64,000 nt of DNA from a virus. Of the stretch, positions 1-64,000 are shown piece by piece (position 1 is the first letter of the stretch; every line of letters starts with the position of its first letter). The position numbers and the translations under genes were made by a program. The DNA lies in IMG/VR virus record IMGVR_UViG_3300049617_000088, positions 31,714 through 95,713 of that record. One strand, 5' to 3'. The notes under the pieces are model-generated. The model did no database searches and was not told where the DNA came from. It saw only the letters and a list, made by a program, of their open reading frames with translations.

Positions 1-99
1 TTTTAGACGATTAACTTCTTTTAAGGCAGCTACAGCCTCTGCAATTTTAGAATTAATTTGTGCAGCAATTACATCAAAATCTTTCTCTAAATCACTCAT
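1..99 (-). CDS. hypothetical protein, C-terminus outside window
   Basis: The first 33 residues of a protein that continues beyond the window edge. The start is ATG (MSDLEKDFDV). The visible part is one amphipathic, heptad-like helix rich in Lys, Glu and Ala, so a coiled coil is likely. It follows the 37-residue gene upstream by five bases. No function can be assigned. Confidence 0.55.
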   Translation of the reverse strand, partial: MSDLEKDFDVIAAQINSKIAEAVAALKEVNRLK

Positions 100-104
100 T
101 ATAT

Positions 105-218
105 TCACTTTCTTTTTGATTTGCGGTGGCGCCACAAATAAGACAAATGATCTTTAATTCCTTGCCAGAGTCCCTGACAAGAACAAAAATAGCCGCTCTC
201 TTTAGAAGAACAAGACAT
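105..218 (-). CDS. small cysteine- and tryptophan-containing protein
   Basis: A 37-residue protein starting MSCSSKESGYF and ending in a basic tail (RHRKSKRK). A GAGGT ribosome-binding site lies about eight bases before the ATG, which is the main reason to believe it. Four Cys could bind metal, but the spacing matches no family I know. It is the first gene after the non-coding stretch at 240-545. Confidence 0.5.
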   Translation of the reverse strand: MSCSSKESGYFCSCQGLWQGIKDHLSYLWRHRKSKRK

Positions 219-239
219 AATTAATACCTCGAATATTAA

Positions 240-545
240 ATGTTAAATGAAGTTAAAAGGATGCGGGGAAACTCGTTTCGGCAATACAAACCCGGGGGCT
301 TATATCTGTGTTGTTATCTGAGTAGACCGCTTTTGTATAGCCGGAAAATACCACTTATAATGAATAATGTATTGCTACATTATTTCAAACTTCATGATAA
401 GTACGACTAGCTAGCATCGTTATCCTTGGTACCGAACTGTTATTCTTGTCAGAACTCCTAAGCAAGGGTGGCTTTCCGGTAGCGACTCCGGTTCTTATGG
501 GTTTCCATCCCACTAGCTAGGTGCTGCCCAGCCGCGTCTCTTATA
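240..545 (-). ncRNA. structured non-coding transcript or long leader (candidate)
   Basis: About 300 bases with no convincing reading frame on either strand, lying directly downstream of the sigma-70 promoter at 552-580. It holds a perfect 9-bp hairpin with a 4-base loop at 363-384 and two copies of CTAGCTAG about 100 bases apart. No tRNA T-arm is present. It could be a stable RNA, a leader for the two small genes after it, or the relic of an RNA gene. Confidence 0.4.
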
Positions 546-551
546 TACTAG

Positions 552-580
552 AATATATATCATAAAAATTACGGTGTCAA
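552..580 (-). promoter_or_regulatory. consensus sigma-70 promoter
   Basis: Read on the minus strand: TTGACA (575-580), a 17-base spacer, then TATATT (552-557). This is one of the best host-type promoters in the window and points into the non-coding region 240-545. The bases before the -35 box are GACGGGGC, resembling those before the promoter at 63497-63525. Confidence 0.7.
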
Positions 581-621
581 GCCCCGTCAATTTTTCAAAT
601 AACTGGCACGAACTTTGCAAT

Positions 622-951
622 TCAAGTGTGAGCGGAATTTTGCCAGTCTTTTTGAGATTCCTCAATAATTAACTCGTCTTCAATCTTCTTTAATTCTTCT
701 TCAACGTCGGCGCGGAGCTTTTGCTTTTCAGCTTCTCGACGCGTTTTAATTCTCTTGACTTCTTTTAACTTTTCTCTAGCTAAACCGGCAGCGAATAATG
801 GTAATAATAAAATAGCTAATGGCCAAATGGACGTGCCAACAAGCAAATCATCTGTATCATTATCAGACCAATTGAACCATCCATCTGAAATGAAAGCAAT
901 ACAGGCGCCCGCTATATAAATGCCAGCAATTAATAATATCTAAAATAACAT
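622..951 (-). pseudogene. two-TM basic coiled-coil protein with in-frame TAG at codon 4
   Basis: ATG at 951 follows the stop of the previous gene directly, in this genome's usual style, but codon 4 is TAG (940-942). The same frame then encodes two hydrophobic helices separated by an acidic linker, and a basic coiled coil ending DWQNSAHT. The layout matches 2150-2461 and 56547-56849, which supports the upstream start. Translation could only resume at a non-ATG codon such as TTG at 846. Likely a nonsense-interrupted member of a membrane-protein family. Confidence 0.6.
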
Positions 952-1155
952 TTATGAACTCCCTCTAGTACTTCCCTTTTGCTGTAAACAGTAGAAGCAT
1001 TCCAATATCCCATGGTTCCCATAAGCTGCCACAAACTCATAGTCATGTCTTCCAATCTTACAGAGAATCCTAGAAACAAAAGGATGCTTATGCCAGTTAG
1101 TAATCGGGCGATAGAAACTAATTCTCTCTAGCCAATCCTTAAATCTTTGAAACAT
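952..1155 (-). CDS. small zinc-finger-like protein
   Basis: A 67-residue protein from ATG at 1155 (MFQRFKDWLER). It has CKIGRHDYEF followed by CFYCLQQKG, a C-x4-H and C-x2-C arrangement often seen in small phage zinc proteins. A longer in-frame reading to 1194 would overlap the upstream gene much more. It overlaps that gene by 17 bases. Function unknown. Confidence 0.6.
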   Translation of the reverse strand: MFQRFKDWLERISFYRPITNWHKHPFVSRILCKIGRHDYEFVAAYGNHGILECFYCLQQKGSTRGSS

Positions 1156-1318
1156 TTTTATTTTCCAATTCAAATTCCCAATACAAAACTCCATTATCTA
1201 ATTTATAGTAGAATTCTGTTTGTACATTATAAATTGTCTTAAAATAAATTGGGACAATTTTATGTATCTTTTTAGTACGAATTACTATTACTTCATCACC
1301 AACACTGAATTTAGCCAT
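1139..1318 (-). CDS. small SH3/KOW-like barrel protein
   Basis: A 59-residue protein starting MAKFSVGDEVIVI and ending KNVSKI. The opening and the later KLDNGVLYW follow the pattern of small beta barrels (x-GDxVxV ... DNG). Its ATG directly follows the TAA of the methyltransferase gene. Similar N-terminal domains occur at 10886, 23976, 42943, 48782 and 53121. Role unknown; the fold is my reading of the pattern. Confidence 0.55.
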   Translation of the reverse strand: MAKFSVGDEVIVIRTKKIHKIVPIYFKTIYNVQTEFYYKLDNGVLYWEFELENKNVSKI

Positions 1319-1951
1319 TTATTCGTCCCATTTTGAATCGGAATATTTATGAGTCATCTGGCGCATAAACTCGTGCATAATGATACCGGAAGCGGTACCA
1401 ACATTCAAGCTGCGAACCGAACCATACTGCTCAATATGAACGATGTTTCGACACATAGCTTGCATAGCGGGAGTCAGTCCGACTCCTTCTTCTCCGAGGA
1501 CAAGAAGGGTATTCTTCGTGAAACTATATGAAGAAACGGGAACAGACCCAGGCACGTTATCAACTCCAATAATAACATATTGATCCCTCAATTTAACAAA
1601 ATCTTCTACGGTAGGAAGCCAAGTCACATCCGTGTAATTAAACGTCCCAACTGCCGCCCTTTTATCCCACTTCTTATCGCCCAGATAAAAAACTTCTTTA
1701 GCATTGAAAGCATTAGCATTTCGAACGACAGTGCCGAAATTGAAATCACCAATCAAATGCTCCATGCAAATGGCAAATGGATTAGCCGTTTCACGAAGTT
1801 CCTTCTTGATATCTTCAACTTCCATGCTCTTAAAACGGTCAGCCACATTGTGTTGCCAGGCACCGAAATGCTTATCACCATCGGTAATAGCCGCTTGATG
1901 AGCAAGCGAAGTAGCAGCCAGGTTCGGAGTTGTACTAATCTTCGGTCTCAT
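1319..1951 (-). CDS. SpoU/TrmH-family RNA 2'-O-methyltransferase
   Basis: A 210-residue SPOUT methyltransferase. The family's three motifs are visible: GTVVRNANAF near residue 75, LVLGEEGVGL near 150, and SVRSLNVGTASGIIMHE near 180, which form the knotted SAM-binding site. The family methylates ribose 2'-OH in tRNA or rRNA; which target cannot be told here. An N-terminal stretch of about 55 residues precedes the domain. In this window it fits with the other tRNA-handling genes (LysRS, RtcB, RNA ligases). Intact. Confidence 0.85.
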   Translation of the reverse strand: MRPKISTTPNLAATSLAHQAAITDGDKHFGAWQHNVADRFKSMEVEDIKKELRETANPFAICMEHLIGDFNFGTVVRNANAFNAKEVFYLGDKKWDKRAAVGTFNYTDVTWLPTVEDFVKLRDQYVIIGVDNVPGSVPVSSYSFTKNTLLVLGEEGVGLTPAMQAMCRNIVHIEQYGSVRSLNVGTASGIIMHEFMRQMTHKYSDSKWDE

Positions 1952-1976
1952 GATCTTTCAATTCGCTATATAGTTA

Positions 1977-2153
1977 TTACCAAACAAAACATTTGCAGCC
2001 TCTTTTGCCACCGCAAGTGTCATTATATTCGCCACAAGTCTTACAAAAATTGTAAGTCCAACCTTCAATCTTAGATAATATCTTTAAGACTTCTGCCGGT
2101 GTAGCTTCGGCAAGAGCATGTTCCAATTCTTCTTCCCACTTCTCTTGACTCAT
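1977..2153 (-). CDS. small zinc-binding protein
   Basis: A 58-residue protein starting MSQEKWEEELEH. An acidic helix is followed by CKTCGEYNDTCGGKRGCKC, whose Cys spacing suggests a zinc site. Its ATG overlaps the TGA of the upstream gene. Function unknown. Confidence 0.65.
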   Translation of the reverse strand: MSQEKWEEELEHALAEATPAEVLKILSKIEGWTYNFCKTCGEYNDTCGGKRGCKCFVW

Positions 2154-2461
2154 AATCTTCTCTGTTGTTGTATTTCTGCCTCTACCTGCTCCATAGCAGT
2201 CTCTACTTCTCGCTCTGCGGCAACACGAAGCTGTCTTTGATGCTCCTGTTTAGCGATCCTGGTTTCCTTTAAATTTCTTGTATATCTAGCAAAACCAAAA
2301 ACAGCAAGAATAGGAACAGCAATTGACCAAAAAACTGCAACTAAAGCTAAAGGTGGATCATTATATCCATCAAAATCATAACCAAGTCCCACCAGTGCAT
2401 CGAACAAACAGAATCCGATTATAGCAGAAATATATAATCCGATAAATAATAGCGCAATCAT
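2150..2461 (-). CDS. two-TM protein with basic coiled-coil tail
   Basis: A 103-residue protein with two hydrophobic segments (about residues 3-25 and 40-58), a short acidic loop between them, and a charged coiled-coil tail rich in Arg, Gln and Glu. The same plan occurs at 622-951 and 56547-56849, so this is a paralogous family. Likely an inner-membrane protein with a cytoplasmic helix. It overlaps its neighbours by four bases on both sides. Confidence 0.65.
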   Translation of the reverse strand: MIALLFIGLYISAIIGFCLFDALVGLGYDFDGYNDPPLALVAVFWSIAVPILAVFGFARYTRNLKETRIAKQEHQRQLRVAAEREVETAMEQVEAEIQQQRRL

Positions 2462-3264
2462 TTTAAATTAAAAACCTTTTGAACATTTTTAGAAAGAGAT
2501 TGTATTGAAAATGCGTCACCAAATTCCCAAATTTGATTTAGTGTATCATGATATGATTTTTGATCTGAAATAGGGAAATCTGTCCCAAATAATAACTTAT
2601 CACTCCCAGCTATTTCTAGGAATTGACCAATCATAATTTTAAATTTTCTAAGATCATCAGCTCGAAATTTACCATAAACGAATCCTGAAATGTCTGTATA
2701 AACATTAGCATTCTTATAACAAACTTCTGCCGTATCCGTCACCCAAGGGAAGCCAACGTGGGCGATAACGAATTTAACATCATCATAATCGACAGCAGCT
2801 TCATCAATATTAAGTGGATGAGAGTATTTTAACTTAGCTTTCTTAACAGAGTTAAGACAGTCTCCGCAATGGAAAATAGCTGGAATCTTTAACTGGCTAC
2901 ATAGTTCTAATGGATTATGATAGATCGCTGAAACAGGAGCGTCTTTTTCATTATCATATAAATCATGGGGATAATAATGTTCGTAGCCAGTGTAGAATTT
3001 GATACCAACAACTTCATTATCCATGGCTTGCTTCTCAAAATCCACCCAACGAAAGTTAGGGTGATGATACGCCATTACGCCATACAATCTATCTCTATGA
3101 GGTTTAATCTGCTCTAACATCCAGTCGTTAGGACAATCATTTAGTTCGCCTGCAAAGACTAAAGACTTATCAATCTTAGCATTATCCATGGATTTCAGAA
3201 GCTGTTTGACCGAACAATTGATATGTTCGTTGCGACCTAAATGCGTATGAGAATCGATTATCAT
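2458..3264 (-). CDS. amidohydrolase-family metal-dependent hydrolase
   Basis: A 268-residue TIM-barrel hydrolase of the amidohydrolase (Amidohydro_2) type. Visible motifs: HTH at residues 6-8, FHCGD near 133, IAHVGFPW near 167, and LLFGTDFP near 228, supplying the expected His and Asp metal ligands. The family hydrolyses or decarboxylates small ring or amide compounds; the substrate is unknown. An unusual cargo for a phage, probably host-derived. Intact. Confidence 0.8.
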   Translation of the reverse strand: MIIDSHTHLGRNEHINCSVKQLLKSMDNAKIDKSLVFAGELNDCPNDWMLEQIKPHRDRLYGVMAYHHPNFRWVDFEKQAMDNEVVGIKFYTGYEHYYPHDLYDNEKDAPVSAIYHNPLELCSQLKIPAIFHCGDCLNSVKKAKLKYSHPLNIDEAAVDYDDVKFVIAHVGFPWVTDTAEVCYKNANVYTDISGFVYGKFRADDLRKFKIMIGQFLEIAGSDKLLFGTDFPISDQKSYHDTLNQIWEFGDAFSIQSLSKNVQKVFNLK

Positions 3265-3532
3265 TTTAATTTCTCTTCTAAAATCTGTGTTATCAATTCG
3301 GGCGGCTCAACTGCCAAATTTGTTTTGCGCATCACATCGCCAATCAATTTCCCAAGAACCTGAGTCTTACCCTTCTTGTAAGCTTCTACAATCTTGGGTT
3401 CAATTCAATCGCCTCATCACAAAAAATAGCAACAATTTCGGAGTCAGTTATCGTTCCCATGAACCCACATTCAAGAATAGCTTTCTTGATAAACGGACAT
3501 TCAATTTGAACAATCCAACTATAATCATCCAT
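3261..3532 (-). pseudogene. GatB/YqeY-type domain protein, frameshifted
   Basis: From ATG at 3532 (MDDYSWIVQIECPF) the frame ends at a TAG after about 50 codons, but another frame continues with PKIVEAYKKGKTQVLGKLIG and DVMRKTNLA, the pattern of the C-terminal tRNA-binding domain shared by GatB and YqeY, to a TGA overlapping the next ATG. The span is 272 bases (3n+2). Either one C is missing from the CCC run near 3397, or a 5-bp tandem duplication (3400-3409) broke it. It would have been a stand-alone tRNA-binding module of about 90 residues. Confidence 0.7.
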
Positions 3533-3536
3533 ATAG

Positions 3537-3569
3537 AGACTCTTTATATTTATTCAACACAAAGAGTCT
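3537..3569 (-). terminator. hairpin between genes
   Basis: A perfect 9-bp stem (AGACTCTTT with AAAGAGTCT) around a 15-base AT-rich loop, just after the end of the gene 3576-4166 and just before the ATG at 3532. No clear U-run follows, so it may be a processing or pause site rather than a full terminator. Confidence 0.45.
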
Positions 3570-3575
3570 TATTAG

Positions 3576-4166
3576 TTAAGAGGCTATCTTGCTCAATTCA
3601 AGAAAACACTTCTCAAGAATATTATATTCTTGAGGCGTTCTTGTTGAACGAACATGGGGGCAGTTTATAACAGATAAAAGTGCCGCTTTAGCTGCTCTGA
3701 GGTTCTTAGTAGCAGCCCCTTTCTGTCCAGCAACAACTTTGCTAGGAGCAGGTGAGGAGGCTTGAGGTACTTGAATTACCGGCATAGGAACCGCCTTTTT
3801 TTGTGGTAACGGTGTAACAGTAAAGCCACTTTTCTGAAAAGCCTGAGCCATCGTTGTCGGCGCCTTAACTGCTGCTACTGCCGGTTTCGGTTGGCTTGGC
3901 TTTTGTGTCAGATCGTCCCAAAACAAACTTTCGGGCGCAATCTTCCAATCACCGTACTTATCTTGGTAAGCTCGTCCATGAAAAGTAAACCCTTCAATCT
4001 TAGAGAGTAAAGAGGAGTGAACGCCTACACGCTCCAAGAAATCGTCGCGATGATCGAGAGTGTATGCGGATCGTATATGGATCTTCGTGCCCTTCAGGGA
4101 AGTGTTTTCCCAAGTAACCTCGGACCATTCTCCATCATCTCTCGCTTGTCTAACAACTAGTTTCAC
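3576..4166 (-). CDS. hypothetical protein with Pro/Ala-rich linker
   Basis: A 196-residue protein. The first 85 residues look globular, followed by a Pro-, Ala- and Lys-rich linker (about 90-150) and a helical C-terminus with one Cys-His pair (NCPHVRS). No family recognised. It ends just before the hairpin at 3537-3569. Confidence 0.65.
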   Translation of the reverse strand: MKLVVRQARDDGEWSEVTWENTSLKGTKIHIRSAYTLDHRDDFLERVGVHSSLLSKIEGFTFHGRAYQDKYGDWKIAPESLFWDDLTQKPSQPKPAVAAVKAPTTMAQAFQKSGFTVTPLPQKKAVPMPVIQVPQASSPAPSKVVAGQKGAATKNLRAAKAALLSVINCPHVRSTRTPQEYNILEKCFLELSKIAS

Positions 4167-4202
4167 AATTTGATCAGTTATAATATTATCTTTCGTAATG
4201 TG

Positions 4203-4814
4203 TTAAAACCAAGATAGTATTGAAACAATTTTTCGATACCATTTGGGTTTACCAGTAACCATGCAATGGGAATTCCAATACACAATCGACTTGGCAAACT
4301 GTTCCGCCGTGAAATCACCTTGAGTCCCGCCTGCTAAATGCAGAAAATTACGAGCCATGGTATAAGGATCCATTGGTTCTTCTTCCTTATCTGTTCTCGC
4401 TTTAATACAAACAATCTCCCACTCTGCCTCTGTTTCGCGCTCGTTGTTCTCAGCTAATACATCGTGACGATAAAGAACAAAAGAAACGTGCTTAGCAAGC
4501 TGCTTCTTAGCTTTAGCTGAAACCCTAATGAAGGGTACTTCGCCTTCTCTGCGAGGTGCAAAGTTAGCAGTAAGCCTACTCTTATTATCTAAAGAAACAA
4601 TAGCGGAATAGAATTTACGATGGCTCCATCCATAATCCATGTCAACCAGAATTACCCCGTCTCTATATCCTGGTCGAACTAATTGTGACTTACTTAAAGA
4701 GCCCTCTACAATATGTTCCAACTCTTTCCAGGTTCCCTCAAAATGAGAATGTCCTGATTCTTTGGTTTGCCTTTTAACAAAAGCACCACAAGCCACTTTC
4801 TTTGAAAATTTCAT
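4203..4814 (-). CDS. DUF3228-like protein
   Basis: A 203-residue protein. The segments GYRDGVILVDMD, MARNFLHLAGGTQGDFTAEQ and FAKSIVYWNSH resemble the DUF3228 family, whose function is unknown. The whole family length appears present. It sits two bases upstream of the next minus-strand gene. Confidence 0.55.
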   Translation of the reverse strand: MKFSKKVACGAFVKRQTKESGHSHFEGTWKELEHIVEGSLSKSQLVRPGYRDGVILVDMDYGWSHRKFYSAIVSLDNKSRLTANFAPRREGEVPFIRVSAKAKKQLAKHVSFVLYRHDVLAENNERETEAEWEIVCIKARTDKEEEPMDPYTMARNFLHLAGGTQGDFTAEQFAKSIVYWNSHCMVTGKPKWYRKIVSILSWF

Positions 4815-4815
4815 A

Positions 4816-5091
4816 TTACCATTCTTTAGTTAAAAGAGTATTTAATTTCTTCATCGCCCTATCGAATCTTTCGCGGGGAGACTCAAAAACAGAACCAGAT
4901 TCGTGTTCAAGAAGTACTCGAATGAATTCTTTATTTTGTTCAGCAATTCTTTCTACAGTTTGAAAATCACTCTCACTCATTTCGCGTCCCGCTTTGACAG
5001 CTAGGTTGCTAATTTTATCTAGAATATCTAGAGCGTAGATAGCCTCTTTCAAAATATCCTTAGCATTTACTTTTCCCCAATTGTCCGGCAT
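4816..5091 (-). CDS. helical hypothetical protein
   Basis: A 91-residue all-helical protein starting MPDNWGKVNAKDI. A GGGAG site six bases before the ATG supports the start. The preceding gene ends in TAG directly before this ATG and in the same frame. No family recognised. Confidence 0.6.
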   Translation of the reverse strand: MPDNWGKVNAKDILKEAIYALDILDKISNLAVKAGREMSESDFQTVERIAEQNKEFIRVLLEHESGSVFESPRERFDRAMKKLNTLLTKEW

Positions 5092-5286
5092 CTAACTCTC
5101 CCAAGATAAATCAATTCTGCGTGATGTTTCGTTATCAAATTCCAAATCAGACCAGCCACAACCTTCAAGAAAAGAAGTGTACATAGACCTATAATAATAG
5201 GCTTGTTCCATCGAGCGGGAAGCAGCCATCCGTATAATGAAATGGTCAACTTGCATCGCTACTATATCATAAGGAATACGAGGCAT
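5092..5286 (-). CDS. PY-GW family small protein
   Basis: A 64-residue protein starting MPRIPYDIVAM and containing FLEGCGWSDLEF. The same plan (Pro-Tyr near the start, a helix, then CGW or SGW-D) occurs at 55496-55690 and 56056-56259, so this is a dispersed family of three. It ends in TAG, one of several genes that use TAG as a normal stop. Confidence 0.6.
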   Translation of the reverse strand: MPRIPYDIVAMQVDHFIIRMAASRSMEQAYYYRSMYTSFLEGCGWSDLEFDNETSRRIDLSWES

Positions 5287-5299
5287 TGATACCTACAAT

Positions 5300-5672
5300 T
5301 TAATCTTCGTCTTGAGCACCCTGCAAAACGCGCAAAGCATCTTCCAAAGCTTCTGTAATCTCATCTACCGTTTCTCTTTTAACTTGACTTGTTTGTTTAA
5401 GAAAATGAATATCAAGACGAAGATGTTCAGCCAAAGGTTCCCAAGCAGGAATGACTTTGGCGGGTGAAGTGAACGTGTTGCCGTATGAATTATCTTTTTG
5501 GATAAAATCTAAACTCTCACAGGCTTTTTTTTTCTGTTTCATAAATGTCAGCGTAAAAAGCATCTTCGGAGCGAAACCAACCATGTGCTCCACCTAACCA
5601 AGTACCATCCACAAACTGTACTGCCCAACCTGGATGTGATTTTTGTTCATGCCTTTTATCTTTACGATTCAT
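5300..5672 (-). pseudogene. hypothetical protein with +1 frameshift in an A9 run
   Basis: ATG at 5672 opens a frame (MNRKDKRHEQKSHPGWAVQF) that reaches TGA just after nine A's (plus-strand T run 5525-5533). With eight A's it would run on through ACESLDFIQKDNSY to the TAA at 5300. The span is 373 bases, 3n+1. Both halves look like one protein of about 123 residues. Sequencing error, decay and programmed frameshifting are all possible. Confidence 0.65.
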
Positions 5673-6694
5673 GAGTTGACCAAATTTAACCTATTAACTA
5701 TTTCCTGCATCTTGGTAGCATCAAAAGCCAAGTTCATTCTAACCATCCCTGGCACCCCAAACAAGTCCCCGTTAATAAAATTAATTTTCGACTTGACAAA
5801 GTCGGCTTTATTTCCAACTTTAAACCAGCCAAACATTCCAGGTATTTGCTCGATATCTGAATTAACTTCTAGAATCTCTGTATTAACTTGCTTAATAATT
5901 CTTTTGGATTCTTGTAGGGCAGCGTAGGCTTGACCCTCAAAACTTTCCGTCAAAGTAGGATAGCCCTGCATTCTATTCATCAAATCATAAAGAAAGACTT
6001 GAGAGACCATCGAGACCCCCACCGTCATGGCTTCCATATATTGTAGAATCAAAGTGTAAAATTCTTTGTTGGGACAAACGACGTAGCCCAGCCTAAGACC
6101 AGAAAGACCCAGCATCTTACTTATAGAATAAATCTGAACATCACCAAAAGATTTTAATTGGTAACTAGGATCTATATAAGAGTGAGTATAATAAGCTGCA
6201 TCATGAATAAGTGGAATATGTCTCTCTTTTTCTAAAGAAAGATTACAAGCAATTTTTAATAGTTCCACATTAAAAATGAATCCATCAGGATTATTAGGAG
6301 ATAATGCTAAAAAACTATCCCAAAAATTAGTATTATCATTAATACATTTAAGTCCATGCATTTCAGCAAGAGGAGGTATGAGAGCCCAAAAAGGATTCCT
6401 CATACCTAATCTTTCTTTTTTCATTTGTTTAAGGGCATAGAAGCAAGCGCCTAATCCCTGTTTAGCCCCATTAGTAATAATCACTGGAGCCTGATGTTTC
6501 TGTTCTAACAACTGAACTAATGGTTTATAGCCTTGCGAAGGGGGATACTCAAAGAGATGATCTATCTTGGGCAATTCATAGACAGATAGATCAAATACTT
6601 TGAAAAGAGTATCCCTAACCACATGAGGTTCGCCAACGGAAACGTCAATCCAATCCGGTGGTAGTTGTGGTTTCGCAAGCAATATATCACTCAT
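5669..6694 (-). CDS. PLP-dependent aminotransferase, class I/II
   Basis: A 341-residue fold-type I aminotransferase. Visible: SPNNPDGF (substrate and PLP contact), HDAAYY (Asp pairing with the pyridine nitrogen), and SISKMLGLSGLRLGYVV, where Ser-x-Ser-Lys holds the catalytic Lys and the Arg binds phosphate. It is somewhat short for the family (usually about 380-420) but all key residues are present. The amino donor and acceptor cannot be told. It overlaps the broken gene before it by four bases. Confidence 0.85.
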   Translation of the reverse strand: MSDILLAKPQLPPDWIDVSVGEPHVVRDTLFKVFDLSVYELPKIDHLFEYPPSQGYKPLVQLLEQKHQAPVIITNGAKQGLGACFYALKQMKKERLGMRNPFWALIPPLAEMHGLKCINDNTNFWDSFLALSPNNPDGFIFNVELLKIACNLSLEKERHIPLIHDAAYYTHSYIDPSYQLKSFGDVQIYSISKMLGLSGLRLGYVVCPNKEFYTLILQYMEAMTVGVSMVSQVFLYDLMNRMQGYPTLTESFEGQAYAALQESKRIIKQVNTEILEVNSDIEQIPGMFGWFKVGNKADFVKSKINFINGDLFGVPGMVRMNLAFDATKMQEIVNRLNLVNS

Positions 6695-6914
6695 TGTCTT
6701 TTTCTTTTTGAATCTTTAGAGCCTCTTCATGAGAATAAAGAATAGTTTTATCATCCTTATAATCATCACCGGGAGCTACATAATATTTATCTGGAATGCC
6801 ACATAATGTGATCCAACCTCTAGCCCCTAGATAAGTCATCTCAGCTCTCCATAGAAGACGACAAGCTTCTTCTTTAGAATAATTTCTAATATCCAAAGGA
6901 TGTAGTTCTTTCAT
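6687..6914 (-). CDS. hypothetical protein
   Basis: A 75-residue protein from ATG at 6914 (MKELHPLDIRNYS); the longer reading to 6953 overlaps the LysRS end. It has an aromatic, Gly-rich middle (AEMTYLGARGWITLCGIP) and a charged C-terminus. It overlaps the aminotransferase start by eight bases. No family recognised. Confidence 0.6.
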   Translation of the reverse strand: MKELHPLDIRNYSKEEACRLLWRAEMTYLGARGWITLCGIPDKYYVAPGDDYKDDKTILYSHEEALKIQKEKDNE

Positions 6915-6915
6915 T

Positions 6916-8529
6916 TTACTTTTCTGGTCTAAGAGTTGGAAACAAGATAACATCCTTGATGGATGTAGTATTGGTTAACAACATAACCAATCGATCAATT
7001 CCCATTCCAAACCCAATAGCAGGCGGCATTCCATGTTCAAGCGCTTCAACATAGTCAGCATCATATGCCATTGGATCTTTACTATTATTTTCCAGTTGTT
7101 CTTGGAAACGTAACGCCTGTTCATCAGGATCATTTAACTCTTGAAATGCATTCGCTAATTCGCGACCCTCAACATACAATTCAAAACGGTCACAAATCTG
7201 TGAGTTGTTATCTCTAGAGCGTGCAAGAGGGCTAATCTCCTTAGGAAACTGAGTAATAAAAACAGGACATGAATGCTTGCCGTCAGCCGTACGATAGTCC
7301 TCGGTAAGAAAAGGCTCAGCTACATATTCAAAAAGGACTGCAAACTTTTCTCCAGTAGATTGACATTCCACCAGAGAATTAAACATTCCTTTGACATCAA
7401 TCTTTTGAAGACGAGTATTATTTGGATCAGAAAAGTTTACACTCTCAAGATCGCCAGAGTTATTAAGAGCAAAGAACAGTGCTAGAGATGCCTTGTCACA
7501 AGCATTCACTACTGCTCTTGACATTGGCATCTCGACGAACTGAGAGAAAGTAAACGGTCTTTCATCATACCACTTATGATAAAAAGGACGAACCACTTCT
7601 GGTAATTCAATCTGACAATATGGATTGATGTGAATTAAAAGCTCCTTGGTATAAGCAATTAGCTCCTTGAAATTACCATAAGCCTGATAGCTTTCCATCA
7701 TAGTAAACTCAGGGTTATGTCGAGTATCAATACCCTCGTTACGATAGTTGCGACCAATCTCATATACCCTATCGAGACCACCAACTAATAATCTCTTGAG
7801 ATAAAGCTCGGGAGCAATCCTCAATGCAAGAGGAATGTCCAAAGCATTGTGGTGTGTCATAAAAGGCTTGGCATTAGCGCCGCTCGCCACACTGTTGAGG
7901 GTTGAAGTCTCAACTTCCAAGAAGTTCTTCTCTTCCATAAACTGTCGAATAGCTCGGATGATATAAGTACGAACCGTAAAACGGGCACGACTCTCTTCCG
8001 AAGACATCAGATCTAAATACCTCTTACGGTACTTGAGTTCTTCGTCAGCAATGCCCGCAAACTTCTCAGGAGGAGGGCGATGTGCCTTGGTCAAAAGCCT
8101 GAGACCATAAAGTAAAAGAGATCTCTCACCCGACTTAGATAGACAAGGAACTCCCCCTGCTTCCACAATATCTCCCAAATCAAATAACTTAAGACCATCG
8201 TACTCAGCGAAGGCAGCCTTACTAACAATCAATTGAACCGAACCAGTTGAGTCAGTAACCTTGATAAAAGTAATAGCGCCCGACTTGCGGAAAGCAGTAA
8301 TACGACCATGAATAGAATACTTCGGAACTTCACCTAGCTCTGCGGGCACAATGGTAGTCTTAAGCTTACCAGCATCTTGCTTACTTTGCATATAAGTCAG
8401 CAAGTAAACAATACTGGTATGATTAATAAAAGGTAAAGAACTGGGATCAACCGCTAGGGGATAGGTTCCGCCATTAGCTTCTTGGTGCTTATCCTTACGA
8501 ATCTGGATGAGAGTATCTTCGGATGACAT
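6916..8529 (-). CDS. lysS: lysyl-tRNA synthetase, class II
   Basis: A 537-residue class II LysRS that charges tRNA-Lys with lysine using ATP. The N-terminal OB anticodon-binding domain (IHGRITAFRKSGAITFIKV) is followed by the catalytic core: motif 2 region (RNYRNEGIDTRHNPEFTMME) and motif 3 (GFGMGIDRLVML) near the end, with RYLDL at the core entry. Length is a little above the bacterial norm. Phages rarely carry a whole synthetase; here it accompanies a phage tRNA-Lys(UUU) at 30886, which suggests maintenance of lysine decoding. Uninterrupted, and divergent from the SOD gene with only 30 bases between. Confidence 0.95.
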   Translation of the reverse strand: MSSEDTLIQIRKDKHQEANGGTYPLAVDPSSLPFINHTSIVYLLTYMQSKQDAGKLKTTIVPAELGEVPKYSIHGRITAFRKSGAITFIKVTDSTGSVQLIVSKAAFAEYDGLKLFDLGDIVEAGGVPCLSKSGERSLLLYGLRLLTKAHRPPPEKFAGIADEELKYRKRYLDLMSSEESRARFTVRTYIIRAIRQFMEEKNFLEVETSTLNSVASGANAKPFMTHHNALDIPLALRIAPELYLKRLLVGGLDRVYEIGRNYRNEGIDTRHNPEFTMMESYQAYGNFKELIAYTKELLIHINPYCQIELPEVVRPFYHKWYDERPFTFSQFVEMPMSRAVVNACDKASLALFFALNNSGDLESVNFSDPNNTRLQKIDVKGMFNSLVECQSTGEKFAVLFEYVAEPFLTEDYRTADGKHSCPVFITQFPKEISPLARSRDNNSQICDRFELYVEGRELANAFQELNDPDEQALRFQEQLENNSKDPMAYDADYVEALEHGMPPAIGFGMGIDRLVMLLTNTTSIKDVILFPTLRPEK

Positions 8530-8559
8530 AGTGTCCTGTGAATATTTCGATATTTGTTT

Positions 8560-9225
8560 ATGGTTTTAGGTTACAATATTAAACAAAGAATCCAGCAGCT
8601 TGAAGCTTTAGGGGCTAAGAAACTTTCCTTACCCTATAAAGAAATTCCAGGTGTTATTTCTGCCAGAGCTTTAGAAGAACATCTCAAGCTTTTTGAGGGC
8701 TATAAAGATTTATTAAAACGAATTGATGCCCGTTTCGAAACCATGAGTAAAGATGATGTCCCTAAAAAGACTGCCTGGGATCATTCTTTCCGTGCCATTA
8801 AACAAGCCGAAACTTATGCTCTAGGCGGAATCTTATTGCACGATTTATTCTTCAATAACTTAACCACCGAGACCTCAGATTGCAAGGGCTTGGAAATTGA
8901 AAAGTTTATTAAAGGGCAAGGCTTCGCTTCTCTATCAGAGTGGAAACACTGTATGCGCGGTAGCTTAATGGAAGCTAGGGGTTGGGTAATCTTTTCTATA
9001 GATGACCAAGGCGACTATCGTATTTTATTATTAGATGCTCACGATGAAGGAGCAATGTTTGGTCAGACTCCATTGATAGTCATAGATGTTTATGAACACG
9101 CCTACTGGATGGATCATGGAGTTGATCGTGCTACTTATGTGGATGGTATTTTTAAACACCTCAACTGGGAAGAGATCAACCAAAGATATTTGGACGCACG
9201 TGCGCGTCTCAGTGAATCCGTTTAA
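8560..9225 (+). CDS. Fe/Mn superoxide dismutase-like protein
   Basis: A 221-residue protein from ATG at 8560. It shows the iron/manganese SOD pattern: ISARALEEHLKL (His41), ALGGILLHDLFF (His94), and DVYEHAYWMDHGVDRATYV (Asp176, His180), the four expected metal ligands, then NWEEINQRY at the C-terminus as in the family. It would convert superoxide to oxygen and peroxide. It is one of very few plus-strand genes, and the others are endonucleases. No ribosome-binding site is obvious. I cannot tell Fe from Mn, or prove activity. Confidence 0.8.
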   Translation: MVLGYNIKQRIQQLEALGAKKLSLPYKEIPGVISARALEEHLKLFEGYKDLLKRIDARFETMSKDDVPKKTAWDHSFRAIKQAETYALGGILLHDLFFNNLTTETSDCKGLEIEKFIKGQGFASLSEWKHCMRGSLMEARGWVIFSIDDQGDYRILLLDAHDEGAMFGQTPLIVIDVYEHAYWMDHGVDRATYVDGIFKHLNWEEINQRYLDARARLSESV

Positions 9226-9511
9226 CTTTACGAACTACTTTAACAATACGACACTTGGTTGGATCGAAAGTAGATGGCGCTGTATCAGAAGGGGGTTCAA
9301 GAAGAGAATCATAACCAGAATAGTTACGGATAGCAACTTCGCGCTCTCTAATGTCATCAGCCATTTCTTTGTCACCAAATCTAACTGCTAGCTTTCTATT
9401 TTCAGTCAGCATATTTTCAACCTTAGAAAAAGGATTGAAAGATTTCCTGCTCATGTATGGTGCGTAATACTTGTCCTCATATTTAAGAACGTAATAAAGA
9501 GTTTCTTTCAT
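9209..9511 (-). CDS. hypothetical protein
   Basis: A 100-residue protein starting MKETLYYVLKYEDKYYAP. The start pattern (Tyr-rich strand, then a helix that seems to follow a register of rows and keys) resembles the broken gene 12641-12940. It overlaps the 3' end of the plus-strand SOD gene by 17 bases, tail to tail. Confidence 0.6.
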   Translation of the reverse strand: MKETLYYVLKYEDKYYAPYMSRKSFNPFSKVENMLTENRKLAVRFGDKEMADDIREREVAIRNYSGYDSLLEPPSDTAPSTFDPTKCRIVKVVRKVKRIH

Positions 9512-9544
9512 AATCTTACCTAATTGTTAATATTAAATTATACT

Positions 9545-9590
9545 TGGTGGGCATGGAGGGAGTCGAACCCTCATGACCCATATAACCTTA
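9545..9590 (-). pseudogene. tRNA 3' half with encoded CCA
   Basis: A perfect T-arm (GAGGG, TTCGACT, CCCTC), acceptor strand CATGCCC, discriminator A and CCA end are present, as in the intact tRNAs nearby. No matching 5' acceptor (GGGCATG) is found within tRNA distance. About 140 bases upstream TCTACCCA could pair with the TGGGT before the T-arm, so a tRNA split by an intron or insertion is possible; the acceptor match there is poor (5 of 7). The amino acid cannot be assigned. Confidence 0.5.
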
Positions 9591-9796
9591 TCGATCAAAT
9601 ATGAAGCATGCATGCTTCGTAATAACGTCCAGCGAAGATTCCATGAATATGTTTTCAAGTAAACATAAAATGTCGCTTGGCGATGAAGAAAGGGTTTGAA
9701 TTAACAACTCCTATATAATACTGGGTAGACTATACCACCATACTTATAAACCAAATTAGTAGTGGGTAATCATATTCGATTGATACATAGTTATGT

Positions 9797-10288
9797 ATGC
9801 CAAGTGTAGCTTACAAAGTAAACGATAAAAAATTTTCCGAAGCTGTAAAATCATCCACATCCATCAGACAAGTACTAATGAAACTAGGGCTAAACGAAAC
9901 CGGAAGTGCTTACAGAGTTTTTAAAAAGAGAATAAAAATATTAAAACTCGATATTTCACATTTTACGGGACAAGGACATTTACGTGGCAAATCTCATAAC
10001 TGGGCAATTAAACAGCCAATTGAAGAAATACTGATTGAGAACAGTACTTACGCCAATATTGCCAGTCTGAAGAATAGGCTCGTCAATGAGCATATTGTTC
10101 AATATAAATGTTCTGAATGTGCAATAACTAATGAATGGAATAATAAACCGATAGCATTACAACTCGATCATATTAACGGTATCTATGATGATCATAGAAT
10201 TGAGAATCTTAGGTTTTTATGTCCCAATTGTCATTCACAAACTTCTACTTTTGCTTTTGCTGGTAAAAATATTGGGAAGAATAAATAA
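9797..10288 (+). CDS. HNH homing-type endonuclease
   Basis: A 163-residue HNH protein. The C-terminal half holds CSECAITNEWNNKPIALQLD, then HINGI and CPNCHSQT, that is the HNH core with two Cys pairs; the N-terminal half is probably a DNA-binding helix region. It is a paralogue of 20152-20652. It lies between a tRNA 3' half and tRNA-Leu and is encoded on the opposite strand, its stop only two bases from the tRNA CCA end. Likely a free-standing homing endonuclease near a tRNA target. Confidence 0.85.
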   Translation: MPSVAYKVNDKKFSEAVKSSTSIRQVLMKLGLNETGSAYRVFKKRIKILKLDISHFTGQGHLRGKSHNWAIKQPIEEILIENSTYANIASLKNRLVNEHIVQYKCSECAITNEWNNKPIALQLDHINGIYDDHRIENLRFLCPNCHSQTSTFAFAGKNIGKNK

Positions 10289-10290
10289 AT

Positions 10291-10376
10291 TGGTGCCAAC
10301 GGTGGGACTTGAACCCACACCCCATTTCTGGGACTTGGTTTTGAATCAAGCGCGGCTGCCATTACGCCACGTTGGC
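10291..10376 (-). tRNA. tRNA-Leu (anticodon CAA)
   Basis: An 86-base class II tRNA with acceptor GCCAACG paired to CGTTGGC, anticodon loop TTCAAAA, long variable arm, T-arm GTGGG-TTCAAGT-CCCAC and encoded CCA. It reads UUG codons. Flanked by an HNH gene on one side and the long inverted repeat 10380-10458 on the other. Confidence 0.93.
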
Positions 10377-10379
10377 AAG

Positions 10380-10458
10380 TTAGAATAAGATATCTTTTTT
10401 ATAATAGCCGTAGCAAAAAGGAGGGGAAATGCCGTAGCTGAAAGATATCTTATTCTAA
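10380..10458 (-). repeat. 18-bp perfect inverted repeat around a 43-base loop
   Basis: TTAGAATAAGATATCTTT (10380-10397) is repeated inverted at 10441-10458. The loop has two copies of the octamer GCTACGGC (minus strand) and an AT-rich patch. It sits between the stop of 10495-10803 and tRNA-Leu. It would fold into a very long hairpin and may be an RNase III-type processing site, a terminator, or a small mobile element relic. Confidence 0.75.
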
Positions 10459-10494
10459 GATCTATATATCATTATCCCCATTTGTTCTAAAGAT

Positions 10495-10803
10495 TTACAT
10501 TAGCGAATGCACTATCCAGCCAATGCCCCAGGTAATCAAAAAGCCACCAATATGGGTTCCGAGGTTTCTGCCCAAAGATTCTACATTCAAAGTTTCTTTT
10601 CCCTCATCATATTCTCTTTTAGAATAAATCTGCCAAGGTTTTACGGCAACAACAAACAAAGAGATTCCGATACAGGCAACTAAATGCAGTTGCGGTAGCG
10701 CTGGAAATGAGGATAATACAAACCAAGCCCAAAAAGTCTTGATGAGGAAAGCTCTCATCAGAGTGACAGAAACATACATAATCCAGTAAAAAATGAACGT
10801 CAT
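10495..10803 (-). CDS. membrane protein, about three TM helices
   Basis: A 102-residue hydrophobic protein with segments at about residues 3-25, 28-55 and 80-100, separated by a charged loop (YSKREYDEGKETL). No family recognised. The bipartite motif lies 17-45 bases before its ATG, so it probably starts a transcript. Confidence 0.65.
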   Translation of the reverse strand: MTFIFYWIMYVSVTLMRAFLIKTFWAWFVLSSFPALPQLHLVACIGISLFVVAVKPWQIYSKREYDEGKETLNVESLGRNLGTHIGGFLITWGIGWIVHSLM

Positions 10804-10819
10804 GATCTTTGATCCTCAA

Positions 10820-10848
10820 CTATAAGGTAGGAGCGTTTTACGATGGGT
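10820..10848 (-). promoter_or_regulatory. bipartite promoter-like motif, copy 1
   Basis: Minus strand: ACCCATCGTAAAACG (10834-10848), then ten bases, then TATAG. Lies in the 82-base gap upstream of the membrane protein gene starting at 10803. One of eight near-identical copies in the window, all in the same orientation. Confidence 0.65.
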
Positions 10849-10885
10849 AGAATTTTATAACTTAATTTTTAGGGCTGCCGAATGT

Positions 10886-11305
10886 TTAGCAGTTAAAAGA
10901 AGATGTGTTCCAGCCACAATCATCCATAGCGCGAATCAGCGGTCCAGTGAGATCATATACTTCTACCAAAGCATGTCCATGACTTTGGGTAATCTCACCA
11001 GCTTCACGAAGCAACTGAGCGGCGGCAGCCACTTTCTCTTTAGCTTGATCTGACCAAACATTGAACTCAGCCTCTAACTTGGTTAGCTTCTCTTCAGCTT
11101 CAACTTCGGAACAAAGACTGATAGAATCCACTTCTTCTATCTTGCCCTTCTTATAATAGTTGGTAGTCCATTGAACAAGAATCTTTCCCTCTTTGGGAGA
11201 CTGAGCTACGACAATTCCTCTAGTGGAATTTTCTTCATCAAGATTATATTTCTCTAACGACTGGTCAAGTAAAACAACTTTATCATTAATTTCAAATGTT
11301 TTCAT
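10886..11305 (-). CDS. SH3/KOW plus helix protein with GW-S-C tail (family member)
   Basis: A 139-residue protein. Residues 1-65 look like a small barrel (INDKVVLLD ... GIVVAQSPKEGKILVQW), followed by a long charged helix and a C-terminal motif CGWNTSSFNC at the very end. The same plan ends the genes at 23976, 42943, 44836, 48340 and 48782. The conserved end Gly-Trp-x-x-Ser-Ser-x-x-Cys suggests a shared partner or a modification site. Function unknown. Confidence 0.7.
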   Translation of the reverse strand: MKTFEINDKVVLLDQSLEKYNLDEENSTRGIVVAQSPKEGKILVQWTTNYYKKGKIEEVDSISLCSEVEAEEKLTKLEAEFNVWSDQAKEKVAAAAQLLREAGEITQSHGHALVEVYDLTGPLIRAMDDCGWNTSSFNC

Positions 11306-11748
11306 CTTAACTTTCCTTCATTCTTCAATTGTCTATATGTTTTATGTGGAACCCAGGAACCATCCCTCAAACGATATCCCCAATCCCTATCACGTCCCGA
11401 CGTAAATACTAATGCCCAAACCTCGCCACTAATTAGTGTCAGCTTGTGAACATCCTCCGCTTTATGAACTATTACATCGCCGGAATAATAGGTCTTAAAC
11501 TGAGAACCCACGAAGTCAGGAGCATAGCTAGTTTGTTCTTGATAGGCTCCCTCTAGAATAACACTAGAGAAGTCCCAAGGATGGTCATGCATATCAGCAT
11601 CTAAATCTGATCCCATAATCTGATGGATATAAACAGCTCGCCAGGGAGTCTGCAACAAACGGAAACGTCGAAAACGAACCTGACCATTCTTGGCAACAAT
11701 CTCCTTGACCAAGAAAAGCTTGCGAATAATTTTTGTGAATAAACTCAT
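11302..11748 (-). CDS. cupin-fold protein
   Basis: A 148-residue protein with a single cupin-like domain: ADMHDHPWDFSSVILEGAY supplies His ligands in motif 1 and DVIVHKAEDVHKLTL with VWALVFTSG supplies motif 2. Cupins bind a metal for dioxygenase, isomerase or binding roles; the role here is unknown. It overlaps the next gene by four bases. Confidence 0.7.
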   Translation of the reverse strand: MSLFTKIIRKLFLVKEIVAKNGQVRFRRFRLLQTPWRAVYIHQIMGSDLDADMHDHPWDFSSVILEGAYQEQTSYAPDFVGSQFKTYYSGDVIVHKAEDVHKLTLISGEVWALVFTSGRDRDWGYRLRDGSWVPHKTYRQLKNEGKLR

Positions 11749-12155
11749 ACGTCTTCCTCTGGGAAACTGAGAGCTTGTTGTAGCTTTCGATCTAGATCGT
11801 GTTTCTCACATAGAGTTACAACCCAACCACCGCTACGACGAGAACCTTTCTCACCACATCTCTCGCAGATATGAAAGCTCATATTCTCTGCCAGCGCGAT
11901 TGCACCACTGATGTAGGGAGTCTCTTGATTCATATAGAATCGGAGACCACCGAATTTTTCCTTCACTTGGGAACAATATACTTCTCCACGAATCTCTTCA
12001 GGAAGATTCATGATCTTATGCTCTAGAATAAAACAGAGACCATGAACTAGTTTGTCCCAACCATCTGGCAGAGAGAATCCACTACGGGGATGCTCCCTAA
12101 AAAGAGTAGGATATTTACTTTGAAATAGATTAAATTTATCTTTATAGTCACTCAT
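11745..12155 (-). CDS. zinc-ribbon hypothetical protein
   Basis: A 136-residue protein with CERCGEKGSRRSGGWV followed by TLCEKHD near residues 100-122, a likely zinc site. The middle (VKEKFGGLRFYM) is a motif seen in many small phage and plasmid proteins of unknown role. Four-base overlaps on both sides. Confidence 0.65.
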   Translation of the reverse strand: MSDYKDKFNLFQSKYPTLFREHPRSGFSLPDGWDKLVHGLCFILEHKIMNLPEEIRGEVYCSQVKEKFGGLRFYMNQETPYISGAIALAENMSFHICERCGEKGSRRSGGWVVTLCEKHDLDRKLQQALSFPEEDV

Positions 12156-12484
12156 AGTTCGTCTCTAAACTTTAGAATTACTTCATTGCTGATTTTATAA
12201 CAGAGAACGGCTAATTGATCGTAATATTCAAGAGTTAAATCTACCACCTTTTCAATCTCTTTCCTAGTAGCCATAACTCTAACTGGAATCATTCTCTCTC
12301 TAAAAAGCTCACCAGTTGCAGGATGAATCCATTGACCGCGAGCTGGAGCCATTACCGTTAAACCACCAGTAATGACCCTAACTTTGGCGTCCCAAACACG
12401 ATGATACCTGGTAGTATAATATCTACCAGGTCTCAATCTACGTTCAGTTGGTACTAGGATTTCCCATATTCTTTTGGTGGTCAT
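12152..12484 (-). CDS. hypothetical protein
   Basis: A 110-residue basic protein (MTTKRIWEILVPTERR) with an aromatic patch GRYYTTRYHRVWD and a C-terminal helix. No family recognised. Stop overlaps the next ATG. Confidence 0.6.
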   Translation of the reverse strand: MTTKRIWEILVPTERRLRPGRYYTTRYHRVWDAKVRVITGGLTVMAPARGQWIHPATGELFRERMIPVRVMATRKEIEKVVDLTLEYYDQLAVLCYKISNEVILKFRDEL

Positions 12485-12644
12485 GATTCTTTTCAGCTTG
12501 CTGAATTAAACGAAGACGTAATTCGAAATGCTTCTTTTGCTTCTCGTACTTCTTAAGTCGTTTGTTGATTCGGTTAAGTCTATCTTGAATATGTTTCTTC
12601 TTTTTTTTCCAATCATCAATTACTTCTTCAGGCACTTTGCTCAT
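12444..12644 (-). CDS. basic coiled-coil protein
   Basis: A 66-residue Lys/Arg-rich coiled coil (IQDRLNRINKRLKKYEKQ). It overlaps the next gene start by 41 bases, more than is usual here, so its end or the neighbour's start could differ. Function unknown. Confidence 0.5.
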   Translation of the reverse strand: MSKVPEEVIDDWKKKKKHIQDRLNRINKRLKKYEKQKKHFELRLRLIQQAEKNHDHQKNMGNPSTN

Positions 12645-12940
12645 GGCGGAAATGGTTTCGCTTTTAACGGTAGATCTATTGTAATATAAATTGGTTTTAT
12701 CTCAAGAGATTTAAGATCAGCTTGATACGTTAGGACAGGTACGATCCAATCATTTTCATCTATGTCTAATAATAATGCATCAGCCTCTTTCTTGGAAAGA
12801 AATTTAGCTTCAGCTAAATCTTTAGTAAAAAAGTGCTGCTGCAACTACTCCTTTAGAAGACCACCATAATGGTATCCAGCTCTATAGAATAATTTCTTTT
12901 TAATGTCAACTAAAATATAATGTTTATTTATCTTTTTCAT
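12641..12940 (-). pseudogene. hypothetical protein with in-frame TAG at codon 32
   Basis: ATG at 12940 starts MKKINKHYILVDIKKKLFY and reaches TAG (12845-12847) after GGLLKE. The same frame continues as LQQHFFTKDLAEAKFLSKKE to a natural stop at 12641, giving 99 codons with one amber. The protein resembles 9209-9511 in plan. A GGAG lies three bases before a TTG right after the stop, so restart is conceivable. Most simply a nonsense mutation. Confidence 0.65.
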
Positions 12941-13121
12941 GCTCACAACATTCATCATGAACTTCTACGTGTTCGACATGCTCGTCTTGGCAAGTTTTCT
13001 CATGACATTTGTGATGAAATTTGGAGTGCCACCACACATGGAGGCGACGAAAGAACATTCCAATGAAAGGAATCATCGCCATAACGGCTAGAGTCTCATC
13101 CATACACCAATGAAAAGGCAT
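12924..13121 (-). CDS. small His/Cys-rich membrane-anchored protein
   Basis: A 65-residue protein: a hydrophobic N-terminal half (MAMIPFIGMFFRRL) and a tail extremely rich in His, Cys and acidic residues (HHKCHEKTCQDEHVEHVEV). Probably metal-binding. Function unknown. Confidence 0.6.
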   Translation of the reverse strand: MPFHWCMDETLAVMAMIPFIGMFFRRLHVWWHSKFHHKCHEKTCQDEHVEHVEVHDECCEHEKDK

Positions 13122-13132
13122 AATCTATCTCC

Positions 13133-13318
13133 TCAATATAGCATCGCTTCTTTAACTGCATCGTCAATCAAATCATCTTCCCAACAACAAACGGTTTTGA
13201 TACACTTCCTGAATCTCTTTTCATTCTCGCAGGCATCGCCCCATTTGGCTTCATAAACGAACTCTCCACCTTCAGCATAAAGACCATCTCTAATATGATC
13301 CATGCCTACTCGGAGCAT
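13133..13318 (-). CDS. hypothetical protein, start uncertain
   Basis: A 61-residue protein from ATG at 13318 (MLRVGMDHIRDG). The frame is open for 11 more codons, back to an ATA directly after the upstream stop (KWDIYKAKAW), which looks like coding sequence; the true start may be that ATA or a lost ATG. It has three Cys (ACENEKRFRKCIKTVCCWED). Confidence 0.55.
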   Translation of the reverse strand: MLRVGMDHIRDGLYAEGGEFVYEAKWGDACENEKRFRKCIKTVCCWEDDLIDDAVKEAMLY

Positions 13319-13351
13319 CCAAGCTTTAGCTTTGTAGATATCCCATTTTAT

Positions 13352-13627
13352 TTAATCCGCCACAATCCAACGAGTTTTTCCAGACTTCATCTTGATCTTT
13401 TTAAAGGTACCGATAAGGAATCCATCATGTTTAATACCGCTGAAATGAACTCTCAACTCCGCATAATTGCTAGCGTCGAATGATTGATACACCAACCAAT
13501 CATTAATACTGTCACACGATACATCACTTTTATAATCCTGGATTTCAAAATCAACCGTGTCATGCACACTGAGCTTACCACCACGTTTGAGTTCGCCTAT
13601 CTTAAGAACAAGTCTAGTATTAATCAT
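13352..13627 (-). CDS. hypothetical protein
   Basis: A 91-residue protein from ATG at 13627 (MINTRLVLKIGELKRGG), overlapping the upstream stop. Beta-rich pattern ending KSGKTRWIVAD. No family recognised. Confidence 0.6.
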   Translation of the reverse strand: MINTRLVLKIGELKRGGKLSVHDTVDFEIQDYKSDVSCDSINDWLVYQSFDASNYAELRVHFSGIKHDGFLIGTFKKIKMKSGKTRWIVAD

Positions 13628-13916
13628 CGCCGCGACCATAGCCTATGTGATGTAATGGATTGTCATCTAGATCACCCAACGATTGTAAATCCATTTTGTT
13701 TAGCGCCTCGGCTTCTTTTTCAGCAATAGCCTCTTGAATAGCTTCTTTGCGCATCTTTCTCGTTTCTTCTTCTCTAAACTGTTCATTAAAAAAGTCACTA
13801 GCCTGCAAAGTATCACGAGGTTCAATTGCTTTTAAAGCACGATCAATTTCCGCCAGCTCTTGCATCAGAAGAAGTTTGCGTTGAATAAGCATCTCGACTG
13901 TTTTTGATTGAGACAT
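13620..13916 (-). CDS. coiled-coil hypothetical protein
   Basis: A 98-residue, mostly helical, Glu-rich protein (EIDRALKAIEPRD ... KEAIQEAIAEKEAEALN) with a short acidic end. First gene after tRNA-Arg. Function unknown. Confidence 0.6.
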   Translation of the reverse strand: MSQSKTVEMLIQRKLLLMQELAEIDRALKAIEPRDTLQASDFFNEQFREEETRKMRKEAIQEAIAEKEAEALNKMDLQSLGDLDDNPLHHIGYGRGDD

Positions 13917-13932
13917 ATGATATATTCCTTTG

Positions 13933-14004
13933 TCTCTCCGACAGGACTCGAACCTGTATAAAGCAGCTTAGAAGGCTGCCGCCCTTCCATTAGACCACGG
14001 AGAG
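13933..14004 (-). tRNA. tRNA-Arg (anticodon UCU)
   Basis: A 72-base tRNA: acceptor CTCTCCG with CGGAGAG, anticodon stem GCAGC-GCTGC with loop CTTCTAA, T-arm ACAGG-TTCGAGT-CCTGT. CCA is not encoded, unlike the other tRNAs here. It reads AGA. A TTGACA lies upstream at 14034 but without a good -10. An HNH gene faces away 92 bases upstream. Confidence 0.92.
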
Positions 14005-14096
14005 TCGCGAGACAACCTAATCTCTATAAATTGGTTGTCAAGCCCTACAGGGCGCCTGCCAGCCAAATAATTGATAAGCTGGTTATATTTAATGTG

Positions 14097-14675
14097 ATGA
14101 GTAAAAAAGACTATACAAATTTAAAAGTAAATAGATTAACTTTTATTAAGGCAACTAACAAAAAGAGTGGTGGTAAAATTGTTTGGGAATTACTTTGTGA
14201 ATGCGGAAATATCACATATGCTATTGTATATAAAGTAACATCTGGACGAACTAAAAGTTGCGGATGTTATGCTTTACAAGTAGCCTCAAAAATTGCCACT
14301 AAGCGCGGATTAGCCAATAGAAAATACCCTCCTATTATAAGCAGTGCCCGACGAGTATGGGAGTACTATAAAGATGGATGTGATTTTGAAACATTCTTTA
14401 AACTATCTCAATTGTCCTGTGATTATTGCGGTAGAAAACCATATAGAATATTTAATATTGGATCGAAACAACGTAAAAGTGAGTGTACGAGTGACTTCCA
14501 AAAAACAGAAGGAAATTTTATATACAACGGTTTAGATCGTATTGATAGTTCAAAAACTCATACACCAGATAATGTGGTTCCATGTTGTTGGGATTGTAAT
14601 GATATGAAAAAAGATCGTACACGTGATGAATTTATATCACATATAAAACGTATACATACTCACCTTACCCCTTGA
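14097..14675 (+). CDS. HNH homing-type endonuclease with N-terminal DNA-binding module
   Basis: A 192-residue protein from ATG at 14097. CDYCGRKPYRIFN, then YNGLDRIDSSKTHTPDNVVP and CCWDCNDMKKDR form a Cys-rich HNH core; the first 90 residues include CECGN and SCGCYA, a likely DNA-binding module. It is a paralogue of 46513-47214. It sits between tRNA-Arg and RtcB on the opposite strand and overlaps the RtcB end by 11 bases. Confidence 0.8.
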   Translation: MSKKDYTNLKVNRLTFIKATNKKSGGKIVWELLCECGNITYAIVYKVTSGRTKSCGCYALQVASKIATKRGLANRKYPPIISSARRVWEYYKDGCDFETFFKLSQLSCDYCGRKPYRIFNIGSKQRKSECTSDFQKTEGNFIYNGLDRIDSSKTHTPDNVVPCCWDCNDMKKDRTRDEFISHIKRIHTHLTP

Positions 14676-16173
14676 CAGTACAAAGGGGCATGAGTTTAGC
14701 CACTACTCTAGCAATCCCTGCCTCTTCAATAGAGTTGATTACTGGAGTAATCGGCTTGTAAGCATAAGGCGCCTCTTCTTTAATTCGAGCCTTATACTTT
14801 TTGAGAATGTCTTTCCTTAATTGCATCTGAGGTGACTTAGGATCTATCGCCGTCACCAATCGAAGTGTCTCTGTTTCTTTATCGAATATATCATCCGAGA
14901 CATGAGATGCTTCACCACGAGGCATCATCCTTCCAGCACCATGACAAGCACTAGAAAGTGCTTCCTCATTACCAGTTCCAGTCAATAGATAACTAGCACT
15001 TCCCATCGAGCCAGGAATGATCACAGGTCGACCCATCCAGTCAGATTCAGTCAATGGTCCCTCAGCAGGAGTTGCCCCTTTTCGATGAAGGAAAGAACCC
15101 TCCCGTTTGAAAACAAGATTGTGGGGAGCGTCATAGATTAATCGAAAATCAATCTCAATTCCTAACACCTCCTGAATAGCTCGTACCGCCATTAATCCTA
15201 AAAACAAACGGTTAGCAAAGGCGAAGTTGGCTGCATTATACATGCTATCCAAGTAGAATTCGCCTTCCTTCTGATACTCGCCGGACATAGGAAGAACATA
15301 GAAATCATTCTTCGGATGCTTAATGCCATGAGGAAATAACTCTCGGGCACGATCCATGAAGTGACCGCCCACAACGTGACCTAAAGCCACTGAACCAGAA
15401 TGAATCATGATGGCAAGATTGCCTTTGGTCAGGTTCATCTGACGAGCAGATTCACCACAAACAATCTCATCAATCTTTTGCAGTTCCACAAAATGATTAC
15501 CACCACCTACACAACCAATCTGCGGGTCACGACCATCCACTTCACCAGAAGATTGAATGAACTTCTCAAATCCAAACAATCGTTTGGTTTCAAAACCACC
15601 ATGATTGTTGATTCTATTCAAATCATCGGCTTGAGTTCTGGCATCATAATACTTGTAGATGCCAGTACCTTGATTGTCTTTGGAGTGACGTAGAAGACCG
15701 GGCAATCCATCGCGCAAGACAGCTTCTCTTTGTTGAGGAGACATAGGAATATCTCTTTGACCCTGAAAGAAAAGGGCGCGAAGCTTCTTTTGAATAGCAT
15801 CCCAATGATCATCCAGTTTGCTAACAGGCAAATCAGTGGCAAGCAATCGCATTCCACAACAGATATCATTTCCAATAGCCTTAGGAACAACGAACCCGTA
15901 AGCCTCCGCCACCGTTCCAACAGGTACGCCAGAACCTTTGTGGAAGTCGGGAGTCAGAACCACTCGGTTGATTCTAGCATCCTTATCTAGGAAAGTGGAT
16001 TGGCTAGCATGAATATCACGAACGGCTCGTTCAACATCAAGGAATCCAAACAGTTCTTCAAATGCATCGTTCTCAACGAAGACATCTTTGTTGGCAAAGA
16101 GCTTGACATCGAGATTGAGATCATTAGTAATCTCGCAGCAGGCATCAGAGGTTCTTTTGACTTTATAGTTCAT
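14665..16173 (-). CDS. rtcB: RtcB-family RNA ligase
   Basis: A 502-residue RtcB: joins 2',3'-cyclic phosphate (or 3'-phosphate) ends to 5'-OH ends using GTP and Mn. Visible: GNDICCGMR (metal Cys), HSGSVALGHVVGGHF, and SACHGAGRMMPRGEA, the His that takes GMP. N- and C-termini match the family (about 400-500). These are the ends left by many anticodon nucleases, so the gene fits a tRNA-repair role in a phage carrying its own tRNAs. Intact. Confidence 0.95.
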   Translation of the reverse strand: MNYKVKRTSDACCEITNDLNLDVKLFANKDVFVENDAFEELFGFLDVERAVRDIHASQSTFLDKDARINRVVLTPDFHKGSGVPVGTVAEAYGFVVPKAIGNDICCGMRLLATDLPVSKLDDHWDAIQKKLRALFFQGQRDIPMSPQQREAVLRDGLPGLLRHSKDNQGTGIYKYYDARTQADDLNRINNHGGFETKRLFGFEKFIQSSGEVDGRDPQIGCVGGGNHFVELQKIDEIVCGESARQMNLTKGNLAIMIHSGSVALGHVVGGHFMDRARELFPHGIKHPKNDFYVLPMSGEYQKEGEFYLDSMYNAANFAFANRLFLGLMAVRAIQEVLGIEIDFRLIYDAPHNLVFKREGSFLHRKGATPAEGPLTESDWMGRPVIIPGSMGSASYLLTGTGNEEALSSACHGAGRMMPRGEASHVSDDIFDKETETLRLVTAIDPKSPQMQLRKDILKKYKARIKEEAPYAYKPITPVINSIEEAGIARVVAKLMPLCTVKG

Positions 16174-16400
16174 GACTTAGTTCTCATTATCCATTTGAAA
16201 TGACAGCCACTCGGCTTATCCTTATTGTCGGTTCCTTTACATTCTGTATGAAAATGACCATCATGATAATCGTCACATTCACAATACTTAATTTGACCAA
16301 ACTTCCAAGCCATACCGCATTTGGGACAGTACGTACAATCAAAGTTTTGAAACCCATATGATCCATCTTCTATGGGAGTAACAGTCTTATCTATTTTCAA
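16170..16400 (-). CDS. zinc-binding hypothetical protein
   Basis: A 76-residue protein with CTYCPKCGMAWKFG, CECDDYHDGHFHTEC and a later GCHFKW; eight or more Cys/His suggest two zinc sites. Overlaps the RtcB start by four bases. Function unknown. Confidence 0.65.
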   Translation of the reverse strand: MKIDKTVTPIEDGSYGFQNFDCTYCPKCGMAWKFGQIKYCECDDYHDGHFHTECKGTDNKDKPSGCHFKWIMRTKS

Positions 16401-16475
16401 TTTTCTAATTAGACTGTTAGCACAATGGTATGCTGTACCGCCGCCAATAAGGAAAAACTATGTCAACTATGACGC

Positions 16476-16763
16476 TCATTTGTTTTCTAGCTCGTTAATC
16501 TTGTCATAAGCAAGGAGTAATTCTTGCACCAAAGCATTTTTGCTTAGAACGAAACATTCTTTCTTTGAACCTGACCATTTACATCCACAATTATATTCAT
16601 CATGACAATGATAAGTGCTATTGTTTCCACGGTAAACGGAACCAAAATGACTACTACCACACTTAGGGCAATCAAAATCATAGTGATGAGTTTCAGTATC
16701 AATGGATTCAATATAAGATGACTGCCCATTAATCATTGCTTCTAGCACTTTTCGATCAATCAT
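16476..16763 (-). CDS. zinc-ribbon hypothetical protein
   Basis: A 95-residue protein from ATG at 16763 (MIDRKVLEAMINGQ). DCPKCGSSHFGSV with CHDEYNCGCKW is a four-Cys zinc ribbon; a C-terminal helix (LVQELLLAYDKINELENK) follows. Similar in plan to 16760-16945. Confidence 0.65.
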   Translation of the reverse strand: MIDRKVLEAMINGQSSYIESIDTETHHYDFDCPKCGSSHFGSVYRGNNSTYHCHDEYNCGCKWSGSKKECFVLSKNALVQELLLAYDKINELENK

Positions 16764-16945
16764 TTGGCTAGTTCCAATCCCCAAGGAGTCTCCACGTATT
16801 TTCGTTCCATATCCTTTTGGGACTTAGTGCGCTTGAACTTAAACTTATGCCCGCAGCTTGTCAATTTTTCGCCTTTGGGTGTAGAACCAATAACACACAT
16901 CATCTGTTTACAGATAGGACAGGGCTTACTTGATATCTTGTTCAT
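16760..16945 (-). CDS. small zinc-ribbon protein
   Basis: A 61-residue protein with PCPICKQMMCVIG and TSCGHKFKF, a likely zinc ribbon, ending TPWGLELAK. Its ATG lies inside the tail of the interrupted gene 16926-17321. Confidence 0.6.
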   Translation of the reverse strand: MNKISSKPCPICKQMMCVIGSTPKGEKLTSCGHKFKFKRTKSQKDMERKYVETPWGLELAK

Positions 16946-17321
16946 GTTTTCTTTTCTCTAACAAATTCGAGACTGACATACCCAGTTCTTTTTCAGTCGG
17001 TTGTCGACCTTCCCAAAGGTCCCTGGCAAATTCCAGAGCTTTGATTACTTTCTCATAACCATCTGGACCATCATTGACTGTTTAAATTACTTGACCATCG
17101 TACAGATGTTCTGATACTCTCTGCAAACAACAGACAGCCATACCTTGTAGATGGTCATTAAAATGCTGAACGGCTCCAAGAGCACAAAAAGAGTAGCCAT
17201 CTACAATTGATGACTTATTTCCATTCTTATCGTACTGGTAATACCCTTGAGCAAATCTACTACGATCTTGATAAAGATCAATAATCTGAGCGTAAACCTG
17301 AGCTACTGGAATTATGTTCAT
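16926..17321 (-). pseudogene. DUF6197-like protein with in-frame TAA
   Basis: The 79-codon frame from 17321 (MNIIPVAQVYAQIIDLYQ, YSFCALGAVQHFND) stops at TAA (17082-17084), yet the same frame continues TVNDGPDGYEKVIKALEFA and RDLWEG for 50 codons. An N-D-x-x-G-x-x-x-V-x-x-A-L-x-x-A end is what I expect for DUF6197 proteins, whose CALGA core is in the first part. No start codon is available for the second part. Most simply one gene with a nonsense codon. Confidence 0.6.
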
Positions 17322-17347
17322 TATTCTTTCCTATTCAATTTATTCGA

Positions 17348-17431
17348 TTGTCGGAGAAGATAATCATCCTGGGATGCATGGTCAAGTCTCCGACAATTTA
17401 TACGGTTGGCAATCTTTACTAATTGCCAACC
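17348..17431 (-). repeat. two strong adjacent hairpins in a 155-base gap
   Basis: A 9-bp perfect stem TTGTCGGAG/CTCCGACAA (17348-17396, 31-base loop) is followed by a 10-bp perfect stem GGTTGGCAAT/ATTGCCAACC (17404-17431, 8-base loop). They lie between the end of the M50 gene and the start of the DUF6197-like gene. A terminator plus a regulatory element, or a small structured RNA, are both possible. Confidence 0.6.
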
Positions 17432-17476
17432 ATCTCTCGACAAACCAATGGGGATCTATAGGGGAAGTAGAATATC

Positions 17477-18187
17477 TTATCTGCCGAAGATGGCAGCGAA
17501 GCCAACTCCTGGCATTCCTTTCAAGAAGAAATACAACTGACCTAGAAGGAAGATAGTTGCAGACCAACCAGCAGTAGTTAAAAACATCTGTCCAGGAGTC
17601 AATCGTTTAGGAGGATTCCAGTCAGTTATCTCTCTCCAGATAGATGCACCACCAAACAGAATAACCATAATAGCGATTAGATAGTTGAAGAACCAAAGAA
17701 CCACTGCCGCTACAACTGTAGAGATGATATGCATTACCATACCAAACGTTCTATTAGTGGAATAGGTTAGTGTATCTAACAATTGACCACCATCCAAAAA
17801 GGATAGGGGTAATAGGTTAAATAGATTAAGGAAGCACATCCAGTAGGCAGCCGAAGCAAGATAAGGGTATCCGGTCAAGTAGTAGGCTCCTGCGGTTACA
17901 CCAGCAAGAAGACCACCACCTACTGGTCCTAAGAGTACCACGAAGGCTTGTTGCCCATAGGTTTTATATCTATCTGAAACTAAGGCAACTCCACCCATGA
18001 AAGGGATAAAGAAGAACCCGCTAGTTCTCAGATGCATTCTTTTCGCTGCCCACAAATGACTATATTCGTGGAAGCCTACGCCTACTAAAAGAAGTAAAGC
18101 GGCTTTCCAATTGAGAATTGAAGTATAAATTAGAAATGTAAAGATAGCTGATAAAATTTGTTTCTGTCTGAATGATAAATTTGGCAT
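17477..18187 (-). CDS. M50 (site-2-protease-type) membrane metalloprotease
   Basis: A 236-residue multi-spanning protein from ATG at 18187 (MPNLSFRQKQILSA); longer readings overlap the next gene. HEYSH in helix 2 is the HExxH zinc motif and LDGGQLLD further on supplies the third ligand, as in S2P/SpoIVFB-type proteases. About six hydrophobic segments. Such proteases cut within the membrane, often to release regulators; the substrate here is unknown. Unusual phage cargo. Intact. Confidence 0.8.
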   Translation of the reverse strand: MPNLSFRQKQILSAIFTFLIYTSILNWKAALLLLVGVGFHEYSHLWAAKRMHLRTSGFFFIPFMGGVALVSDRYKTYGQQAFVVLLGPVGGGLLAGVTAGAYYLTGYPYLASAAYWMCFLNLFNLLPLSFLDGGQLLDTLTYSTNRTFGMVMHIISTVVAAVVLWFFNYLIAIMVILFGGASIWREITDWNPPKRLTPGQMFLTTAGWSATIFLLGQLYFFLKGMPGVGFAAIFGR

Positions 18188-18197
18188 TAAATTCCTG

Positions 18198-18611
18198 TTA
18201 TTTCTTGGCACTGAAAAAATAAAAGCTGGCGAAGGCACACAATATGCCACCCATTTTTCTCCATGAGAGATTCTCTCCCATAAACAAAAAAGATAGTAGG
18301 ATGGTAACGCCAGGATATAACCCCGTGACGAACGTTGTTGAGCCAGCATCATTCTTCTGCAATGCATAGAAATAAGCGATAGAACCAATTCCCATCATTA
18401 TTCCACACAAAATAGAATAAACTACACCAGTCGTATTAATTGTATAGTTAACTTTAAAAATAAGAAACAAGAAGGGAGTCATTAACATATGTAATAGGCT
18501 ACCAATAGCAATGACCATGATAGGATGCATTGCACTGTTAGCTGTTTTACAAAAGAAAGATCCAATTCCCCATCCAAGGATACAAATTGCGACCAGTAAA
18601 GTGCTAGACAT
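18198..18611 (-). CDS. EamA-type half transporter
   Basis: A 137-residue protein with about five TM helices and the single-repeat EamA pattern (GLYPGVTILLSFLFMGENLS, then RKMGGILCAFASFYFF). Single-domain members work as dimers moving small metabolites. It ends ten bases before the M50 gene starts, so the two may be co-expressed. Confidence 0.75.
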   Translation of the reverse strand: MSSTLLVAICILGWGIGSFFCKTANSAMHPIMVIAIGSLLHMLMTPFLFLIFKVNYTINTTGVVYSILCGIMMGIGSIAYFYALQKNDAGSTTFVTGLYPGVTILLSFLFMGENLSWRKMGGILCAFASFYFFSAKK

Positions 18612-18620
18612 GAGATACTT

Positions 18621-18791
18621 TCAAGGATGAAAACTAAATCCCATCCGCATTAGAAAACTAACGACTGCCCAAACAGTCATCAAAAAGAATCACATCTTCA
18701 AAAAGATGTTTAAGAAACCCTCTTTAGACCAAATGATTGTCATAAACACGAATGACAAAAAGGCGGCAAAACAAAATCCTGTGATTACCAT
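18621..18791 (-). pseudogene. small two-TM protein with in-frame TGA
   Basis: ATG at 18791 starts MVITGFCFAAFLSFVFMTII and hits TGA at codon 34 (18690-18692); the same frame goes on with a second hydrophobic helix (FFLMTVWAVVSFLMRMG) to a TGA ten bases before the EamA gene. Trp in place of TGA would give a 56-residue hairpin membrane protein. Alternatively a 33-residue one-TM protein followed by a 19-residue one. Confidence 0.5.
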
Positions 18792-19033
18792 GATCTGTAC
18801 CCCTTCTTATCTCTGCTTCTCCTTCTTAGATAGTCTATCAGAATTACTAATCCGACAAAGCCAAGAACAACACCAACTATCGAGAGATAGAAAGCAAAAC
18901 TAATCCATAACGGACTGAGCACCCACAACCATGACCAATCAATATAGTGAGTTAACTTGAGTCCGATGAAGAGAACAGTAAGCAATCCCCCAAAACCGAT
19001 ACCAACCGCCGAAGCGTTATTTGAATCAGACAT
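18785..19033 (-). CDS. two-TM membrane protein
   Basis: An 82-residue protein with two long hydrophobic segments (about 10-30 and 38-68) and a basic end (RRRSRDKKGYRSW). Starts at the stop of the next gene. Function unknown. Confidence 0.65.
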   Translation of the reverse strand: MSDSNNASAVGIGFGGLLTVLFIGLKLTHYIDWSWLWVLSPLWISFAFYLSIVGVVLGFVGLVILIDYLRRRSRDKKGYRSW

Positions 19034-19488
19034 TATTTATTCCTTAGAATTTTAATATTGGGAATCTTTTTAATTTTCGCAAGTCCGTTCTTATGAGAAC
19101 CGTTAGAGCTACAAGCATCTGCGATTACTTCAATCTTAGCTTGAGGAAGTTTCTCTCGTAAACCTTGCACCGTCTCGAACACACAATAGTCGGTATTAAC
19201 TCCAACCACTTTGAGATGACTCTTATTGAAACGACGCTTATGAAGCTGATCAAATACATTAGCCGAACCATCATTGCGGCTCTTGGTAACGCGACTGGCT
19301 CGCTTATTCTTTCTGGTCAAATAAGTTAGTTCTGGTTTAGTAGAACCATAACCATCGAACTCTACATAGAGAATCCCAGCCCCATTTTTCATGGCTTGTC
19401 GAAGCTCTCGTTGAACACTTCTCTGTACCGAAAGCTTGTTCGAAGCACTAAAAAACGACTGCATATCCACTACGACTAGTGTATACAT
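19033..19488 (-). CDS. isochorismatase-like cysteine hydrolase
   Basis: A 151-residue protein of the isochorismatase/nicotinamidase fold. LVVVDMQSFF carries the catalytic Asp and VVGVNTDYCVFETVQGL the nucleophile Cys; a Lys in the middle completes the triad. The family cleaves amides or vinyl ethers such as nicotinamide. A nicotinamidase-type role in NAD salvage would suit a phage but is not shown. Slightly short, key residues present. Confidence 0.75.
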   Translation of the reverse strand: MYTLVVVDMQSFFSASNKLSVQRSVQRELRQAMKNGAGILYVEFDGYGSTKPELTYLTRKNKRASRVTKSRNDGSANVFDQLHKRRFNKSHLKVVGVNTDYCVFETVQGLREKLPQAKIEVIADACSSNGSHKNGLAKIKKIPNIKILRNK

Positions 19489-19506
19489 TATTGTAATCCT
19501 TGTTAT

Positions 19507-19611
19507 TTAATTGAAGAATAAACCGGCTAAAAATAGAGGAACTATTAACATTCCGTAAGCACAACCAATTAAACACCACCAAAGAATCTTCTCTGGTAAT
19601 GGATCTTCCAT
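19507..19611 (-). CDS. 34-residue one-TM protein
   Basis: Starts MEDPLPEKILWWCLIG and is mostly one hydrophobic helix ending GLFFN. It starts one base after the stop of the next gene upstream. Small single-pass proteins of this kind are common here (25284, 48191, 50115). Confidence 0.5.
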   Translation of the reverse strand: MEDPLPEKILWWCLIGCAYGMLIVPLFLAGLFFN

Positions 19612-19612
19612 C

Positions 19613-19936
19613 TTATGCTACCGTTGGTGGATTAACGATATCAAGAATATCTTTAGGAGATCCGCGCATTAACCGACCAGCTCTGGTTCTAGCATTGGGA
19701 GACGCATCTAGGTGCTCAACTAACTTATCGAAACGACCGTTATCCAGGTGAAGACCATGTTGACGATCAATCTCTGCGGCAAGAGCGTAGCTAGTTGGTT
19801 CCATATCATCCTCTTCGTAGAAATCATCTTCTAGATAATCGTTATCTTTTTTATCGGACTTCATCTTGCCCGCTTTGCGCGCCATTGCTGGAACGGCAAA
19901 GGGATTCCTAAAAGGTTCTGTGGTTTTCTTTTTCAT
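19613..19936 (-). CDS. hypothetical charged protein
   Basis: A 107-residue protein: basic N-terminus with FRNPFAVPAMARKAGK, an acidic patch (LEDDFYEEDDME), then helices. Directly downstream of tRNA-Leu(UAA). Function unknown. Confidence 0.6.
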   Translation of the reverse strand: MKKKTTEPFRNPFAVPAMARKAGKMKSDKKDNDYLEDDFYEEDDMEPTSYALAAEIDRQHGLHLDNGRFDKLVEHLDASPNARTRAGRLMRGSPKDILDIVNPPTVA

Positions 19937-19948
19937 GACAGATCATCT

Positions 19949-20035
19949 TGGTACAGGTAGAGGGACTCGAACCCCCACTCTATTTCTAGAAATTGCTCTT
20001 AAGGCAATCGCGGCTGCCGATTTCGCCATACCTGC
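19949..20035 (-). tRNA. tRNA-Leu (anticodon UAA)
   Basis: An 87-base class II tRNA: acceptor GCAGGTA with TACCTGT, anticodon stem ATTGC-GCAAT with loop CTTAAGA, long variable arm, T-arm with TTCGAGT loop, encoded CCA. Reads UUA. Thirteen bases from tRNA-Gln. Confidence 0.92.
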
Positions 20036-20048
20036 ATGTATTTAGTAC

Positions 20049-20136
20049 TGGTTGGGGATGTTGGATTCGAACCAACGATGCTGTTAAGCGGGAGATTCAA
20101 AGTCTCCTGGGTTAAACCGGGCTGCCCCAATCCCCA
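20049..20136 (-). tRNA. tRNA-Gln (anticodon UUG), long variable arm
   Basis: Acceptor TGGGGAT with ATCCCCA, anticodon stem GGAGA-TCTCC with loop CTTTGAA, T-arm GTTGG-TTCGAAT-CCAAC, encoded CCA. The U1-A72 start and UUG anticodon fit Gln, but the variable region is about 15 bases, unusual for Gln and more like class II tRNAs. The HNH gene 20152-20652 ends 15 bases away. Confidence 0.85.
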
Positions 20137-20151
20137 ATACAATGCTGTATA

Positions 20152-20652
20152 TTATATCTTGTCTTGCCTATGTTTATTCTTTCCTGCAAAATTTTCAGTT
20201 TGTGAATGACAATGTGGACAAAGTACTCTAAGATTTTTTAGTCTGTTGTCGTCGCTTATTCCGTTGATATGGTCCAATTGTAAAGACAAGGGTTTATTAT
20301 TCCACACCGGAAGTTGACCACAAATGGTACATTCATTTTTAAGAATACCTTCTTTTAGAAGCCTTATCTTTAGATGGTTTCTATTGAAAGTTGAGTGTTC
20401 AACAAGAACATCCTCCAATGGAATCTTTTTGGCATTAGGAAACTTTCTATTCTTATTTGAAGAAACTCCTAATTTAATGTTGGAATAATTAATTGAATCT
20501 TCATCTAATCTTTTTTTGAGGGTACGATAATTATGACCTTTATTCTGTAAAGAAAAATGTAATAATATTTCACTGATAGAGTTAGATTCTAATACAATCT
20601 TGGACAATTGTTCTTTATCAATTTTCCAAATTAAACTAGTTCGTTTTTTCAT
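20152..20652 (-). CDS. HNH homing-type endonuclease
   Basis: A 166-residue paralogue of 9797-10288: CTICGQLPVWNNKPLSLQLD, HINGI, then CPHCHSQTENFAGKN form the HNH core, with a helical DNA-binding N-terminal half. It lies directly upstream of tRNA-Gln and tRNA-Leu on the same strand. The hairpin at 20653-20693 abuts its start codon. Confidence 0.85.
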   Translation of the reverse strand: MKKRTSLIWKIDKEQLSKIVLESNSISEILLHFSLQNKGHNYRTLKKRLDEDSINYSNIKLGVSSNKNRKFPNAKKIPLEDVLVEHSTFNRNHLKIRLLKEGILKNECTICGQLPVWNNKPLSLQLDHINGISDDNRLKNLRVLCPHCHSQTENFAGKNKHRQDKI

Positions 20653-20693
20653 AAAGAGAGGTTTCCGGGTAGCGGATACTGCGTCCTCTCTTT
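20653..20693 (-). promoter_or_regulatory. hairpin abutting the HNH start codon
   Basis: AAAGAGAGG pairs with CCTCTCTTT (9 bp, 23-base loop); on the minus strand the second arm ends exactly at the ATG of the HNH gene. TATATAAAG precedes the first arm. Transcripts from upstream would hide the translation start, as known for some phage homing endonuclease genes; transcripts starting inside the loop would not. Confidence 0.5.
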
Positions 20694-20715
20694 ATATATC
20701 AACCTATTACTAGGT

Positions 20716-20910
20716 TTACTGTCTAGATCGCAGTAGCAGATGCCTCATTAAACAGGCAGTACAGCGCGCTTGATGTCCATTTTCCTTATCTTTTTTATTC
20801 ACCATCACCGAGATGTTGCAATCAGGTTCACAACATACATCCATGGTAAGATTGGGATCAACCTTTTCCATACGAATGGTGGGCTTAGCTTCGTTTCTTC
20901 CGGTACTCAT
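20716..20910 (-). CDS. small zinc-binding protein
   Basis: A 64-residue protein with VCCEPDCNISV and CTACLMRH, a four-Cys site, and a basic C-terminus. Function unknown. Confidence 0.6.
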   Translation of the reverse strand: MSTGRNEAKPTIRMEKVDPNLTMDVCCEPDCNISVMVNKKDKENGHQARCTACLMRHLLLRSRQ

Positions 20911-20916
20911 TTAATT

Positions 20917-21114
20917 TTAGACTCCATATTGTTCTAAGAATACGGGCTTCTTAGGTACCCTAATGTACTTATTATCCGAGGCTTTAAGATGTAATTTGCA
21001 AGCCCACGTTTCGGCTTGATCATACTGAACATCAGTCCAAGTAGACACTACCTCTTCAGTGACAACAACTGAAACCAAAGAAAGAATATCTACGAGGACT
21101 GAATTATCTCTCAT
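20917..21114 (-). CDS. hypothetical protein
   Basis: A 65-residue protein: N-terminal helix/strand rich in Val (LVDILSLVSVVVTEEVVST) and a tail with ASDNKYIRVPKKPVFLE. No family recognised. Confidence 0.55.
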   Translation of the reverse strand: MRDNSVLVDILSLVSVVVTEEVVSTWTDVQYDQAETWACKLHLKASDNKYIRVPKKPVFLEQYGV

Positions 21115-21120
21115 GGTTTA

Positions 21121-21504
21121 TTACTTCGCCAGCTCTTGAAGCTTATCAAAGCTCTCGCCCGACAAAGCCTGCTCAACAGCCTTCTCCAGCTTAGCCAGAG
21201 CTTCCTCAGCCTTGCTCTTCTTATCCCAAGCATCCTTACTGAAGGTCTCATTCTTGGTGCCATCACCAGAAATGCTGACCTGATCAGGACGCATCTTTTT
21301 CAGCTCGTTACGAGCATCTGTCAGCTTAGTCAAGCCCTTATCCAAAAGGTCAACTCGACTAGCCAGCTTGCGTTCTACTAGCGTTTGAGTAAGTCGAGCA
21401 CGAGCCGTATCGGTTGAGTTCTTGAGGGTCTCAGCCACGCTAGCCAACAGGTCAGTGGCAACGCTCTGCTTAGAACCGTTATTCGTTGAATCGTTTTGCG
21501 ACAT
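21121..21504 (-). CDS. helical protein, probably abundant
   Basis: A 127-residue Lys/Ala/Leu-rich helical protein (TARARLTQTLVERKLASRVD, then LEKAVEQALSGESFDKLQ). Its codons are more GC-rich than its neighbours', like 22682-23080 and 53908-54228, which suggests strong expression. Function unknown. Confidence 0.65.
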   Translation of the reverse strand: MSQNDSTNNGSKQSVATDLLASVAETLKNSTDTARARLTQTLVERKLASRVDLLDKGLTKLTDARNELKKMRPDQVSISGDGTKNETFSKDAWDKKSKAEEALAKLEKAVEQALSGESFDKLQELAK

Positions 21505-21796
21505 AATAATTTCTCCTGGCTTCCTTGATTTTAGTGTTTAGTGAATGTAGTTTACCGTAATAATCGTCATTAGACATAGTTAAGTTGCAGTCCCAAAATC
21601 TTTTACGAAAATGATGTCTTGTCATTTTAAGCGCGACATAATATCGTAGTCGATCTCCGACTGAAGAAAGTTCTATTCGATCCAATTTATCCAGCAAAAG
21701 AAAAAGAACGTCGAGGCTTCTTTCATTTGCCTGACGCTCTACTTCTGCTTCTAAAGATTCTAGGTTGGAATTATTACCAGACCATTCGACATCCAT
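21479..21796 (-). CDS. helical hypothetical protein
   Basis: A 105-residue helical protein (ESLEAEVERQANERSLDV, LFLLLDKLDRIEL) ending YYVAKRFNE. It overlaps the next gene's start by 26 bases. No family recognised. Confidence 0.55.
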   Translation of the reverse strand: MDVEWSGNNSNLESLEAEVERQANERSLDVLFLLLDKLDRIELSSVGDRLRYYVALKMTRHHFRKRFWDCNLTMSNDDYYGKLHSLNTKIKEARRNYYVAKRFNE

Positions 21797-22265
21797 AGCA
21801 AATAAAATCCTTTCCTATAGGCGTTTCCGCATAAGGATATAATTCGTTACATTTAGTGCAAGTACAACCATTAGAAGAAGAATCTTTTTTCATTTCTACT
21901 GGTGTCGCGGGATCAGGACACCATCCGTTAAATGAAGTGGATATCCAAGTGATAGGTTGGTTAAGTTGAATTACATAGCCTGTACTAGAACCACCACCTC
22001 CGCCACCTGAACCAGTTGGTCCTGTGGAACCATTAGCACCTGTTCCATTGATAGGAACATAATTACTTCCAGTTACCCCAGAAACAGAAGTTATAACTGA
22101 GTAACCATCAATTCCTACTATGCCGTTAGAAGGAATAGGGTCAGTATTAGCGCTGGCAACTGTTTGTCTTGCTGTTTGCTTGGCACTAATTTCTGCTAAT
22201 TCGTCATATAGTTTGGCGATTTCTGTTACAGATGTTTCATAAAAATCTACGGTGGTACAAGGCAT
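21774..22265 (-). CDS. zinc-ribbon protein with Gly-rich linker
   Basis: A 163-residue protein: an N-terminal helix, a Gly/Ser/Thr-rich flexible linker (about residues 60-100, including a six-Gly run), and a C-terminal zinc ribbon (CTCTKCNELYPYAETP, then FICYGCRMVW). The ribbon resembles the C-terminus of 62198-62677 (CRGPC ... CFQCK). The hairpin at 22276 lies just before the ATG. Confidence 0.65.
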   Translation of the reverse strand: MPCTTVDFYETSVTEIAKLYDELAEISAKQTARQTVASANTDPIPSNGIVGIDGYSVITSVSGVTGSNYVPINGTGANGSTGPTGSGGGGGGSSTGYVIQLNQPITWISTSFNGWCPDPATPVEMKKDSSSNGCTCTKCNELYPYAETPIGKDFICYGCRMVW

Positions 22266-22275
22266 AACAACTCCT

Positions 22276-22303
22276 ATAGGTGGACACGTTTATATCCACC
22301 TAT
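22276..22303 (-). repeat. hairpin upstream of 21774-22265
   Basis: A 9-bp perfect stem, ATAGGTGGA with TCCACCTAT, around a 10-base loop, ending ten bases before the ATG and followed by AGGAG. It could act as a terminator for the acidic-protein gene or shape translation of the next one. Confidence 0.5.
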
Positions 22304-22329
22304 ATGTCAGGTCTTGAATTTATTTTAAT

Positions 22330-22551
22330 TCAATCTTCGTCATCCTCTTCATCTTCAAGGGGCTCGAAATCGGGATCAACATCTAGATCCTCCTCATCAT
22401 CGCCACCTTCAAAGTCAACCAATTCGCCATCAGCATCTTCATCTTCCATCAGGTTAGTGTAGATAACTACTTGACCATGATCATCAGTAACAATTTGAAA
22501 ACCTACTGGTAGAATTTGTTCCAGCGCTTCTTCTAACTCTTCAAGATTCAT
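22330..22551 (-). CDS. very acidic protein
   Basis: A 73-residue protein whose C-terminal half is almost all Asp and Glu (GGDDEEDLDVDPDFEPLED). The N-terminus is a short helix and strand. Such proteins can mimic DNA or act as chaperones; nothing more can be said. Starts just after a GGAAGGAG site. Confidence 0.65.
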   Translation of the reverse strand: MNLEELEEALEQILPVGFQIVTDDHGQVVIYTNLMEDEDADGELVDFEGGDDEEDLDVDPDFEPLEDEEDDED

Positions 22552-22579
22552 TTAACTATCTCCTTCCTTTGGGTGAATA

Positions 22580-22681
22580 AATTATTGTTCATCACACAAT
22601 TAGGGCTACGCCAGGTTGTGAACCTGCTTGTCTCTTATGAGACAAGATGCACATATACGCAGCCTTTTAGATTGCCTAGAA
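22580..22681 (-). ncRNA. structured spacer with tandem hairpins (candidate)
   Basis: The gap after the winged-helix-like gene folds into clear stems: TTGTCTC-TTAT-GAGACAA (22628-22645) and CAGGTT-GTG-AACCTG (22612-22626), side by side. No reading frame. A comparable structured gap (62690-62947) follows the paralogous gene at 62948, so 3' structures may protect or process these mRNAs. Confidence 0.4.
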
Positions 22682-23080
22682 TTAGGCAGTCTTGCTGGGA
22701 CGAGCCGGAATCGACTGACCCGGAGTTGCAAGGCGGAGAACACCACCACCCTTGCCCTTGCCGATATCCAAACGACCACGGCACGCCTTGGTCTCAGGAT
22801 CACGATCCGCCTGACCAACGATATACGCATGAATGCGCTTCGTCAGTGCGCCATGCTGCGCAGGAGCAACACCCAGGCTCGAAACCGCAGCCGACACCAA
22901 TGCAGGCATCGGAAGACGATCACTGGGGAACTGATCAAAAACAGCCTCAACAGCCGTCTCAATCGTCTCCACCGGGGTCTCATTCTCCACCTTCCAATCG
23001 GCAAGAGCAGCTCGGTAAGCCGCAGCCGAAAGATCCAAATCCGCCGAACCATCACTACCCAAACGTGTAAACTTATCCAT
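22682..23080 (-). CDS. winged-helix-like protein, GKGGGV family
   Basis: A 132-residue protein from ATG at 23080 with a good AGGAG site. The core TIETAVEAVFDQFPSDRLPM, then helices and RLDIGKGKGGGVLRL, is shared with 62948-63397 and more distantly 23199-23504 (KGAHGGIFKV). The helix-helix-strand-Gly turn-strand order suggests a winged helix with the Gly turn as the wing. GC-rich codons suggest high expression, so an abundant DNA-binding or structural protein is plausible but unproven. Confidence 0.65.
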   Translation of the reverse strand: MDKFTRLGSDGSADLDLSAAAYRAALADWKVENETPVETIETAVEAVFDQFPSDRLPMPALVSAAVSSLGVAPAQHGALTKRIHAYIVGQADRDPETKACRGRLDIGKGKGGGVLRLATPGQSIPARPSKTA

Positions 23081-23172
23081 TGTGAAATTCTCCTTTGGTT
23101 TTAACCAAAATTTAAAACGTAACATTAACGTGACAATACCCAATCTAGATTATTCTGGCTTGGATACTTTTG

Positions 23173-23190
23173 ATCTAGATTATTCTAGAT
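23173..23190 (-). terminator. short perfect hairpin
   Basis: ATCTAGA-TTAT-TCTAGAT, 7-bp stem, in the 118-base gap between two winged-helix-like genes. A second partial copy of the right half (CTAGATTATTCT) lies about 30 bases away. Possible weak terminator or processing site. Confidence 0.4.
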
Positions 23191-23198
23191 GCAAACTT

Positions 23199-23504
23199 TT
23201 ACTGACCATCAACCGCATCATCGGGAGGCGGCGCAGGAATGGTAGTTGGCTCCGCAACAGGAGCAACTTTGAAGATGCCACCATGAGCACCTTTCCGAAC
23301 ATCGACATTCGGATAACCATCGAAAAGAAACTTGAGAGTCGGATACAACTGGGGACCTGTCATTCCGTATTCCTTGGCAATATCACCTGCCAACTTGGTC
23401 GCCGGAATCTTCTCCCCAGGCTTAATAGCCTCGATCCGCTCAGAAGCCTTCTCAAAGATGATACGAATTTTGGCAAGACTATTTTCAATATGAGCTGAAT
23501 TCAT
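23199..23504 (-). CDS. winged-helix-like protein (divergent paralogue)
   Basis: A 101-residue protein: helices (KIPATKLAGDIAKEYGMTG, QLYPTLKFLFDGYP) followed by VDVRKGAHGGIFKV, the same helix and Gly-turn pattern as 22682-23080 and 62948-63397. A Pro-rich acidic tail follows. Copy 2 of the bipartite motif lies about 60-90 bases upstream. Confidence 0.6.
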   Translation of the reverse strand: MNSAHIENSLAKIRIIFEKASERIEAIKPGEKIPATKLAGDIAKEYGMTGPQLYPTLKFLFDGYPNVDVRKGAHGGIFKVAPVAEPTTIPAPPPDDAVDGQ

Positions 23505-23557
23505 TGATATGTAATTCCTTTTTAGAAAGGTTGAAGAAATGAGACTGTATTGGCTAC

Positions 23558-23597
23558 GGGCGCCTCATCTATAGGCGCCCTCCGTTTTACGATGGGT
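23558..23597 (-). promoter_or_regulatory. bipartite promoter-like motif, copy 2, with hairpin
   Basis: Core ACCCATCGTAAAACG (23583-23597), eight bases, then CTATAGATG. The second half lies inside the loop of a 7-bp GC stem (GGGCGCC/GGCGCCC, 23558-23580). It sits upstream of the gene starting at 23504. Confidence 0.65.
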
Positions 23598-23623
23598 AGT
23601 GTAATCACCCGTTCACGATTCAA

Positions 23624-23938
23624 TTACCAGCTACGGTAACGAAGCCAAAGCTTGGCGCCCTTAACTGCACGCGAAGGAGCAGTTTTAGACTTGGCAAGAC
23701 TATACATAACTGCTTCCGAAATGTCATACATGGAAGCAAACTCTGGCAGAAGAACCGTAATCGGCTTTTCCACCAAACGAGACAGCGCCACCAAACGACC
23801 TTCTCTACGGTCAAACTTATCTAGTGGATTGAGAACAGACAACTGATACTCAGCCGTGTTCTTCTGACGGTTAACGGTAATTGCCAACGTGCCCACAGGA
23901 CGATAGTTGGCGTCACGAAGATACATAATTCTAGTCAT
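23624..23938 (-). CDS. hypothetical protein
   Basis: A 104-residue basic protein (MTRIMYLRDANYRPVGTLAI) with a beta-rich N-terminus and Lys/Arg-rich end. No family recognised. Confidence 0.6.
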   Translation of the reverse strand: MTRIMYLRDANYRPVGTLAITVNRQKNTAEYQLSVLNPLDKFDRREGRLVALSRLVEKPITVLLPEFASMYDISEAVMYSLAKSKTAPSRAVKGAKLWLRYRSW

Positions 23939-23975
23939 TGTAATAACCTAATCTTTCTTTTTGTTTAAATGTTAA

Positions 23976-24467
23976 TTAGCAAACTGCGGAATGTTCCCAT
24001 CCTTCATAACCATATTCGTTGTAAGTTCCGGTAACACTTTCAACAAACTCTTTGTCTAACTCTTCAGGCACTGAACCTGGAGTATAACTTTGACTAAGGA
24101 AAGAAATGCTTGCCGAAAAAGGAACGCCATAATCTTCTGAAAGAGCAACGGCTTCCGATAAATACTTCTTTGCTTTTGCCAGCTTAGCATTAATCTTTTC
24201 AGTAGCTTCGGCAACCGTACTCCTAAACTCTCGTTCTAACTCAGAGTCTCGTGGATCCAAAGTGTCAGTGGAAACAGTTTCGACAGAACCGTCGTCCCAT
24301 TTAACTTCAGCATGAGCTGTCATCTCAGCTTGCTCTTCCTTGGAGAGACCCCAATAACTATTGGTTCGAGCAACTCTAGCGGGGAAGAATTGGAGAACAA
24401 CTCCATCCTATAGGTTTCCATCTTCGTCATGAGTCTGAACGAGATCGTTAACTTTACAGTCTTCCAT
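23976..24467 (-). pseudogene. SH3/KOW GW-C family protein with in-frame TAG at codon 20
   Basis: ATG at 24467 starts MEDCKVNDLVQTHDEDGNL, then TAG (24408-24410), and the same frame continues DGVVLQFFPARVA ... AEVKWDDGSVETV, completing the small barrel seen in 10886-11305. A charged helix and the end YEGWEHSAVC follow. So the family's barrel is split by an amber codon. An internal ATG at 24323 would give a shorter protein lacking half the barrel. Confidence 0.65.
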
Positions 24468-24473
24468 GTTAAT

Positions 24474-25079
24474 TTATTCTTTCAATAGGGTTAATAGTTT
24501 GTTGATGATTACTTCTGTTTGTGCTATTGAGCTTTCGATAGTGCCGGAGGTGTCGATAACATAATCTGCTAGAGCAACCTTTTGTTCCAGCGCCATCTGA
24601 ACCTCAATTCTAGCCACCGCCTCGTCCCGCGTCAAGCTATTGCGCGACATTAGGCGCGCAAGCTGCGTATCTCGCGGACATGACACAACAATCAGGGGAC
24701 GATACTTCTCTACATCGCCCATTTCACAGATCAAAGCAGCATCATATCCTACCATACCATGTCCGTCCTGATGATACTTCTGGAATTGAAGGGCTACTTC
24801 CTGCTGAATCAAAGGTAACATAATGCTATTAACTTCATTCAAACGATCTTGATTACCAAAAACTAACTTAGCCAGTTTAGGACGATCCAACATCCCATCC
24901 TGGTTAAGATATTCTTTACCGAAATGATTAATCATTTGGTCAAGACCCTTAGATCCGGGCTCAACTACTTGACGAGCCACAATATCAGCATCAATCATAG
25001 GGATGTTATAACGGCGGAAGGTTTTAGTGACAGTGCTCTTGCCACACGCAATACCGCCAGTTAATCCAAAGGTAATCAT
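24474..25079 (-). CDS. coaE: dephospho-CoA kinase
   Basis: A 201-residue P-loop kinase adding the 3'-phosphate to dephospho-CoA, the last step of coenzyme A synthesis. Visible: GLTGGIACGKSTV (Walker A), DADIVARQVVEPG, the LID region with LARLMSRNSLTRDEAVARI, and DYVIDTSGT near the end. Full family length. CoA genes are rare in phages. Intact, and its ATG follows the lipoprotein stop directly. Confidence 0.9.
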   Translation of the reverse strand: MITFGLTGGIACGKSTVTKTFRRYNIPMIDADIVARQVVEPGSKGLDQMINHFGKEYLNQDGMLDRPKLAKLVFGNQDRLNEVNSIMLPLIQQEVALQFQKYHQDGHGMVGYDAALICEMGDVEKYRPLIVVSCPRDTQLARLMSRNSLTRDEAVARIEVQMALEQKVALADYVIDTSGTIESSIAQTEVIINKLLTLLKE

Positions 25080-25080
25080 T

Positions 25081-25281
25081 TTACATTCCCCAATTACTTT
25101 TACATACTTCCAAATCTTTAAAACAGGCTGCGTTCCAATCTTCTACTGACCAGGAAGAATTCTTCGTACTAGAATATGCTTCTAAACAATATTGTAAATT
25201 CTTCTGACAGATACTAGGAATCCGAGAACCAGTTGTAGCACAAGCGGTGCCAACTAATAATAGAATTAGAAGAGTTTTCAT
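25081..25281 (-). CDS. small lipoprotein
   Basis: A 66-residue protein from ATG at 25281: MKTLLILLLVGTAC is a lipoprotein signal with lipobox VGTAC. The mature part has four further Cys (CQKNLQYCLEAY, CFKDLEVCKSN) likely forming disulphides in the periplasm. Possibly an envelope or exclusion factor; unknown. Confidence 0.65.
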   Translation of the reverse strand: MKTLLILLLVGTACATTGSRIPSICQKNLQYCLEAYSSTKNSSWSVEDWNAACFKDLEVCKSNWGM

Positions 25282-25283
25282 TC

Positions 25284-25382
25284 TCAATGCCTGCGCCAAA
25301 TCATAAATACAATTGCTATAATTATAAATATAATTGGCATGATACCATGAGTAATATGGTGATTATCTTTATTGCTATTCAT
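25284..25382 (-). CDS. 32-residue one-TM protein
   Basis: Starts MNSNKDNHHITHGI, then one hydrophobic helix (IMPIIFIIIAIVFMIW) and a basic end. A clean AGGAG site lies eight bases before the ATG. Function unknown. Confidence 0.6.
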   Translation of the reverse strand: MNSNKDNHHITHGIMPIIFIIIAIVFMIWRRH

Positions 25383-25399
25383 TAAAGTACTCCTAAAAA

Positions 25400-25505
25400 T
25401 TAGGTAGTTTATGGTTCACTACCAACCGGGGCAATCGGTTTTGGACACCGATGCCTCCACCAGCTATCAAGCTTAAACACTTAATAGCGATGTCTGTCCT
25501 GTTTC
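25400..25505 (-). ncRNA. structured non-coding region (candidate)
   Basis: About 110 bases without a frame, holding perfect hairpins GGTAGT/ACTACC (25403-25423) and ATCGGT/ACCGAT (25434-25452, 7-base loop TTTGGAC), plus CCTG/CAGG at the far end. The second resembles an anticodon arm but no T-arm or acceptor exists. Possibly a leader RNA for the two small genes after it. Confidence 0.35.
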
Positions 25506-25510
25506 CCAGG

Positions 25511-25714
25511 TTACTCCGTCATGAGTAAGGATCTTCTTACCACATACTGTCCATTTTTAACAGAGAACCAAACTTGGTCACCAGTATTATATTTAATATA
25601 AGTATATAAACCATTCACTTCAATGGTATGAACTCCATTTTTATGTTTAGTAATAATGGTTTGATCATAATCCAATGAACCTGGGACAATCTCGGCATCC
25701 AAATTATTTGTCAT
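25511..25714 (-). CDS. hypothetical protein
   Basis: A 67-residue beta-rich protein from ATG at 25714 (MTNNLDAEIVPGSLDY) with YTYIKYNTGDQVWFSVKNGQ, again reminiscent of a small barrel. Starts five bases after the lipoprotein stop. Confidence 0.55.
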   Translation of the reverse strand: MTNNLDAEIVPGSLDYDQTIITKHKNGVHTIEVNGLYTYIKYNTGDQVWFSVKNGQYVVRRSLLMTE

Positions 25715-25718
25715 AACG

Positions 25719-26234
25719 TTAAATCTTTTTAGATACTTGACCAGTAGCACTTAAACACATCGTGCCATTAAGAATTGGAACAACAGTAGGAATACTTCCA
25801 CTTAAAGTAAAGGTTAGAGTAACTGCTCCTGAACTGAAATATTGATTCAATACTGCTTCACTAGCTTGCACTGGCAAATTAATGTTAGATGATTGTTGCT
25901 CTGTCGAAGTCAGAGTGAAATCAATCATTGACACACTTGGCAATGTTTGGGTAGAAATTAATACATCAATCTTATTGACCCAAGACATATCACCAGTAGT
26001 ATTATCCAAACTTAATTGAGTTAAATTAATAACTGTTTTGTTATCAACATTATTAATATTGTTTAGAGTACTTGAAATGTTTACGTCTTGAGTAAAAGTA
26101 AAAGAAGGGACTGGACCAGGCGGATCTCCCAGAGAATTTAAAGATCCGCTGTAACAGATAGAAGGTTCATCAACCGAAACTGTTACGCAACCTGTCATCA
26201 AGAGACATGCAGCTAAAGCTAAAAGTTTATTCAT
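25719..26234 (-). CDS. lipoprotein, Thr/Asn/Ser-rich
   Basis: A 171-residue protein with signal MNKLLALAACLLMTGC (lipobox LMTGC) and a beta-rich mature part full of Asn, Thr and Ser. Likely anchored in the outer or inner membrane. It lies next to a beta-barrel-like gene, forming an envelope cluster with 25081 and 26248. Confidence 0.7.
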   Translation of the reverse strand: MNKLLALAACLLMTGCVTVSVDEPSICYSGSLNSLGDPPGPVPSFTFTQDVNISSTLNNINNVDNKTVINLTQLSLDNTTGDMSWVNKIDVLISTQTLPSVSMIDFTLTSTEQQSSNINLPVQASEAVLNQYFSSGAVTLTFTLSGSIPTVVPILNGTMCLSATGQVSKKI

Positions 26235-26247
26235 GGTCGTATAATCC

Positions 26248-26781
26248 TTAAAAATAAACGGTAAATCCTAATTTACCAGTGGGGACTGCCGAAACATTTG
26301 CTGAAGGATTACCAATTCTCAATGCTGGATTGGCATCTACAACTGATTGAAAATCAAAAGTAGAAGCATGAATCCAACTTGGACCACCTTGAAGAAAAAA
26401 TCTCCATCTATTACGACGACCAAACTCTAATCCCAAATGAAGATTAACATAATCATAATCGAAACTTGGCAAAGAATTTGCACCCGGTACCTTCCCTTCG
26501 AAAGCATGACCGCCTTCTAAAGTCAAGGTTGGAGCAATGGGAAAGTTAATTGGGTCTAAAGTGAAGCCACCACGAATGCCCGGAGCCATTACATTATGAG
26601 TTCCAGCTACTGTTAATCGTAACCAATTAACAGGGCGAACAACCACACCTAATGCTACTCCATCGGGAGCACCCACATCTGCTTGAACTCCAATCCATTT
26701 GTGTCTAGTTTCGTCGGCAGATGAAGATCGGTTTACTAAAATAACTAATAAAAACAGGGCGATATATAATATTTTGCGCAT
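26248..26781 (-). CDS. secreted beta-barrel-like outer-membrane protein
   Basis: A 177-residue protein from ATG at 26781 with a signal peptide (MRKILYIALFLLVILVN) and alternating strands (GVALGVVVRPVNWLRLTV, NLHLGLEFGRRNRWRFFLQ) ending in Phe after VPTGKLGFTVY, as outer-membrane barrels do. Small for a porin, similar to OmpW/OmpX-size barrels. In a phage it may alter the host surface. Inferred from pattern only. Confidence 0.6.
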   Translation of the reverse strand: MRKILYIALFLLVILVNRSSSADETRHKWIGVQADVGAPDGVALGVVVRPVNWLRLTVAGTHNVMAPGIRGGFTLDPINFPIAPTLTLEGGHAFEGKVPGANSLPSFDYDYVNLHLGLEFGRRNRWRFFLQGGPSWIHASTFDFQSVVDANPALRIGNPSANVSAVPTGKLGFTVYF

Positions 26782-26816
26782 ACCTTCACATATAACCGTT
26801 AACTGCAAAGGCTATA

Positions 26817-27704
26817 ATGTTTTACATTTACTTAATTTTTAATAAAGAAAACGGCAAAATATATGTTGGTAAAACTAACAATCCAAAATATAGATTACGT
26901 ACTCATTTAAAAATAGCTAAAGGTGGTAGAGAAAAATATCCTAGAATGTTTAGCGTGATTCATGCCGCTATAAATAAATACGGCAAAGAAAATTTTGTTT
27001 TCAAACTTATTGAAAAAACAATAACTGAATCAGAAATTTTGATTAAAGAAAGTCAGTGGATAAAATCATTAAAAGATTCTGGATACATTTTATACAATCT
27101 AACTGATGGTGGAGATGGTGTTTCAGGATGGCATCATACAGAAAAAACTAAAAGAAATATGTCTTTAAACAAAAGTGGAGCTAATAATCCTATGTTCGGA
27201 ACACATAGACCCGAATCTGTTAAAAAAGATATCTCAAATTTTAGAAAAGAAAACTTTAATTATTATTCTAATCTTAATAGAGGTAGCAAAAATCCCAACG
27301 CAAAGCTAACAGAAAACAAAGTTATCGCAATTAAAAAACTTATCTCAGAAGGTCTCAAAGATATTGAAATTGCAAATCTATTTTCTGTTAGCAAAAAATT
27401 AATAAATGATATTAGAAATACCATGAACATGCTTTGGTTTCGCTGGCTGTTGAGATACCACATGGTTTGGAATCGTCTTATCAGCATCGCGTTGCTTGCG
27501 ATAGGCGACATACTCTTGATAGTCAATACGATGACGACGTTTACGGAAGCCTCGCTTACTCATTATTCACCTGCCAATCCGAAAAAAGTCACATCACCCA
27601 AACCAAGTTCAAACTCTTTCTCTGGATTGCGAGCAAACTCATGCTTGAACACCAAGCATTGTTCCTTTAAAGTACCAACATCATTGATCTTTATCTTGAG
27701 TTGA
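26817..27704 (+). CDS. GIY-YIG homing endonuclease, 3' end runs antisense
   Basis: The first about 200 residues are a GIY-YIG endonuclease: YIYLIFNKENGKIYVGKT, then the conserved Arg (RLRTHL), Glu, and Cys-free modules with GWHHTEKTKRNMS and NPMFGTHRPES (NUMOD-like) and a final HTH (DIEIANLFSVSKKLINDI). After about 27420 the frame runs antisense through two minus-strand genes, so the last 95 residues are probably not original. It looks inserted and fused at its 3' end. Confidence 0.75.
   Translation: MFYIYLIFNKENGKIYVGKTNNPKYRLRTHLKIAKGGREKYPRMFSVIHAAINKYGKENFVFKLIEKTITESEILIKESQWIKSLKDSGYILYNLTDGGDGVSGWHHTEKTKRNMSLNKSGANNPMFGTHRPESVKKDISNFRKENFNYYSNLNRGSKNPNAKLTENKVIAIKKLISEGLKDIEIANLFSVSKKLINDIRNTMNMLWFRWLLRYHMVWNRLISIALLAIGDILLIVNTMTTFTEASLTHYSPANPKKVTSPKPSSNSFSGLRANSCLNTKHCSFKVPTSLIFILS
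27399..27563 (-). CDS. small basic protein
   Basis: A 54-residue Arg/Lys/Tyr-rich protein (MSKRGFRKRRHRIDYQEYVA) ending KPKHVHGISNIIY. The last codons lie in the GIY-YIG coding region, antisense, so its natural C-terminus may have been replaced on insertion. Confidence 0.55.
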   Translation of the reverse strand: MSKRGFRKRRHRIDYQEYVAYRKQRDADKTIPNHVVSQQPAKPKHVHGISNIIY

Positions 27705-27892
27705 TCCATTCGATTATCATTATTACTAACTCTCATATCCTTCATGAGACTAGCAATTTCATTCCTAGCAGACTCTTCTTCAGAACGATATCTCTTATAT
27801 AGAGAAGTAGCTGGACCAACTAATTCTGAACCCTTATACTTATAAGTCCATTTAGTACGACCCATTGAAACATGATCATTATACATTCCCAT
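27563..27892 (-). CDS. helical hypothetical protein
   Basis: A 109-residue protein: a Gly/Tyr-rich start (MGMYNDHVSMGRTKWTYKY), then a long helix region and DVTFFGLAGE at the end. TAA overlaps the next start region. Function unknown. Confidence 0.6.
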   Translation of the reverse strand: MGMYNDHVSMGRTKWTYKYKGSELVGPATSLYKRYRSEEESARNEIASLMKDMRVSNNDNRMDQLKIKINDVGTLKEQCLVFKHEFARNPEKEFELGLGDVTFFGLAGE

Positions 27893-27903
27893 AATTCACT
27901 TCC

Positions 27904-28714
27904 TTATTCTTCTAATTGTTCAGACTCTTTATTCTCAGCTTCTAATTCTAGGATATCTTGTAGACTTAAATTATCTCCATCCTCCAACCCTCTGAAATAA
28001 GCCATGATATCTTTGATTAAATTATTCTGATTTATGTCAACAGATTCTTCTTTAGGTTTTTCTATCTTAGGTGTTGCGGTAGAAAGATTACTTTTTCCAT
28101 TATTAAGAATTTTTTCTTCTTGTTTAATGGATCGAGTTGCTTGTTTGGATTCTGGAATATCTACTCCGTGCAATGCCATATTCTTTTTAATTGATTCGAC
28201 AACTCCTTGGCAATAGGAATCAATATAAATTGGACCTCGTCCCAAACATTTGGTATCGATTAAAGTATTAATCTTTTTGAAAAAAGTGGCAAAAACAAAC
28301 TTAGTATATTCGGCGTCTTCATCATCGCCATAAACATAATAATTAAATTCTTCATCTCCTGAAGCGGGATGAATAGTTTCTTGTACCACATAACAATAAA
28401 AATGTTTAGAGCAAACTAAAGCTAACGCTTGCATCCAACCAATGACTTTAAAAGTAACGCTTGCATCCAACCAATGACTTTAAAAGTAACGCTTGCATCC
28501 AACCAATGACTTTAAAAGTATGGTATAATAATTCGTTTTGACTGTAGCTAACCTCTTGCTTTTCCAGGCTAGCCAGCTCCTCTGGAGTAATGTTATACTT
28601 TTCAATCAACCTATCAGCTATCGCAGACGCTGCCGAAGCCTCGTTGCTATTGGGAGAATTAGATAAATTGCGGAGGAGCTTTACTTTAGTTAGTATGGCT
28701 GGTGGAGTTGGCAT
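27904..28714 (-). pseudogene. DUF2786-domain protein broken by a 32-bp triplication
   Basis: ATG at 28714 begins a DUF2786 domain (VKLLRNLSNSPNSNEASAAS, AIADRLIEKYNITPEEL), usual for small phage and bacterial proteins of unknown role. At 28427-28520 a 32-bp unit occurs three times in tandem; two extra copies add 64 bases and shift the frame, giving a stop. After removing them the frame continues TFKVIGWMQALALVCSKHF into about 185 more residues. The span is 811 bases, 3n+1. Probably one gene of about 249 residues before duplication. Confidence 0.75.
28427..28520. repeat. 32-bp tandem repeat, three copies
   Basis: Units 28427-28458 and 28459-28490 are identical; the third (28491-28520) matches for 30 bases. 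The unit begins GCTTGCATCCAACC. It lies inside the DUF2786 gene and is not a multiple of three, so each copy-number change moves the frame. Confidence 0.9.
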
Positions 28715-28733
28715 CTTGCTATAACTATATCAA

Positions 28734-29450
28734 TCACCAACTGAAATTAGTTGGAGCATAAACCTGACTTTGCATCCTAATAATCTCCCTCAGATCAGAA
28801 CGGGGTTGATAATAATCCGATTCAGCTACTCGAATCAGATAGCGCCACTCATTAGCGGAAGCTACCACACCAGTGTGAATATCCCACCAATCAAACTCTA
28901 CTACTGTAGCTGATGGAACAGTCATAGTTCTAAAAACTGGCTTGGAGGTCAAATCTTGAACATACTGCGACATCATATTATAGACCTCATAAGAGGGTTC
29001 CGAGGGAATCGGAACATACAGAGGGCTATTAACGAACTTGGTTAGACATCCTGTACCAGTAACCAGCAGATGATATCTATTGGGACGAGGATCATTCTCC
29101 TGCGCAAAGATATCAGGCTTCCCAGAACCACCCGGATTCTTGGTATTATCCCTTGGAGCACCATCTGTATGCCAACCAGGGATAGCTGGAGACATTCCCT
29201 TCATCAACATATGAATTTTGGTGTCAACGATAACATGCTTCCTATCATGACGGATGTTCATTGCACGCAAAGCGAGACGAGTAATTTCTCCACCATAACG
29301 AACAGCATCATCCAGAGAGGCATTCCAAAGACCGAAAGTATTCTTCAGTTCATTGGTCGGAGGCTGCTCAATGGAGCCGCCAATCACCAATGGATTACGA
29401 TTAAAAAGAACCTTGGTTGTCTTCTCGTTATTCATTGCCTTTTCTTTCAT
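28734..29450 (-). CDS. 2OG-Fe(II) oxygenase-like protein
   Basis: About 238 residues from ATG at 29450 (or 233 from 29435). GWHTDGAPRD gives the His-x-Asp pair, IHTGVVAS the distal His, and NEWRYLIRVAES the Arg that would bind 2-oxoglutarate, with strands between as in the jelly-roll fold. These enzymes hydroxylate proteins, nucleic acids or small molecules. Phage members exist but the substrate is unknown. Assigned from motif order only. Confidence 0.6.
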   Translation of the reverse strand: MKEKAMNNEKTTKVLFNRNPLVIGGSIEQPPTNELKNTFGLWNASLDDAVRYGGEITRLALRAMNIRHDRKHVIVDTKIHMLMKGMSPAIPGWHTDGAPRDNTKNPGGSGKPDIFAQENDPRPNRYHLLVTGTGCLTKFVNSPLYVPIPSEPSYEVYNMMSQYVQDLTSKPVFRTMTVPSATVVEFDWWDIHTGVVASANEWRYLIRVAESDYYQPRSDLREIIRMQSQVYAPTNFSW

Positions 29451-29785
29451 CGTACAAACATTGATCGCATTTACTATCTTCATACAATTCATCGGAATCA
29501 ATCGGAATCAAATAGCTTTTGACATGCAGCACAGCATACATAGTTCTCAGGGAAACATTCCTTATGAATCTCATCGCATGCCATGCAGGTTGAAGACCAA
29601 CTACGCTCGTGCTCACACATTCTAGGATCTAATGCCCGCATCTCACTTGAGAGTTGACGAGCTAATTCTTTTTCTCCACTGTTATAAGCTGCACATATTC
29701 TTTCAATTAAAGATTTTCGTTTATCACAAGTATTAAACCACTCTTGTCGGCGTCTAGATATTTCTTCTTTACTTAAAGTAGACAT
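29428..29785 (-). pseudogene. zinc protein broken by a 10-bp tandem duplication
   Basis: ATG at 29785 starts MSTLSKEEISRRRQEWFN; the frame carries Cys pairs (CEHERSWSSTCMACD, CCAACQKLFDSD) and stops after a 10-bp direct duplication (29491-29510). Removing one copy joins it to DELYEDSKCDQCLYDERKG, which matches DELYEDGRCDHCICDR at the end of the neighbour 29773-30108. Span 358 bases, 3n+1. Confidence 0.7.
29491..29510. repeat. 10-bp tandem duplication
   Basis: ATCGGAATCA occurs twice with no gap inside the zinc-protein gene 29428-29785. One copy restores a full frame and the expected family end. Confidence 0.85.
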
Positions 29786-30108
29786 CTTAACCTGTCACAT
29801 ATGCAATGATCACATCTACCATCTTCATATAATTCATCGGGGTCGAGTGGTATTTTACATTCGATACAGCGAGATATTCGTGTTGAACCAGTTTGGTCAG
29901 GATCACATTCCGTACAGGTACAAGTATTTTTCGCAACTAAACCGTGGTTAATTCCACGCGGCGAATTGCATGGGCATCCATCTGCAATGCAACGATTCTC
30001 TGGCAACAATGTTTCGCCACAAGCACGACAGCTATCACAATCGGTATAGATGTTTTCACCTTCCATTGGATGGAAATCGTTGGGATTCATTTTGTAATCA
30101 TCCGACAT
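29773..30108 (-). CDS. multi-zinc protein
   Basis: A 111-residue protein with about 16 Cys in C-x2-C pairs (CDSCRACGE, CTCTECDPD, CIECKIPLDPDELYEDGRCD). At least three zinc sites are likely. The C-terminal ribbon is shared with 29428-29785. Function unknown. Confidence 0.65.
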   Translation of the reverse strand: MSDDYKMNPNDFHPMEGENIYTDCDSCRACGETLLPENRCIADGCPCNSPRGINHGLVAKNTCTCTECDPDQTGSTRISRCIECKIPLDPDELYEDGRCDHCICDRLRCLL

Positions 30109-30143
30109 TAGATTTAGTTAGGTTACAGATGAAGTATTCTTGG

Positions 30144-30335
30144 TCAGTTGGCTCTCGAACTGAGCCACAAAAAAACTGTGTGTTGTACTGGACAGTAACC
30201 AATCTGTCCTGGGAATTGATTCTTGTAAGCATTTTCTTCTGTGACATAAACGTGAGATAGCCTACCGGACTTGAAGGGATCTTTAACTTCTGAGTCGGGA
30301 ACTATCTTCTCACATTCAACACAGAACCAAGTCAT
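30144..30335 (-). CDS. small zinc protein
   Basis: A 63-residue protein starting MTWFCVECEKIVPDSEVKD, with a second Cys/His group (YCPVQH). Its ATG overlaps the stop of the helical protein upstream. Confidence 0.6.
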   Translation of the reverse strand: MTWFCVECEKIVPDSEVKDPFKSGRLSHVYVTEENAYKNQFPGQIGYCPVQHTVFLWLSSRAN

Positions 30336-30505
30336 TTCTTTTCCTCAAGGTACTTAACTACTTCCTGGCTAGACTCTTGAACTTTTTGAATCTTTTCACT
30401 TAACTTCTTATCAGGAATAGTTTTCGTAATCTCGGTAGATTTTCTACCGATTTCTTTATAAAATTCCTTGACATCATTCGCATGTTTTTTAGTTTCTTCA
30501 CTCAT
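30332..30505 (-). CDS. small helical protein
   Basis: A 57-residue Lys/Glu-rich helical protein (MSEETKKHANDVKEFYKEI) ending VVKYLEEKK; the TGA overlaps the next ATG. Function unknown. Confidence 0.6.
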   Translation of the reverse strand: MSEETKKHANDVKEFYKEIGRKSTEITKTIPDKKLSEKIQKVQESSQEVVKYLEEKK

Positions 30506-30519
30506 AATTTTCTACCTTT

Positions 30520-30873
30520 TTATTTTTGCTCTCCGACTAAATGTTTGACAATTGTGTACCCCATGTATTTATTGGGAATTAATTGGCAAACTTCGGCGGA
30601 GGATTCTATTTCAATATGGAAGCCATCCTTTTCAAAACGGGTTGAGAGGATACCTCCACGTGTACTAGTAACCCAGGAATCGGAGAAGTCAATGGCGAAC
30701 TGTTGTTTAATATTACGACGCCTATTTTCTTCTTTTAATTTATCGTGATGGTCAGCACGCCAACAATCCCAACAAATCCAACCCTCTAAATAAGGAATAG
30801 GCTTACCAGAATGGTAGATATATTTATTATGTATTTCACAACGAAAGACTTTAATGTCTTCTAATCGAAACAT
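30520..30873 (-). CDS. zinc-binding hypothetical protein
   Basis: A 117-residue protein from ATG at 30873 (MFRLEDIKVFRCEIHNKYI); FRCEIH and GWICWDCWRADHHDK suggest one zinc site, followed by a mixed domain. First gene after tRNA-Lys. Confidence 0.6.
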   Translation of the reverse strand: MFRLEDIKVFRCEIHNKYIYHSGKPIPYLEGWICWDCWRADHHDKLKEENRRRNIKQQFAIDFSDSWVTSTRGGILSTRFEKDGFHIEIESSAEVCQLIPNKYMGYTIVKHLVGEQK

Positions 30874-30885
30874 GTATTCCTTTTC

Positions 30886-30962
30886 TGGTGGGTCCAGTGG
30901 GACTTGAACCCACAACAAGACGGATTAAAAGTCCGCTACTCTGCCAATTGAGTTATAGACCC
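30886..30962 (-). tRNA. tRNA-Lys (anticodon UUU)
   Basis: A 77-base tRNA: acceptor GGGTCTA with TGGACCC, anticodon arm with loop CTTTTAA, T-arm GTGGG-TTCAAGT-CCCAC, encoded CCA. Reads AAA and AAG. Its partner enzyme LysRS is encoded at 6916-8529. An HNH reading frame ends inside its 5' part. Confidence 0.93.
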
Positions 30963-31422
30963 AGTTTTGTACCAACCTTGAATGTCAGAAGTTTTTTTAC
31001 GATGACAGTTGGCACACCTGACATCGCACTTCTTTATCTCTAATTTTATTCTATTTAAAGAACAAACATTAGAGATAAGCTTTGAAACATTATTGCTTTT
31101 CTTTCCTCGAACATGATCGAATTCTAAACATCTAATGTCTGATTCGCCGCAATCAACACAAGAATGTGTTGATAAATATTCGCGAATGTGTTGATAAATA
31201 TTCGCGAAGCCATTGATAGTTGCTATCTTTAGTTTCTTGTTTTCGGAGCCCACAAATTTTGATATGCTTTTCACGATTAGCAGCATAGTATTCCCTAGAA
31301 CGCTGCCTACCACATTCTTTACAATGTGGCTGCTTACCATCTGGACTGGTTTTCTTTTTATTAAAATCGTCTTTTAATGATTTAGGTAATTTACAGATAG
31401 AACATTTCTTTTGTATTAGCAT
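30936..31422 (-). pseudogene. HNH endonuclease broken by a 22-bp tandem duplication
   Basis: ATG at 31422 (MLIQKKCSICKLPKSLKDD) begins a zinc ribbon with KECGRQRSREYYAANREKH. A 22-bp duplication (31162-31205) shifts the frame; without it the protein continues WLREYLSTHSCVDCGESDIR, LEFDHVRGKKSNN and CANCHRKKT, an HNH core. Span 487 bases, 3n+1. The frame runs into the tRNA-Lys gene and stops at a TAG there. A relic, or a switchable, homing endonuclease at a tRNA. Confidence 0.7.
31162..31205. repeat. 22-bp tandem duplication
   Basis: A 22-base unit beginning GAATGTGTTGATAAATA is present at 31162-31183 and again at 31184-31205, perfect and adjacent, inside the HNH gene. Confidence 0.9.
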
Positions 31423-31452
31423 GCCTTTTAATATAACATGCCGGATTAAAAG

Positions 31453-31641
31453 CTATTGGATGCTCGCTTTAACTACTTGTTGATTTGCAATCTCAACACA
31501 TAAACGATCCTCTCGTTTATCTTCGGGATAAGGAAGGAAAGGTTCTCCATCCACTGAAATGAGTCGGAAGATTAAATACTTAGCCTCTGCGGTATCCTGT
31601 GCCTTCTTCTTACTCATACCAAGAAATTGCGTCGCATCCAT
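31453..31641 (-). CDS. small conserved-type phage protein
   Basis: A 62-residue protein (MDATQFLGMSKKKAQDTAE, then LIFRLISVDGEPFLPYPED, ending VVKASIQ). The strand and Asp-Arg pattern resembles small inhibitor-like proteins seen in other phages, but I cannot name the family. It ends naturally in TAG. Confidence 0.6.
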   Translation of the reverse strand: MDATQFLGMSKKKAQDTAEAKYLIFRLISVDGEPFLPYPEDKREDRLCVEIANQQVVKASIQ

Positions 31642-31642
31642 T

Positions 31643-31984
31643 TTATTCTTCCTTATCAGCTAGAATTACACCAACAATTTGTTTCTCTACCACATATTCA
31701 TCATCATAGTGATCTTCACATCCCAATGCGGGGTCAACATATATTTCATAACGAACCGTATTGATATCCCAATCCAATCCCTCAAACTCTCTGTCGGCAA
31801 TGATGATAAATCCTAAGCTGCCAGTCCACATGACATCAGCTTTAAACGCACAATCATGCATCGTATTGATGATGCAGGTGCGAATATAATCGTGCCGTCC
31901 TATATAGGAATGATTATTTCTTGCAATAAAATCTACTGCTGCATTTAATTCAATTTGATTATAACTAATTTCTACAGTCGGCAT
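31643..31984 (-). CDS. hypothetical protein
   Basis: A 113-residue alpha/beta protein (MPTVEISYNQIELNAAVDF; TGSLGFIIIADREFEGLDW) with an acidic C-terminus. No family recognised. Overlaps its upstream neighbour by one base. Confidence 0.6.
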   Translation of the reverse strand: MPTVEISYNQIELNAAVDFIARNNHSYIGRHDYIRTCIINTMHDCAFKADVMWTGSLGFIIIADREFEGLDWDINTVRYEIYVDPALGCEDHYDDEYVVEKQIVGVILADKEE

Positions 31985-32475
31985 TATTCAATCAAATCGA
32001 ATTGCTGAACAATATTTCTCAATCCACTTGCTTCTAAATCAAGTGCTTCTAATTTTTTGAGAATTTGATTTCCCTTAATAAGGAGACCATATTCTTTAAT
32101 GAAGGGAGAAATATCATTCGTATTTTGGAAACTGATAGATAGAATTGAGTCATCGAAACGCAAATCGATATCAGGAGACACTTCAAAAGAGGAATGCCAA
32201 CCATCCCAAGTTAATTTTTGAAGAGGTGCAACTTGTTCATCCTGAACACTACCAGTATATTCAAGATATAATCCACTAGCCTGTTCATTTTTATACGGCT
32301 TCAAAAACCAAGTAGTCCCATTGAGTAGCTTTTCTTCTTTGATAAGCTGGAGAACTAATGCCTTCTTCTCTTCTTGAAGATGATATTTAGCTACACGAAG
32401 CTCAGCTTGATTCTTATCGTTTTGTTTCAATCTGCTTTCGACAAGATCAAACTGTTCTCTAAGGGGCGATTTCAT
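31984..32475 (-). CDS. hypothetical protein with N-terminal coiled coil
   Basis: A 163-residue protein: coiled coil to about residue 50 (FDLVESRLKQNDKNQAELR), a beta-rich middle (WHSSFEVSPDIDLRFDD), and a C-terminal helix. Function unknown. Confidence 0.6.
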   Translation of the reverse strand: MKSPLREQFDLVESRLKQNDKNQAELRVAKYHLQEEKKALVLQLIKEEKLLNGTTWFLKPYKNEQASGLYLEYTGSVQDEQVAPLQKLTWDGWHSSFEVSPDIDLRFDDSILSISFQNTNDISPFIKEYGLLIKGNQILKKLEALDLEASGLRNIVQQFDLIE

Positions 32476-32620
32476 TCCAGTCCTCCCAAATCTTTTTAAC
32501 GTCCAAGTAACCCGGAATATCCCTCAGGATTTCTTCTGTCAATTCTTCTTCCAGATCGTAGAAGTAAACATCACTACCTTCTTCGTCTAGGATTTCTATA
32601 TCAACGCTTTCTCTTGGCAC
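32459..32620 (-). CDS. small acidic protein, GTG start
   Basis: A 53-residue acidic protein (MPRESVDIEILDEEGSDVYF ... VKKIWEDWNEIAP) from GTG at 32620, overlapping the ends of both neighbours by about 20 bases. Ends in TAG. No ATG is available, but the sequence is clearly protein-like. Confidence 0.5.
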   Translation of the reverse strand: MPRESVDIEILDEEGSDVYFYDLEEELTEEILRDIPGYLDVKKIWEDWNEIAP

Positions 32621-33047
32621 GGCTTTTTTCTTTCTGATATGCTAAAAAATGAACACCACCATCAGCCCTAGTAAAAGTCCTGATGCGATGATATTTTCGA
32701 ATCTTTTTTCCCTCCCAAACACGGCAAGCATCCGAGGAAGGACCGTCAGATGACCTGACTCTATAGCCACGACTCAGACCCCATTGAATTGCCTTGGCAT
32801 ATAACAAAGCTCCAAAACCTTTGTTGCGGTACTCACAATTCAACCACGAATGAGTCTCTATAATCTTTCCCTTAGGATTATTATAATACTTTTCAATTAG
32901 GTCAATGGCGCCAACGGTCGCGCACGTAGAAGAGTGACATAGCCTGACAACTCTTACCGCAGAGTCATAAGGGTCTTTCATGACCTCAAAACGAAAACCC
33001 CTGGGAGCCCTGATTCTTGCCTTGTTAGTAGAAGATTTCTTTTTCAT
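32601..33047 (-). CDS. GNAT-like acetyltransferase
   Basis: A 148-residue protein. HSWLNCEYRNKGFGALLYAK is a good match to the GNAT acetyl-CoA pyrophosphate loop (R-x-x-G-x-G) at the start of helix 3, with strands before and DACRVWEGKKIRKYHRI after. Basic termini. Target unknown. Confidence 0.55.
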   Translation of the reverse strand: MKKKSSTNKARIRAPRGFRFEVMKDPYDSAVRVVRLCHSSTCATVGAIDLIEKYYNNPKGKIIETHSWLNCEYRNKGFGALLYAKAIQWGLSRGYRVRSSDGPSSDACRVWEGKKIRKYHRIRTFTRADGGVHFLAYQKEKSRAKRKR

Positions 33048-33061
33048 TTAAATAAACCTAT

Positions 33062-33422
33062 TTATCCTCTTGCAGCTTGATTGTAATAACTAATTAACAG
33101 TTCAACCTTTTTTTTGAACTTGAAGTGGCAGAGCACTATACCATTCTTTAGCTACTGCAAGCTCTTCTTTACCCGGAGAATATTCCCAGGGAGACATCCA
33201 GCGCAACTCATCTTCAGTTGGAGGATTCTTTACATAAGAATACTCAGCGTAATCTTTAAGTTGATCAGCCAAGATGCTAGGATCATAATAACATTCAGGT
33301 AAAGTATATGGCAGATTTTTTTCTATTGCCACTACCTCTGCTAGAGAACTTCCCCAAGCTCGTAAGACCACAAGAAATTTAATTCTATTGGATACTTTAG
33401 TAACAGTTAAAGTATAGTTCAT
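33062..33422 (-). pseudogene. hypothetical protein with +1 frameshift in an A8 run
   Basis: From ATG at 33422 (MNYTLTVTKVSNRIKFLVV) the frame stops at TGA (33102-33104) right after an A8 run (plus-strand T run 33108-33115). With seven A's the sequence would continue KKVELLISYYNQAARG to TAA at 33062, completing the C-terminal helix. Span 361 bases, 3n+1. The 106-residue form may still be functional. Confidence 0.5.
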
Positions 33423-33425
33423 TAT

Positions 33426-33662
33426 TCAGTCCTCAGCGTATTCTTCCCAATCTTTACCTTCTTCGATTCCTTCTTCAGCGTATCCATATTCACAACATGG
33501 ATAGAACCTACCACGATCATCTACATCTTCCACACCAGTGTTGGGATCTACATTGCAGGAACAGCCGCGAGGAACACATTCATCACAATAATCTCCGCCA
33601 CCATCGCTTGGCATGTACCACCAAACGGCTATGTTAGGACAGTTTTGACAAACTGTTTTCAT
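33426..33662 (-). CDS. zinc-binding acidic protein
   Basis: A 78-residue protein with CQNCPNIAVWWY, YCDECVPRGCSC and PCCEYGYAEEG; nine Cys, acidic tail (EEGIEEGKDWEEYAED). Likely two zinc sites. Overlaps the next gene by four bases. Confidence 0.65.
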   Translation of the reverse strand: MKTVCQNCPNIAVWWYMPSDGGGDYCDECVPRGCSCNVDPNTGVEDVDDRGRFYPCCEYGYAEEGIEEGKDWEEYAED

Positions 33663-33880
33663 CGTAGCTTATACCATAGTAAAGCAAGCCCACCAAAAAA
33701 GAATGTCATTGCACACATGTGAGCAATGAATCCCTCTTTGGTTCCCAAACTTCTTTGCTCAGGAGGGAGATTATATGAAACGATATATCTATCGAAAAGC
33801 CATCCCACACAAGTGATTGGTAGTGCTGGTAGCCCTAGGATAAACATGATGGTAAGCTTGATGTTTTGTTTGGACATCAA
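33659..33880 (-). CDS. two-TM membrane protein
   Basis: A 73-residue protein with hydrophobic segments at about 9-28 and 52-70. Overlaps HIT and the zinc protein by four bases each. Function unknown. Confidence 0.6.
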   Translation of the reverse strand: MMSKQNIKLTIMFILGLPALPITCVGWLFDRYIVSYNLPPEQRSLGTKEGFIAHMCAMTFFFGGLALLWYKLR

Positions 33881-34254
33881 ACACCAAAATCGTTTTTTAA
33901 TGTAGCTCCACCAAGAAGATGCATATGTAAATGCTTAACAGTTTGACCAGCATCTTTACCTGTATTAATTAGAATACGATATCCAGATTCATTTAGATGA
34001 TTTGATAATGCATATTCATTTAGCAGCGCCAACATATGACCAGTAATTTTACCCAATAAAAACCTGCTAGTGCCTAAATCGCTAACATCAACGAAATGTT
34101 GTCTAGCAATGGATAGAATGTGATGTGGTGCCATAGGATTACGATCCCTGATCAGGTAGGCTTCGCTATTGTAATTGATGATGTGAGGTGGAAGTGCTAC
34201 TCTACCTTCAAAAGCAGCATCATCTTTCAATTTACAAAAAATACAATCGTTCAT
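33877..34254 (-). CDS. HIT-family nucleotide hydrolase
   Basis: A 125-residue HIT protein from ATG at 34254 (MNDCIFCKLKDDAAFEG). QTVKHLHMHLLGG is the HxHxHxx catalytic motif near residue 110. HIT enzymes hydrolyse nucleotidyl phosphoramides and AMP-lysine-type adducts or dinucleoside polyphosphates. Next to an RNA ligase, it could clear adenylylated intermediates (an inference). Confidence 0.88.
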   Translation of the reverse strand: MNDCIFCKLKDDAAFEGRVALPPHIINYNSEAYLIRDRNPMAPHHILSIARQHFVDVSDLGTSRFLLGKITGHMLALLNEYALSNHLNESGYRILINTGKDAGQTVKHLHMHLLGGATLKNDFGV

Positions 34255-34259
34255 GGTGC

Positions 34260-35357
34260 TCACTTCTGAAGGTTATAACCTTCTCCTACCAGTTTGACTT
34301 GCATACGAGAATCCAGTTTAGGTTCGTAGCGTTCGACAAGGGTGTTGAGTACCCACCCCTCTCTTATATGGCTCCCGCCGAGCGTTGTCAAGCCCTCGGC
34401 ATACGGATACATTGCTTCCTTACCTTGCCATACACCTCGGTATAACTCGGGTACTGAATCCAAACCTGCCCCCATGAGGGCAATGATACGATGATCATAA
34501 TTGAGATACCTAAGCACTTTGGTATCCCACACATCGAAGAAACGAACCTTGGTCATCAGGCGCTTCTCCTCAATGAGAGTATCATATCGGAAACCTTTAA
34601 CCTGACCGTAGACCTCACCGAAGAAAACAAAATTAGGATAATGCTTGAGCTTGTTCTCCAAATCATATCGAAGAGCAATATCCCACCACATATCATCTGG
34701 ATCCATCTTCTTGTAGAAGTTACGAGACTTTACCCACAAGCGTTCGCCGTCATGACAGAAGGCAGCATTGCTACCATGAAGCTTCTCCGTCAGAACAATC
34801 TCTTCTCCTTCTTGCAAACAAGAAATGTACTTGCGAACACCATCAATATCATAGTGAGGGATTGCCCAACCTTGCGGAGCCTTCTCTGCATTGGTCCGAG
34901 TCTTCTCGAGACCAGGAAGGTTCTCTTCCTCAAGCTCTTCCCACTTTTTGAGTTGGAAGAAGTTGACAATGGAATCACCAATTCCCACAACGTCAGTTAG
35001 TGGAAGTTGGACCAGCATTCCTTGACTGTAAGTCCCGCGAATCTTCTTTGCCTTGATGATACGATATTTCTCGGGGACACTACCTACCGGGAACTTCGGA
35101 CCAACCATACGCTGGAGAACTTCCCCGTAATCACCTTCGTACTTCTCATATGTTTTGGGGCACAGAAAGTAGAACTGATCCGTATCGGGAACAATAGAAT
35201 CGATAGGAATATAACCAGCCAGATCCCCAATGATATACTCGTCGCGCTTGGTGATGACTGGATAATCTCCAAGCACAGTACATACATCTAGCGTATCAGC
35301 ATCGGGATGCTTAATTACATTTTCAATTTGAACTACTTGGGGCATCCAATCAGTCAT
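34260..35357 (-). CDS. RNA ligase, Rnl5 (DraRnl)-like, with N-terminal OB module
   Basis: A 365-residue ATP-type ligase. An N-terminal OB-like module (HPDADTLDVCTVLGDYPVIT, IPIDSIVPD) as in the Deinococcus DRB0094 group, then TEKLHGSN (motif I with the Lys that takes AMP), LWVKSRNF (motif Ia), VFFGEVYG (motif IIIa), REGWVLNT (motif IV) and QVKLVGEGYN (motif V). It seals 3'-OH/5'-phosphate ends in nicked RNA. With RtcB and a second ligase it suggests RNA repair. Confidence 0.85.
   Translation of the reverse strand: MTDWMPQVVQIENVIKHPDADTLDVCTVLGDYPVITKRDEYIIGDLAGYIPIDSIVPDTDQFYFLCPKTYEKYEGDYGEVLQRMVGPKFPVGSVPEKYRIIKAKKIRGTYSQGMLVQLPLTDVVGIGDSIVNFFQLKKWEELEEENLPGLEKTRTNAEKAPQGWAIPHYDIDGVRKYISCLQEGEEIVLTEKLHGSNAAFCHDGERLWVKSRNFYKKMDPDDMWWDIALRYDLENKLKHYPNFVFFGEVYGQVKGFRYDTLIEEKRLMTKVRFFDVWDTKVLRYLNYDHRIIALMGAGLDSVPELYRGVWQGKEAMYPYAEGLTTLGGSHIREGWVLNTLVERYEPKLDSRMQVKLVGEGYNLQK
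34363..34391 (-). promoter_or_regulatory. consensus-like sigma-70 promoter inside the RNA ligase gene
   Basis: Minus strand: TTGACA (34386-34391), 17 bases, TATAAG (34363-34368), within the last fifth of the ligase coding sequence and about 110 bases before the HIT gene. It could make an internal transcript for HIT and the genes after it. Confidence 0.5.
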
Positions 35358-35372
35358 CTTATTACCTTTAAA

Positions 35373-35888
35373 TTATTTTAATTTCCATTCGGAATGTATC
35401 TTTTTATATCCGGGGAGCTGGGAAGTTTTATCCGTGGAAAAGATTATTTTATGACTTGGCCAAAGCATAAAGCAACCACCTTGGTTAATCAAATGACATA
35501 ACTGGTTGTCATCCTGCCAGTCAAAAGTCATCATATACGATCCGACTCCCCTCCAACTGCCATCCTTATTATAGACCTGACAGTATTCATCGTCTAGTGA
35601 TTCGAAAGTATGGACAGTTAGCTGTCCTGAAGGACAATTGAAATAGCTATATTCTTCCATGAAGCCGGAGAATCTAATAGGAAACTCTACCAAAGCATGA
35701 ACCGGAACGTATGAATAAAGATACTTATCCTCTACCAATACTTGGAATGTTGGAACATGCCCGGGATAGGAAGAGACCGCAAAAACTTTGCAAGGATAAT
35801 ACTTACCATGATTAGATTGGAAGTCAAACAGAAACTCTCCACGAATCAAACAAGTGAATGGTTTGATATCAAAATGGATTGATTGCAT
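35373..35888 (-). CDS. hypothetical protein
   Basis: A 171-residue beta-rich protein from ATG at 35888 (MQSIHFDIKPFTCLIRGEF). The stretch DGSWRGVGSYMMTFDWQDD is distinctive but I cannot assign a family. It is 15 bases upstream of the RNA ligase. Confidence 0.6.
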   Translation of the reverse strand: MQSIHFDIKPFTCLIRGEFLFDFQSNHGKYYPCKVFAVSSYPGHVPTFQVLVEDKYLYSYVPVHALVEFPIRFSGFMEEYSYFNCPSGQLTVHTFESLDDEYCQVYNKDGSWRGVGSYMMTFDWQDDNQLCHLINQGGCFMLWPSHKIIFSTDKTSQLPGYKKIHSEWKLK

Positions 35889-36147
35889 CTTTCCAAGCTT
35901 TCTCGTAAGGATCAAACTCGGCTACGATAGCGAAAACGATATGACCAGACGGCAACCAAGCGGCAGATGTTTCACGAACAATGATACCAACACCTTCACG
36001 TTCGGAGTTATCTCGATAAGCTGCGTGAATGTACTTAGCTTCAACGAAGTCACCAAAAACATTTGTGTTAATGTAACGCTCGATATGCCAACCAGCCTCA
36101 GTTAAAGACGGGCAATCTTCTTCTGTAATTGGATCACCAAAGGTAAT
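35869..36147 (-). CDS. hypothetical protein with apparent ATT start
   Basis: A 92-codon frame (TFGDPITEEDCPSLTEAG, EREGVGIIVRETSAAW) runs from an ATT immediately after the upstream TAA to a stop inside the next gene. No ATG, GTG or TTG is available near its beginning, and the sequence is clearly protein-like. ATT initiation or a lost ATG are the options. Confidence 0.5.
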   Translation of the reverse strand: MTFGDPITEEDCPSLTEAGWHIERYINTNVFGDFVEAKYIHAAYRDNSEREGVGIIVRETSAAWLPSGHIVFAIVAEFDPYEKAWKDAINPF

Positions 36148-36399
36148 TTAGGAGCGAGGAAGGATTTGAAAGCCCCAACCAAATTCGTAAGCTACTCGCT
36201 CATTAAGATACTGGGCTCGATAGCTAAAACCGATTCGCTTGTTCTTTCGGAGAGTGCCAGAGGCATGTTTATCTATCCATTCCTCCTCTGGCATGTTACG
36301 AATCTGATCTCGATGTGCAGCCCTCTTCATCAGAAAGTCTAGCTTATCTGTCAATGTCTCATAATCTTTGGGATCAAACTTCTTAACAAGAGTTTCCAT
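36148..36399 (-). CDS. hypothetical protein
   Basis: An 83-residue charged protein: helices (METLVKKFDPKDYETLTDK) then a beta-rich end (AYEFGWGFQILPRS). No family recognised. Confidence 0.6.
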   Translation of the reverse strand: METLVKKFDPKDYETLTDKLDFLMKRAAHRDQIRNMPEEEWIDKHASGTLRKNKRIGFSYRAQYLNERVAYEFGWGFQILPRS

Positions 36400-36401
36400 T
36401 T

Positions 36402-36728
36402 TTAATAAATGCTTTCTACTTTGAAAGTCTTCCAGACCTTTCGTGTATTCTGCCTTATAAGTTTCCGTGTCGGCATCATTGGCATTCTTAATACATTAGG
36501 ATCAGAGCCACCTCCCTCGATAGAGGAATCATCAATCAAACCCATGTCGAACTGTTCCAGACTGAACGGCTTGAACATGGATTGATAAGCAGGATTGCCA
36601 GCATCAATCACGGGAGTCCAAAGACTCTCGACATTAAATTCAATGTCATTATCAGTCTTCTTGAAAACGGGTTGACTGTATCGAATCTCAGAGACCGAAG
36701 AGTGGTTACTATAGCCAGCGTGGTTCAT
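36402..36728 (-). CDS. hypothetical protein
   Basis: A 108-residue protein of mixed composition (MNHAGYSNHSSVSEIRYSQ; PMMPTRKLIRQNTRKVWKTF) with little predicted structure. No family recognised. Confidence 0.55.
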   Translation of the reverse strand: MNHAGYSNHSSVSEIRYSQPVFKKTDNDIEFNVESLWTPVIDAGNPAYQSMFKPFSLEQFDMGLIDDSSIEGGGSDPNVLRMPMMPTRKLIRQNTRKVWKTFKVESIY

Positions 36729-36737
36729 TATATTCCA

Positions 36738-36944
36738 TTATTCTATCTCATCATTGAACAGGGCTCTAATTGTTGTCCCCGCTACAAACTCGCTGCCGTC
36801 TTGTGAAGATGGAATAATACAATTGACCTTAACTTTTTGATACTGCCCAAATAGTTCAACGCTATACACTTCCAGGCTTCGACCATCTTCTTTACGAATG
36901 ATCCAGTCTCCCTTTTTCAGAAGACGAGCAACACGATATTTCAT
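36738..36944 (-). CDS. small SH3/KOW-like barrel protein
   Basis: A 68-residue protein (MKYRVARLLKKGDWIIRKED; EVYSVELFGQYQKVKVNCI) with the KGDWIxR opening typical of small beta barrels. Similar in pattern to 1139-1318. Function unknown. Confidence 0.55.
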   Translation of the reverse strand: MKYRVARLLKKGDWIIRKEDGRSLEVYSVELFGQYQKVKVNCIIPSSQDGSEFVAGTTIRALFNDEIE

Positions 36945-37280
36945 TTAATTATCCAATGTCCCAAGAGCCTTCTTTAGCTCCGCGATCTGACGTTCATCAG
37001 AAGCAATCTTTTCAGTTAGCTTCTGTCTCAGCATCTTGAAGAGACCTGTTGCCGCAGAGATTACACTTACATCTGCATATTCGTGTGAGTCTACGCGAAT
37101 GATCCATGGCTTAGTAACGCCAGAAGAATTACTTTTGTAAAAGATAATTACATCAGCATCTGCTTTACCAGAAAAGCTAATGTATATCTGTCTGATATTC
37201 TTCACTAAAGATTCTAGTTCTGTAGAACTTTCAACCCCATTCTGACCAACAGGTTGTTTGATCGCATTCATCAAAGTCAT
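36945..37280 (-). CDS. hypothetical protein with C-terminal coiled coil
   Basis: A 111-residue protein from ATG at 37280 (MTLMNAIKQPVGQNG); a beta-rich middle (ADVIIFYKSNSSGVTKPW) and a C-terminal coiled coil (LRQKLTEKIASDERQIAEL). The start could be 37271. Overlaps the upstream gene by 50 bases. Confidence 0.55.
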   Translation of the reverse strand: MTLMNAIKQPVGQNGVESSTELESLVKNIRQIYISFSGKADADVIIFYKSNSSGVTKPWIIRVDSHEYADVSVISAATGLFKMLRQKLTEKIASDERQIAELKKALGTLDN

Positions 37281-37413
37281 CGTCCCAACGCCCTTTAACA
37301 TAGCCACGCTCGGGCACAGGCGCAACCTTTATAATTGGACAGGGAATTTTTTCCGTTGGCAACAGGAGTGTTGTCAACATGATATCTAGATGAATCATCA
37401 TGGATAATACCAT
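37231..37413 (-). CDS. small protein, N-terminal hydrophobic segment
   Basis: A 60-residue protein from ATG at 37413 (MVLSMMIHLDIMLTTLLLP) with a hydrophobic first third and a Pro/Asp-rich tail ending CWSEWG. Start uncertain. Function unknown. Confidence 0.45.
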   Translation of the reverse strand: MVLSMMIHLDIMLTTLLLPTEKIPCPIIKVAPVPERGYVKGRWDDDFDECDQTTCWSEWG

Positions 37414-37435
37414 GACAATAATCTTAGCTTCTCTG

Positions 37436-37771
37436 TTAGTTACTGTTGACGATGCGAGCCAGTCTTTTACAGACTTGAATAGCTGCGGCAGAAGCTTCGT
37501 TTGCATTGGCTTTACCAGTCGCTAGTTTCAGCAAATCCTTTGTTTTAGGATCCAAAATATGATTGACAGGCTTAACTGCTAGCTTGAGTTCAGCACCAGC
37601 TAACTGATTCTGCATAGCAACTAGAGCGCCATACATTTTAGTATGGGAGGTAATGAGACGATTACGCAGTCTCGCTTCTCTAACCCTATCAACTAAACAA
37701 AAAATAGCTACTGGTCCGGTGACAGCCGACAAGATGGTAAGAACCATAATAGTAATTTGATTGTGATCCAT
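37436..37771 (-). CDS. membrane-anchored DUF2786-like protein
   Basis: A 111-residue protein from ATG at 37771: one N-terminal TM (MVLTILSAVTGPVAIFCLV), a linker, and a C-terminal DUF2786-like segment (LLKLATGKANANEASAAAI). The same domain opens the broken gene 27904-28714. Confidence 0.6.
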   Translation of the reverse strand: MDHNQITIMVLTILSAVTGPVAIFCLVDRVREARLRNRLITSHTKMYGALVAMQNQLAGAELKLAVKPVNHILDPKTKDLLKLATGKANANEASAAAIQVCKRLARIVNSN

Positions 37772-38090
37772 TAAAGTTCTCCATAGAAATTGATCCCTCG
37801 TTATCATAGCCCCACTCACCGCTTGCTTGCAATGCAAAATAAGAGGTGGGCTATCCTTTTACAACTGGATGAAACGAGGAGAAAGTTAGTTGCCTTGTTT
37901 GGTTATGGAACGGAACGTGGAGAAACAACCCTCTAGTTTATCTTCGCTCATCGAGAAGAGCTAGTCGATTTTTTGAGACCGGCAAAACGAAGAACTAAAA
38001 AGACCGGAGCGTATTTAAGCGGATATGCTAGCGCTATCATACAATTATGGACGTATGATATACCATGCGATCTCCTTGTTGAAGGGAAAA
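37772..38090. other. non-coding gap with structure and a tiny leader-like frame
   Basis: About 320 bases without a real gene. It holds a 7-bp stem ATAGCCC/GGGCTAT near 37807-37855, a weak plus-strand hairpin followed by six T's (37950-37974), and a nine-codon minus-strand frame at 38037-38066 behind a perfect AAGGAG site that overlaps a 7-bp hairpin (ATCATAC/GTATGAT). A leader or small RNA is possible. Confidence 0.4.
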
Positions 38091-38109
38091 GCTAACTGTA
38101 CGGGTTAGC
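38091..38109 (-). terminator. hairpin with U-run after 38115-38393
   Basis: GCTAAC-CCGTACA-GTTAGC followed by TTTT on the minus strand, six bases after the stop of the gene 38115-38393. A plausible intrinsic terminator, though the stem is short. Confidence 0.55.
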
Positions 38110-38114
38110 CCCAA

Positions 38115-38393
38115 TTACTTAGCAGCGTCCTGCTTTGTAGTTGAATCAACATCCTTTGACATCTCAGCTCCAATCGTGAGCTTCAATTCAAATGTGTACT
38201 GTTCCTCATCCGAAACCTGGAGAGCAACCCAAGAGTGTTCTCCATTAAAATAGGCGGATGGAAACTTATGACCCACTGGAAACTTTCCGATCGGAACGAC
38301 CAGTGTAACATTATAAAATACAAAGGATGCAGGACCACCTTCGTCCCAACTCTCCCAATCAAACAACTGCTGCTCAAGCGTCATAGGTTCCAT
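38115..38393 (-). CDS. hypothetical protein
   Basis: A 92-residue protein (MEPMTLEQQLFDWESWDEGG) with a beta-sandwich-like middle (FVFYNVTLVVPIGKFPVG) and acidic tail. No family recognised. Confidence 0.6.
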   Translation of the reverse strand: MEPMTLEQQLFDWESWDEGGPASFVFYNVTLVVPIGKFPVGHKFPSAYFNGEHSWVALQVSDEEQYTFELKLTIGAEMSKDVDSTTKQDAAK

Positions 38394-38395
38394 GT

Positions 38396-38935
38396 TTATC
38401 TCCAGAATGAAAATGAATTGGTTTTACGATGGTCTTTAAAAATCTTATCAATATCCACGCGATCATCTGGGCTATGACCCAGTGCTGCTGCCAAACATTT
38501 CTCAGCAACATAGATGAGCTTAACGCTCTTGTCCTCATCACCTAGAGCCTCTTCAATGCTAACCGGCTCCCAACGAGCTTCATCATCATACGGAACAATC
38601 TCTCCGCTATAGGAATCAGCGTCGGCTCCTCCAATGTCTCTAACGAAATCGATGAAGGCATCGGCATCAAACTCTTTTTCTAAGAGAGAAAGACCACATT
38701 TGCCACAGTATTCCATTGGTTCTCCACCCAACTTGGAAGACATATCCAATGTCTTTTCGCAACAAGCCTTGAGCTTAACCTCGGGCTCCGACATAAAAGC
38801 ATTCTTGAAAAAGGAAGCTAGATCCACAAAAGCTTCTTTGGTTGAAGAGAACTTCTTATTAGAATGGAAGGGAACATATCCCAGCATTCCGCTCTCGGCA
38901 TATCCAAAATTAAGTAGAAATGTATACGCTTTCAT
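38396..38935 (-). CDS. zinc-containing hypothetical protein
   Basis: A 179-residue protein with ACCEKTLDMSSKLG and EYCGKCGLSLLEKEF, a probable zinc ribbon at about 57-85, then an acidic helical C-terminal half. Function unknown. Confidence 0.6.
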   Translation of the reverse strand: MKAYTFLLNFGYAESGMLGYVPFHSNKKFSSTKEAFVDLASFFKNAFMSEPEVKLKACCEKTLDMSSKLGGEPMEYCGKCGLSLLEKEFDADAFIDFVRDIGGADADSYSGEIVPYDDEARWEPVSIEEALGDEDKSVKLIYVAEKCLAAALGHSPDDRVDIDKIFKDHRKTNSFSFWR

Positions 38936-39411
38936 GTGTGTCCTTTTGATTTACGCCACGACTCTGTCGCTCCAACTGCATCCAAACAATGATGGAAATT
39001 AGTAGAGTTACAATGCGCCCACCGATGTCCACCATCCCAACGAATGGTATTCAGTGTGTATCCTCTGAGCCAATCTTCTACCATTTGGTAGTCCACAATC
39101 TGACTGCAACCATCGTAGAACATTACCTTTTTGCCATTGATAAAAGCATATCTGATATCAACACAGACAGGTCGATGATCTACTTCACCAATTTGGATGC
39201 CCTTCCCCATGGAAACTTCTTTCCAATCAGGAACACTAATCTCGTCACGCCTCGGCTCATGATGATGAGCCTTCCAAAGCATAAACTGTTCCTCATTAGA
39301 AGCTTCCACTAGGAAGACTACGTCCTCGAAAAGCTTCTCATCCAACTGGTTGATTGGATAGAGAATCGCTGTCGACTTCGGCTTCTTTTTCTTGAAGACT
39401 GACTTTAGCAT
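38932..39411 (-). CDS. hypothetical protein
   Basis: A 159-residue protein: Lys-rich start (MLKSVFKKKKPKS), a mixed domain, and a His/Trp/Cys-rich end (DGGHRWAHCNSTNFHHCLD). It overlaps the upstream gene by 74 bases, so one of the two ends may be wrong. Confidence 0.55.
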   Translation of the reverse strand: MLKSVFKKKKPKSTAILYPINQLDEKLFEDVVFLVEASNEEQFMLWKAHHHEPRRDEISVPDWKEVSMGKGIQIGEVDHRPVCVDIRYAFINGKKVMFYDGCSQIVDYQMVEDWLRGYTLNTIRWDGGHRWAHCNSTNFHHCLDAVGATESWRKSKGHT

Positions 39412-39580
39412 TTTCGATTCGTTCCCTTAGCTGACATGAGGTTAGTAGATGATTCTGCCCTGCGTCCATCAAAGTGTCGGCATCCTTTGCTTCCATGCCC
39501 GTTGCCATAGTTATCCACTTACCATTGAAAAAGATGGTGTAGACGCGCTTGTCTCCGAATCGAGTTCTGATCCTAATCAT
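39338..39580 (-). CDS. hypothetical protein
   Basis: An 80-residue protein (MIRIRTRFGDKRVYTIFF) with an antiparallel-strand start and a C-terminal helix (LRERIENAKVSLQEKEAEV). Long overlap with the next gene. Function unknown. Confidence 0.5.
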   Translation of the reverse strand: MIRIRTRFGDKRVYTIFFNGKWITMATGMEAKDADTLMDAGQNHLLTSCQLRERIENAKVSLQEKEAEVDSDSLSNQPVG

Positions 39581-39780
39581 GGCTTTCTTCCAAACGGCAA
39601 AGGTCTCTTTGCTAGTTCTTTCTTCTGTTCTTCTAGTCCATCATAAAGATTTTGTCCAGCCTTAATAGCTAGGAAAGCATCTTCTCCACTCCAGCCCTTG
39701 GCTATGATGGCTTTATGAATAGCATCTATGGATGAACCATTCTCTAGGGCTTCGAAGACTGCTTTAATTAACTCGTCCAT
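39577..39780 (-). CDS. small helical (UBA-like) protein
   Basis: A 67-residue protein of short helices (MDELIKAVFEALENGSSID; KGWSGEDAFLAIKAGQNLY), similar in layout to 40430-40633. The three-helix pattern with a Gly-Trp turn resembles UBA-type bundles; role unknown. Confidence 0.55.
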   Translation of the reverse strand: MDELIKAVFEALENGSSIDAIHKAIIAKGWSGEDAFLAIKAGQNLYDGLEEQKKELAKRPLPFGRKP

Positions 39781-39781
39781 C

Positions 39782-40123
39782 TTAACCTAGAAGCGCCCCG
39801 TCAGCAGCACCAGGGCAACTAACCAAAGCCACTGAACCAAACTCTCCGATACAAGCCAGAATCATACCATGAGACATGATACCCTTCATCTCACGAGGGG
39901 CAAGATTGAGAACAGCAACTACCTGCTTGTTGAGTAGAACATCAAGATTATCTTGATAGGCAGGGTCTTTACCAATGCCAGCCAGGATAGTTCGACAACC
40001 AATCTCAAGTCCAAAATTAACTTCTAGCTTCAGAAGCTTGCTCTTGGGCACAGCTTCCACCTTGATAATAGTTCCCGAACGCATTTCTACTTTGAGAAAA
40101 TCTTCGTAATTAATTTGGTCCAT
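39782..40123 (-). CDS. tRNA-binding OB-fold protein (MetG C-terminal/CsaA type)
   Basis: A 113-residue protein from ATG at 40123 (MDQINYEDFLKVEMRSGTII). The pattern KVEAVPKSKLLKLEVNFG, TILAGIGKDP and NLAPREMKGIMSHGMILA is the tRNA-binding OB domain found at the C-terminus of MetRS and alone as CsaA. It binds the outside corner of tRNA without base specificity. Fits the tRNA-maintenance theme. Confidence 0.85.
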   Translation of the reverse strand: MDQINYEDFLKVEMRSGTIIKVEAVPKSKLLKLEVNFGLEIGCRTILAGIGKDPAYQDNLDVLLNKQVVAVLNLAPREMKGIMSHGMILACIGEFGSVALVSCPGAADGALLG

Positions 40124-40124
40124 C

Positions 40125-40413
40125 TTACACCAGACTTTCAAGATACTTAGAAAGAAAATCTTCAGCGAACTTCTGGGCGTTTTCCACCGACCAGTTATCT
40201 TTGTTCAGATAGAAACGAGTTTCATCCAAGAAGGTTTCCTTCTCCAAGACATCCACACCATGAAGAGTAATTTCCCAATTATAAGGACGTCCCCAGGTCT
40301 TGTTCACCTCTTCTAGAAGAAGATGAAAAGTCTCATGGTCTCGTTTAAACGAGGCTTTGAAAGTTAGGAAGCTACTGTTTTTTATCTGAAATATCTTTCC
40401 AAGGATTGTTCAT
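40125..40413 (-). pseudogene. hypothetical protein with +1 frameshift in an A6 run
   Basis: ATG at 40413 (MNNPWKDISDKK) stops after 13 codons at TAG, just past an A6 run (plus T run 40378-40383). With five A's it would continue NSSFLTFKASFKRDHETFHL ... VNKTWGRPYNW to the TAA at 40125, about 95 residues. Span 289 bases, 3n+1. The 60-residue reading from GTG at 40307 is the rest of it. Confidence 0.6.
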
Positions 40414-40429
40414 GTAATATCTCCGTAGT

Positions 40430-40633
40430 TTACTTATATCGTGCTGGGGCAAACTTGCTTTGTTTGACTACCACTTCGTTGCTCATTTGAATTGCCCACC
40501 GCACCATAACATTTACTTGAGAGGGGAGGAAACCGTCCTCTAACATAATCTGTCGAATTTTAGAAATGGATAACCCTTTTAACATTGCCTTTGAAGCTTG
40601 CTTAACTGTTACCTCGATTGTGTTGTTCGCCAT
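40430..40633 (-). CDS. small helical protein
   Basis: A 67-residue helical protein (MANNTIEVTVKQASKAMLKG; KIRQIMLEDGFLPSQVNVM), like 39577-39780 in layout. Copy 3 of the bipartite motif lies 14-45 bases upstream of its ATG. Confidence 0.6.
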   Translation of the reverse strand: MANNTIEVTVKQASKAMLKGLSISKIRQIMLEDGFLPSQVNVMVRWAIQMSNEVVVKQSKFAPARYK

Positions 40634-40647
40634 CTTGTCTTCCTTAC

Positions 40648-40678
40648 ATCACTAGGGTGCAACCGTTTTACGATGGGT
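40648..40678 (-). promoter_or_regulatory. bipartite promoter-like motif, copy 3
   Basis: ACCCATCGTAAAACG (40664-40678), eight bases, then CTAGTGATG, in the gap between 40691-41035 and the gene starting at 40633. Confidence 0.65.
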
Positions 40679-40690
40679 AGCGATACAGCC

Positions 40691-41035
40691 TCACAGGATT
40701 TCAATTTCTAATTGATCCGTTTGATTTACCGCCGCCATCTTGACAGTTGGTGTCTTGTTAATTAACTCCAGGTTCATAATATATAAAGCCTGTTGAGCAA
40801 GTAGAAGATGTTGCTGGATAGTCGTAACCTCTTCTTCTTGCCTAGCAATTTTCCATTTCAGTAGAGACTTACGCTCTTCTTCTTTCAGGGCGGAAGGGTC
40901 ATCCAAAAGTAATTCTTTTGATTCAGGATGGAGTTGACCATGGTAATGGATATTACATTCGATCCAATCTCCCTGCCAGCCCCAACCGGAACCATTGCAA
41001 GGACATTCATTAGCTTCTAAGTAATCAAATGCCAT
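40691..41035 (-). CDS. hypothetical protein with Cys-rich start
   Basis: A 114-residue protein: MAFDYLEANECPCNGSGWGW followed by IECNIHYHGQLHPES (a possible zinc site), then helices. Overlaps the membrane protein gene upstream. Confidence 0.6.
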   Translation of the reverse strand: MAFDYLEANECPCNGSGWGWQGDWIECNIHYHGQLHPESKELLLDDPSALKEEERKSLLKWKIARQEEEVTTIQQHLLLAQQALYIMNLELINKTPTVKMAAVNQTDQLEIEIL

Positions 41036-41213
41036 CTTTCTTTTCCAACTCTAGGAGTTTATCCCAAACAAAAACTCCTGCAATCCAAAGACCAGTTGCA
41101 ATTAAAAAGATGGTTGTCATCTCACTATCTGCGATTGCCCATGAATAGCATACGCCTACTATACTAACTAGTACCATGACTAGGGCAACTTGCAACATCT
41201 TTTTGGTTTTCAT
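41025..41213 (-). CDS. two-TM membrane protein
   Basis: A 62-residue protein with two hydrophobic helices (about 6-27 and 33-51) and charged ends. Function unknown. Confidence 0.6.
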   Translation of the reverse strand: MKTKKMLQVALVMVLVSIVGVCYSWAIADSEMTTIFLIATGLWIAGVFVWDKLLELEKKDGI

Positions 41214-41215
41214 TT

Positions 41216-41747
41216 TTATTCTCTTGTGATCCAGCTATGACATGGAGAATTAAACTCTCCATACATGAACCCTTCGATATCTATGATGCGATAGTTTTCC
41301 TCACAATCCATCATAATGTTTCCACAATGACGATCCATATAACGATTTTGAATTATTACTTTATCCAAAAAATCTGCCAGAACAGGAAAGTCTTTTCTAC
41401 CTGCAATTACTTTTGCATTAGTAGAAGAAGAGAGCGAATAACTTTCGTTACAATAACCAAATACAGCGCTAATGAATGTTTTTTCCTCTTCACTTAGCAT
41501 TCCCATTAGTTCCATTTCATTAGGAATACCAAAGCCAGTCACGACAATAGTTAGCTTGAGGATCCGGTATAGATCGAAAACTGTAAATGGGAACTACTAG
41601 CGGGTCGGGATGACGAATGAAATGATTCGCCAATGCCTGCACAAATTCAAAAGAATCAGGACGGGAAAAGTTTCCTGTCTTAAGAACCCTGGTCGAAGAT
41701 ACAATTTCCACATTGGATTGTGGTAAAGACTTAGGATAGTTAATCAT
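41216..41747 (-). pseudogene. protein-kinase-like fragment, frameshifted
   Basis: The frame from ATG at 41747 (MINYPKSLPQSNVEIVSST) stops at TAA after DWLWYS, but the +1 frame continues NEMELMGMLSEEEKTFISAV and YMDRHCGNIMMDCEENYRII, then DIEGF: the catalytic-loop (Asp-x-His-x-x-Asn) and D-x-E-G pattern of kinase-like folds. One extra base near 41521 explains it; span 532 bases, 3n+1. Small for a kinase (about 176 residues), so perhaps a HipA- or APH-like minimal fold. Confidence 0.55.
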
Positions 41748-41762
41748 TTGAATATCGATCAA

Positions 41763-41960
41763 AAGGGTTTAAGGTATCTCTATTAGTGATTATAATAAAA
41801 CTCAGGGGACTTGCTAGTCCAACATATTTGATATCGCGTTGGGGTAGGTTTAAATTTACTTCACTCCACCAAGGTCCTATCCAATATACTCAACTAGCCA
41901 AGCCCCTGTCGTTTACCCCGAATTGCCCAAGGTAAACAACTAGCGCAGATCATGTCGGGC
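41763..41960 (-). ncRNA. structured non-coding RNA (candidate)
   Basis: About 200 bases without a gene. CAGGGGACTTGCTAGT (41803-41818) and ACTAGCCAAGCCCCTG (41893-41908) pair over 13 of 16 positions, closing a 74-base domain, followed by a perfect 7-bp hairpin GTTTACC/GGTAAAC (41911-41937). The complementary arms with mismatches look like a conserved RNA rather than chance. No known class recognised. Confidence 0.5.
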
Positions 41961-41981
41961 TATCGATCCCTGCGTTATTTC

Positions 41982-42335
41982 CTAATCTTCTTCCGGCTCA
42001 TCTGGAGTATCTTCATACTCCACATCTAGCATCTCCACACTACCTAGTTGTGGCTTGCCAGAATAGTGCGGGAACAACTTGAGAAGAAGTTGATACTCTT
42101 CTTCAGAGATCTCCTTCACCTTGAAGCAACGAAGATATTCATCAAAACCTTCGAAAATGAGAGCTTCATTAGTACCGAAATACTTTTCAATGGCGCCCTC
42201 TTCAGTGAAGCGCTTTTGTGCCGCCTGCTTATGAAGTTCCCATTCAATTCCGGTCATGACAATGAAACCAGATAGATCAAATTCATCAGCATAGTTCGAA
42301 TCGAACTTGATGAATTGCCACGAATGCCTTGCCAT
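41982..42335 (-). CDS. hypothetical acidic protein
   Basis: A 117-residue protein (MARHSWQFIKFDSNYADEF) of alpha/beta pattern with an acidic tail (EYEDTPDEPEED) and a natural TAG stop. No family recognised. Confidence 0.6.
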   Translation of the reverse strand: MARHSWQFIKFDSNYADEFDLSGFIVMTGIEWELHKQAAQKRFTEEGAIEKYFGTNEALIFEGFDEYLRCFKVKEISEEEYQLLLKLFPHYSGKPQLGSVEMLDVEYEDTPDEPEED

Positions 42336-42336
42336 C

Positions 42337-42492
42337 TTACTTCTTCTTCATCTTCTTGGAACGACGAAGCGCAATAGCCGCATGATACTTGGCTTGTGCC
42401 TCGGTAGTGTTCTTATGACGCTTCTTGTTAGAACCGGCACGAAGATGCTTAGACGACTTGGGACGCTGACCACCATGATTAATGCCTGCCAT
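42337..42492 (-). CDS. small very basic protein
   Basis: A 51-residue protein, about 40% Lys/Arg/His (MAGINHGGQRPKSSKHLRAG; LRRSKKMKKK), with GGAG upstream and GC-rich codons. Likely nucleic-acid-binding, like a ribosomal tail or packaging protein. It could be abundant. Confidence 0.6.
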   Translation of the reverse strand: MAGINHGGQRPKSSKHLRAGSNKKRHKNTTEAQAKYHAAIALRRSKKMKKK

Positions 42493-42504
42493 GTGAGACT
42501 CCTT

Positions 42505-42933
42505 TTATTTGATCCAATATGTATCCGTAGCAGTGGGGAAGTCCAACGCTACCACCTCTTTGTAAGCATGATCGACTAACCAAACAATCGCTTCTGCCTG
42601 GCTATCAAACGTATCTACCTCATCCATGTAGTTAAAAGGTTGAACATACCATTCACCTTCGAACTCCTCAATGTAAGCAAAATCCTTTGGAAGATTAACT
42701 CTAGGCAGAGCTGCTGTTCTGGTTTGGAACTCTTCTCTATTGGCTAGAGCTAGCAATTGCTCACCCTTCAAATAGAAGGGAAGCAATGGAAGAGTAACGA
42801 TTGCCAAGGGTATCGCCCAAAGCAAAGTAGATGGCTTACCCTCTGCTGTTCCTATGGAAGCTAAACCCAAAGCAGCTAAGGCTGCGGGAGATCCAATGGT
42901 TACTAATAGTTCACCGACATCTCTGTTATCCAT
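42505..42933 (-). CDS. membrane protein with soluble C-terminal half
   Basis: A 142-residue protein: two TM helices at about 8-28 and 36-56, then a soluble domain (DFAYIEEFEGEWYVQPFNY). No family recognised. Confidence 0.6.
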   Translation of the reverse strand: MDNRDVGELLVTIGSPAALAALGLASIGTAEGKPSTLLWAIPLAIVTLPLLPFYLKGEQLLALANREEFQTRTAALPRVNLPKDFAYIEEFEGEWYVQPFNYMDEVDTFDSQAEAIVWLVDHAYKEVVALDFPTATDTYWIK

Positions 42934-42942
42934 TGATTTTCC

Positions 42943-43404
42943 TTAACACATGAGAGATGAAGTGCGCCAACCAGCATTCTCCATTGCAGAGTAAAGTGGT
43001 CCAAGATCACTATCAAAATCATATCCAGTAATTGATTTATTATGTTGAGCAGCTAGATCAATTGCTTCTTGAAAAACAGTGCCGGCTTCTTTTAGCTTAG
43101 CTGCAATCTTATGTTTAACAACTTGAAACTCTGCTTCAAGTCGAGCCTCCTCGGCTTCCTTGGCTGCCTTCTTTTCGGCTGCTTTCTTCTTGGCAAGAAC
43201 TTGAGCCTCTCGAAGATTCTTTTCTTCAAGAAGTCCATCAGCTTCCGACATTAGGTTGTTTTCCGTACACTTCTGAATCGTTCCACTATCAGTCTCGATA
43301 ATGTAATAGATATTATTAATCGTCACCCCTTGAACAGTTCCTTTAACCAGAGGAACACTTTTACCTTTCAAAGCTACACGATCACCAGTTGCAAAATTAG
43401 TCAT
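42943..43404 (-). CDS. SH3/KOW plus helix protein with GW-S-C tail (family member)
   Basis: A 153-residue protein from ATG at 43404 (MTNFATGDRVALKGKSVPLV). Barrel residues 1-50, a very charged helix (KKKAAEKKAAKEAEEARLE), then the family end AGWRTSSLMC. Longer readings overlap the RNA ligase and are not needed. Confidence 0.7.
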   Translation of the reverse strand: MTNFATGDRVALKGKSVPLVKGTVQGVTINNIYYIIETDSGTIQKCTENNLMSEADGLLEEKNLREAQVLAKKKAAEKKAAKEAEEARLEAEFQVVKHKIAAKLKEAGTVFQEAIDLAAQHNKSITGYDFDSDLGPLYSAMENAGWRTSSLMC

Positions 43405-43405
43405 C

Positions 43406-44587
43406 TTATTCTCCCATATGTTCTTTACACTTGGCAAGATACCAAGCACGAGCTTTTTCACCAAGTGGTTTGGAAACCTGCTTCCAATCCAGCTTGCTAG
43501 CTTCCAACTCATCCTGAGTTTCCTTTTGGACATCTGCTGTAATCCAAGTAAGGAATTTTCCGGTCTGCTTATTATTGTAGGTAAGTGCGCCCGTCGTACA
43601 AAACAAGCATCGTAGCGAGTCTTCGTGCTTATGTTCTCCAAGGATAGCCCTGGCTCCTTGCTCCAATCGAGCCGGAGTTAGGACCATCTCCACGAAGGCA
43701 GTAATATTAGCCGCTGCTGCCACATTGACTTGTGCAGGAGCCGAAGTCTTAACCACACGATGCTTATCACCTTTGGCTTTGAAAGTTAGGTTCTTGAAAT
43801 TTTCATATCCCAAATGCTCTTTCGAGATGGGATAGAAAACCAAACCCTCTCCGGTTCCATTGATTCCAAAAACTCGTGCAATCCAAGGATCCTTAGCTTC
43901 AATCGCCATGACCCATTCATTAATCTTGTCGGTCTGCTTGGTCAAGTCTTCATCACCCAGAGTCCAATCAACCTCAACTCTAGCAGCAATACGAGTATCG
44001 CTACCATGCATCGCGGCAACATTGTGCCAGTCAATAACATAGGTATCTGGGATGCTATGCACCAGCGCTTCCAGAGCAGTTGGCTCAACAATCAAGTCAG
44101 GAGCATAAGCATAGTTCTCTCGGAAGGCAAGCTGTCCTTCCTTGTTAAAATAAGTTTCAGCTTGAACAGTCTTGGGATTCGGTTCTCCCATAGGACGAGC
44201 AGCGAAGACACAAAAAACCTTCTTGGGAATCTCGGAACAAGCAACGCCCTTCTGCACACCAGGACCAATCCATTCGCCAAAGATAATCATTCCCTTACGC
44301 TGATCCGCAGTAGGAGATTGTTCCTTGTTGGCTCGCCAATAATCCTCATTAGCCTTGACCCACTTGGCAAAGCCTTCGTTGTCTTTCTCTACCGACAATT
44401 CAACCGTACGGCTTTGAGCAGTGATAGTACCGTCAGCATGACACTGAATAGCATGGTTCTGCCCATGCAGTTTTACCTTACAAGAATAGCGTACGATGTT
44501 GTTTCCATTAAGGATTTCGGGATGAGCCGCAGCATACTTTCTAATGTTAGCGAAGCCTTCGATCTCAGTCCATGCAAAGAGTGTCAT
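43406..44587 (-). CDS. RNA ligase, T4 Rnl2-like
   Basis: A 393-residue ATP-type ligase. VKLHGQNHAIQCHADGT holds motif I (Lys-x-x-Gly); MIIFGEWIGPG fits motif IIIa; GTGEGLVFYP motif IV; NLTFKAKGDKHRV motif V. A C-terminal domain of about 120 residues follows. It would seal 3'-OH/5'-phosphate nicks in RNA. The second ligase of this superfamily in the window, on top of RtcB. Intact. Confidence 0.85.
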   Translation of the reverse strand: MTLFAWTEIEGFANIRKYAAAHPEILNGNNIVRYSCKVKLHGQNHAIQCHADGTITAQSRTVELSVEKDNEGFAKWVKANEDYWRANKEQSPTADQRKGMIIFGEWIGPGVQKGVACSEIPKKVFCVFAARPMGEPNPKTVQAETYFNKEGQLAFRENYAYAPDLIVEPTALEALVHSIPDTYVIDWHNVAAMHGSDTRIAARVEVDWTLGDEDLTKQTDKINEWVMAIEAKDPWIARVFGINGTGEGLVFYPISKEHLGYENFKNLTFKAKGDKHRVVKTSAPAQVNVAAAANITAFVEMVLTPARLEQGARAILGEHKHEDSLRCLFCTTGALTYNNKQTGKFLTWITADVQKETQDELEASKLDWKQVSKPLGEKARAWYLAKCKEHMGE

Positions 44588-44588
44588 A

Positions 44589-44834
44589 TTATTTTGTCCT
44601 ATTTAATATTTCTACGTCCTCTTTAGAGAGGTCATTAGTTCTTGGATCGTCACGATTATAAGGACTGTATTCAGTATCCAAATAATCTAGTCGATGGTAA
44701 AGGTCATATATCTCAGAACTAATAGAAGCTGCAAAGTCTGTTTCGATAGTGGAAACAGAATCAGATATCTCCATAGCCAAATCTAATAGCATACGAACCT
44801 GACGCAGCTTCTTATCTCTATTCTGGGTGGTCAT
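44589..44834 (-). CDS. coiled-coil hypothetical protein
   Basis: An 81-residue helical protein from ATG at 44834 (MTTQNRDKKLRQVRMLLDLA) with an acidic end. One base before the RNA ligase. Function unknown. Confidence 0.55.
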   Translation of the reverse strand: MTTQNRDKKLRQVRMLLDLAMEISDSVSTIETDFAASISSEIYDLYHRLDYLDTEYSPYNRDDPRTNDLSKEDVEILNRTK

Positions 44835-44835
44835 C

Positions 44836-45132
44836 TTAGCAACGCATCGAAGAAGCAGACCAGCCTGCAACAGAAAGAGCATTCATCAGTGGGCGCATAG
44901 CATCATACATCTCGTAATGATATGTCCTGAGGGGTGCCACTTGAGTCTCATCATCAGCATCATCTTTATAAGAAATGATACCATCATCATAGTCTCGTTC
45001 AGTAGCTTCTCCCTTGAGACCAGAAGCCTTCACCAATTCATCTGCTTCAGCGAGTAGTTTTGCCGCCGACTCCATCTTCTGGCGAACTTGAGACTTCAAA
45101 TCATTAAATTCTTTATCCAACTTATCGACCAT
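44836..45132 (-). CDS. helical protein with GW-S-C tail (family member, no barrel)
   Basis: A 98-residue protein: a charged helix (LDKEFNDLKSQVRQKMES), an acidic middle, and the end AGWSASSMRC. It lacks the N-terminal barrel found in 10886, 42943 and 48782. Confidence 0.65.
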   Translation of the reverse strand: MVDKLDKEFNDLKSQVRQKMESAAKLLAEADELVKASGLKGEATERDYDDGIISYKDDADDETQVAPLRTYHYEMYDAMRPLMNALSVAGWSASSMRC

Positions 45133-45145
45133 GATATTATCCCTT

Positions 45146-45331
45146 TTACCAAAATACCTTTAGTTTTATTTTTCTTTCAAACTCTTCTTGAGAAGAACAA
45201 TAGATGCGTTCTCCATTATACCACCATTCCTGAAGCCCATCGTTCCAAATAATAGCGGGACCAGTTTCATTATGAAGCTGACCTTTGAGATTATGAATCT
45301 CTCTTTCGATATAAAGTTCAGTACGCGGCAT
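45146..45331 (-). CDS. small MORN-like protein
   Basis: A 61-residue protein (LKGQLHNETGPAIIWNDGLQ, EWWYNGERIYCSSQEEFER). The G-P-A-x-x-W-x-D-G and E-W-W-x-N-G pattern resembles one MORN-like hairpin repeat seen in many phage proteins. Role unknown. Confidence 0.6.
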   Translation of the reverse strand: MPRTELYIEREIHNLKGQLHNETGPAIIWNDGLQEWWYNGERIYCSSQEEFERKIKLKVFW

Positions 45332-45667
45332 TTAATCCCTATACTCCCTAAGAAACCCAGCCAGAGCAGGCATATGTTCTACCTTCATATTGAAATCATA
45401 GAACATTCTACCACTGCTGAAACAAACATTTCTACTTCCTTCATCAGCTCCTTCTAGAATCATATTAAGATCACCTATCACATAGGACTCAATATAATCG
45501 TCAGTAGTTGACGCACGATCAAGTAGTTGGCAAAATTCTTCTACTGGAAATTGAGAGATGGAAACTTCTGTTTTATGACCTGAAATCCAAAGATTACCAT
45601 CAGCCATCCAGCATTCAATGCTAGTGCCAATAGAACGAGCTTCCCCTGTTTCTAGATTGAAAAACAT
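45332..45667 (-). CDS. hypothetical protein
   Basis: A 111-residue alpha/beta protein (MFFNLETGEARSIGTSIEC; SSGRMFYDFNMKVEHMPAL). No family recognised. One base from the nucleotidyltransferase gene. Confidence 0.6.
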   Translation of the reverse strand: MFFNLETGEARSIGTSIECWMADGNLWISGHKTEVSISQFPVEEFCQLLDRASTTDDYIESYVIGDLNMILEGADEGSRNVCFSSGRMFYDFNMKVEHMPALAGFLREYRD

Positions 45668-45668
45668 C

Positions 45669-46586
45669 TCAATATGCCTTTTCTGGATTGTGAGGCTTGA
45701 CTACCCCACTTGTCAACCCTGCTTGGAATTTATCGAAATACTTATAGGTTGAATACAATTTAAGAATTTCCGGTGCGTTGTCATAGGCAAACTCTCGGAA
45801 CCAGCCCGAAGTAATGCTAGAACAAACTTTAGAGTATGCCAAGCACCATGCCTGGTCAATCGTCAATACACCAGGGTGAGGTACCAATGACCTCTCCACT
45901 GCTAGAACCGCTGCCTCTTCCAAGACACCAGCCAAACGAATGTCCCTAGAGCAATCAAAGAACTTCTGCTTGCTCGTCTGAACCTCTGCTCCATCCTTCT
46001 GATAATAGGTATAAGCAGGATGCTCATAAATCTTTACCGACTCATGAATCGAATCATGGTCATGAACATACTGCAAACCATCATCCGAGAAGAAGTGCTT
46101 CTTATTCTGATTCAGCTTGGGATGAGCATAGGTATAAGTCTCCTTCTCGCGAAGCTTATAGAAGTCCATATACTCAGGACGAATCTTCGCCCCAGACATC
46201 TTCATCCCATGGTAATCACCCATGGTCTTCCAGAAGTGAGGACTATTCTTCAGATACTTGTGAGAAGACTTAAGAGTAAAAAGCATATCGAAAGACGGAA
46301 TCATTCCGAGGGGAGTGTCAATATGATCTTCCTTGACTAGCTTCTCAAACATCTCTAGAGAAGTTCCAGGAGTAATCATTTCAAACTCACAGATAGAAGT
46401 TCCCTCGGCAATTACCTTCTTGCCACCATCCAGTGGATAGATCTTCTTTGCTTCAATCTTGGCAGAGTTAGCATCCAGCCAAGAATCACATTCCTCCTGC
46501 GAACAAACAAAATCAAAGTCGCGTGGCGGTCTGTTTAGTATCTGGGGCGCTCGTAACGCCAATGCCCTGCTCCCAACTAGTATCAT
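45669..46586 (-). CDS. nucleotidyltransferase-like protein
   Basis: A 305-residue protein whose start MILVGSRALALRAPQILN with RPPRDFDFV is the GS ... D-x-D pattern of the pol-beta-type nucleotidyltransferase fold. The rest is helical. Substrate unknown; tRNA or protein are candidates. Its start lies inside the end of an upstream HNH gene, and a second copy of its first nine codons, with different codons, lies 700 bases upstream (47287). See findings. Confidence 0.7.
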   Translation of the reverse strand: MILVGSRALALRAPQILNRPPRDFDFVCSQEECDSWLDANSAKIEAKKIYPLDGGKKVIAEGTSICEFEMITPGTSLEMFEKLVKEDHIDTPLGMIPSFDMLFTLKSSHKYLKNSPHFWKTMGDYHGMKMSGAKIRPEYMDFYKLREKETYTYAHPKLNQNKKHFFSDDGLQYVHDHDSIHESVKIYEHPAYTYYQKDGAEVQTSKQKFFDCSRDIRLAGVLEEAAVLAVERSLVPHPGVLTIDQAWCLAYSKVCSSITSGWFREFAYDNAPEILKLYSTYKYFDKFQAGLTSGVVKPHNPEKAY

Positions 46587-47214
46587 TTAGCTTATCCTTT
46601 AAGTGTAGGTTATAAATCTTTTCTATCCAGAAAAAGAAATCTTTTATAGAGCAATCCATTTTGCCGGTATTGCATCTAAAACAACAGGCGACTACGTTTA
46701 ATTTTGTGTGGCGTAACGAAGAATCAATTCTATCTAAACCATTGTATGTAAAGTATCCATCTTTAATACCTCTCGCGGAAGGATGATCTTTTTCATACTT
46801 TCCAACATAAGTATTATATACATTACATGGTTTAGCTCCACAATAGAAACAATCTTTTTGAGATAGATCTAAAAAATCTTCAAAAGATAAATCTCCATCT
46901 TCGTATCTATTACGATAGACTCTACGAGCCGACGCAATTCTCGGCTCTCTTTTGAACATTTTAGCCTGAGCTTTTTGCAAATTCAAAAGAATAATATCCT
47001 GATTAAGACAGCCGCAACTTTGGGTATGTCCTAATTTAATTGGGGATAATCTTGTCAGAAATTCTTTTGAACAATCACATAAACATTTAACTAAAATTTT
47101 ACCATCTTTAGATCTTTGATCTGTTACTTCTTTGATTATCAATCTACCAAATCTTTGGTTGATAAATTTTGATGCTCTTAAAATAGCTCTTGTTGCTTTT
47201 TTTGGATATCTCAT
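46513..47214 (-). CDS. HNH homing-type endonuclease
   Basis: A 233-residue paralogue of 14097-14675. CLCDCSKEF and SCGCLN form the N-terminal module; CFYCGAKPCNVYN, YNGLDRIDSSLRHTKLNVVA and CCFRCNTGKMD the HNH core. Its last 24 codons overlap the nucleotidyltransferase start in another frame. It separates that gene from its original first codons, as a homing insertion would. Confidence 0.8.
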   Translation of the reverse strand: MRYPKKATRAILRASKFINQRFGRLIIKEVTDQRSKDGKILVKCLCDCSKEFLTRLSPIKLGHTQSCGCLNQDIILLNLQKAQAKMFKREPRIASARRVYRNRYEDGDLSFEDFLDLSQKDCFYCGAKPCNVYNTYVGKYEKDHPSARGIKDGYFTYNGLDRIDSSLRHTKLNVVACCFRCNTGKMDCSIKDFFFWIEKIYNLHLKDKLNDTSWEQGIGVTSAPDTKQTATRL

Positions 47215-47254
47215 TGCTGCATACCTTTCATAGGCATATCAGCTTATGTATAGA

Positions 47255-47287
47255 TTAATCTAAAGCACGAGAGCCAACAAGAATCAT
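47255..47287 (-). pseudogene. orphan start of the nucleotidyltransferase gene
   Basis: ATG at 47287 overlaps the previous stop in the usual ATGA way and encodes MILVGSRAL followed by Asp and TAA. The same nine residues start the intact gene at 46586. Eight of the nine shared residues are encoded with at most one identical degenerate codon (GTT), so the downstream copy was recoded rather than duplicated recently. Confidence 0.75.
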
Positions 47288-47820
47288 TCTACAATCTCCA
47301 GTATATCAACGTTAAAGTAAGTGTCTGTTCGAGCCGAACGGGCACAGTAAGGAACTACTTCTAGTAGTTCAGTAGGAGGAAGATAATTATCATCCTTCCA
47401 TTTAGCTTCGGCATCAGTTTTCTTGATGTACCATTCGGTCTGAATCTTACTAGCCGCATCATATTTCTGTTGCCAGTCAGCTAAAACTTTTCTATGTTCA
47501 GCGTCCAGCTTACGAAGCATGTTCTTATTTTCTGGCAATATATTTTTATAACCGCACACCGCAATGTAATGGGCGTGTTCTTTAGTCGGTTTTGGACGAT
47601 CCGTATTGTGATAGAACTGATATGGTTCTGGATTAGCTTCTACCCAAGGAATAGTAAACTCAGGATCAACTCTCCTCGCAAACTCTTCATTGTAAATACA
47701 AAGCTTTTCCAGCTTGCTGACTAGTTCCTTAGCACGCTCCTCGGTCCTAACGGCACAGACATTCCAATCACTACGATCAGAGTATTCTCCCTGAGTACCA
47801 GTCACAACGTAGATTTTCAT
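47284..47820 (-). CDS. hypothetical protein
   Basis: A 178-residue protein (MKIYVVTGTQGEYSDRSDWN ... YFNVDILEIVE). The beginning looks like a small family of phage proteins that read a value and a charged helix follows; no name can be given. Directly upstream of the orphan nucleotidyltransferase start. Confidence 0.6.
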   Translation of the reverse strand: MKIYVVTGTQGEYSDRSDWNVCAVRTEERAKELVSKLEKLCIYNEEFARRVDPEFTIPWVEANPEPYQFYHNTDRPKPTKEHAHYIAVCGYKNILPENKNMLRKLDAEHRKVLADWQQKYDAASKIQTEWYIKKTDAEAKWKDDNYLPPTELLEVVPYCARSARTDTYFNVDILEIVE

Positions 47821-48029
47821 GATGCCTTATTCTCTTCCTCATAGGCTACCAGGGCAGCCATACCAGCTTCAGTCTTAGGTTGATTGCAACAAGCCATGGC
47901 ATGTCGAATGCCGGGGAAAACGTGGCACTTGCAAGTACTCGGAACTTCCATGTAATTCTCCGTAGAGACTCTTACAAGTTTCACACCACGTTTATTAGTA
48001 TTCATTTGCAATACCCCGCACTTATCCAT
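47817..48029 (-). CDS. small Cys-containing protein
   Basis: A 70-residue protein from ATG at 48029, or 62 residues from the ATG at 48005 (MNTNKRGVKLVRVS), which has a better GGGG site. CKCHVFPGIRHAMACC may bind metal. Function unknown. Confidence 0.5.
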   Translation of the reverse strand: MDKCGVLQMNTNKRGVKLVRVSTENYMEVPSTCKCHVFPGIRHAMACCNQPKTEAGMAALVAYEEENKAS

Positions 48030-48173
48030 TTACATAGAACAACCAGAATCGTTCCACGAATCAACCTCATAGTCAGAACTGGTATAGCAACCTGAGTTAT
48101 CCCAATAGGTCAGAGGATCAGTTTGATTGTGATCAATCACTCCCAAACGATCACGAACCATATTGGCTACCAT
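48030..48173 (-). CDS. short protein with SW-x-x-S-G-C end
   Basis: A 47-residue protein from ATG at 48173 (a GTG at 48209 is possible). It contains YWDNSGCYTSS and ends VDSWNDSGCSM, echoing the W-x-x-S-x-C ends of the GW-S-C family. Function unknown. Confidence 0.45.
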   Translation of the reverse strand: MVANMVRDRLGVIDHNQTDPLTYWDNSGCYTSSDYEVDSWNDSGCSM

Positions 48174-48190
48174 CCTGGCATCAGAGTCGC

Positions 48191-48337
48191 TCAGTTGATT
48201 AAGCTCCACAGCATGGAGAAGAAGACCAATGCCCCTATCCCTGCTATAAAATACTGTTCAGTGAAAGCTCCTAGCACCATACATAGGAAGCCCCCGGCTA
48301 ATCCAACATACAAAGCATACTTTCTAATTGGAGACAT
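48191..48337 (-). CDS. 48-residue two-TM protein
   Basis: Starts MSPIRKYALYVGLAGGF and consists of two hydrophobic helices with a short turn (FTEQYF), ending WSLIN. Function unknown. Confidence 0.5.
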   Translation of the reverse strand: MSPIRKYALYVGLAGGFLCMVLGAFTEQYFIAGIGALVFFSMLWSLIN

Positions 48338-48339
48338 TT

Positions 48340-48576
48340 TTACCAACACTGCTGAGAAGATGACCAAGAGTCTTCGTACTCAGGAATAACTCCGATGTCA
48401 TCCAATAGATTACGAAGTTCAACTGAGAGCGAAGGATCAATGCTATTGATTGTATCACCAGTACGAGAGGCAAGCTTGGAAGACTCAAGAATCAATTCCA
48501 TTGCCTTCTGTACATTCTCATGAATCTGCGTCCTGGTCTTCTCAAAATCCTCTTCCAACTTCTTATCCTCGTTCAT
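48340..48576 (-). CDS. helical protein with W-S-C tail (family member)
   Basis: A 78-residue protein: charged helix (LEEDFEKTRTQIHENVQKA), then YEDSWSSSQQCW at the end, a variant of the GW-S-C tail. No barrel domain. Confidence 0.6.
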   Translation of the reverse strand: MNEDKKLEEDFEKTRTQIHENVQKAMELILESSKLASRTGDTINSIDPSLSVELRNLLDDIGVIPEYEDSWSSSQQCW

Positions 48577-48591
48577 ATTTTTCTCCTAAAA

Positions 48592-48780
48592 TTAGATTGG
48601 GTAAACAAACAAACGAACGCCTCGACTATGAAGCCATGCCAAGGCGAGTTGATAATGAGACTCATCATGGATGCTAACCCAATCACTATTACATTGAGCG
48701 AAACAAAGGTTAGTAGAAACTCCCCACCTAATGAAGTCCCGCATATGCTGCTCATACACCAATAGCATTGGACGTTTCAT
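48592..48780 (-). CDS. hypothetical protein
   Basis: A 62-residue protein from ATG at 48780 (MKRPMLLVYEQHMRDFIRW) with FAQCNSDWVSIHDESHYQL and a short Val/Leu-rich end. The longer reading to 48927 is the antisense-free shadow of the next gene. Function unknown. Confidence 0.5.
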   Translation of the reverse strand: MKRPMLLVYEQHMRDFIRWGVSTNLCFAQCNSDWVSIHDESHYQLALAWLHSRGVRLFVYPI

Positions 48781-48781
48781 T

Positions 48782-49168
48782 TTAACAACCCAGAGAAGAA
48801 GTAGACCAACCCGCCCGCTTAATCTGCTGGAAGATAGGATACAATGTAACGCCCGTCTCCCCTTCGTTGTCCCATTCCAAATCACGAATGGACTTACCCC
48901 GAGTCTTTGCCATTTCATTTGCCTCATTCAACAGGGCAGAAGCGGCATAAATCTTTTCCATCAGCTTAGCTTGGAAAATCTCAAAATCATTATCAAGAGA
49001 AACCAGCTTCAAATCATTGACGTTCTCCTTGGAAAGAACCCCATTGTCCCACTCAATGGCGACAACCTCATCACCATCAGAAACCTTATTACCAATCACG
49101 GTTCCCTTATAGTCATGGTCGTCATACATTCTAACCACCGCCCCAACTTCCATCTCATTCGCCTTCAT
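48782..49168 (-). CDS. SH3/KOW plus helix protein with GW-S-C tail (family member)
   Basis: A 128-residue protein: barrel (MEVGAVVRMYDDHDYKGTVI, EVVAIEWDNGVLS), helix (FEIFQAKLMEKIYAASALL), end AGWSTSSLGC. Full-length example of the family. Confidence 0.7.
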   Translation of the reverse strand: MKANEMEVGAVVRMYDDHDYKGTVIGNKVSDGDEVVAIEWDNGVLSKENVNDLKLVSLDNDFEIFQAKLMEKIYAASALLNEANEMAKTRGKSIRDLEWDNEGETGVTLYPIFQQIKRAGWSTSSLGC

Positions 49169-49418
49169 TCTTCTTTGCCTTTCTTGGACGAAGAAAACTC
49201 TTCGCGTGGTTTTTCCCCTGCTTAGGATTCTTTCTTGAATCCTTTTGAGCTTCCCTAAGAGCAGGTGGAATCTCTTTGATTGCTTCTGTCAGAGCTTTGG
49301 CTGCGTCGAAAGCTACACAATAAACAGTTGCATAACTATCTTCATCGGGCATATCGACCATGAAAGATTTCAGTGCCCTCTTGGCTTGCTTCATCTTCTC
49401 GACTACATATTTGCTCAT
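49155..49418 (-). CDS. basic helical protein
   Basis: An 87-residue protein (MSKYVVEKMKQAKRALKSF) with a Lys/Arg-rich tail (FLRPRKAKKNEGE). Possibly nucleic-acid-binding. Overlaps both neighbours. Confidence 0.6.
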   Translation of the reverse strand: MSKYVVEKMKQAKRALKSFMVDMPDEDSYATVYCVAFDAAKALTEAIKEIPPALREAQKDSRKNPKQGKNHAKSFLRPRKAKKNEGE

Positions 49419-49627
49419 GCGAAGATATCCTGGTTCTGCTCACCAACAATCGGATTCCATTGGTCTACAATTTCGTCGTTCTCAATGAACAAGACATCGG
49501 CGGTAGGAAAAGGATAATCTTCATTGGCTTCCAACGCATCCAGAAATGCACCATGATCGGCATCCTTAACATTAAGGACATACATGGTGAATGGCGTGGC
49601 ATTTCTACAATAGTAAACGGCAATCAT
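49415..49627 (-). CDS. hypothetical protein
   Basis: A 70-residue alpha/beta protein (MIAVYYCRNATPFTMYVLN; DYPFPTADVLFIENDEIVD). No family recognised. Confidence 0.6.
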   Translation of the reverse strand: MIAVYYCRNATPFTMYVLNVKDADHGAFLDALEANEDYPFPTADVLFIENDEIVDQWNPIVGEQNQDIFA

Positions 49628-49647
49628 TTCAATGACCTAGCAGGAGG

Positions 49648-50103
49648 TTATGCTTCGTTGGTAGCAACCTCAAGCTCAGGTTGCATATCCGGGTTTAGTT
49701 TCTCGACAGTAAGCCTATTCATTTCCGCATGCAATTCATCAGCCACATGCCCAAGCACAGACTCGTCAATCCAGCGGTCTTTGGTTACCTCAACCAAATC
49801 CATGGAAGGATCAATTACCTCATAGGCAATCAGGTTAAGTGCGGGCTCACGCAGCAACGCATTGTTGAATGCGTAGACAATGGTGAGTGAGTGTGTAGTC
49901 ACGACTGTAAGAACTTCAGGAGTCTTTAGCTCACTCTTGACCATACGCTCAACAAATCGAATCTGATCCTCTGGGTGAGCATTGTGTTCGGGATGCTCCC
50001 AATAGGCTTTCTTACTGTCACGGTTCTGAGAGTAATGTTTAAAGACAGCCCCACCTAGAAGCTGCTTATTCTTTCCATGTCGTTGCATTAGAAGATGAAT
50101 CAT
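49648..50103 (-). CDS. hypothetical protein
   Basis: A 151-residue protein from ATG at 50103 (MIHLLMQRHGKNKQLLGGAV) with an AGAGAG site. The longer reading to 50550 is antisense-like and overlaps two genes. The middle (VLTVVTTHSLTIVYAFNNAL) and acidic C-terminus resemble no family I know. Confidence 0.55.
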   Translation of the reverse strand: MIHLLMQRHGKNKQLLGGAVFKHYSQNRDSKKAYWEHPEHNAHPEDQIRFVERMVKSELKTPEVLTVVTTHSLTIVYAFNNALLREPALNLIAYEVIDPSMDLVEVTKDRWIDESVLGHVADELHAEMNRLTVEKLNPDMQPELEVATNEA

Positions 50104-50114
50104 TGATATCTCTC

Positions 50115-50261
50115 TTACAGGTAAGTGGGCTCGTGTGGTTTTGGACAAACCTTTGGAACGACAACCGTTGGATGCTGCGGAAACATATAGTAAGCATCGC
50201 GATGGTGCATGGCAACCCCTCCGATAATGATTCCGAGCATCAAACAGAATATGTACCTCAT
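50115..50261 (-). CDS. 48-residue membrane-anchored protein
   Basis: Starts MRYIFCLMLGIIIGGVAM (signal anchor) followed by a Pro/His-rich tail (FPQHPTVVVPKVCPKPHEP). ATGA overlap with the upstream gene. Function unknown. Confidence 0.55.
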   Translation of the reverse strand: MRYIFCLMLGIIIGGVAMHHRDAYYMFPQHPTVVVPKVCPKPHEPTYL

Positions 50262-50905
50262 GCTGCCTTTTTAGATTCCATCCAGTCCCGAAGGTAATCC
50301 AATCGAATCTCCCACTCATGTCGGATTCGATCCAAACTCCAGGCATTGGAAGTCTTCTCCCGAAGATCATTGCTCCAATGTTTGATATCTTTAGGAGACT
50401 TGAATCGTCCAAAATGAAGGCGAGCCCTAGACTCCTCATCCCAATAAGGATTGTTGGTGATATTGTACATCGTAGATTTAGGATGATTATCCTTAGGTTG
50501 CATGTGCAATTCAATTGCACGAACTCTAATTTTTCGTGCCATTGCTGCAAAGAAGCCTCCAGGCGATTGCCAACCCTTTTGATGAATCTCTGGAGTTTTC
50601 ATTCCCCAATCTTTCTTGGTCAATCGAGAGAAGTTATTCATCTCTACGATATGGGAAATTTGATGCGTACCACGAGGAAAATCTACCGGGAACATAATTT
50701 GTTTCTTGGTAGGAATATAGCCAACCTTTTCTTCTACATCTTCATAGAAGGAGTAATCCTTAATCCGAGGATCCATTTCCATCAAAGAAAGGATAAATCC
50801 CTCAACCCCTGCCTCACAAGGAGAAACGGGTTTCACGTGAGTCGGACCAGATTTCTTAACCATCATGACTAGGCGATTCCGAAAGGATTGGTTGCCGTGA
50901 TACAT
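50258..50905 (-). CDS. hypothetical protein
   Basis: A 215-residue protein (MYHGNQSFRNRLVMMVKKSG). Mixed domain with WQSPGGFFAAMARKIRVRAI and a basic helical C-terminus (RIRHEWEIRLDYLRDWM). No family recognised; an alternative start lies at the second Met group. Confidence 0.6.
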   Translation of the reverse strand: MYHGNQSFRNRLVMMVKKSGPTHVKPVSPCEAGVEGFILSLMEMDPRIKDYSFYEDVEEKVGYIPTKKQIMFPVDFPRGTHQISHIVEMNNFSRLTKKDWGMKTPEIHQKGWQSPGGFFAAMARKIRVRAIELHMQPKDNHPKSTMYNITNNPYWDEESRARLHFGRFKSPKDIKHWSNDLREKTSNAWSLDRIRHEWEIRLDYLRDWMESKKAA

Positions 50906-51012
50906 GCTACATCAATAGCATTTTCTGCATTGAGACGATCACCAATCAACCAGTAATATATGCCGATAACGAACAGCGCTGTAACTTGCTCTTGTTTAGA
51001 AAGGACAGTCAT
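50869..51012 (-). CDS. 47-residue protein, possible TM
   Basis: Starts MTVLSKQEQVTALFVIGIYY with one hydrophobic stretch and ends ATNPFGIA at TAG. It overlaps the next gene start by 37 bases. Function unknown. Confidence 0.5.
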   Translation of the reverse strand: MTVLSKQEQVTALFVIGIYYWLIGDRLNAENAIDVACITATNPFGIA

Positions 51013-51275
51013 TTGATTTTCTTTAACAGTTCAGGGTAAAGTGCGTTGAAACGTTCAGATTCTTTTTGTTGTTCAGTTTGAGCATGACTAACCGAAGTAG
51101 CTCGCAAAACTCGCAGAGCTTCTAGCAAGGCTTCTTTACCAAGAACGATTGTTATTAATTCCGATTCTCGTTCTAAAATAGTTTTCTTGAGAGAAGATAC
51201 CTTACGGCGAGCCTGCGCCTCATCAGCTTCGGCTTCTTTAATTCTGTCCAGCAATTCCTGTTCCCGAGGAAGCAT
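51009..51275 (-). CDS. coiled-coil protein
   Basis: An 88-residue, almost entirely helical, Glu/Arg-rich protein (MLPREQELLDRIKEAEADEA). Function unknown. Confidence 0.6.
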   Translation of the reverse strand: MLPREQELLDRIKEAEADEAQARRKVSSLKKTILERESELITIVLGKEALLEALRVLRATSVSHAQTEQQKESERFNALYPELLKKIK

Positions 51276-51287
51276 GAGATAATTCTT

Positions 51288-51539
51288 TCATGGGAAGTAT
51301 ATCCCATTTGATGGTGGTAGAACGTAATCAACTGTCACCCCTTCTTCGTCAGTTAAGGGGCAGAGAATCTGATGTGTTCCCATATCGCAACCCCAATCTG
51401 AATCAGGCTCCCATGATAGTCCGTCTTCGGCATCATAGACTTCCTCTAATCGAGAATCCAATTCCTCGAAAGAAGGCGCTTCAACTACTACTGTTTTAAC
51501 TTCTCTAACCAGCCTAGCCAATTCAACTTTGAACTTCAT
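51288..51539 (-). CDS. hypothetical protein
   Basis: An 83-residue protein from ATG at 51539 (MKFKVELARLVREVKTVVV) with an acidic middle (LEEVYDAEDGLSWEPDSDW). Copy 4 of the motif ends only seven bases upstream of the ATG, so its transcript may have a very short leader. Confidence 0.6.
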   Translation of the reverse strand: MKFKVELARLVREVKTVVVEAPSFEELDSRLEEVYDAEDGLSWEPDSDWGCDMGTHQILCPLTDEEGVTVDYVLPPSNGIYFP

Positions 51540-51545
51540 ATCCTG

Positions 51546-51577
51546 CACCTATGGTGACGAACCATTTTACGATGGGT
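51546..51577 (-). promoter_or_regulatory. bipartite promoter-like motif, copy 4
   Basis: ACCCATCGTAAAATG (51563-51577, one change from the consensus), eight bases, CCATAGGTG. Preceded by a terminator hairpin (51583-51602) and followed almost at once by the gene starting at 51539. Confidence 0.65.
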
Positions 51578-51582
51578 CAAGC

Positions 51583-51602
51583 GGCACGGCAAGAACCGTG
51601 CC
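51583..51602 (-). terminator. GC-rich hairpin upstream of motif copy 4
   Basis: GGCACGG-TTCTTG-CCGTGCC, a 7-bp GC stem just after the stop of 51607-51783 and just before the motif. Terminator then promoter is the simplest reading; no U-run is present. Confidence 0.5.
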
Positions 51603-51606
51603 AGCT

Positions 51607-51783
51607 TCATTCTTCTGTTTCTTCCTTAACCGGAGTGATCAATACGTAAACGAAAACATATACCATGACACTTAGTATCAGGCTACCAGGAGCCACCAGC
51701 TCTTTTCCTGCCAAGGCAAGCCAAAGATGGATTGCCATTTGGATCACAAAAGAGATGATTAGCGCATGGAGGATTCGTTTCAT
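51607..51783 (-). CDS. two-TM membrane protein
   Basis: A 58-residue protein from ATG at 51783 (MKRILHALIISFVIQMAIHL) with two TM helices and an acidic end (KEETEE). Function unknown. Confidence 0.55.
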   Translation of the reverse strand: MKRILHALIISFVIQMAIHLWLALAGKELVAPGSLILSVMVYVFVYVLITPVKEETEE

Positions 51784-51793
51784 ATTGACCGGC

Positions 51794-52039
51794 TTAATTG
51801 GTTCCGGCAAAGAGACGCTCCACATGAGCCGTGCGCTCTTCAGGAGTCAGACCATCCCAAACTTTGACACCAGAATCGGTGGCATTGATCTCTCGCACAA
51901 TCTCCGTGCCATAAGAGAACCATTCCTCCTCCGCCTCTCGGTCCCAATTCTTGTATTCTACCTGCCTGGTGGCTACAACAATCTTGTTCAGCTTCTCGCC
52001 CAGCTTACTCATACGACCCGTGACTTGGCAACGATACAT
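51794..52039 (-). CDS. hypothetical protein
   Basis: An 81-residue protein (MYRCQVTGRMSKLGEKLNKI ... FAGTN). The start C-x-V-T-G-R-x-S resembles ribosomal L28-type beginnings of zinc proteins but only one Cys is present. Function unknown. Confidence 0.6.
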   Translation of the reverse strand: MYRCQVTGRMSKLGEKLNKIVVATRQVEYKNWDREAEEEWFSYGTEIVREINATDSGVKVWDGLTPEERTAHVERLFAGTN

Positions 52040-52073
52040 TTGATTATCCTTTAGTTATTGAGCCTTAGCTCGA

Positions 52074-52262
52074 TTAGATTTGACCTTTATCATCAACAGC
52101 TTCGATGTGAATGACAACATCCCCATCTTTATTATGATCCGCAAACTCATCAATCTTATCCCAAGTGACCTGATAACTTTTAATCTGTAAACGTAAATGA
52201 CGAATATAGATTAAAAAAATTATATTACTAATAATCAGTAAACCAATCATGTAATATATCAT
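52074..52262 (-). CDS. one-TM protein with soluble tail
   Basis: A 62-residue protein from ATG at 52262: TM helix (MIYYMIGLLIISNIIFLIYI), then a charged soluble part. ATGA overlap with the upstream gene. Confidence 0.55.
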   Translation of the reverse strand: MIYYMIGLLIISNIIFLIYIRHLRLQIKSYQVTWDKIDEFADHNKDGDVVIHIEAVDDKGQI

Positions 52263-52444
52263 TTGGAACTTGGCATCCAGAATCTCATTCCAATGATTGC
52301 ACAAACGGCACAAATCAAAAGAACTTTAAACTCTATATAATAACCTTCGGTATGCACCGCTTGCTGGATGGTATACAAGCAAGCCATTGTCACTACTAAT
52401 CGAATGGCAAACCATCCAGCTTTTTGGATCATCCAGGCTATCAT
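52259..52444 (-). CDS. two-TM membrane protein
   Basis: A 61-residue protein (MIAWMIQKAGWFAIRLVVTM) with hydrophobic helices at about 10-25 and 38-55. Function unknown. Confidence 0.55.
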   Translation of the reverse strand: MIAWMIQKAGWFAIRLVVTMACLYTIQQAVHTEGYYIEFKVLLICAVCAIIGMRFWMPSSK

Positions 52445-52450
52445 TGCTTC

Positions 52451-53119
52451 CTACTTCTGCAATTGAAAAATGGAAGGACTAACCACCGAACCCAGCTCAA
52501 CATACTGGATGTCATAGAGAGGAGCATTGAAAGCCTCGCACTCGAAAGTTCCACTAGGATTAGTTTGCATATTCCAAACTAGTCCCATATCGGTAGGGCT
52601 CCAAATATTCCCCAGATTGTAGATCACCAGTAACATTCCTGTCTGACCAGAATCGGGCTGAGCTTCTGACATGATTCCCATATACCTTGGAAGGGGACCA
52701 TCAGGAAGAAAAACCAGTGGCTGAAGGCAAGAGTCATCAGTATACATTGGTGACTCTTGCCAATCATTCGGAAGACAGCGAGTCTGATCATCCGTGCCAG
52801 TATCCCAATTGCAAGTGATACCTAGCTTGTTATCCAGATAACTATCCAGATAAGTATTGCCGGTAGAATCAGTACAATACTTGGCTGCCAAACGAGGGTA
52901 CTCGGTTGCCTCCAACTTAGAAGTAACGCACGGAAGATATGGTGCCTCAACATCAGCAAGAGCCACGGAGGCAACATCTGGGCTTGTATCTGGAGTGCTA
53001 GCGTCGAGATGCGAAGGAGTGTATGGAGTGCCACCGTTATCGGTAAACTCTGACACTGGTGTTCCCGCACTGGTACAACCAATGCAAGCTAGCAATCCAA
53101 CAATGATGATGCGTTCCAT
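52451..53119 (-). CDS. lipoprotein, Myxococcota-like
   Basis: A 222-residue lipoprotein: signal MERIIIVGLLACIGC with lipobox, then a Thr/Ser/Pro/Asp-rich linker (PYTPSHLDASTPDTSPDVAS) and a Cys-rich domain (CNWDTGTDDQTRCLPND). Such D-A-S-T-P-D linkers are common in myxobacterial lipoproteins, a hint about the host. Possibly a surface or exclusion protein. Confidence 0.65.
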   Translation of the reverse strand: MERIIIVGLLACIGCTSAGTPVSEFTDNGGTPYTPSHLDASTPDTSPDVASVALADVEAPYLPCVTSKLEATEYPRLAAKYCTDSTGNTYLDSYLDNKLGITCNWDTGTDDQTRCLPNDWQESPMYTDDSCLQPLVFLPDGPLPRYMGIMSEAQPDSGQTGMLLVIYNLGNIWSPTDMGLVWNMQTNPSGTFECEAFNAPLYDIQYVELGSVVSPSIFQLQK

Positions 53120-53120
53120 T

Positions 53121-53384
53121 TTATTCCTCTTCGGGAGTCGGCTTGCGACGACTGCGCTTCTCGACGTGAAGATCCTTCTCTTCCTTCAGGTGACCTTGAA
53201 ACTTGGTGATAGAGTGAACCTCGTCAAGAATGTAGTCATCCTTGTCGAAAGCAACCACAACCTCGTTCTCCGCATTCTGAACATGGGCAATCACTTCGCC
53301 CAACTGTCCAGCCAATTCCTTCGCATACTTCTTACCGCAGTAAGAAACCTTGTCACCGTTGTAAAACTTGAGATTCTGAGCCAT
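53121..53384 (-). CDS. small SH3/KOW-like barrel protein
   Basis: An 87-residue protein: barrel pattern (FYNGDKVSYCGKKYAKELAG, GEVIAHVQNAENEVVVAF) and a basic Pro-Glu tail (RSRRKPTPEEE). GC-rich codons. Like the N-terminal half of the GW-S-C family. Confidence 0.6.
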   Translation of the reverse strand: MAQNLKFYNGDKVSYCGKKYAKELAGQLGEVIAHVQNAENEVVVAFDKDDYILDEVHSITKFQGHLKEEKDLHVEKRSRRKPTPEEE

Positions 53385-53406
53385 GATATTTATTCCTTAG
53401 TTGGGT

Positions 53407-53460
53407 GTATGTTTTTAACCAACGTATAATGAACCGCAGTTCCCGGTTGGAAAAACATAC
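53407..53460 (-). repeat. long imperfect hairpin
   Basis: GTATGTTTTT and AAAAACATAC pair (10 bp), extended by CCAAC/GTTGG with a bulge, around a 22-base loop. It fills most of the gap before the barrel gene at 53384. Likely a terminator or a leader element for that gene. Confidence 0.5.
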
Positions 53461-53465
53461 AAATT

Positions 53466-53648
53466 TTATTTTTTCTTATCAGAAGAAGGTTCGTCTTCCT
53501 GTTCCCAGGAAGCAAACCTATATTTCAGTTCCTCGATTCCCCATTCCACCAACTTAGTAGTGATCTGGGTAATCGCAACTGTAATGAGGGCTGTTGCTGC
53601 TACCTTCCCGAGAGAAGGTTGATTGGGATCCTTTGCTTCAATCATCAT
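53466..53648 (-). CDS. one-TM protein
   Basis: A 60-residue protein from ATG at 53648 (MMIEAKDPNQPSLGKVAATA) with one TM helix and a charged end (EQEDEPSSDKKK). GGGAG precedes the start. Function unknown. Confidence 0.55.
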   Translation of the reverse strand: MMIEAKDPNQPSLGKVAATALITVAITQITTKLVEWGIEELKYRFASWEQEDEPSSDKKK

Positions 53649-53904
53649 CGTTGTCTCCCTGATCCAGCCAAGTACAGGGATCATTCTTCATTGAACGAAT
53701 CTGACAACAATTCAGGTTAGACAGTTCGACCACTTCAGGCTGAATGAAGTCTTCATATCTAAACTTGCGGTCAAACCAATCCTTCGCTTTCTTGGCGGAA
53801 GAAAAGATCTTGGGTCGAACGAACTCAACTTCCTCCGAGTTTGGCTGCGTATGATACACTACAGCATAAACAGCCAAACGAATGTAAACATTGGAGAGAC
53901 GCAT
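53638..53904 (-). CDS. hypothetical protein
   Basis: An 88-residue protein (MRLSNVYIRLAVYAVVYHTQ; FSSAKKAKDWFDRKFRYED) with a CC pair and acidic end. No family recognised. Confidence 0.6.
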   Translation of the reverse strand: MRLSNVYIRLAVYAVVYHTQPNSEEVEFVRPKIFSSAKKAKDWFDRKFRYEDFIQPEVVELSNLNCCQIRSMKNDPCTWLDQGDNDDD

Positions 53905-53907
53905 TTT

Positions 53908-54228
53908 TTACTTCTGCGCCTTCTTCTTACGACGCTCCGTATGAGTCGCCACTGCTGCCTCACGAGCCGCCTTGATGTTGGCATCGGTTCGCGCCTGATT
54001 GAGCGAACCCTTCTTGTGGGCAAACCAATCCTTGGCAGCCTGATCACCAGACTTGGCAAGCGTACGAGCGAAAACCTTAAGGCTAACGTGAGAAGTGCTA
54101 GCCTTCCACTTCTGCTTGATAGTCAGTCCAGCCGTAGCTGTACCAACCTCTCCCCTCTCACCACGAACGGGCTCCGAATTGGGAAGCTCAACCACCACTG
54201 CAACCGACGTACTCTCTTGATTATCCAT
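53908..54228 (-). CDS. basic protein, probably abundant
   Basis: A 106-residue protein from ATG at 54228 (MDNQESTSVAVVVELPNSEP) with a Lys/Arg/Ala-rich C-terminal half (REAAVATHTERRKKKAQK). GGAG upstream and GC-rich codons suggest strong expression. A degenerate copy of the bipartite motif lies 10-30 bases upstream. Possibly DNA-binding. Confidence 0.6.
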   Translation of the reverse strand: MDNQESTSVAVVVELPNSEPVRGERGEVGTATAGLTIKQKWKASTSHVSLKVFARTLAKSGDQAAKDWFAHKKGSLNQARTDANIKAAREAAVATHTERRKKKAQK

Positions 54229-54235
54229 TGTCCTG

Positions 54236-54260
54236 CTCCTATGCACTCGCGTTATGCGAT
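54236..54260 (-). promoter_or_regulatory. degenerate bipartite motif
   Basis: ATCGCATAACG (54250-54260), six bases, GCATAGGAG. Nine of eleven core bases match ATCGTAAAACG and the second half matches well, but spacing is two to three bases shorter than in the eight clear copies. Listed as a possible weak copy. Confidence 0.3.
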
Positions 54261-54326
54261 TCAGGTTTAATTGTTTAATTGTTAATAACTGCTTCTCAGT
54301 CAACTATTACTATCTCTTCCACCATA

Positions 54327-54813
54327 TTATTTGACCTTAAATTTCTCTTGGAGACGAAGGAACTCTGCATATTCTGGATCAGATTCAACCTTAGCCTTGG
54401 TTGAGTAGTCCTTCCATTCAGAAGGCATAACATGAGCCAAACCATATCGAAAAAACTTTACCTGTTCTTCTAATTTTGTTGCTCCGTTATCGTCCCATTT
54501 ACCATCATAGCCAGCAGATCGTTTGCGTTCACTGGCGTCATCCAGAATCAAATTGATTACTTTATCAAAATCCATGTTCGATAACGTAAGGCACTTCGGT
54601 GGGCTTGTCAAGGGGACGGGCTTTTTATCTTCACCAACTTCACGAATCTCCCAAGGAATTGGGAACATCGACTCCAACAAACTTGCACCAGGAGCCAGAT
54701 GTTCTAGAACCTTTTTTAGCTTCTTCCAAAGAAAGAAGCCAGGGATCGCTCATGGGTTGATTATAATTAGTCCAACACTTTCTTTCCTTGTGCCAAACAT
54801 TGTAGTGAACCAT
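54327..54813 (-). pseudogene. hypothetical protein with +1 frameshift in an A6 run
   Basis: ATG at 54813 (MVHYNVWHKERKCWTNYNQP) runs to a stop near 54655, but with five instead of six A's (plus T run 54712-54717) the frame continues LEHLAPGASLLESMFPIPWE ... NMDFDKVINLILDDASERKR to TAA at 54327, about 161 residues. Span 487 bases, 3n+1. An ATG at 54575 could still start the last 82 residues. Confidence 0.6.
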
Positions 54814-54864
54814 GTTATTTCCTTAATGAAAACGCTGAGAGACACCGAACCCAATGACTTCCTA

Positions 54865-54896
54865 CACCTATGGTATCACACCGTTTTACGATGGGT
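54865..54896 (-). promoter_or_regulatory. bipartite promoter-like motif, copy 5
   Basis: ACCCATCGTAAAACG (54882-54896), eight bases, then CCATAGGTG, upstream of the frameshifted gene starting at 54813. Confidence 0.65.
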
Positions 54897-54915
54897 ACGT
54901 TTTACAGTCAGGGTG

Positions 54916-55080
54916 TCATTTATTTTTATGAATCTCTGCTAGAATCTCTCGCAGCCTAGCTTCACTAAGGTCAAGTTCTTTTTCCAAAGAACGATTGTAT
55001 TCCTGACAATTATGGAGCTGACTATTTTTAGCAATACAGCCGCATGAAAACAAAAGTATTCCCAGAAATAGGAATTTCAT
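54916..55080 (-). CDS. small lipoprotein, Rz1-like in size
   Basis: A 54-residue protein: short signal MKFLFLGILLFSCGC with a lipobox-like Cys, then a charged coiled coil (NRSLEKELDLSEARLREIL). Size and plan recall outer-membrane spanin subunits, but no partner spanin gene is seen. Its ATG overlaps the upstream TGA. Confidence 0.55.
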   Translation of the reverse strand: MKFLFLGILLFSCGCIAKNSQLHNCQEYNRSLEKELDLSEARLREILAEIHKNK

Positions 55081-55307
55081 ATCATACCGCCAGCCACCAA
55101 AACAGTACGTTTATGATACTCCAAAACGAATAGACGAAACTGTTCTACATTCTCATGGAGCTTAACTAAGTCTTCAGTGTTAGGACCACAACCATCTTCC
55201 CAACAAGTTCGAGCATGAACATACTCTTCGGTCTTCTTCAGAAGATCATTGAGCATCTCCTCGAACTTGTTGTCGGGTTTGACGTCTGGATTAATTACCG
55301 GATACAT
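55077..55307 (-). CDS. hypothetical helical protein
   Basis: A 76-residue helical protein (MYPVINPDVKPDNKFEEMLN) with a Cys-Gly segment (RTCWEDGCGPN) and hydrophobic end. Function unknown. Confidence 0.6.
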   Translation of the reverse strand: MYPVINPDVKPDNKFEEMLNDLLKKTEEYVHARTCWEDGCGPNTEDLVKLHENVEQFRLFVLEYHKRTVLVAGGMI

Positions 55308-55494
55308 TTAAAAACTCTTCTTCCTTAAGATGGCGAATCCATCGCCTCATGATGTATCCAATCCATTTGAGTTGTAAAGTATCAAATGGATGTCGTTTAC
55401 AACCAAGAGTAATTAGTATTCCCAATACAGAAAGCAGATGAAGTGGAATACAAACGATATCTCTTATCAATCTAAATTTTAGATTCAGATTCAT
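55291..55494 (-). CDS. basic membrane-associated protein
   Basis: A 67-residue protein from ATG at 55494 (MNLNLKFRLIRDIVCIPLHL) with one TM helix and a basic second half. Function unknown. Confidence 0.55.
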   Translation of the reverse strand: MNLNLKFRLIRDIVCIPLHLLSVLGILITLGCKRHPFDTLQLKWIGYIMRRWIRHLKEEEFLNVSGN

Positions 55495-55495
55495 T

Positions 55496-55690
55496 TTAGT
55501 TCGTCTCCCCATAGTACCAACGATGCATGTAGCTGTCAATATCCCAGCCACTCGATTCAATCAGATTTTGAATCTCTAGACAATGCTTCTCAATCTCCTG
55601 AGTCTCATGGTCTTCGAAATTCTTTTGATACATCGCCTCTACCAAAGGATAGAGAATCTGATACGGTACTTTGTTATTAGTGGTAGCCAT
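55496..55690 (-). CDS. PY-GW family small protein
   Basis: A 64-residue protein: VPYQILYPLVEAMYQKNF near the start and LIESSGWDIDSYMHRWYYG near the end. Same plan as 5092-5286 and 56056-56259. Function unknown. Confidence 0.6.
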   Translation of the reverse strand: MATTNNKVPYQILYPLVEAMYQKNFEDHETQEIEKHCLEIQNLIESSGWDIDSYMHRWYYGETN

Positions 55691-56096
55691 TAGCTTGAAC
55701 CAAAACCTTCCGGGCTTGAGAATACAAATCCTCCCAAGTGGTTGAGAAGCGATCTGTTTGCGCAGCCCACTCTTTCTTGAATTGAGTTAGACTTAGGCGC
55801 CGACCAATTGATCGATGATCAATCATCGGATTAGAAAGACGTGCTGGACGAATTGATGCAATACAAGGAAGCTTTCTATAATCATCAGTGCCTCGCAAGG
55901 TCTCGGAATCATAGAATTTTTCTTTGTATTTAATGAAAGCATGAACGGGACAGCCCCATAGTTCAAGACCTTTGAAGGTATGGAAGGAGAGGTAAGCCCA
56001 CATAAAGCACCTACCCCAATTGATCTCGTTCGGTGGGATATCTGGAAAGTAGAACTCAGTTACAAACTTGGGTTGGAATTTCTGAATTTTCCTCAC
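55677..56096 (-). CDS. hypothetical protein, possible papain-like fold
   Basis: A 139-residue protein from GTG at 56096 with GGAGG upstream. NWGRCFMWAYLSFHTF then GCPVHAFIKYKEKFYDSE places Cys, His and Asp in an order seen in papain-like (NlpC or transglutaminase-type) hydrolases. This is a weak pattern match. Confidence 0.45.
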   Translation of the reverse strand: MRKIQKFQPKFVTEFYFPDIPPNEINWGRCFMWAYLSFHTFKGLELWGCPVHAFIKYKEKFYDSETLRGTDDYRKLPCIASIRPARLSNPMIDHRSIGRRLSLTQFKKEWAAQTDRFSTTWEDLYSQARKVLVQANGYH

Positions 56097-56259
56097 GACC
56101 CATTTCCTCCAGCACCTGATCCCAATTCCAACCACAAGCTTCAATGTAAGCGTCAATGGTATCTGCCCGCTCCATTGCCAATTCATCTGTTGAGAGGTCG
56201 CCCTCAAAGAACAACTTCTCCAAACCCATTGACATTTGACTATACGGTACCCGCTTCAT
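56056..56259 (-). CDS. PY-GW family small protein
   Basis: A 67-residue protein from ATG at 56259 (MKRVPYSQMSMGLEKLFFEG), with YIEACGWNWDQVLEEMG near the end. Third family member. Overlaps the next gene by 41 bases. Confidence 0.6.
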   Translation of the reverse strand: MKRVPYSQMSMGLEKLFFEGDLSTDELAMERADTIDAYIEACGWNWDQVLEEMGREENSEIPTQVCN

Positions 56260-56261
56260 GT

Positions 56262-56513
56262 TCAATGTTTTCCTTCAGTTTCGATCCGCTTGAGATATTC
56301 CTTCTCAGCAGTTTTCAGGTTATCAGAATAGGAAGTCCAATATTTGCAAGAAGGTTCCCAAACACCATCGACCAAATGCATGTTCTCGCGACAAGCCTCG
56401 AATGGTTCTGATCCATACTTCAGCAAACGAAGTACATAACGATACTTAGTAAAAGCATTCTTATACAGGTGAGACGACTTGAGAATCGTCTCGTCTTCTT
56501 TGATCGTTTCCAT
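56262..56513 (-). CDS. hypothetical protein
   Basis: An 83-residue helical, charged protein (METIKEDETILKSSHLYKNA) with two Cys. Copy 6 of the motif lies 13-44 bases upstream. Confidence 0.6.
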   Translation of the reverse strand: METIKEDETILKSSHLYKNAFTKYRYVLRLLKYGSEPFEACRENMHLVDGVWEPSCKYWTSYSDNLKTAEKEYLKRIETEGKH

Positions 56514-56525
56514 TGTCGCCCTCCG

Positions 56526-56557
56526 TATCTGTAGGGCAAACCCGTTTTACGATGGGT
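56526..56557 (-). promoter_or_regulatory. bipartite promoter-like motif, copy 6
   Basis: ACCCATCGTAAAACG (56543-56557), eight bases, CTACAGATA. The core also encodes the last residues and stop (YPS, TAA) of the gene 56547-56849, so the motif is part coding. Confidence 0.6.
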
Positions 56558-56849
56558 ACTTTTCCGGTGGAGGTGTAAATGTAATCTCGTCACCCTCACT
56601 AGGTTTATCATTGTGCCCGACAGGAACCAACATTAAAGAATGCAAACGATTGATTGGTGTGGCTTTCTTTACAAGATTGGCGATGTAATTAGTGCCCAAC
56701 ATTGTTGGGTATAGAATTATCGCAAGTGGCCAAAAGATTCCGATGAGCACCCACGGCACCTCATTCTCGTGAGGATCAAAAGCCTTGGCAACGCCAGTGG
56801 CTATCCCCATTCCCAACAGATAGCCAAGAACACACAATGCGATAATCAT
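56547..56849 (-). CDS. two-TM protein (family of 2150 and 622)
   Basis: A 100-residue protein with two TM segments (about 3-20 and 33-55; VPWVLIGIFWPLAIILYP) separated by an acidic loop (FDPHENE). The tail is Pro-rich rather than coiled. Same layout as 2150-2461 and 622-951. Confidence 0.6.
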   Translation of the reverse strand: MIIALCVLGYLLGMGIATGVAKAFDPHENEVPWVLIGIFWPLAIILYPTMLGTNYIANLVKKATPINRLHSLMLVPVGHNDKPSEGDEITFTPPPEKYPS

Positions 56850-57359
56850 CTGCCTCGATACCTTTCAATCGTATTGTTTAGAAACGAATTGATTGCAACC
56901 GCAGCCAGAGCATAGAGATCATCCTCCGCCCTCGCCTTGCGATTGAAGAAGTTTTGAACGAACCTTCTGTCTTCATCAGGACAATCTAATCCCTTTAGCT
57001 CTGCCATGACATACTGGCTAAGAACATAGAGATCCTTAGTTCGCTGATCACAACTCCAGTTGTCAGACTTGCCAACTTTTAATTCGGCTGCCCAAATTTT
57101 GTACCAAGTTTGGTGTGGAGGTGTTCCTACTTCCGTGGGAAGTTCCCAATCCAAATCTTCTTTAACTGATTTGGCGGTGTATTGATCGGGCATAGCTCTT
57201 GGATATTCCACGGGTTCTCCGAATTTAGTTTCGTTACCTTCACCCCCAGAACCAACCACATTTAGTTGGACCAGCACAAGGAGTCTTGCCGCAAAAACGA
57301 AAGACCATCCACGGCTTGGAATCTTCTGATTGAGATTCCTTGTGTTTCTTACCAGACAT
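56846..57359 (-). pseudogene. hypothetical protein with +1 frameshift in a G5 run
   Basis: ATG at 57359 (MSGKKHKESQSEDSKPWMVF) hits TGA after TKCGWFWG; with four instead of five G's (plus C run 57243-57247) it continues EGNETKFGEPVEYPRAMPDQ ... NNTIERYRGR to the TGA at 56846, about 170 residues. Span 514 bases, 3n+1. The middle has a WELPTEVGTPPHQTWY segment and several Cys. Confidence 0.6.
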
Positions 57360-57374
57360 TGATTGCCTTTTAAA

Positions 57375-57851
57375 TTATTTATTGAGAATACGAACGGCTT
57401 CCCGAACATGATGATCTTGCAAGCCATCTTCAAAAAGAGTTTTAATATGAAAAGCTCTTAGCTCATCCATCCACTCATCATCCAAGATGACGAAAGCTTC
57501 TGGCTTCTCATTCATTCCTAACCAAGCTTTGATTTCAAACTCCCTATCATGCGCTACATAAAGAGTAGAATTTTCAGCAAGCTGTGGTTCAGGAGTCATC
57601 CCAATGATTGGGGCAAGAATGTTATAACTTGCCATAGACTCCTGGCACTTATCCAAACGATTTTTAAAAGCATAACGCCAGGTGGAACTGAGAACTATGC
57701 AAGAACCCGTTTGAGCTGCAATGGCATTCAATCGAATGACTGCTTCTGAATCAATTTGATTGGCAGGGTCATCCCAAGCCTCGCCAATGGAGCGCATATA
57801 TTTTCGGGAATTTAAAACTCCGTCAATGTCTAGAAATATTACCTTTGCCAT
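57375..57851 (-). CDS. HAD phosphatase of the RNA-repair (SAK) type
   Basis: A 158-residue HAD protein. FLDIDGVLNSRKYM has the nucleophile Asp8 and Asp10; SCIVLSSTWRYAF follows the second motif (SSTWR), and FVILDDEW the metal Asp pair. This layout matches the HAD domain described in Swiss Army Knife RNA-repair proteins, where it would trim 2',3'-phosphates or similar ends. Next to nothing else of that kind, but the phage has three RNA ligases. Confidence 0.75.
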   Translation of the reverse strand: MAKVIFLDIDGVLNSRKYMRSIGEAWDDPANQIDSEAVIRLNAIAAQTGSCIVLSSTWRYAFKNRLDKCQESMASYNILAPIIGMTPEPQLAENSTLYVAHDREFEIKAWLGMNEKPEAFVILDDEWMDELRAFHIKTLFEDGLQDHHVREAVRILNK

Positions 57852-57891
57852 GCTAGCTTTATATCAGAAGATTAGCTGCTGAATTTTCTTT

Positions 57892-58119
57892 TCAATCAGC
57901 AGGAAAAGCTTTGTCGAATTTTCCTAAAAATTCTGGCGTAGCGCCAGCCTCTACCAAAGATTTACGAATAGTAGAAATTAGTTCTTTCCGAGCTTTAGCT
58001 AGTCTATCCAAACCATTAGAGGAACAACCATAATCGTAATGAAGAGTCATACAAGTCAGTTGTAGATCATCTATCGCTGGCTTGAGAAACTCTTCTATAA
58101 CTAGACGGGGAACTTTCAT
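57892..58119 (-). CDS. hypothetical helical protein
   Basis: A 75-residue helical protein from ATG at 58119 (MKVPRLVIEEFLKPAIDDLQ). No family recognised. Confidence 0.55.
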   Translation of the reverse strand: MKVPRLVIEEFLKPAIDDLQLTCMTLHYDYGCSSNGLDRLAKARKELISTIRKSLVEAGATPEFLGKFDKAFPAD

Positions 58120-58120
58120 T

Positions 58121-58255
58121 TCAATGCAACCTTGCTTCAGCCACCTTGATTGCATCAACTTTTAGCTGCATGTTGATGAAGCGTTGGTAATCTCCAACAA
58201 TCAATGCTTCATCCATCCAAGCAGTAAGAATGTCTAATGCTTCGCGGGTAGACAT
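58121..58255 (-). CDS. 44-residue helical protein
   Basis: Starts MSTREALDILTAWMDEALIV and ends AIKVAEARLH; helical throughout, one base after the lipoprotein gene. Function unknown. Confidence 0.5.
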   Translation of the reverse strand: MSTREALDILTAWMDEALIVGDYQRFINMQLKVDAIKVAEARLH

Positions 58256-58256
58256 T

Positions 58257-58568
58257 TTACTTCTGCTTGCGACAAGCTTTGGTGTCTGCCAGGCAATTCT
58301 TCAGCTTGTTATACTCAAGCTCTGCCTGAGCCTTAACAGCAGTCAAAGCCTCATCAGCCGAATGCTTGAGCTGCTCCTTGTAAACTGCCATCTGAGTAGC
58401 AGCCTCATCAGTTGCCGTCTCACGAACACGGGCAAGTTGCTCGCCCAAGTCTTCCTTCTTCTGCTCAATCTGCTTCTGAGCGTCAGCCATGCCACGCTCA
58501 TACTCGCTATGATTAGTAGCGCAAGCAGCCAGTGCAACCATCCCAAGTGCAAAAATAAAATTCTTCAT
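58257..58568 (-). CDS. lipoprotein with coiled coil
   Basis: A 103-residue lipoprotein: signal MKNFIFALGMVALAAC (lipobox LAAC) then a charged coiled coil (AQKQIEQKKEDLGEQLARV). GC-rich codons. The upstream HNH gene runs 56 bases into its start. Confidence 0.7.
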   Translation of the reverse strand: MKNFIFALGMVALAACATNHSEYERGMADAQKQIEQKKEDLGEQLARVRETATDEAATQMAVYKEQLKHSADEALTAVKAQAELEYNKLKNCLADTKACRKQK

Positions 58569-59007
58569 GGTACGAAAGTTCCTTTGTTAGAGATAATGCT
58601 AAGCTATTACTTTCATTGGGAAGACTACTTCCTTTCTTACAATTACAGTTGGTACACATCGTTTGAAGATTTTCAATCTGGTTGGTACCACCCAATGATT
58701 TCGGAATGATATGATCCTTAGTCATAAGAATCAAATTTCCACTATCTCCATGCGCAAACAGATTCAAATGCGGAATGATATCCTGTGGCACAAGACCATT
58801 CTTACGTGCTTGATATTCCAAGGAGAATGTTTTCCCAATCAAACCACACGAAACACACTTGAGATTACGTTTGAAACATTCCAAACGTTCGCTGTTCATG
58901 TTAGAACTAACCATTCCCTGCGGAGTATCAAAATCCATTCTTGGCATACCAAAACCAATGAAGGGAAGAATATACTCCACAGGAAATCTTGCTAGTACGA
59001 TCATCAT
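58513..59007 (-). CDS. HNH endonuclease
   Basis: A 164-residue HNH protein: CVSCGLIGKTFS, then KDHIIPKSLGGTNQIENL and CTNCNCKKGS. The end (HEEFYFCTWDGCTG) overlaps the lipoprotein start out of frame, like the HNH at 46513, so it probably inserted just upstream of that gene. Confidence 0.8.
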   Translation of the reverse strand: MMIVLARFPVEYILPFIGFGMPRMDFDTPQGMVSSNMNSERLECFKRNLKCVSCGLIGKTFSLEYQARKNGLVPQDIIPHLNLFAHGDSGNLILMTKDHIIPKSLGGTNQIENLQTMCTNCNCKKGSSLPNESNSLALSLTKELSYHEEFYFCTWDGCTGCLRY

Positions 59008-59016
59008 TCCAAAACC

Positions 59017-59442
59017 TTAGTTGTTAGAAGAAACTAATTTACACAAACTAATCCACTTATTAAGTGGAAAACTATATTTAGATCTATTACAATCTAAACA
59101 AGAAATGTTTATGTTTTCATTAACATTTTGACCGCCCAAACAAACAGGAATTATATGATCTAAACTCTTTGGATTATCTTCTGAAAATAATCTAGTACAA
59201 TAGCAACACGCAGTTGCATGCACATATCTTCTAGAGACTTCAAGTAGAGTTATAGAATCAACTTTCCTTTCCCAGCCATCAGTTTGGCGATCTGAACACA
59301 ATGCATGATGTACTATATTTCGTGCTATGTATGAACAATCATCGCACCTCTTATGTCCCGTTCTAAATGGGAAAAATTTATTTCCACAAATCTCACAATC
59401 ATATATAAAATAGATATTGGAATCTTTTTTCTGAATATCCAT
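59017..59442 (-). CDS. HNH endonuclease
   Basis: A 141-residue HNH protein: CEICGNKFFPFRTGHKRCDD, CCYCTRLFSEDNPKSLDHII, then CLDCNRSKYSFP. Tandem with the HNH gene at 58513. Its start overlaps a small zinc-ribbon gene in another frame. Confidence 0.75.
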   Translation of the reverse strand: MDIQKKDSNIYFIYDCEICGNKFFPFRTGHKRCDDCSYIARNIVHHALCSDRQTDGWERKVDSITLLEVSRRYVHATACCYCTRLFSEDNPKSLDHIIPVCLGGQNVNENINISCLDCNRSKYSFPLNKWISLCKLVSSNN

Positions 59443-59614
59443 TCTTAACTGAAAGGAAAATTTTACCTTTCTTGCGAGTCGCCTTTGCTTTTTTCAAAGA
59501 CTTACATTCTTTACAAATGTAATCTAATCCATCAGATTGCTGGCGATTTATAGTAAAATTTTCTTTTATGGATTTCTTTTTATTACAGTTGGCACACACC
59601 TTGTACTTTTTCAT
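59399..59614 (-). CDS. zinc-ribbon protein, possibly the front of the HNH gene
   Basis: A 71-residue protein with CANCNKKKSIKENFTINRQQ and ICKECKSLKKAK, a ribbon like the N-terminus of the HNH protein at 31422. It may be an independent gene or the original front module of the HNH gene at 59017, shifted out of frame. Confidence 0.5.
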   Translation of the reverse strand: MKKYKVCANCNKKKSIKENFTINRQQSDGLDYICKECKSLKKAKATRKKGKIFLSVKNGYSEKRFQYLFYI

Positions 59615-59665
59615 ACAAAGTATATATCGACTCTTTCCAAGATTAAATTAGCAACATAGAAAGAA

Positions 59666-61186
59666 CTACGCCGATTTACTAACTAGATAGAGTTCACGTC
59701 TAGCTCTAGTAACGGCAACGTAATACAGATTGGCTTCCTCAATCCCCTTAGTGGGGCGATAAGTATCCGTCAACATGAAGACGCGATTGCGCTCCAAACC
59801 CTTTGCCTTGTGCGTAGTAGAAAGAATGACGCGACTGTCATCATCCTTATCCGTGAACAAGTCATTGAGATTGCTCTTGACTTCATCCAGCGTACGAGTG
59901 CCTTCACACAAGGTTTCCAAACATTCCACCTTGTCTTCCAGAATAGAAGGATCGCGCTTGGCTTTTACCAAACGTTCCACCTCAATCGCCTTGTACTCCG
60001 ACAACCATCCCAAGAAAGAATCCACGCTCTTTGCCTTGGATCGCTTGATCAATGACATGAGATTTTTTCCCATATCATTTCCTTGAATATTTGCTGGTAT
60101 TCTAGCCTTGAGCAGATTGAGGCAGCCACGAATCAAAGGCGCATTGGTACGTGAGAGAATGAAATCTCCGGGACGAACCATTGACTCTACCTTCTCACCA
60201 CTAATCTCGGAAACCAAACCCTCCTCTGCATTGGGAGCGTACTGGATATCCGGGACAATCGTTTGCGCCAATTGAACAATCGCCTTGGCACAACGATAGG
60301 TAACACTCAGAGGCAATCGCTTGGAGTTGCAACGAGTGACGATGTTCTGAATGGCATTGGAGTCAGCACCACGGAAACCGTAGATGGCTTGACGTTCATC
60401 ACCAACAGAGATGATGCGACCATTAGCACCGCAAGAGTTGATAGCCAGATTGATCTGCGCAACGTTGAGATCCTGCGCCTCATCAATGAAGACCATCCCA
60501 TACTTGTCGAGCTTGATATCAAGCACGTTCGGGAGCCAGATCATATCATCGAAGTCAATACGATTGAGATCCTTCTTGCAAGCATTCATCACCTTGATGA
60601 TGGTAGTAACGAAAGCTTCGCGAGAATCCTCGCAGGTATCGATCCCATGACGATCCAGAATCGGATCAATCTCTTCGGGAGTCGCTGCCAGATATCCCTT
60701 GCAAAGAGAAACTGCCTTGGCAAGGGAAGCCCGAACCTCATACGTTTCAGGATCCGTTCCACGTTCAGCAGAAACGAATCCTTCCAACTTATTCCCCTTC
60801 TCCTTCTCGATCTGAGCAAAAGGATACGTCCGCTTAGTTGCACGCCAGCCCAGAGAATGCAGAGTAAGAACCGTCACCTTCTCGGGTGCCTTCTTCTCAA
60901 GCTCGATCTGAATCGGCTTGGCGAAAGCGCACATCAAAGACTCGCGACCGGCAGGAACATGATAGAAGCCTTCGACAATAGAAGAAGACTTGCCGCTTCC
61001 GGCGTAGGCATCTACCTGCGTGTTGCCAGTTCCCTTGGCGATATCTGCAAAGATATCGATCTGAAAGTTACTCCACTCACGAACCACTCGCGGAGCTTTG
61101 ACGATAGGAGGCTTGACCCAAGGCTTCTTGGCAGCCGTACCCTTTGAAGCATAGGAGCGATTGTACGCCATGACTTCGATAACCAT
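59666..61186 (-). CDS. SF1A (UvrD/Rep-like) DNA helicase
   Basis: A 506-residue superfamily 1 helicase. Motif I AYAGSGKSSSI, motif II VFIDEAQDLN, motif III GDERQAIYGFRGAD, motif V STTHKAKGLE, motif VI YVAVTRARRELYLV. It unwinds DNA 3' to 5' in replication, recombination or repair. Shorter than UvrD (about 720), so it lacks part of the 1B/2B insertions. Intact. Copy 7 of the motif lies about 80 bases upstream, inside the preceding gene. Confidence 0.9.
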   Translation of the reverse strand: MVIEVMAYNRSYASKGTAAKKPWVKPPIVKAPRVVREWSNFQIDIFADIAKGTGNTQVDAYAGSGKSSSIVEGFYHVPAGRESLMCAFAKPIQIELEKKAPEKVTVLTLHSLGWRATKRTYPFAQIEKEKGNKLEGFVSAERGTDPETYEVRASLAKAVSLCKGYLAATPEEIDPILDRHGIDTCEDSREAFVTTIIKVMNACKKDLNRIDFDDMIWLPNVLDIKLDKYGMVFIDEAQDLNVAQINLAINSCGANGRIISVGDERQAIYGFRGADSNAIQNIVTRCNSKRLPLSVTYRCAKAIVQLAQTIVPDIQYAPNAEEGLVSEISGEKVESMVRPGDFILSRTNAPLIRGCLNLLKARIPANIQGNDMGKNLMSLIKRSKAKSVDSFLGWLSEYKAIEVERLVKAKRDPSILEDKVECLETLCEGTRTLDEVKSNLNDLFTDKDDDSRVILSTTHKAKGLERNRVFMLTDTYRPTKGIEEANLYYVAVTRARRELYLVSKSA

Positions 61187-61187
61187 T

Positions 61188-61204
61188 ATAGCCGGTTGGG
61201 CTAT
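61188..61204 (-). promoter_or_regulatory. hairpin just before the helicase start
   Basis: ATAGCC-CAACC-GGCTAT, a 6-bp perfect stem ending one base before the ATG of the helicase gene. It could limit initiation there; GTC ATG at 61171 offers an alternative start. Confidence 0.4.
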
Positions 61205-61701
61205 TCCTTTATGTTGAGTGTCAATTGAGAGCTAACGTCGGTTGTGTCGTCTGTGCCTTCGATGCGTTTTACGATGGGTTGATACGTTGGCTGCGCAGAC
61301 CTACACCAGTCTACATAGTTGCTATGGGCGTCATGCCAATCAGCAACCAATTCATCTTCTGGAAGATTGTTCGTGACATCCAAACTAATCAATTGATTAT
61401 GAATGAAGGGAAGTAAAAACTTCTTCATTCTTTCTCCGAGCTTCCATTCAATCTCTCGGAGACGAGCTTCTGCTTTTTCTTTCGCGTCGATACAATCTTC
61501 TTCCGTTTCCAATGGAGCTGGAGGATTGCGAATTACTATCTCCCAAGAAACTAGATGACGACCATCCCAATCCTTGTTGACATAAGAAGCGTTGGCAGCA
61601 CCGGGAGAAAGCTGGCGCACATCCTTACTTGCTTGTGCCAACAGATCCACTACATCATCAACAGTTAGACGTTCGGATTCTATATTGAGAATTAGTTTCA
61701 T
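61201..61701 (-). CDS. hypothetical protein
   Basis: A 166-residue alpha/beta protein (MKLILNIESERLTVDDVVDL; WEIVIRNPPAPLETEEDCID) with a helical middle. Its C-terminal codons contain motif copy 7. No family recognised. Confidence 0.6.
   Translation of the reverse strand: MKLILNIESERLTVDDVVDLLAQASKDVRQLSPGAANASYVNKDWDGRHLVSWEIVIRNPPAPLETEEDCIDAKEKAEARLREIEWKLGERMKKFLLPFIHNQLISLDVTNNLPEDELVADWHDAHSNYVDWCRSAQPTYQPIVKRIEGTDDTTDVSSQLTLNIKE
61250..61279 (-). promoter_or_regulatory. bipartite promoter-like motif, copy 7 (inside a gene)
   Basis: ACCCATCGTAAAACG (61265-61279) encodes QPIVKR in the gene 61201-61701; the second half (GCACAGACG) is weaker. It lies about 80 bases upstream of the helicase ATG. 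Confidence 0.55.
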
Positions 61702-61804
61702 TTGAACTTTCTAAAAAGAATTGATCTAGCACACGGCTGCGAGGTCTTCCTTTACCTTGATCCGGTAATGGATTCGCCGTTTCCTGAAAGTTGGTGGCAG
61801 CCAT
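61658..61804 (-). CDS. small basic protein (doubtful)
   Basis: A 48-residue frame from ATG at 61804 (MAATNFQETANPLPDQGKGR, then PRSRVLDQFFLESSNE), overlapping the next gene start by 44 bases. The sequence looks protein-like; no good ribosome-binding site is seen. Confidence 0.4.
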   Translation of the reverse strand: MAATNFQETANPLPDQGKGRPRSRVLDQFFLESSNETNSQYRIRTSNC

Positions 61805-61898
61805 TTTCAGGCATCATAACTCGCCCAATCATCCTGCCCGACGACAGGACATGCTAGGATAGTTTCGCTTCTCTTGGAAGGCTACTATCAAACTAAGT

Positions 61899-62153
61899 CT
61901 AATACCATACCTTTAGAATCTGCGGCTTCTTGTGTCCAGCTTTAATTAGCTGAGCAAGAACCTTGTCTCTTACCTTGATGGTAGTAGGGAAATCAAGCTC
62001 ACGTCCATGACAGGATGTGTGTCCAGTTTTGGAATTGATCTTGAAAACAGAATATCGATCATCGTGACCAGCCATGGGATCATACGCGCAGAAAACAATG
62101 TAGCCATGATCCAATCCATCCTTGGAAGGCAGGGCAACAATGCTTTGCCACAC
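61899..62153 (-). CDS. hypothetical protein, GTG start
   Basis: An 84-residue protein (MWQSIVALPSKDGLDHGYIV; GHDDRYSVFKINSKTGHTSC) of beta pattern. No nearby ATG in frame and no clear ribosome-binding site, so the start is uncertain. Confidence 0.5.
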   Translation of the reverse strand: MWQSIVALPSKDGLDHGYIVFCAYDPMAGHDDRYSVFKINSKTGHTSCHGRELDFPTTIKVRDKVLAQLIKAGHKKPQILKVWY

Positions 62154-62197
62154 TATTGAAATATGGTAGCGATAGCTTTATCTTTTTTCATATCTTT

Positions 62198-62677
62198 TCA
62201 GGTACCAAAAATTCCCTTGAATGTTTTGCATTGAAAACAGATATGCGTTCCATCTTGTTGATCTGCGTATGCAAACTCATTGTAGTTTTTACAGGGACCG
62301 CGACAAGTCGCACCAGGAGTTGATGCCTTAAAAGCAAGGGCTGTATTACAATCCGCTGTTTGCGGATTAACTTCATCACCATTCTCGTTCTTTACTTTGC
62401 GAGAATACACTGTCCAGTACTGAGTATAATCAGATTCATAATTATCCTGGTAATCATTAAAATGTCTGATTACTTTTTTGTAATGTTTCTGGCTAAGGTA
62501 AATATGAATTTGATCACCATATTCTTGTTTCTGCTCATCGTTACTATCCCAATGATTATCAATGTGATCTACAATTTCATCGGCTGCTTGTTTCAAGGCA
62601 GCTTGTTCTGAATCAAAAATGCTGATATTACATTCATTGTCAGAGGGATACTTCCATTCACAGACCCAGACTTCCAT
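62198..62677 (-). CDS. zinc-ribbon protein
   Basis: A 159-residue protein from ATG at 62677 with GGAG upstream. The N-terminal two thirds (MEVWVCEWKYPSDNECNISI ... YYLSQKHYKKVIRHF-like) is mixed; the end CRGPCKNYNEFAYADQQDGT, then CFQCKTFKG is a ribbon like that of 21774-22265. Confidence 0.6.
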   Translation of the reverse strand: MEVWVCEWKYPSDNECNISIFDSEQAALKQAADEIVDHIDNHWDSNDEQKQEYGDQIHIYLSQKHYKKVIRHFNDYQDNYESDYTQYWTVYSRKVKNENGDEVNPQTADCNTALAFKASTPGATCRGPCKNYNEFAYADQQDGTHICFQCKTFKGIFGT

Positions 62678-62689
62678 TTGAATCTCCAA

Positions 62690-62947
62690 AAGAAAAGAGA
62701 ATGCTTATCCGCATCCGGTTGTCTCCTCATGCAAGCATGGGGCTACGCCTTCGCCGCTTCGTTGGCTCTCGCGTTCAACGCCTAAATTGTCCGTAGCAAC
62801 CTTCCGATAAACAGCCTCAGAACTATGAGATTGAAATCATCTCACTCATAGTTAGACTCGATAGCTGGGCTTGGCGAACCATCTCATACTATCGGATAAA
62901 TAAACTTATCCTAATTTATTTACCTTTATCCCCGATTCCCTTCCTGA
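62690..62947 (-). ncRNA. structured non-coding region after the winged-helix gene (candidate)
   Basis: About 260 bases without a gene. Perfect stems: ACTATGAG/CTCATAGT (62822-62852, 15-base loop), CCTCATG-CAAG-CATGGGG (62725-62742), and GGATAA/TTATCC right after the upstream stop (possible terminator). A similar, shorter structured gap follows the paralogue at 22682. Possibly an mRNA 3' stability element or a stable RNA. Confidence 0.45.
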
Positions 62948-63397
62948 TTACGCCGAAGCCGTCGCCTCAGTCTCCGAAGCCGGAACATCACTCCAGCGCT
63001 TGACACCACCACCCTTGCCATTGGTAATGCAGAAGAGGCGCGTACGAGGAGCCTCCGCCGCCTGAAGAATCGCCTTGGTCTTCTTGTCCGTCTTCTGATG
63101 ACGGTCAGCATTCTCGCGAACATAAGCGAGAACCCGCTCACTCAGAGCAGCATGATTGCTCGGCAGAGCATTCAGCTCCTGCATAGCATAGTTGTTGAGA
63201 GCCGGCATGTTGATGTTGACGCCGGGGTACTTGTCGAAGACGGCATTGACCGCCTCCGCAATCGTCTCATCCTGAGTGTCCTTCTCGGCAATGAACTGAT
63301 CGAGAGCCGTCTCACAAGCAGTGAGAGACGCCTCACGGTCAACACGACCAGAAGCAGCGAGCGTAGCAAGCGTAACAGTGAGAGTAAGAGTAGCCAT
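62948..63397 (-). CDS. winged-helix-like protein, GKGGGV family
   Basis: A 149-residue protein from ATG at 63397 (MATLTLTVTLATLAASGRVD) with AAGGA upstream. The core TIAEAVNAVFDKYPGVNINM, then ALSERVLAYVRENADR, then RLFCITNGKGGGVKRW aligns with 22682-23080 residue for residue. GC-rich codons, a strong sigma-70 promoter and motif copy 8 upstream suggest one of the most highly expressed genes here. Probably DNA-binding or structural. Confidence 0.7.
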   Translation of the reverse strand: MATLTLTVTLATLAASGRVDREASLTACETALDQFIAEKDTQDETIAEAVNAVFDKYPGVNINMPALNNYAMQELNALPSNHAALSERVLAYVRENADRHQKTDKKTKAILQAAEAPRTRLFCITNGKGGGVKRWSDVPASETEATASA

Positions 63398-63496
63398 GAT
63401 GTTGTACCATCCTTTATATACGAAACATTGTATCTTCACTATCCCAACCTAACAAAATGTTAGTGCTGCTAGTTCAGATACGGGTTGCAGACTCGA

Positions 63497-63525
63497 AACA
63501 TAAGTAAGACTCGTTGCGATGTCAA
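63497..63525 (-). promoter_or_regulatory. consensus sigma-70 promoter for 62948-63397
   Basis: Minus strand: TTGACA (63520-63525), 17 bases, TATGTT (63497-63502), about 100 bases before the ATG. A hairpin (CCCCG/CGGGG with an inner 3-bp stem) abuts the -35 box, as at 552-580 where CGGGG also precedes TTGACA. Confidence 0.7.
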
Positions 63526-63580
63526 CCCCGTTTCGGACGAATCGGGGCTAAAGCAGAGCGCGGCTTCTTTCCGCCTTGCT

Positions 63581-63614
63581 CACACCCTTACCAACCAACC
63601 GTTTTACGATGGGT
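63581..63614 (-). promoter_or_regulatory. bipartite promoter-like motif, copy 8
   Basis: ACCCATCGTAAAACG (63600-63614), nine bases, TAAGGGTG, about 200 bases before the same gene and upstream of its sigma-70 promoter, so the gene may have two start sites. Confidence 0.6.
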
Positions 63615-63726
63615 CATTGCCCAATCTCAGCGGAATCCGTTGGGACTGAACAATTCGGTAAGGTATGCTTGGAATGACGAAGGGCGCTCAATCTGTCGCC
63701 CCATTCTAAGTGACCGTTATTGTTAT

Positions 63727-63790
63727 TCTTTATTACTATCGTTACACTAAATGACCATACATTACACTAAATGACAATATATGACCATAC
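63727..63790 (-). repeat. iteron-like direct repeats
   Basis: TTACACTAAATGACCATACA occurs with a close second copy (TACACTAAATGACAATATATGA split by spacing), and ATGACCATACAT twice in between. Two or three operator-like repeats of about 20 bases upstream of the strong promoter; a repressor or replication-initiator site is possible. Confidence 0.5.
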
Positions 63791-63856
63791 ATCCTTCCCT
63801 TTTACATCTAATTGCTGCCCAGCTTGCTGGACTTGGGTAGGTGTGGCGTGCTTAAA

Positions 63857-63902
63857 CTTTGGGCAACAACTGGTAGCTGTCCGCACCAGTTGTTGCCCAA
63901 AG
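63857..63902 (-). repeat. 18-bp perfect inverted repeat
   Basis: CTTTGGGCAACAACTGGT (63857-63874) and its exact complement (63885-63902) flank a 10-base loop. The longest perfect stem in the window. A strong terminator of the genes beyond the window edge or a recombination/processing site; no U-run follows on either side. Confidence 0.75.
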
Positions 63903-64000
63903 CAAAATTGCAATTATGACATAGGACTCTAAATATATCTGGATAATTATTATTAATAATCCAGTGGATTATATGTGATCCTACTTGTTTACGATGAATG

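What the first reader, a model, noticed from the sequence alone, without database searches (positions are those of the whole stretch)
46513..47287. HNH gene sits between two differently coded copies of the same gene start
At 47287 a minus-strand ATG, overlapping the previous stop in this genome's usual way, encodes MILVGSRAL then stops. About 700 bases downstream, after an HNH gene, the intact nucleotidyltransferase begins with the same nine residues MILVGSRAL. Nearly every degenerate codon differs (ATT/ATA, CTT/CTA, GGC/GGG, TCT/AGC, CGT/AGG, GCT/GCA, TTA/TTG); only GTT is kept. The HNH frame runs through the new copy. The simplest story: the endonuclease inserted after codon 9-10 and rebuilt the front of its host gene with codons that its own cleavage site no longer matches, so the gene stays usable and immune.
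Basis: partly seen in the sequence, partly recalled or inferred. Interest (0 to 1): 0.85.

Follow-up and report, generated by a model that had tools for sequence, protein, structure and literature searches.

The report
Phage homing gene carrying recoded gene end
A DNA-cutting gene in this phage sits inside the start of another gene and brings its own differently spelled copy of that start, so the split gene stays whole and the cutter probably cannot cut it again; the same arrangement, at gene starts or gene ends, was found in eight other phages or phage groups, some with close relatives that still show the uninterrupted gene.

Summary
On the minus strand, a native gene start (47287) is cut off after codon 8-9, an HNH endonuclease ORF follows (47214-46513), and the intact gene (46586-45669) restarts with the same residues in other codons. 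HNH-less relatives resemble the stranded copy, not the new one. A second viral contig (L015) has an HNH 43% identical in the same gene at the same site.

The pattern is not confined to this gene. Screening kin of the HNH, and inspecting relatives, gave seven further cases. Three have close HNH-less relatives. In Pseudomonas phage PA11, the stranded start equals phage PP21's first 8 codons exactly; all 8 codons of the functional copy differ; after that 39 of 41 codons are identical. In Acinetobacter phage Liucustia, the last seven degenerate codons, stop included, are changed without altering the protein, between 400 nt on each side with no mismatch. In Lactococcus phage phi93 the native gene end lies after the HNH.

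Best reading: a homing endonuclease gene that inserts near the edge of a coding sequence and carries a recoded cap that restores the gene without restoring the target. Yeast WHO elements and fungal mitochondrial mORFs work alike, at 3' ends only. Cleavage was not tested.

The parts
47284..47820 (-). Upstream gene; its TGA overlaps the native ATG of the target gene (ATGA), the genome's usual junction
47255..47287 (-). Stranded native start of the target gene: ATG ATT CTT GTT GGC TCT CGT GCT (TTA GAT TAA); the native part is probably 47287-47264 (8 codons)
   Evidence: start motif conserved in homologues; codons like HNH-less relatives; L015 stranded copy ends after the same GCT
47215..47254 (-). 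Rest of the leader of the element before the HNH start codon; no intron or other RNA family found
46513..47214 (-). HNH endonuclease ORF, 233 aa; Cys-rich N-terminal part and C-terminal HNH-like part; its last 74 nt overlap the recoded start
   Evidence: PHROG HNH/endonuclease VII matches; conserved C44, C46, C48, C67, C69, C122, C125, C178, C181, N182; model pLDDT 87.9
46563..46586 (-). Recoded 5' cap: ATG ATA CTA GTT GGG AGC AGG GCA, giving the target gene a new start with the same protein sequence
46518..46562 (-). Possible extension of the cap to codon 23: rare codons run to about codon 23, where the HNH frame ends
   Evidence: change point at codon 23; first 20 codons among the 3 rarest of 494 genome windows; could also be overlap constraint; not confirmed by an empty site
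45669..46586 (-). Target gene as now expressed: DUF7277+DUF7275 protein (phrog_2141), nucleotidyltransferase-like GS..DxD motif in the first 25 residues, intact

Best explanation
This is a free-standing HNH homing endonuclease gene that has inserted after codon 8 (or 9) of a conserved phage gene. The inserted DNA carries, at its downstream end, a synonymous rewriting of the codons that the insertion cut off, with a new start codon and an RBS-like sequence inside the HNH reading frame, so the target gene is whole again. The proposed mechanism is: (1) the HNH protein cuts HNH-less alleles at a site spanning the insertion point; (2) recombination copies in the element using flanking homology; (3) the site is then gone twice over, because the native half-site is separated from its other half and the restored half-site is recoded. 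A faithful copy of the start would recreate the target, which explains why the cap must differ. Shown here: the architecture, the native identity of the stranded copy, exact empty sites in PA11, Liucustia, phi93 and L132, and the patchy distribution of the element across the gene tree. Inferred: cutting, immunity, homing, and selection on the codons.
For: Window architecture. Conserved gene start in homologues. Second contig L015: stranded MILIGSRA, HNH 43% identical, recoded VILIGSRAL; its sister gene L017 (96/91 support) shares the upstream genes and has no HNH. The window gene's sister L012 also lacks the HNH (95/93), while the two HNH proteins are sisters (97/90), so element and gene histories disagree. 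PA11/PSA11 versus PP21, TC6, O4: codon map NsssNsss then 39/41 identical, Fisher 1e-7. Liucustia/phi1_092033 versus CP14, Aci01-1: TTC ATT TGG ACT AGA ACA GCA TAG becomes TTT ATC TGG ACG AGG ACT GCC TGA, native end kept after the HNH, 8/24 nt changed versus 0/800 in flanks. phi93/PhiM1127 versus MP1. L132 versus L217, L218: CCA TAT CGA TAA becomes CCC TAC AGG TGA, native end after the HNH. L204 and L100. L013: the same gene family capped at its 3' end by an HNH of another type on the opposite strand.
Against: No cleavage data. No close empty site for the window itself (nearest gene 66% identical). The HNH subfamily matches Pfam HNH poorly: P0002 has no hit, and the best solved-structure match is weak (PacI, profile E 2e-4, Foldseek E 0.015). 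Most kin loci (about 78 of 86 screened) show no detectable gene-end duplication, so the cap is not a fixed feature of the family.
Confidence: 0.87

Rival explanations
1. Foreign-end capture without selection on codons: the element picked up the start of the same gene from a distant phage, and the codons differ only because that homologue was diverged. Immunity is then a by-product.
For: Over 8 cases 64 of 88 codons differ against 55.6 expected for two independent draws from local codon usage, only a mild excess (P 0.03). phi93's new end differs in amino acids and looks foreign. Fungal mORF caps are explained as horizontally acquired (PMC3630166).
Against: In PA11, Liucustia and L132 every degenerate codon differs (17/17). 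The five exact-peptide cases give 28/31 against 20.6 expected (P 0.002), and six-fold codons switch box 18/22 against 9.6 (P 0.0003). These counts were chosen after seeing the data, and the box excess comes mainly from L013 (without it 8/12, P 0.10).
Confidence: 0.45
2. Old tandem duplication of the gene start that drifted apart, with an HNH gene landing between the copies later.
For: Two copies of the start flank the HNH in the window.
Against: In PA11 and Liucustia everything outside the 24-nt block is 95-100% identical to the HNH-less phage, while the block is changed at every degenerate codon. No HNH-less relative examined has two starts or two ends.
Confidence: 0.02
3. A group I intron or intein with an HNH ORF; the repeated residues are an internal guide or chance.
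For: HNH genes are common in phage introns (established knowledge).
Against: No Rfam intron match in either locus at E up to 1. Only about 50 nt separate the stranded codons from the HNH start. The second copy is a same-sense in-frame start of the intact gene, not a guide sequence. The HNH is not in frame with the gene.
Confidence: 0.02
4. 47287 is a small unrelated ORF and the match is coincidence.
For: The mini-ORF is only 10 codons.
Against: Nine identical residues that are the conserved start of the very gene downstream, above every mismatched pair in two null sets, and repeated in L015.
Confidence: 0.01

Closest known systems
WHO elements of Torulaspora and Lachancea yeasts (Coughlan et al. 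2020, PMC7282813)
   Same: Endonuclease gene next to a target gene whose end has been replaced by a resistant version, with a fragment of the native end left beyond the endonuclease gene; resistance comes from allelic sequence differences; allele-specific cleavage shown there.
   Different: Yeast nucleus, HO-like endonucleases, always the 3' end of (mainly) FBA1, long replaced end. Here: phage, HNH, 5' end in the window, cap of about 8 codons, several unrelated target genes.
Mobile ORFs (mORFs) of fungal mitochondria, e.g. atp6 of Allomyces and Glomus (PMC3630166)
   Same: Inserted endonuclease ORF carries a C-terminal gene end that replaces the native one; native end lies downstream; DNA identity low while protein identity is high.
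   Different: LAGLIDADG or GIY-YIG endonucleases in mitochondria, C-terminal ends only. Here HNH in phages and also N-terminal starts.
Phage HNH endonucleases of Skunavirus and of ICP1-like phages (PMC12724721, PMC10448857)
   Same: Free-standing HNH genes that vary between related phages, near essential genes; marker exclusion activity shown for some Skunavirus HNH proteins (abstract).
   Different: Word searches of the main texts found no account of replaced or recoded gene ends: no 'synonymous' in either, no 'methyl' or 'duplicat' in the Skunavirus paper.
PacI (3ldy) and Gme HNH nickase (4h9d)
   Same: Weak profile and fold similarity to the C-terminal part.
   Different: Full-length similarity is absent; N-terminal Cys-rich part unmatched.

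Membership tests
Phage HNH homing endonuclease gene (free-standing) | HNH-type nuclease domain | tested here: met
   PHROG HNH endonuclease E 1.2e-13 and endonuclease VII E 1.2e-12; weak PacI and 4h9d matches; but no Pfam HNH hit for P0002 itself
Phage HNH homing endonuclease gene (free-standing) | Present/absent at one site among relatives, with clean empty sites | tested here: met
   Nucleotide-level in PA11, Liucustia, phi93 and L132; for the window only by relatives at 54-66% protein identity
Phage HNH homing endonuclease gene (free-standing) | Cuts the HNH-less allele and is copied into it | not testable with these tools
   needs protein and mixed infections
WHO element | Target gene end replaced by a resistant version, native end stranded beyond the endonuclease gene | tested here: met
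   Architecture met at the 5' end in the window and at 3' ends in Liucustia, phi93, L132; resistance itself not tested
WHO element | HO/VDE-like endonuclease and yeast FBA1 target | tested here: not met
   HNH family instead; target is a phage DUF7277/DUF7275 protein
Fungal mitochondrial mORF | LAGLIDADG or GIY-YIG endonuclease with a C-terminal gene end | tested here: not met
   HNH, and an N-terminal gene end in the window
Group I intron with HNH ORF | Intron RNA structure around the ORF | tested here: not met
   No Rfam match in the window locus or L015 at E up to 1 other than a sub-threshold viral CRE hit elsewhere in L015
Intein | In-frame fusion to the host protein | tested here: not met
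   HNH and target gene are in different frames and have separate starts

The most novel reading that the evidence does not exclude
Phages hold a widespread, undescribed class of homing elements, from more than one HNH family, that invade conserved coding sequence at either gene edge. Each carries a short cap of the gene rewritten in synonymous codons, with selection keeping the cap mismatched to the nuclease target: a natural counterpart of laboratory rescue drives that carry a recoded copy of the gene they cut.
Probability: 0.5. Interest if true: 0.9.

Novelty: new variant of a known kind. Interest (0 to 1): 0.82.

Why it matters
Homing endonucleases are thought to persist by sitting in introns, inteins or between genes, where they do no harm. 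Here they enter coding sequence without splicing by bringing a spare gene end. It would explain how HNH genes spread through dense phage genomes, leave patches of abnormal synonymous divergence at gene edges, and mislead gene-start annotation. The stranded and capped copies also point directly to the probable cleavage site of each otherwise uncharacterised nuclease, so cutting can be tested with two short sequences per case.

Tried and rejected
Nucleotide search of the window region in phages: no match. Viral search with the window protein alone: no relatives; the alignment gave 230, of which 80 were kept. Intron hypothesis: no Rfam support. Cap codon rarity in L015: no shift in codon usage there, so rarity is not a general mark of a cap. 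The window's second HNH (14094-14675) shows no gene-end duplication. A pattern scan for the AGY-AGR type start found only L015's contig, one distant homologue with an ordinary start (L127) and two contigs without the gene. L060 also has AGC AGG, but its contig begins at codon 4, so its upstream side is unknown. Weaker duplications in L094, L191 and L103 were judged chance or left aside. Ten literature searches found no account in phages; the library holds open-licence papers only.

Full report
What is there. The window is part of a 95.7-kb IMG/VR virus record. On the minus strand, ORF 47820-47284 ends in a TGA that overlaps an ATG at 47287. That ATG opens MILVGSRALD and stops. After about 50 nt comes an HNH ORF (47214-46513, 233 aa), and within its last 74 nt a second ATG (46586) opens the intact 305-aa gene, again with MILVGSRAL, in other codons.

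What the genes are. The intact gene is a DUF7277+DUF7275 protein (phrog_2141, E 9e-92) with homologues in 716 phage records. All ten homologues aligned have a GS motif near the start and an invariant DxD further on, the layout of nucleotidyltransferases (the family inference is from established knowledge of that motif). The stranded copy is therefore the original start of this gene, in the genome's normal ATGA junction. The HNH protein matches PHROG HNH and endonuclease VII families. It has a Cys-rich N-terminal part and conserved C..C, YNGLDRID and C..CN motifs. An AlphaFold model has mean pLDDT 87.9, with only weak fold matches, the best being PacI.

A second case in the same gene. A viral scan with the alignment gave 80 relatives. 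One, L015 (446-kb contig), has the same layout: stranded ATG ATT CTG ATT GGT TCT CGT GCT, an HNH 43% identical, then GTG ATC CTG ATC GGA AGC AGA GCT TTG opening the intact gene. Both elements appear to begin immediately after the same GCT codon. L017, the sister of L015 in the gene tree (96/91) and with the same upstream genes, has no HNH and one start. The window's sister L012 (95/93) also lacks the HNH, although the two HNH proteins are sisters (97/90). Gene and element histories therefore disagree, as expected for a mobile element, or for repeated loss.

Across seven HNH-less relatives, 18 of 56 codons equal the stranded copy and 3 equal the new copy. Arg7 is AGR in both HNH-bearing genes and CGN in about 20 HNH-less relatives that have Arg there (Fisher 0.004 for 20).

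Wider search. The 86 distinct HNH loci related to the window's were screened for peptides repeated on both sides of the HNH, against mismatched pairs of loci as a null (a smaller first pass). Together with direct inspection this gave seven further cases. Empty sites could be read in four of them.

PA11 (5' end, Pseudomonas phage). PP21, without HNH, reads ATG CCC CTA AAG AAA GGC AAG AGT then AAG AAG ACG. PA11 has exactly those eight codons, then ATT TGA, the HNH, and GTG CCG TTA AAA CGA GGA AAA TCA followed by AAG AAG ACG. All eight codons of the block differ (the start codon and K5R being the only non-synonymous ones); of the next 41 codons, 39 are identical (Fisher 1e-7). PSA11 is the same as PA11 in this block; TC6 and O4 are further HNH-less relatives.

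Liucustia and phi1_092033 (3' end of the tail fibre gene, Acinetobacter phages). CP14 and Aci01-1, without HNH, end TTC ATT TGG ACT AGA ACA GCA TAG. Liucustia ends TTT ATC TGG ACG AGG ACT GCC TGA, then the HNH, then ATTTGGACTAGAACAGCATAG. Every degenerate codon is changed, stop codon included, with no amino-acid change; 400 nt on either side have no mismatch to CP14. The stranded native end now serves as the last residues of the HNH itself (IWTRTA).

phi93 and PhiM1127 (3' end of a methylase, Lactococcus phages). The native end, 100% identical over 119 nt to MP1 and others, lies after the HNH, and the functional end is replaced by a different one. phi145 has a hybrid end without this HNH, perhaps a recombinant or a loss.

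L132/L216 (3' end). HNH-less L217 and L218 end CCA TAT CGA TAA; L132 ends CCC TAC AGG TGA, and its HNH ends CCA TAT CGA TAA followed by downstream sequence like that of L217. Its HNH belongs to the same clade as the window's (99/96).

L204 (5' end of a metallophosphoesterase) and L100 (3' end) show the same arrangement but were not checked against an empty site. L013, an HNH-less relative for the window's 5' site, has its gene capped at the 3' end by an HNH of a different kind on the opposite strand, with the native end 305 nt further on. So the arrangement is not tied to one HNH family.

How it probably works. An insertion alone destroys the target site, as in introns. But a gene cut near its edge must be made whole, and copying the lost edge faithfully would rebuild the target. 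A cap that keeps the protein and changes the DNA solves both problems. The exact match between the stranded block and the cap in PA11 (8 codons each), with nothing lost, is what this predicts. Cutting, copying and immunity are inferred. In the window, rare codons continue to codon 23, where the HNH frame ends; the cap may be longer there, or the overlap may constrain codons.

Was the recoding selected? Against two independent draws from local codon usage, already a saturated null, 64 of 88 codons differ versus 55.6 expected (P 0.03). In the five cases with an exactly conserved peptide it is 28 of 31 versus 20.6 (P 0.002). Six-fold codons switch box 18 of 22 versus 9.6 (P 0.0003), mostly because of L013; without it 8 of 12 (P 0.10). 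These tests were made after the cases were found and some codon tables are small, so selection is plausible but not proven. For the window alone the codon difference is no more than a diverged homologue would show (6 of 7, P 0.38).

Compared with what is known. The closest systems are yeast WHO elements (PMC7282813) and fungal mitochondrial mORFs (PMC3630166). Both replace the 3' end of a gene, strand the native end beyond the endonuclease, and in mORFs the replaced end can be nearly all synonymous. Here the nuclease is HNH, the hosts are phages, caps can be as short as 4-8 codons, and gene starts are used as well as gene ends. Papers on phage HNH genes that I could search do not describe it, but subscription journals and preprints were not searched.

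Verdict. It is a new variant of a known kind, with strong comparative evidence and no biochemistry yet.

Noticed in passing
window 14094-14675 (+): A second HNH gene of the same broad family, between a tRNA-Arg (13932-14004, minus) and the 3' end of an RtcB-like gene that it overlaps by about 11 nt; no gene-end duplication detected.
   Followed up: partly
L013:5001-6390: NTase gene capped at its 3' end by an antisense HNH of another type; the native end remains at 6223-6390; all 10 six-fold codons with the same residue switch codon box.
   Followed up: yes
L119 (Lactococcus phage phi145) 781-1638: Methylase with a hybrid 3' end (foreign segment followed by the native last residues) and no HNH at this site: perhaps a recombinant or a loss of the element.
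   Followed up: partly
L060:1-20: NTase homologue with AGC AGG at Ser-Arg, the recoded type, on a contig that begins at codon 4; the upstream side is missing.
   Followed up: no
window 58600-59442 (-): Two neighbouring HNH-like ORFs with similar ends (DHIIP..GG..N), possibly a broken or duplicated HNH gene.
   Followed up: no
window 29449-30108 (-): A 20-residue C-terminal peptide of ORF 29773-30108 recurs 265 nt away at 65% identity; paralogue or another gene-end event, not examined.
   Followed up: no
L092 and L097: Rows of several HNH genes of this family in tandem, each with two HNH halves, in viral contigs.
   Followed up: no
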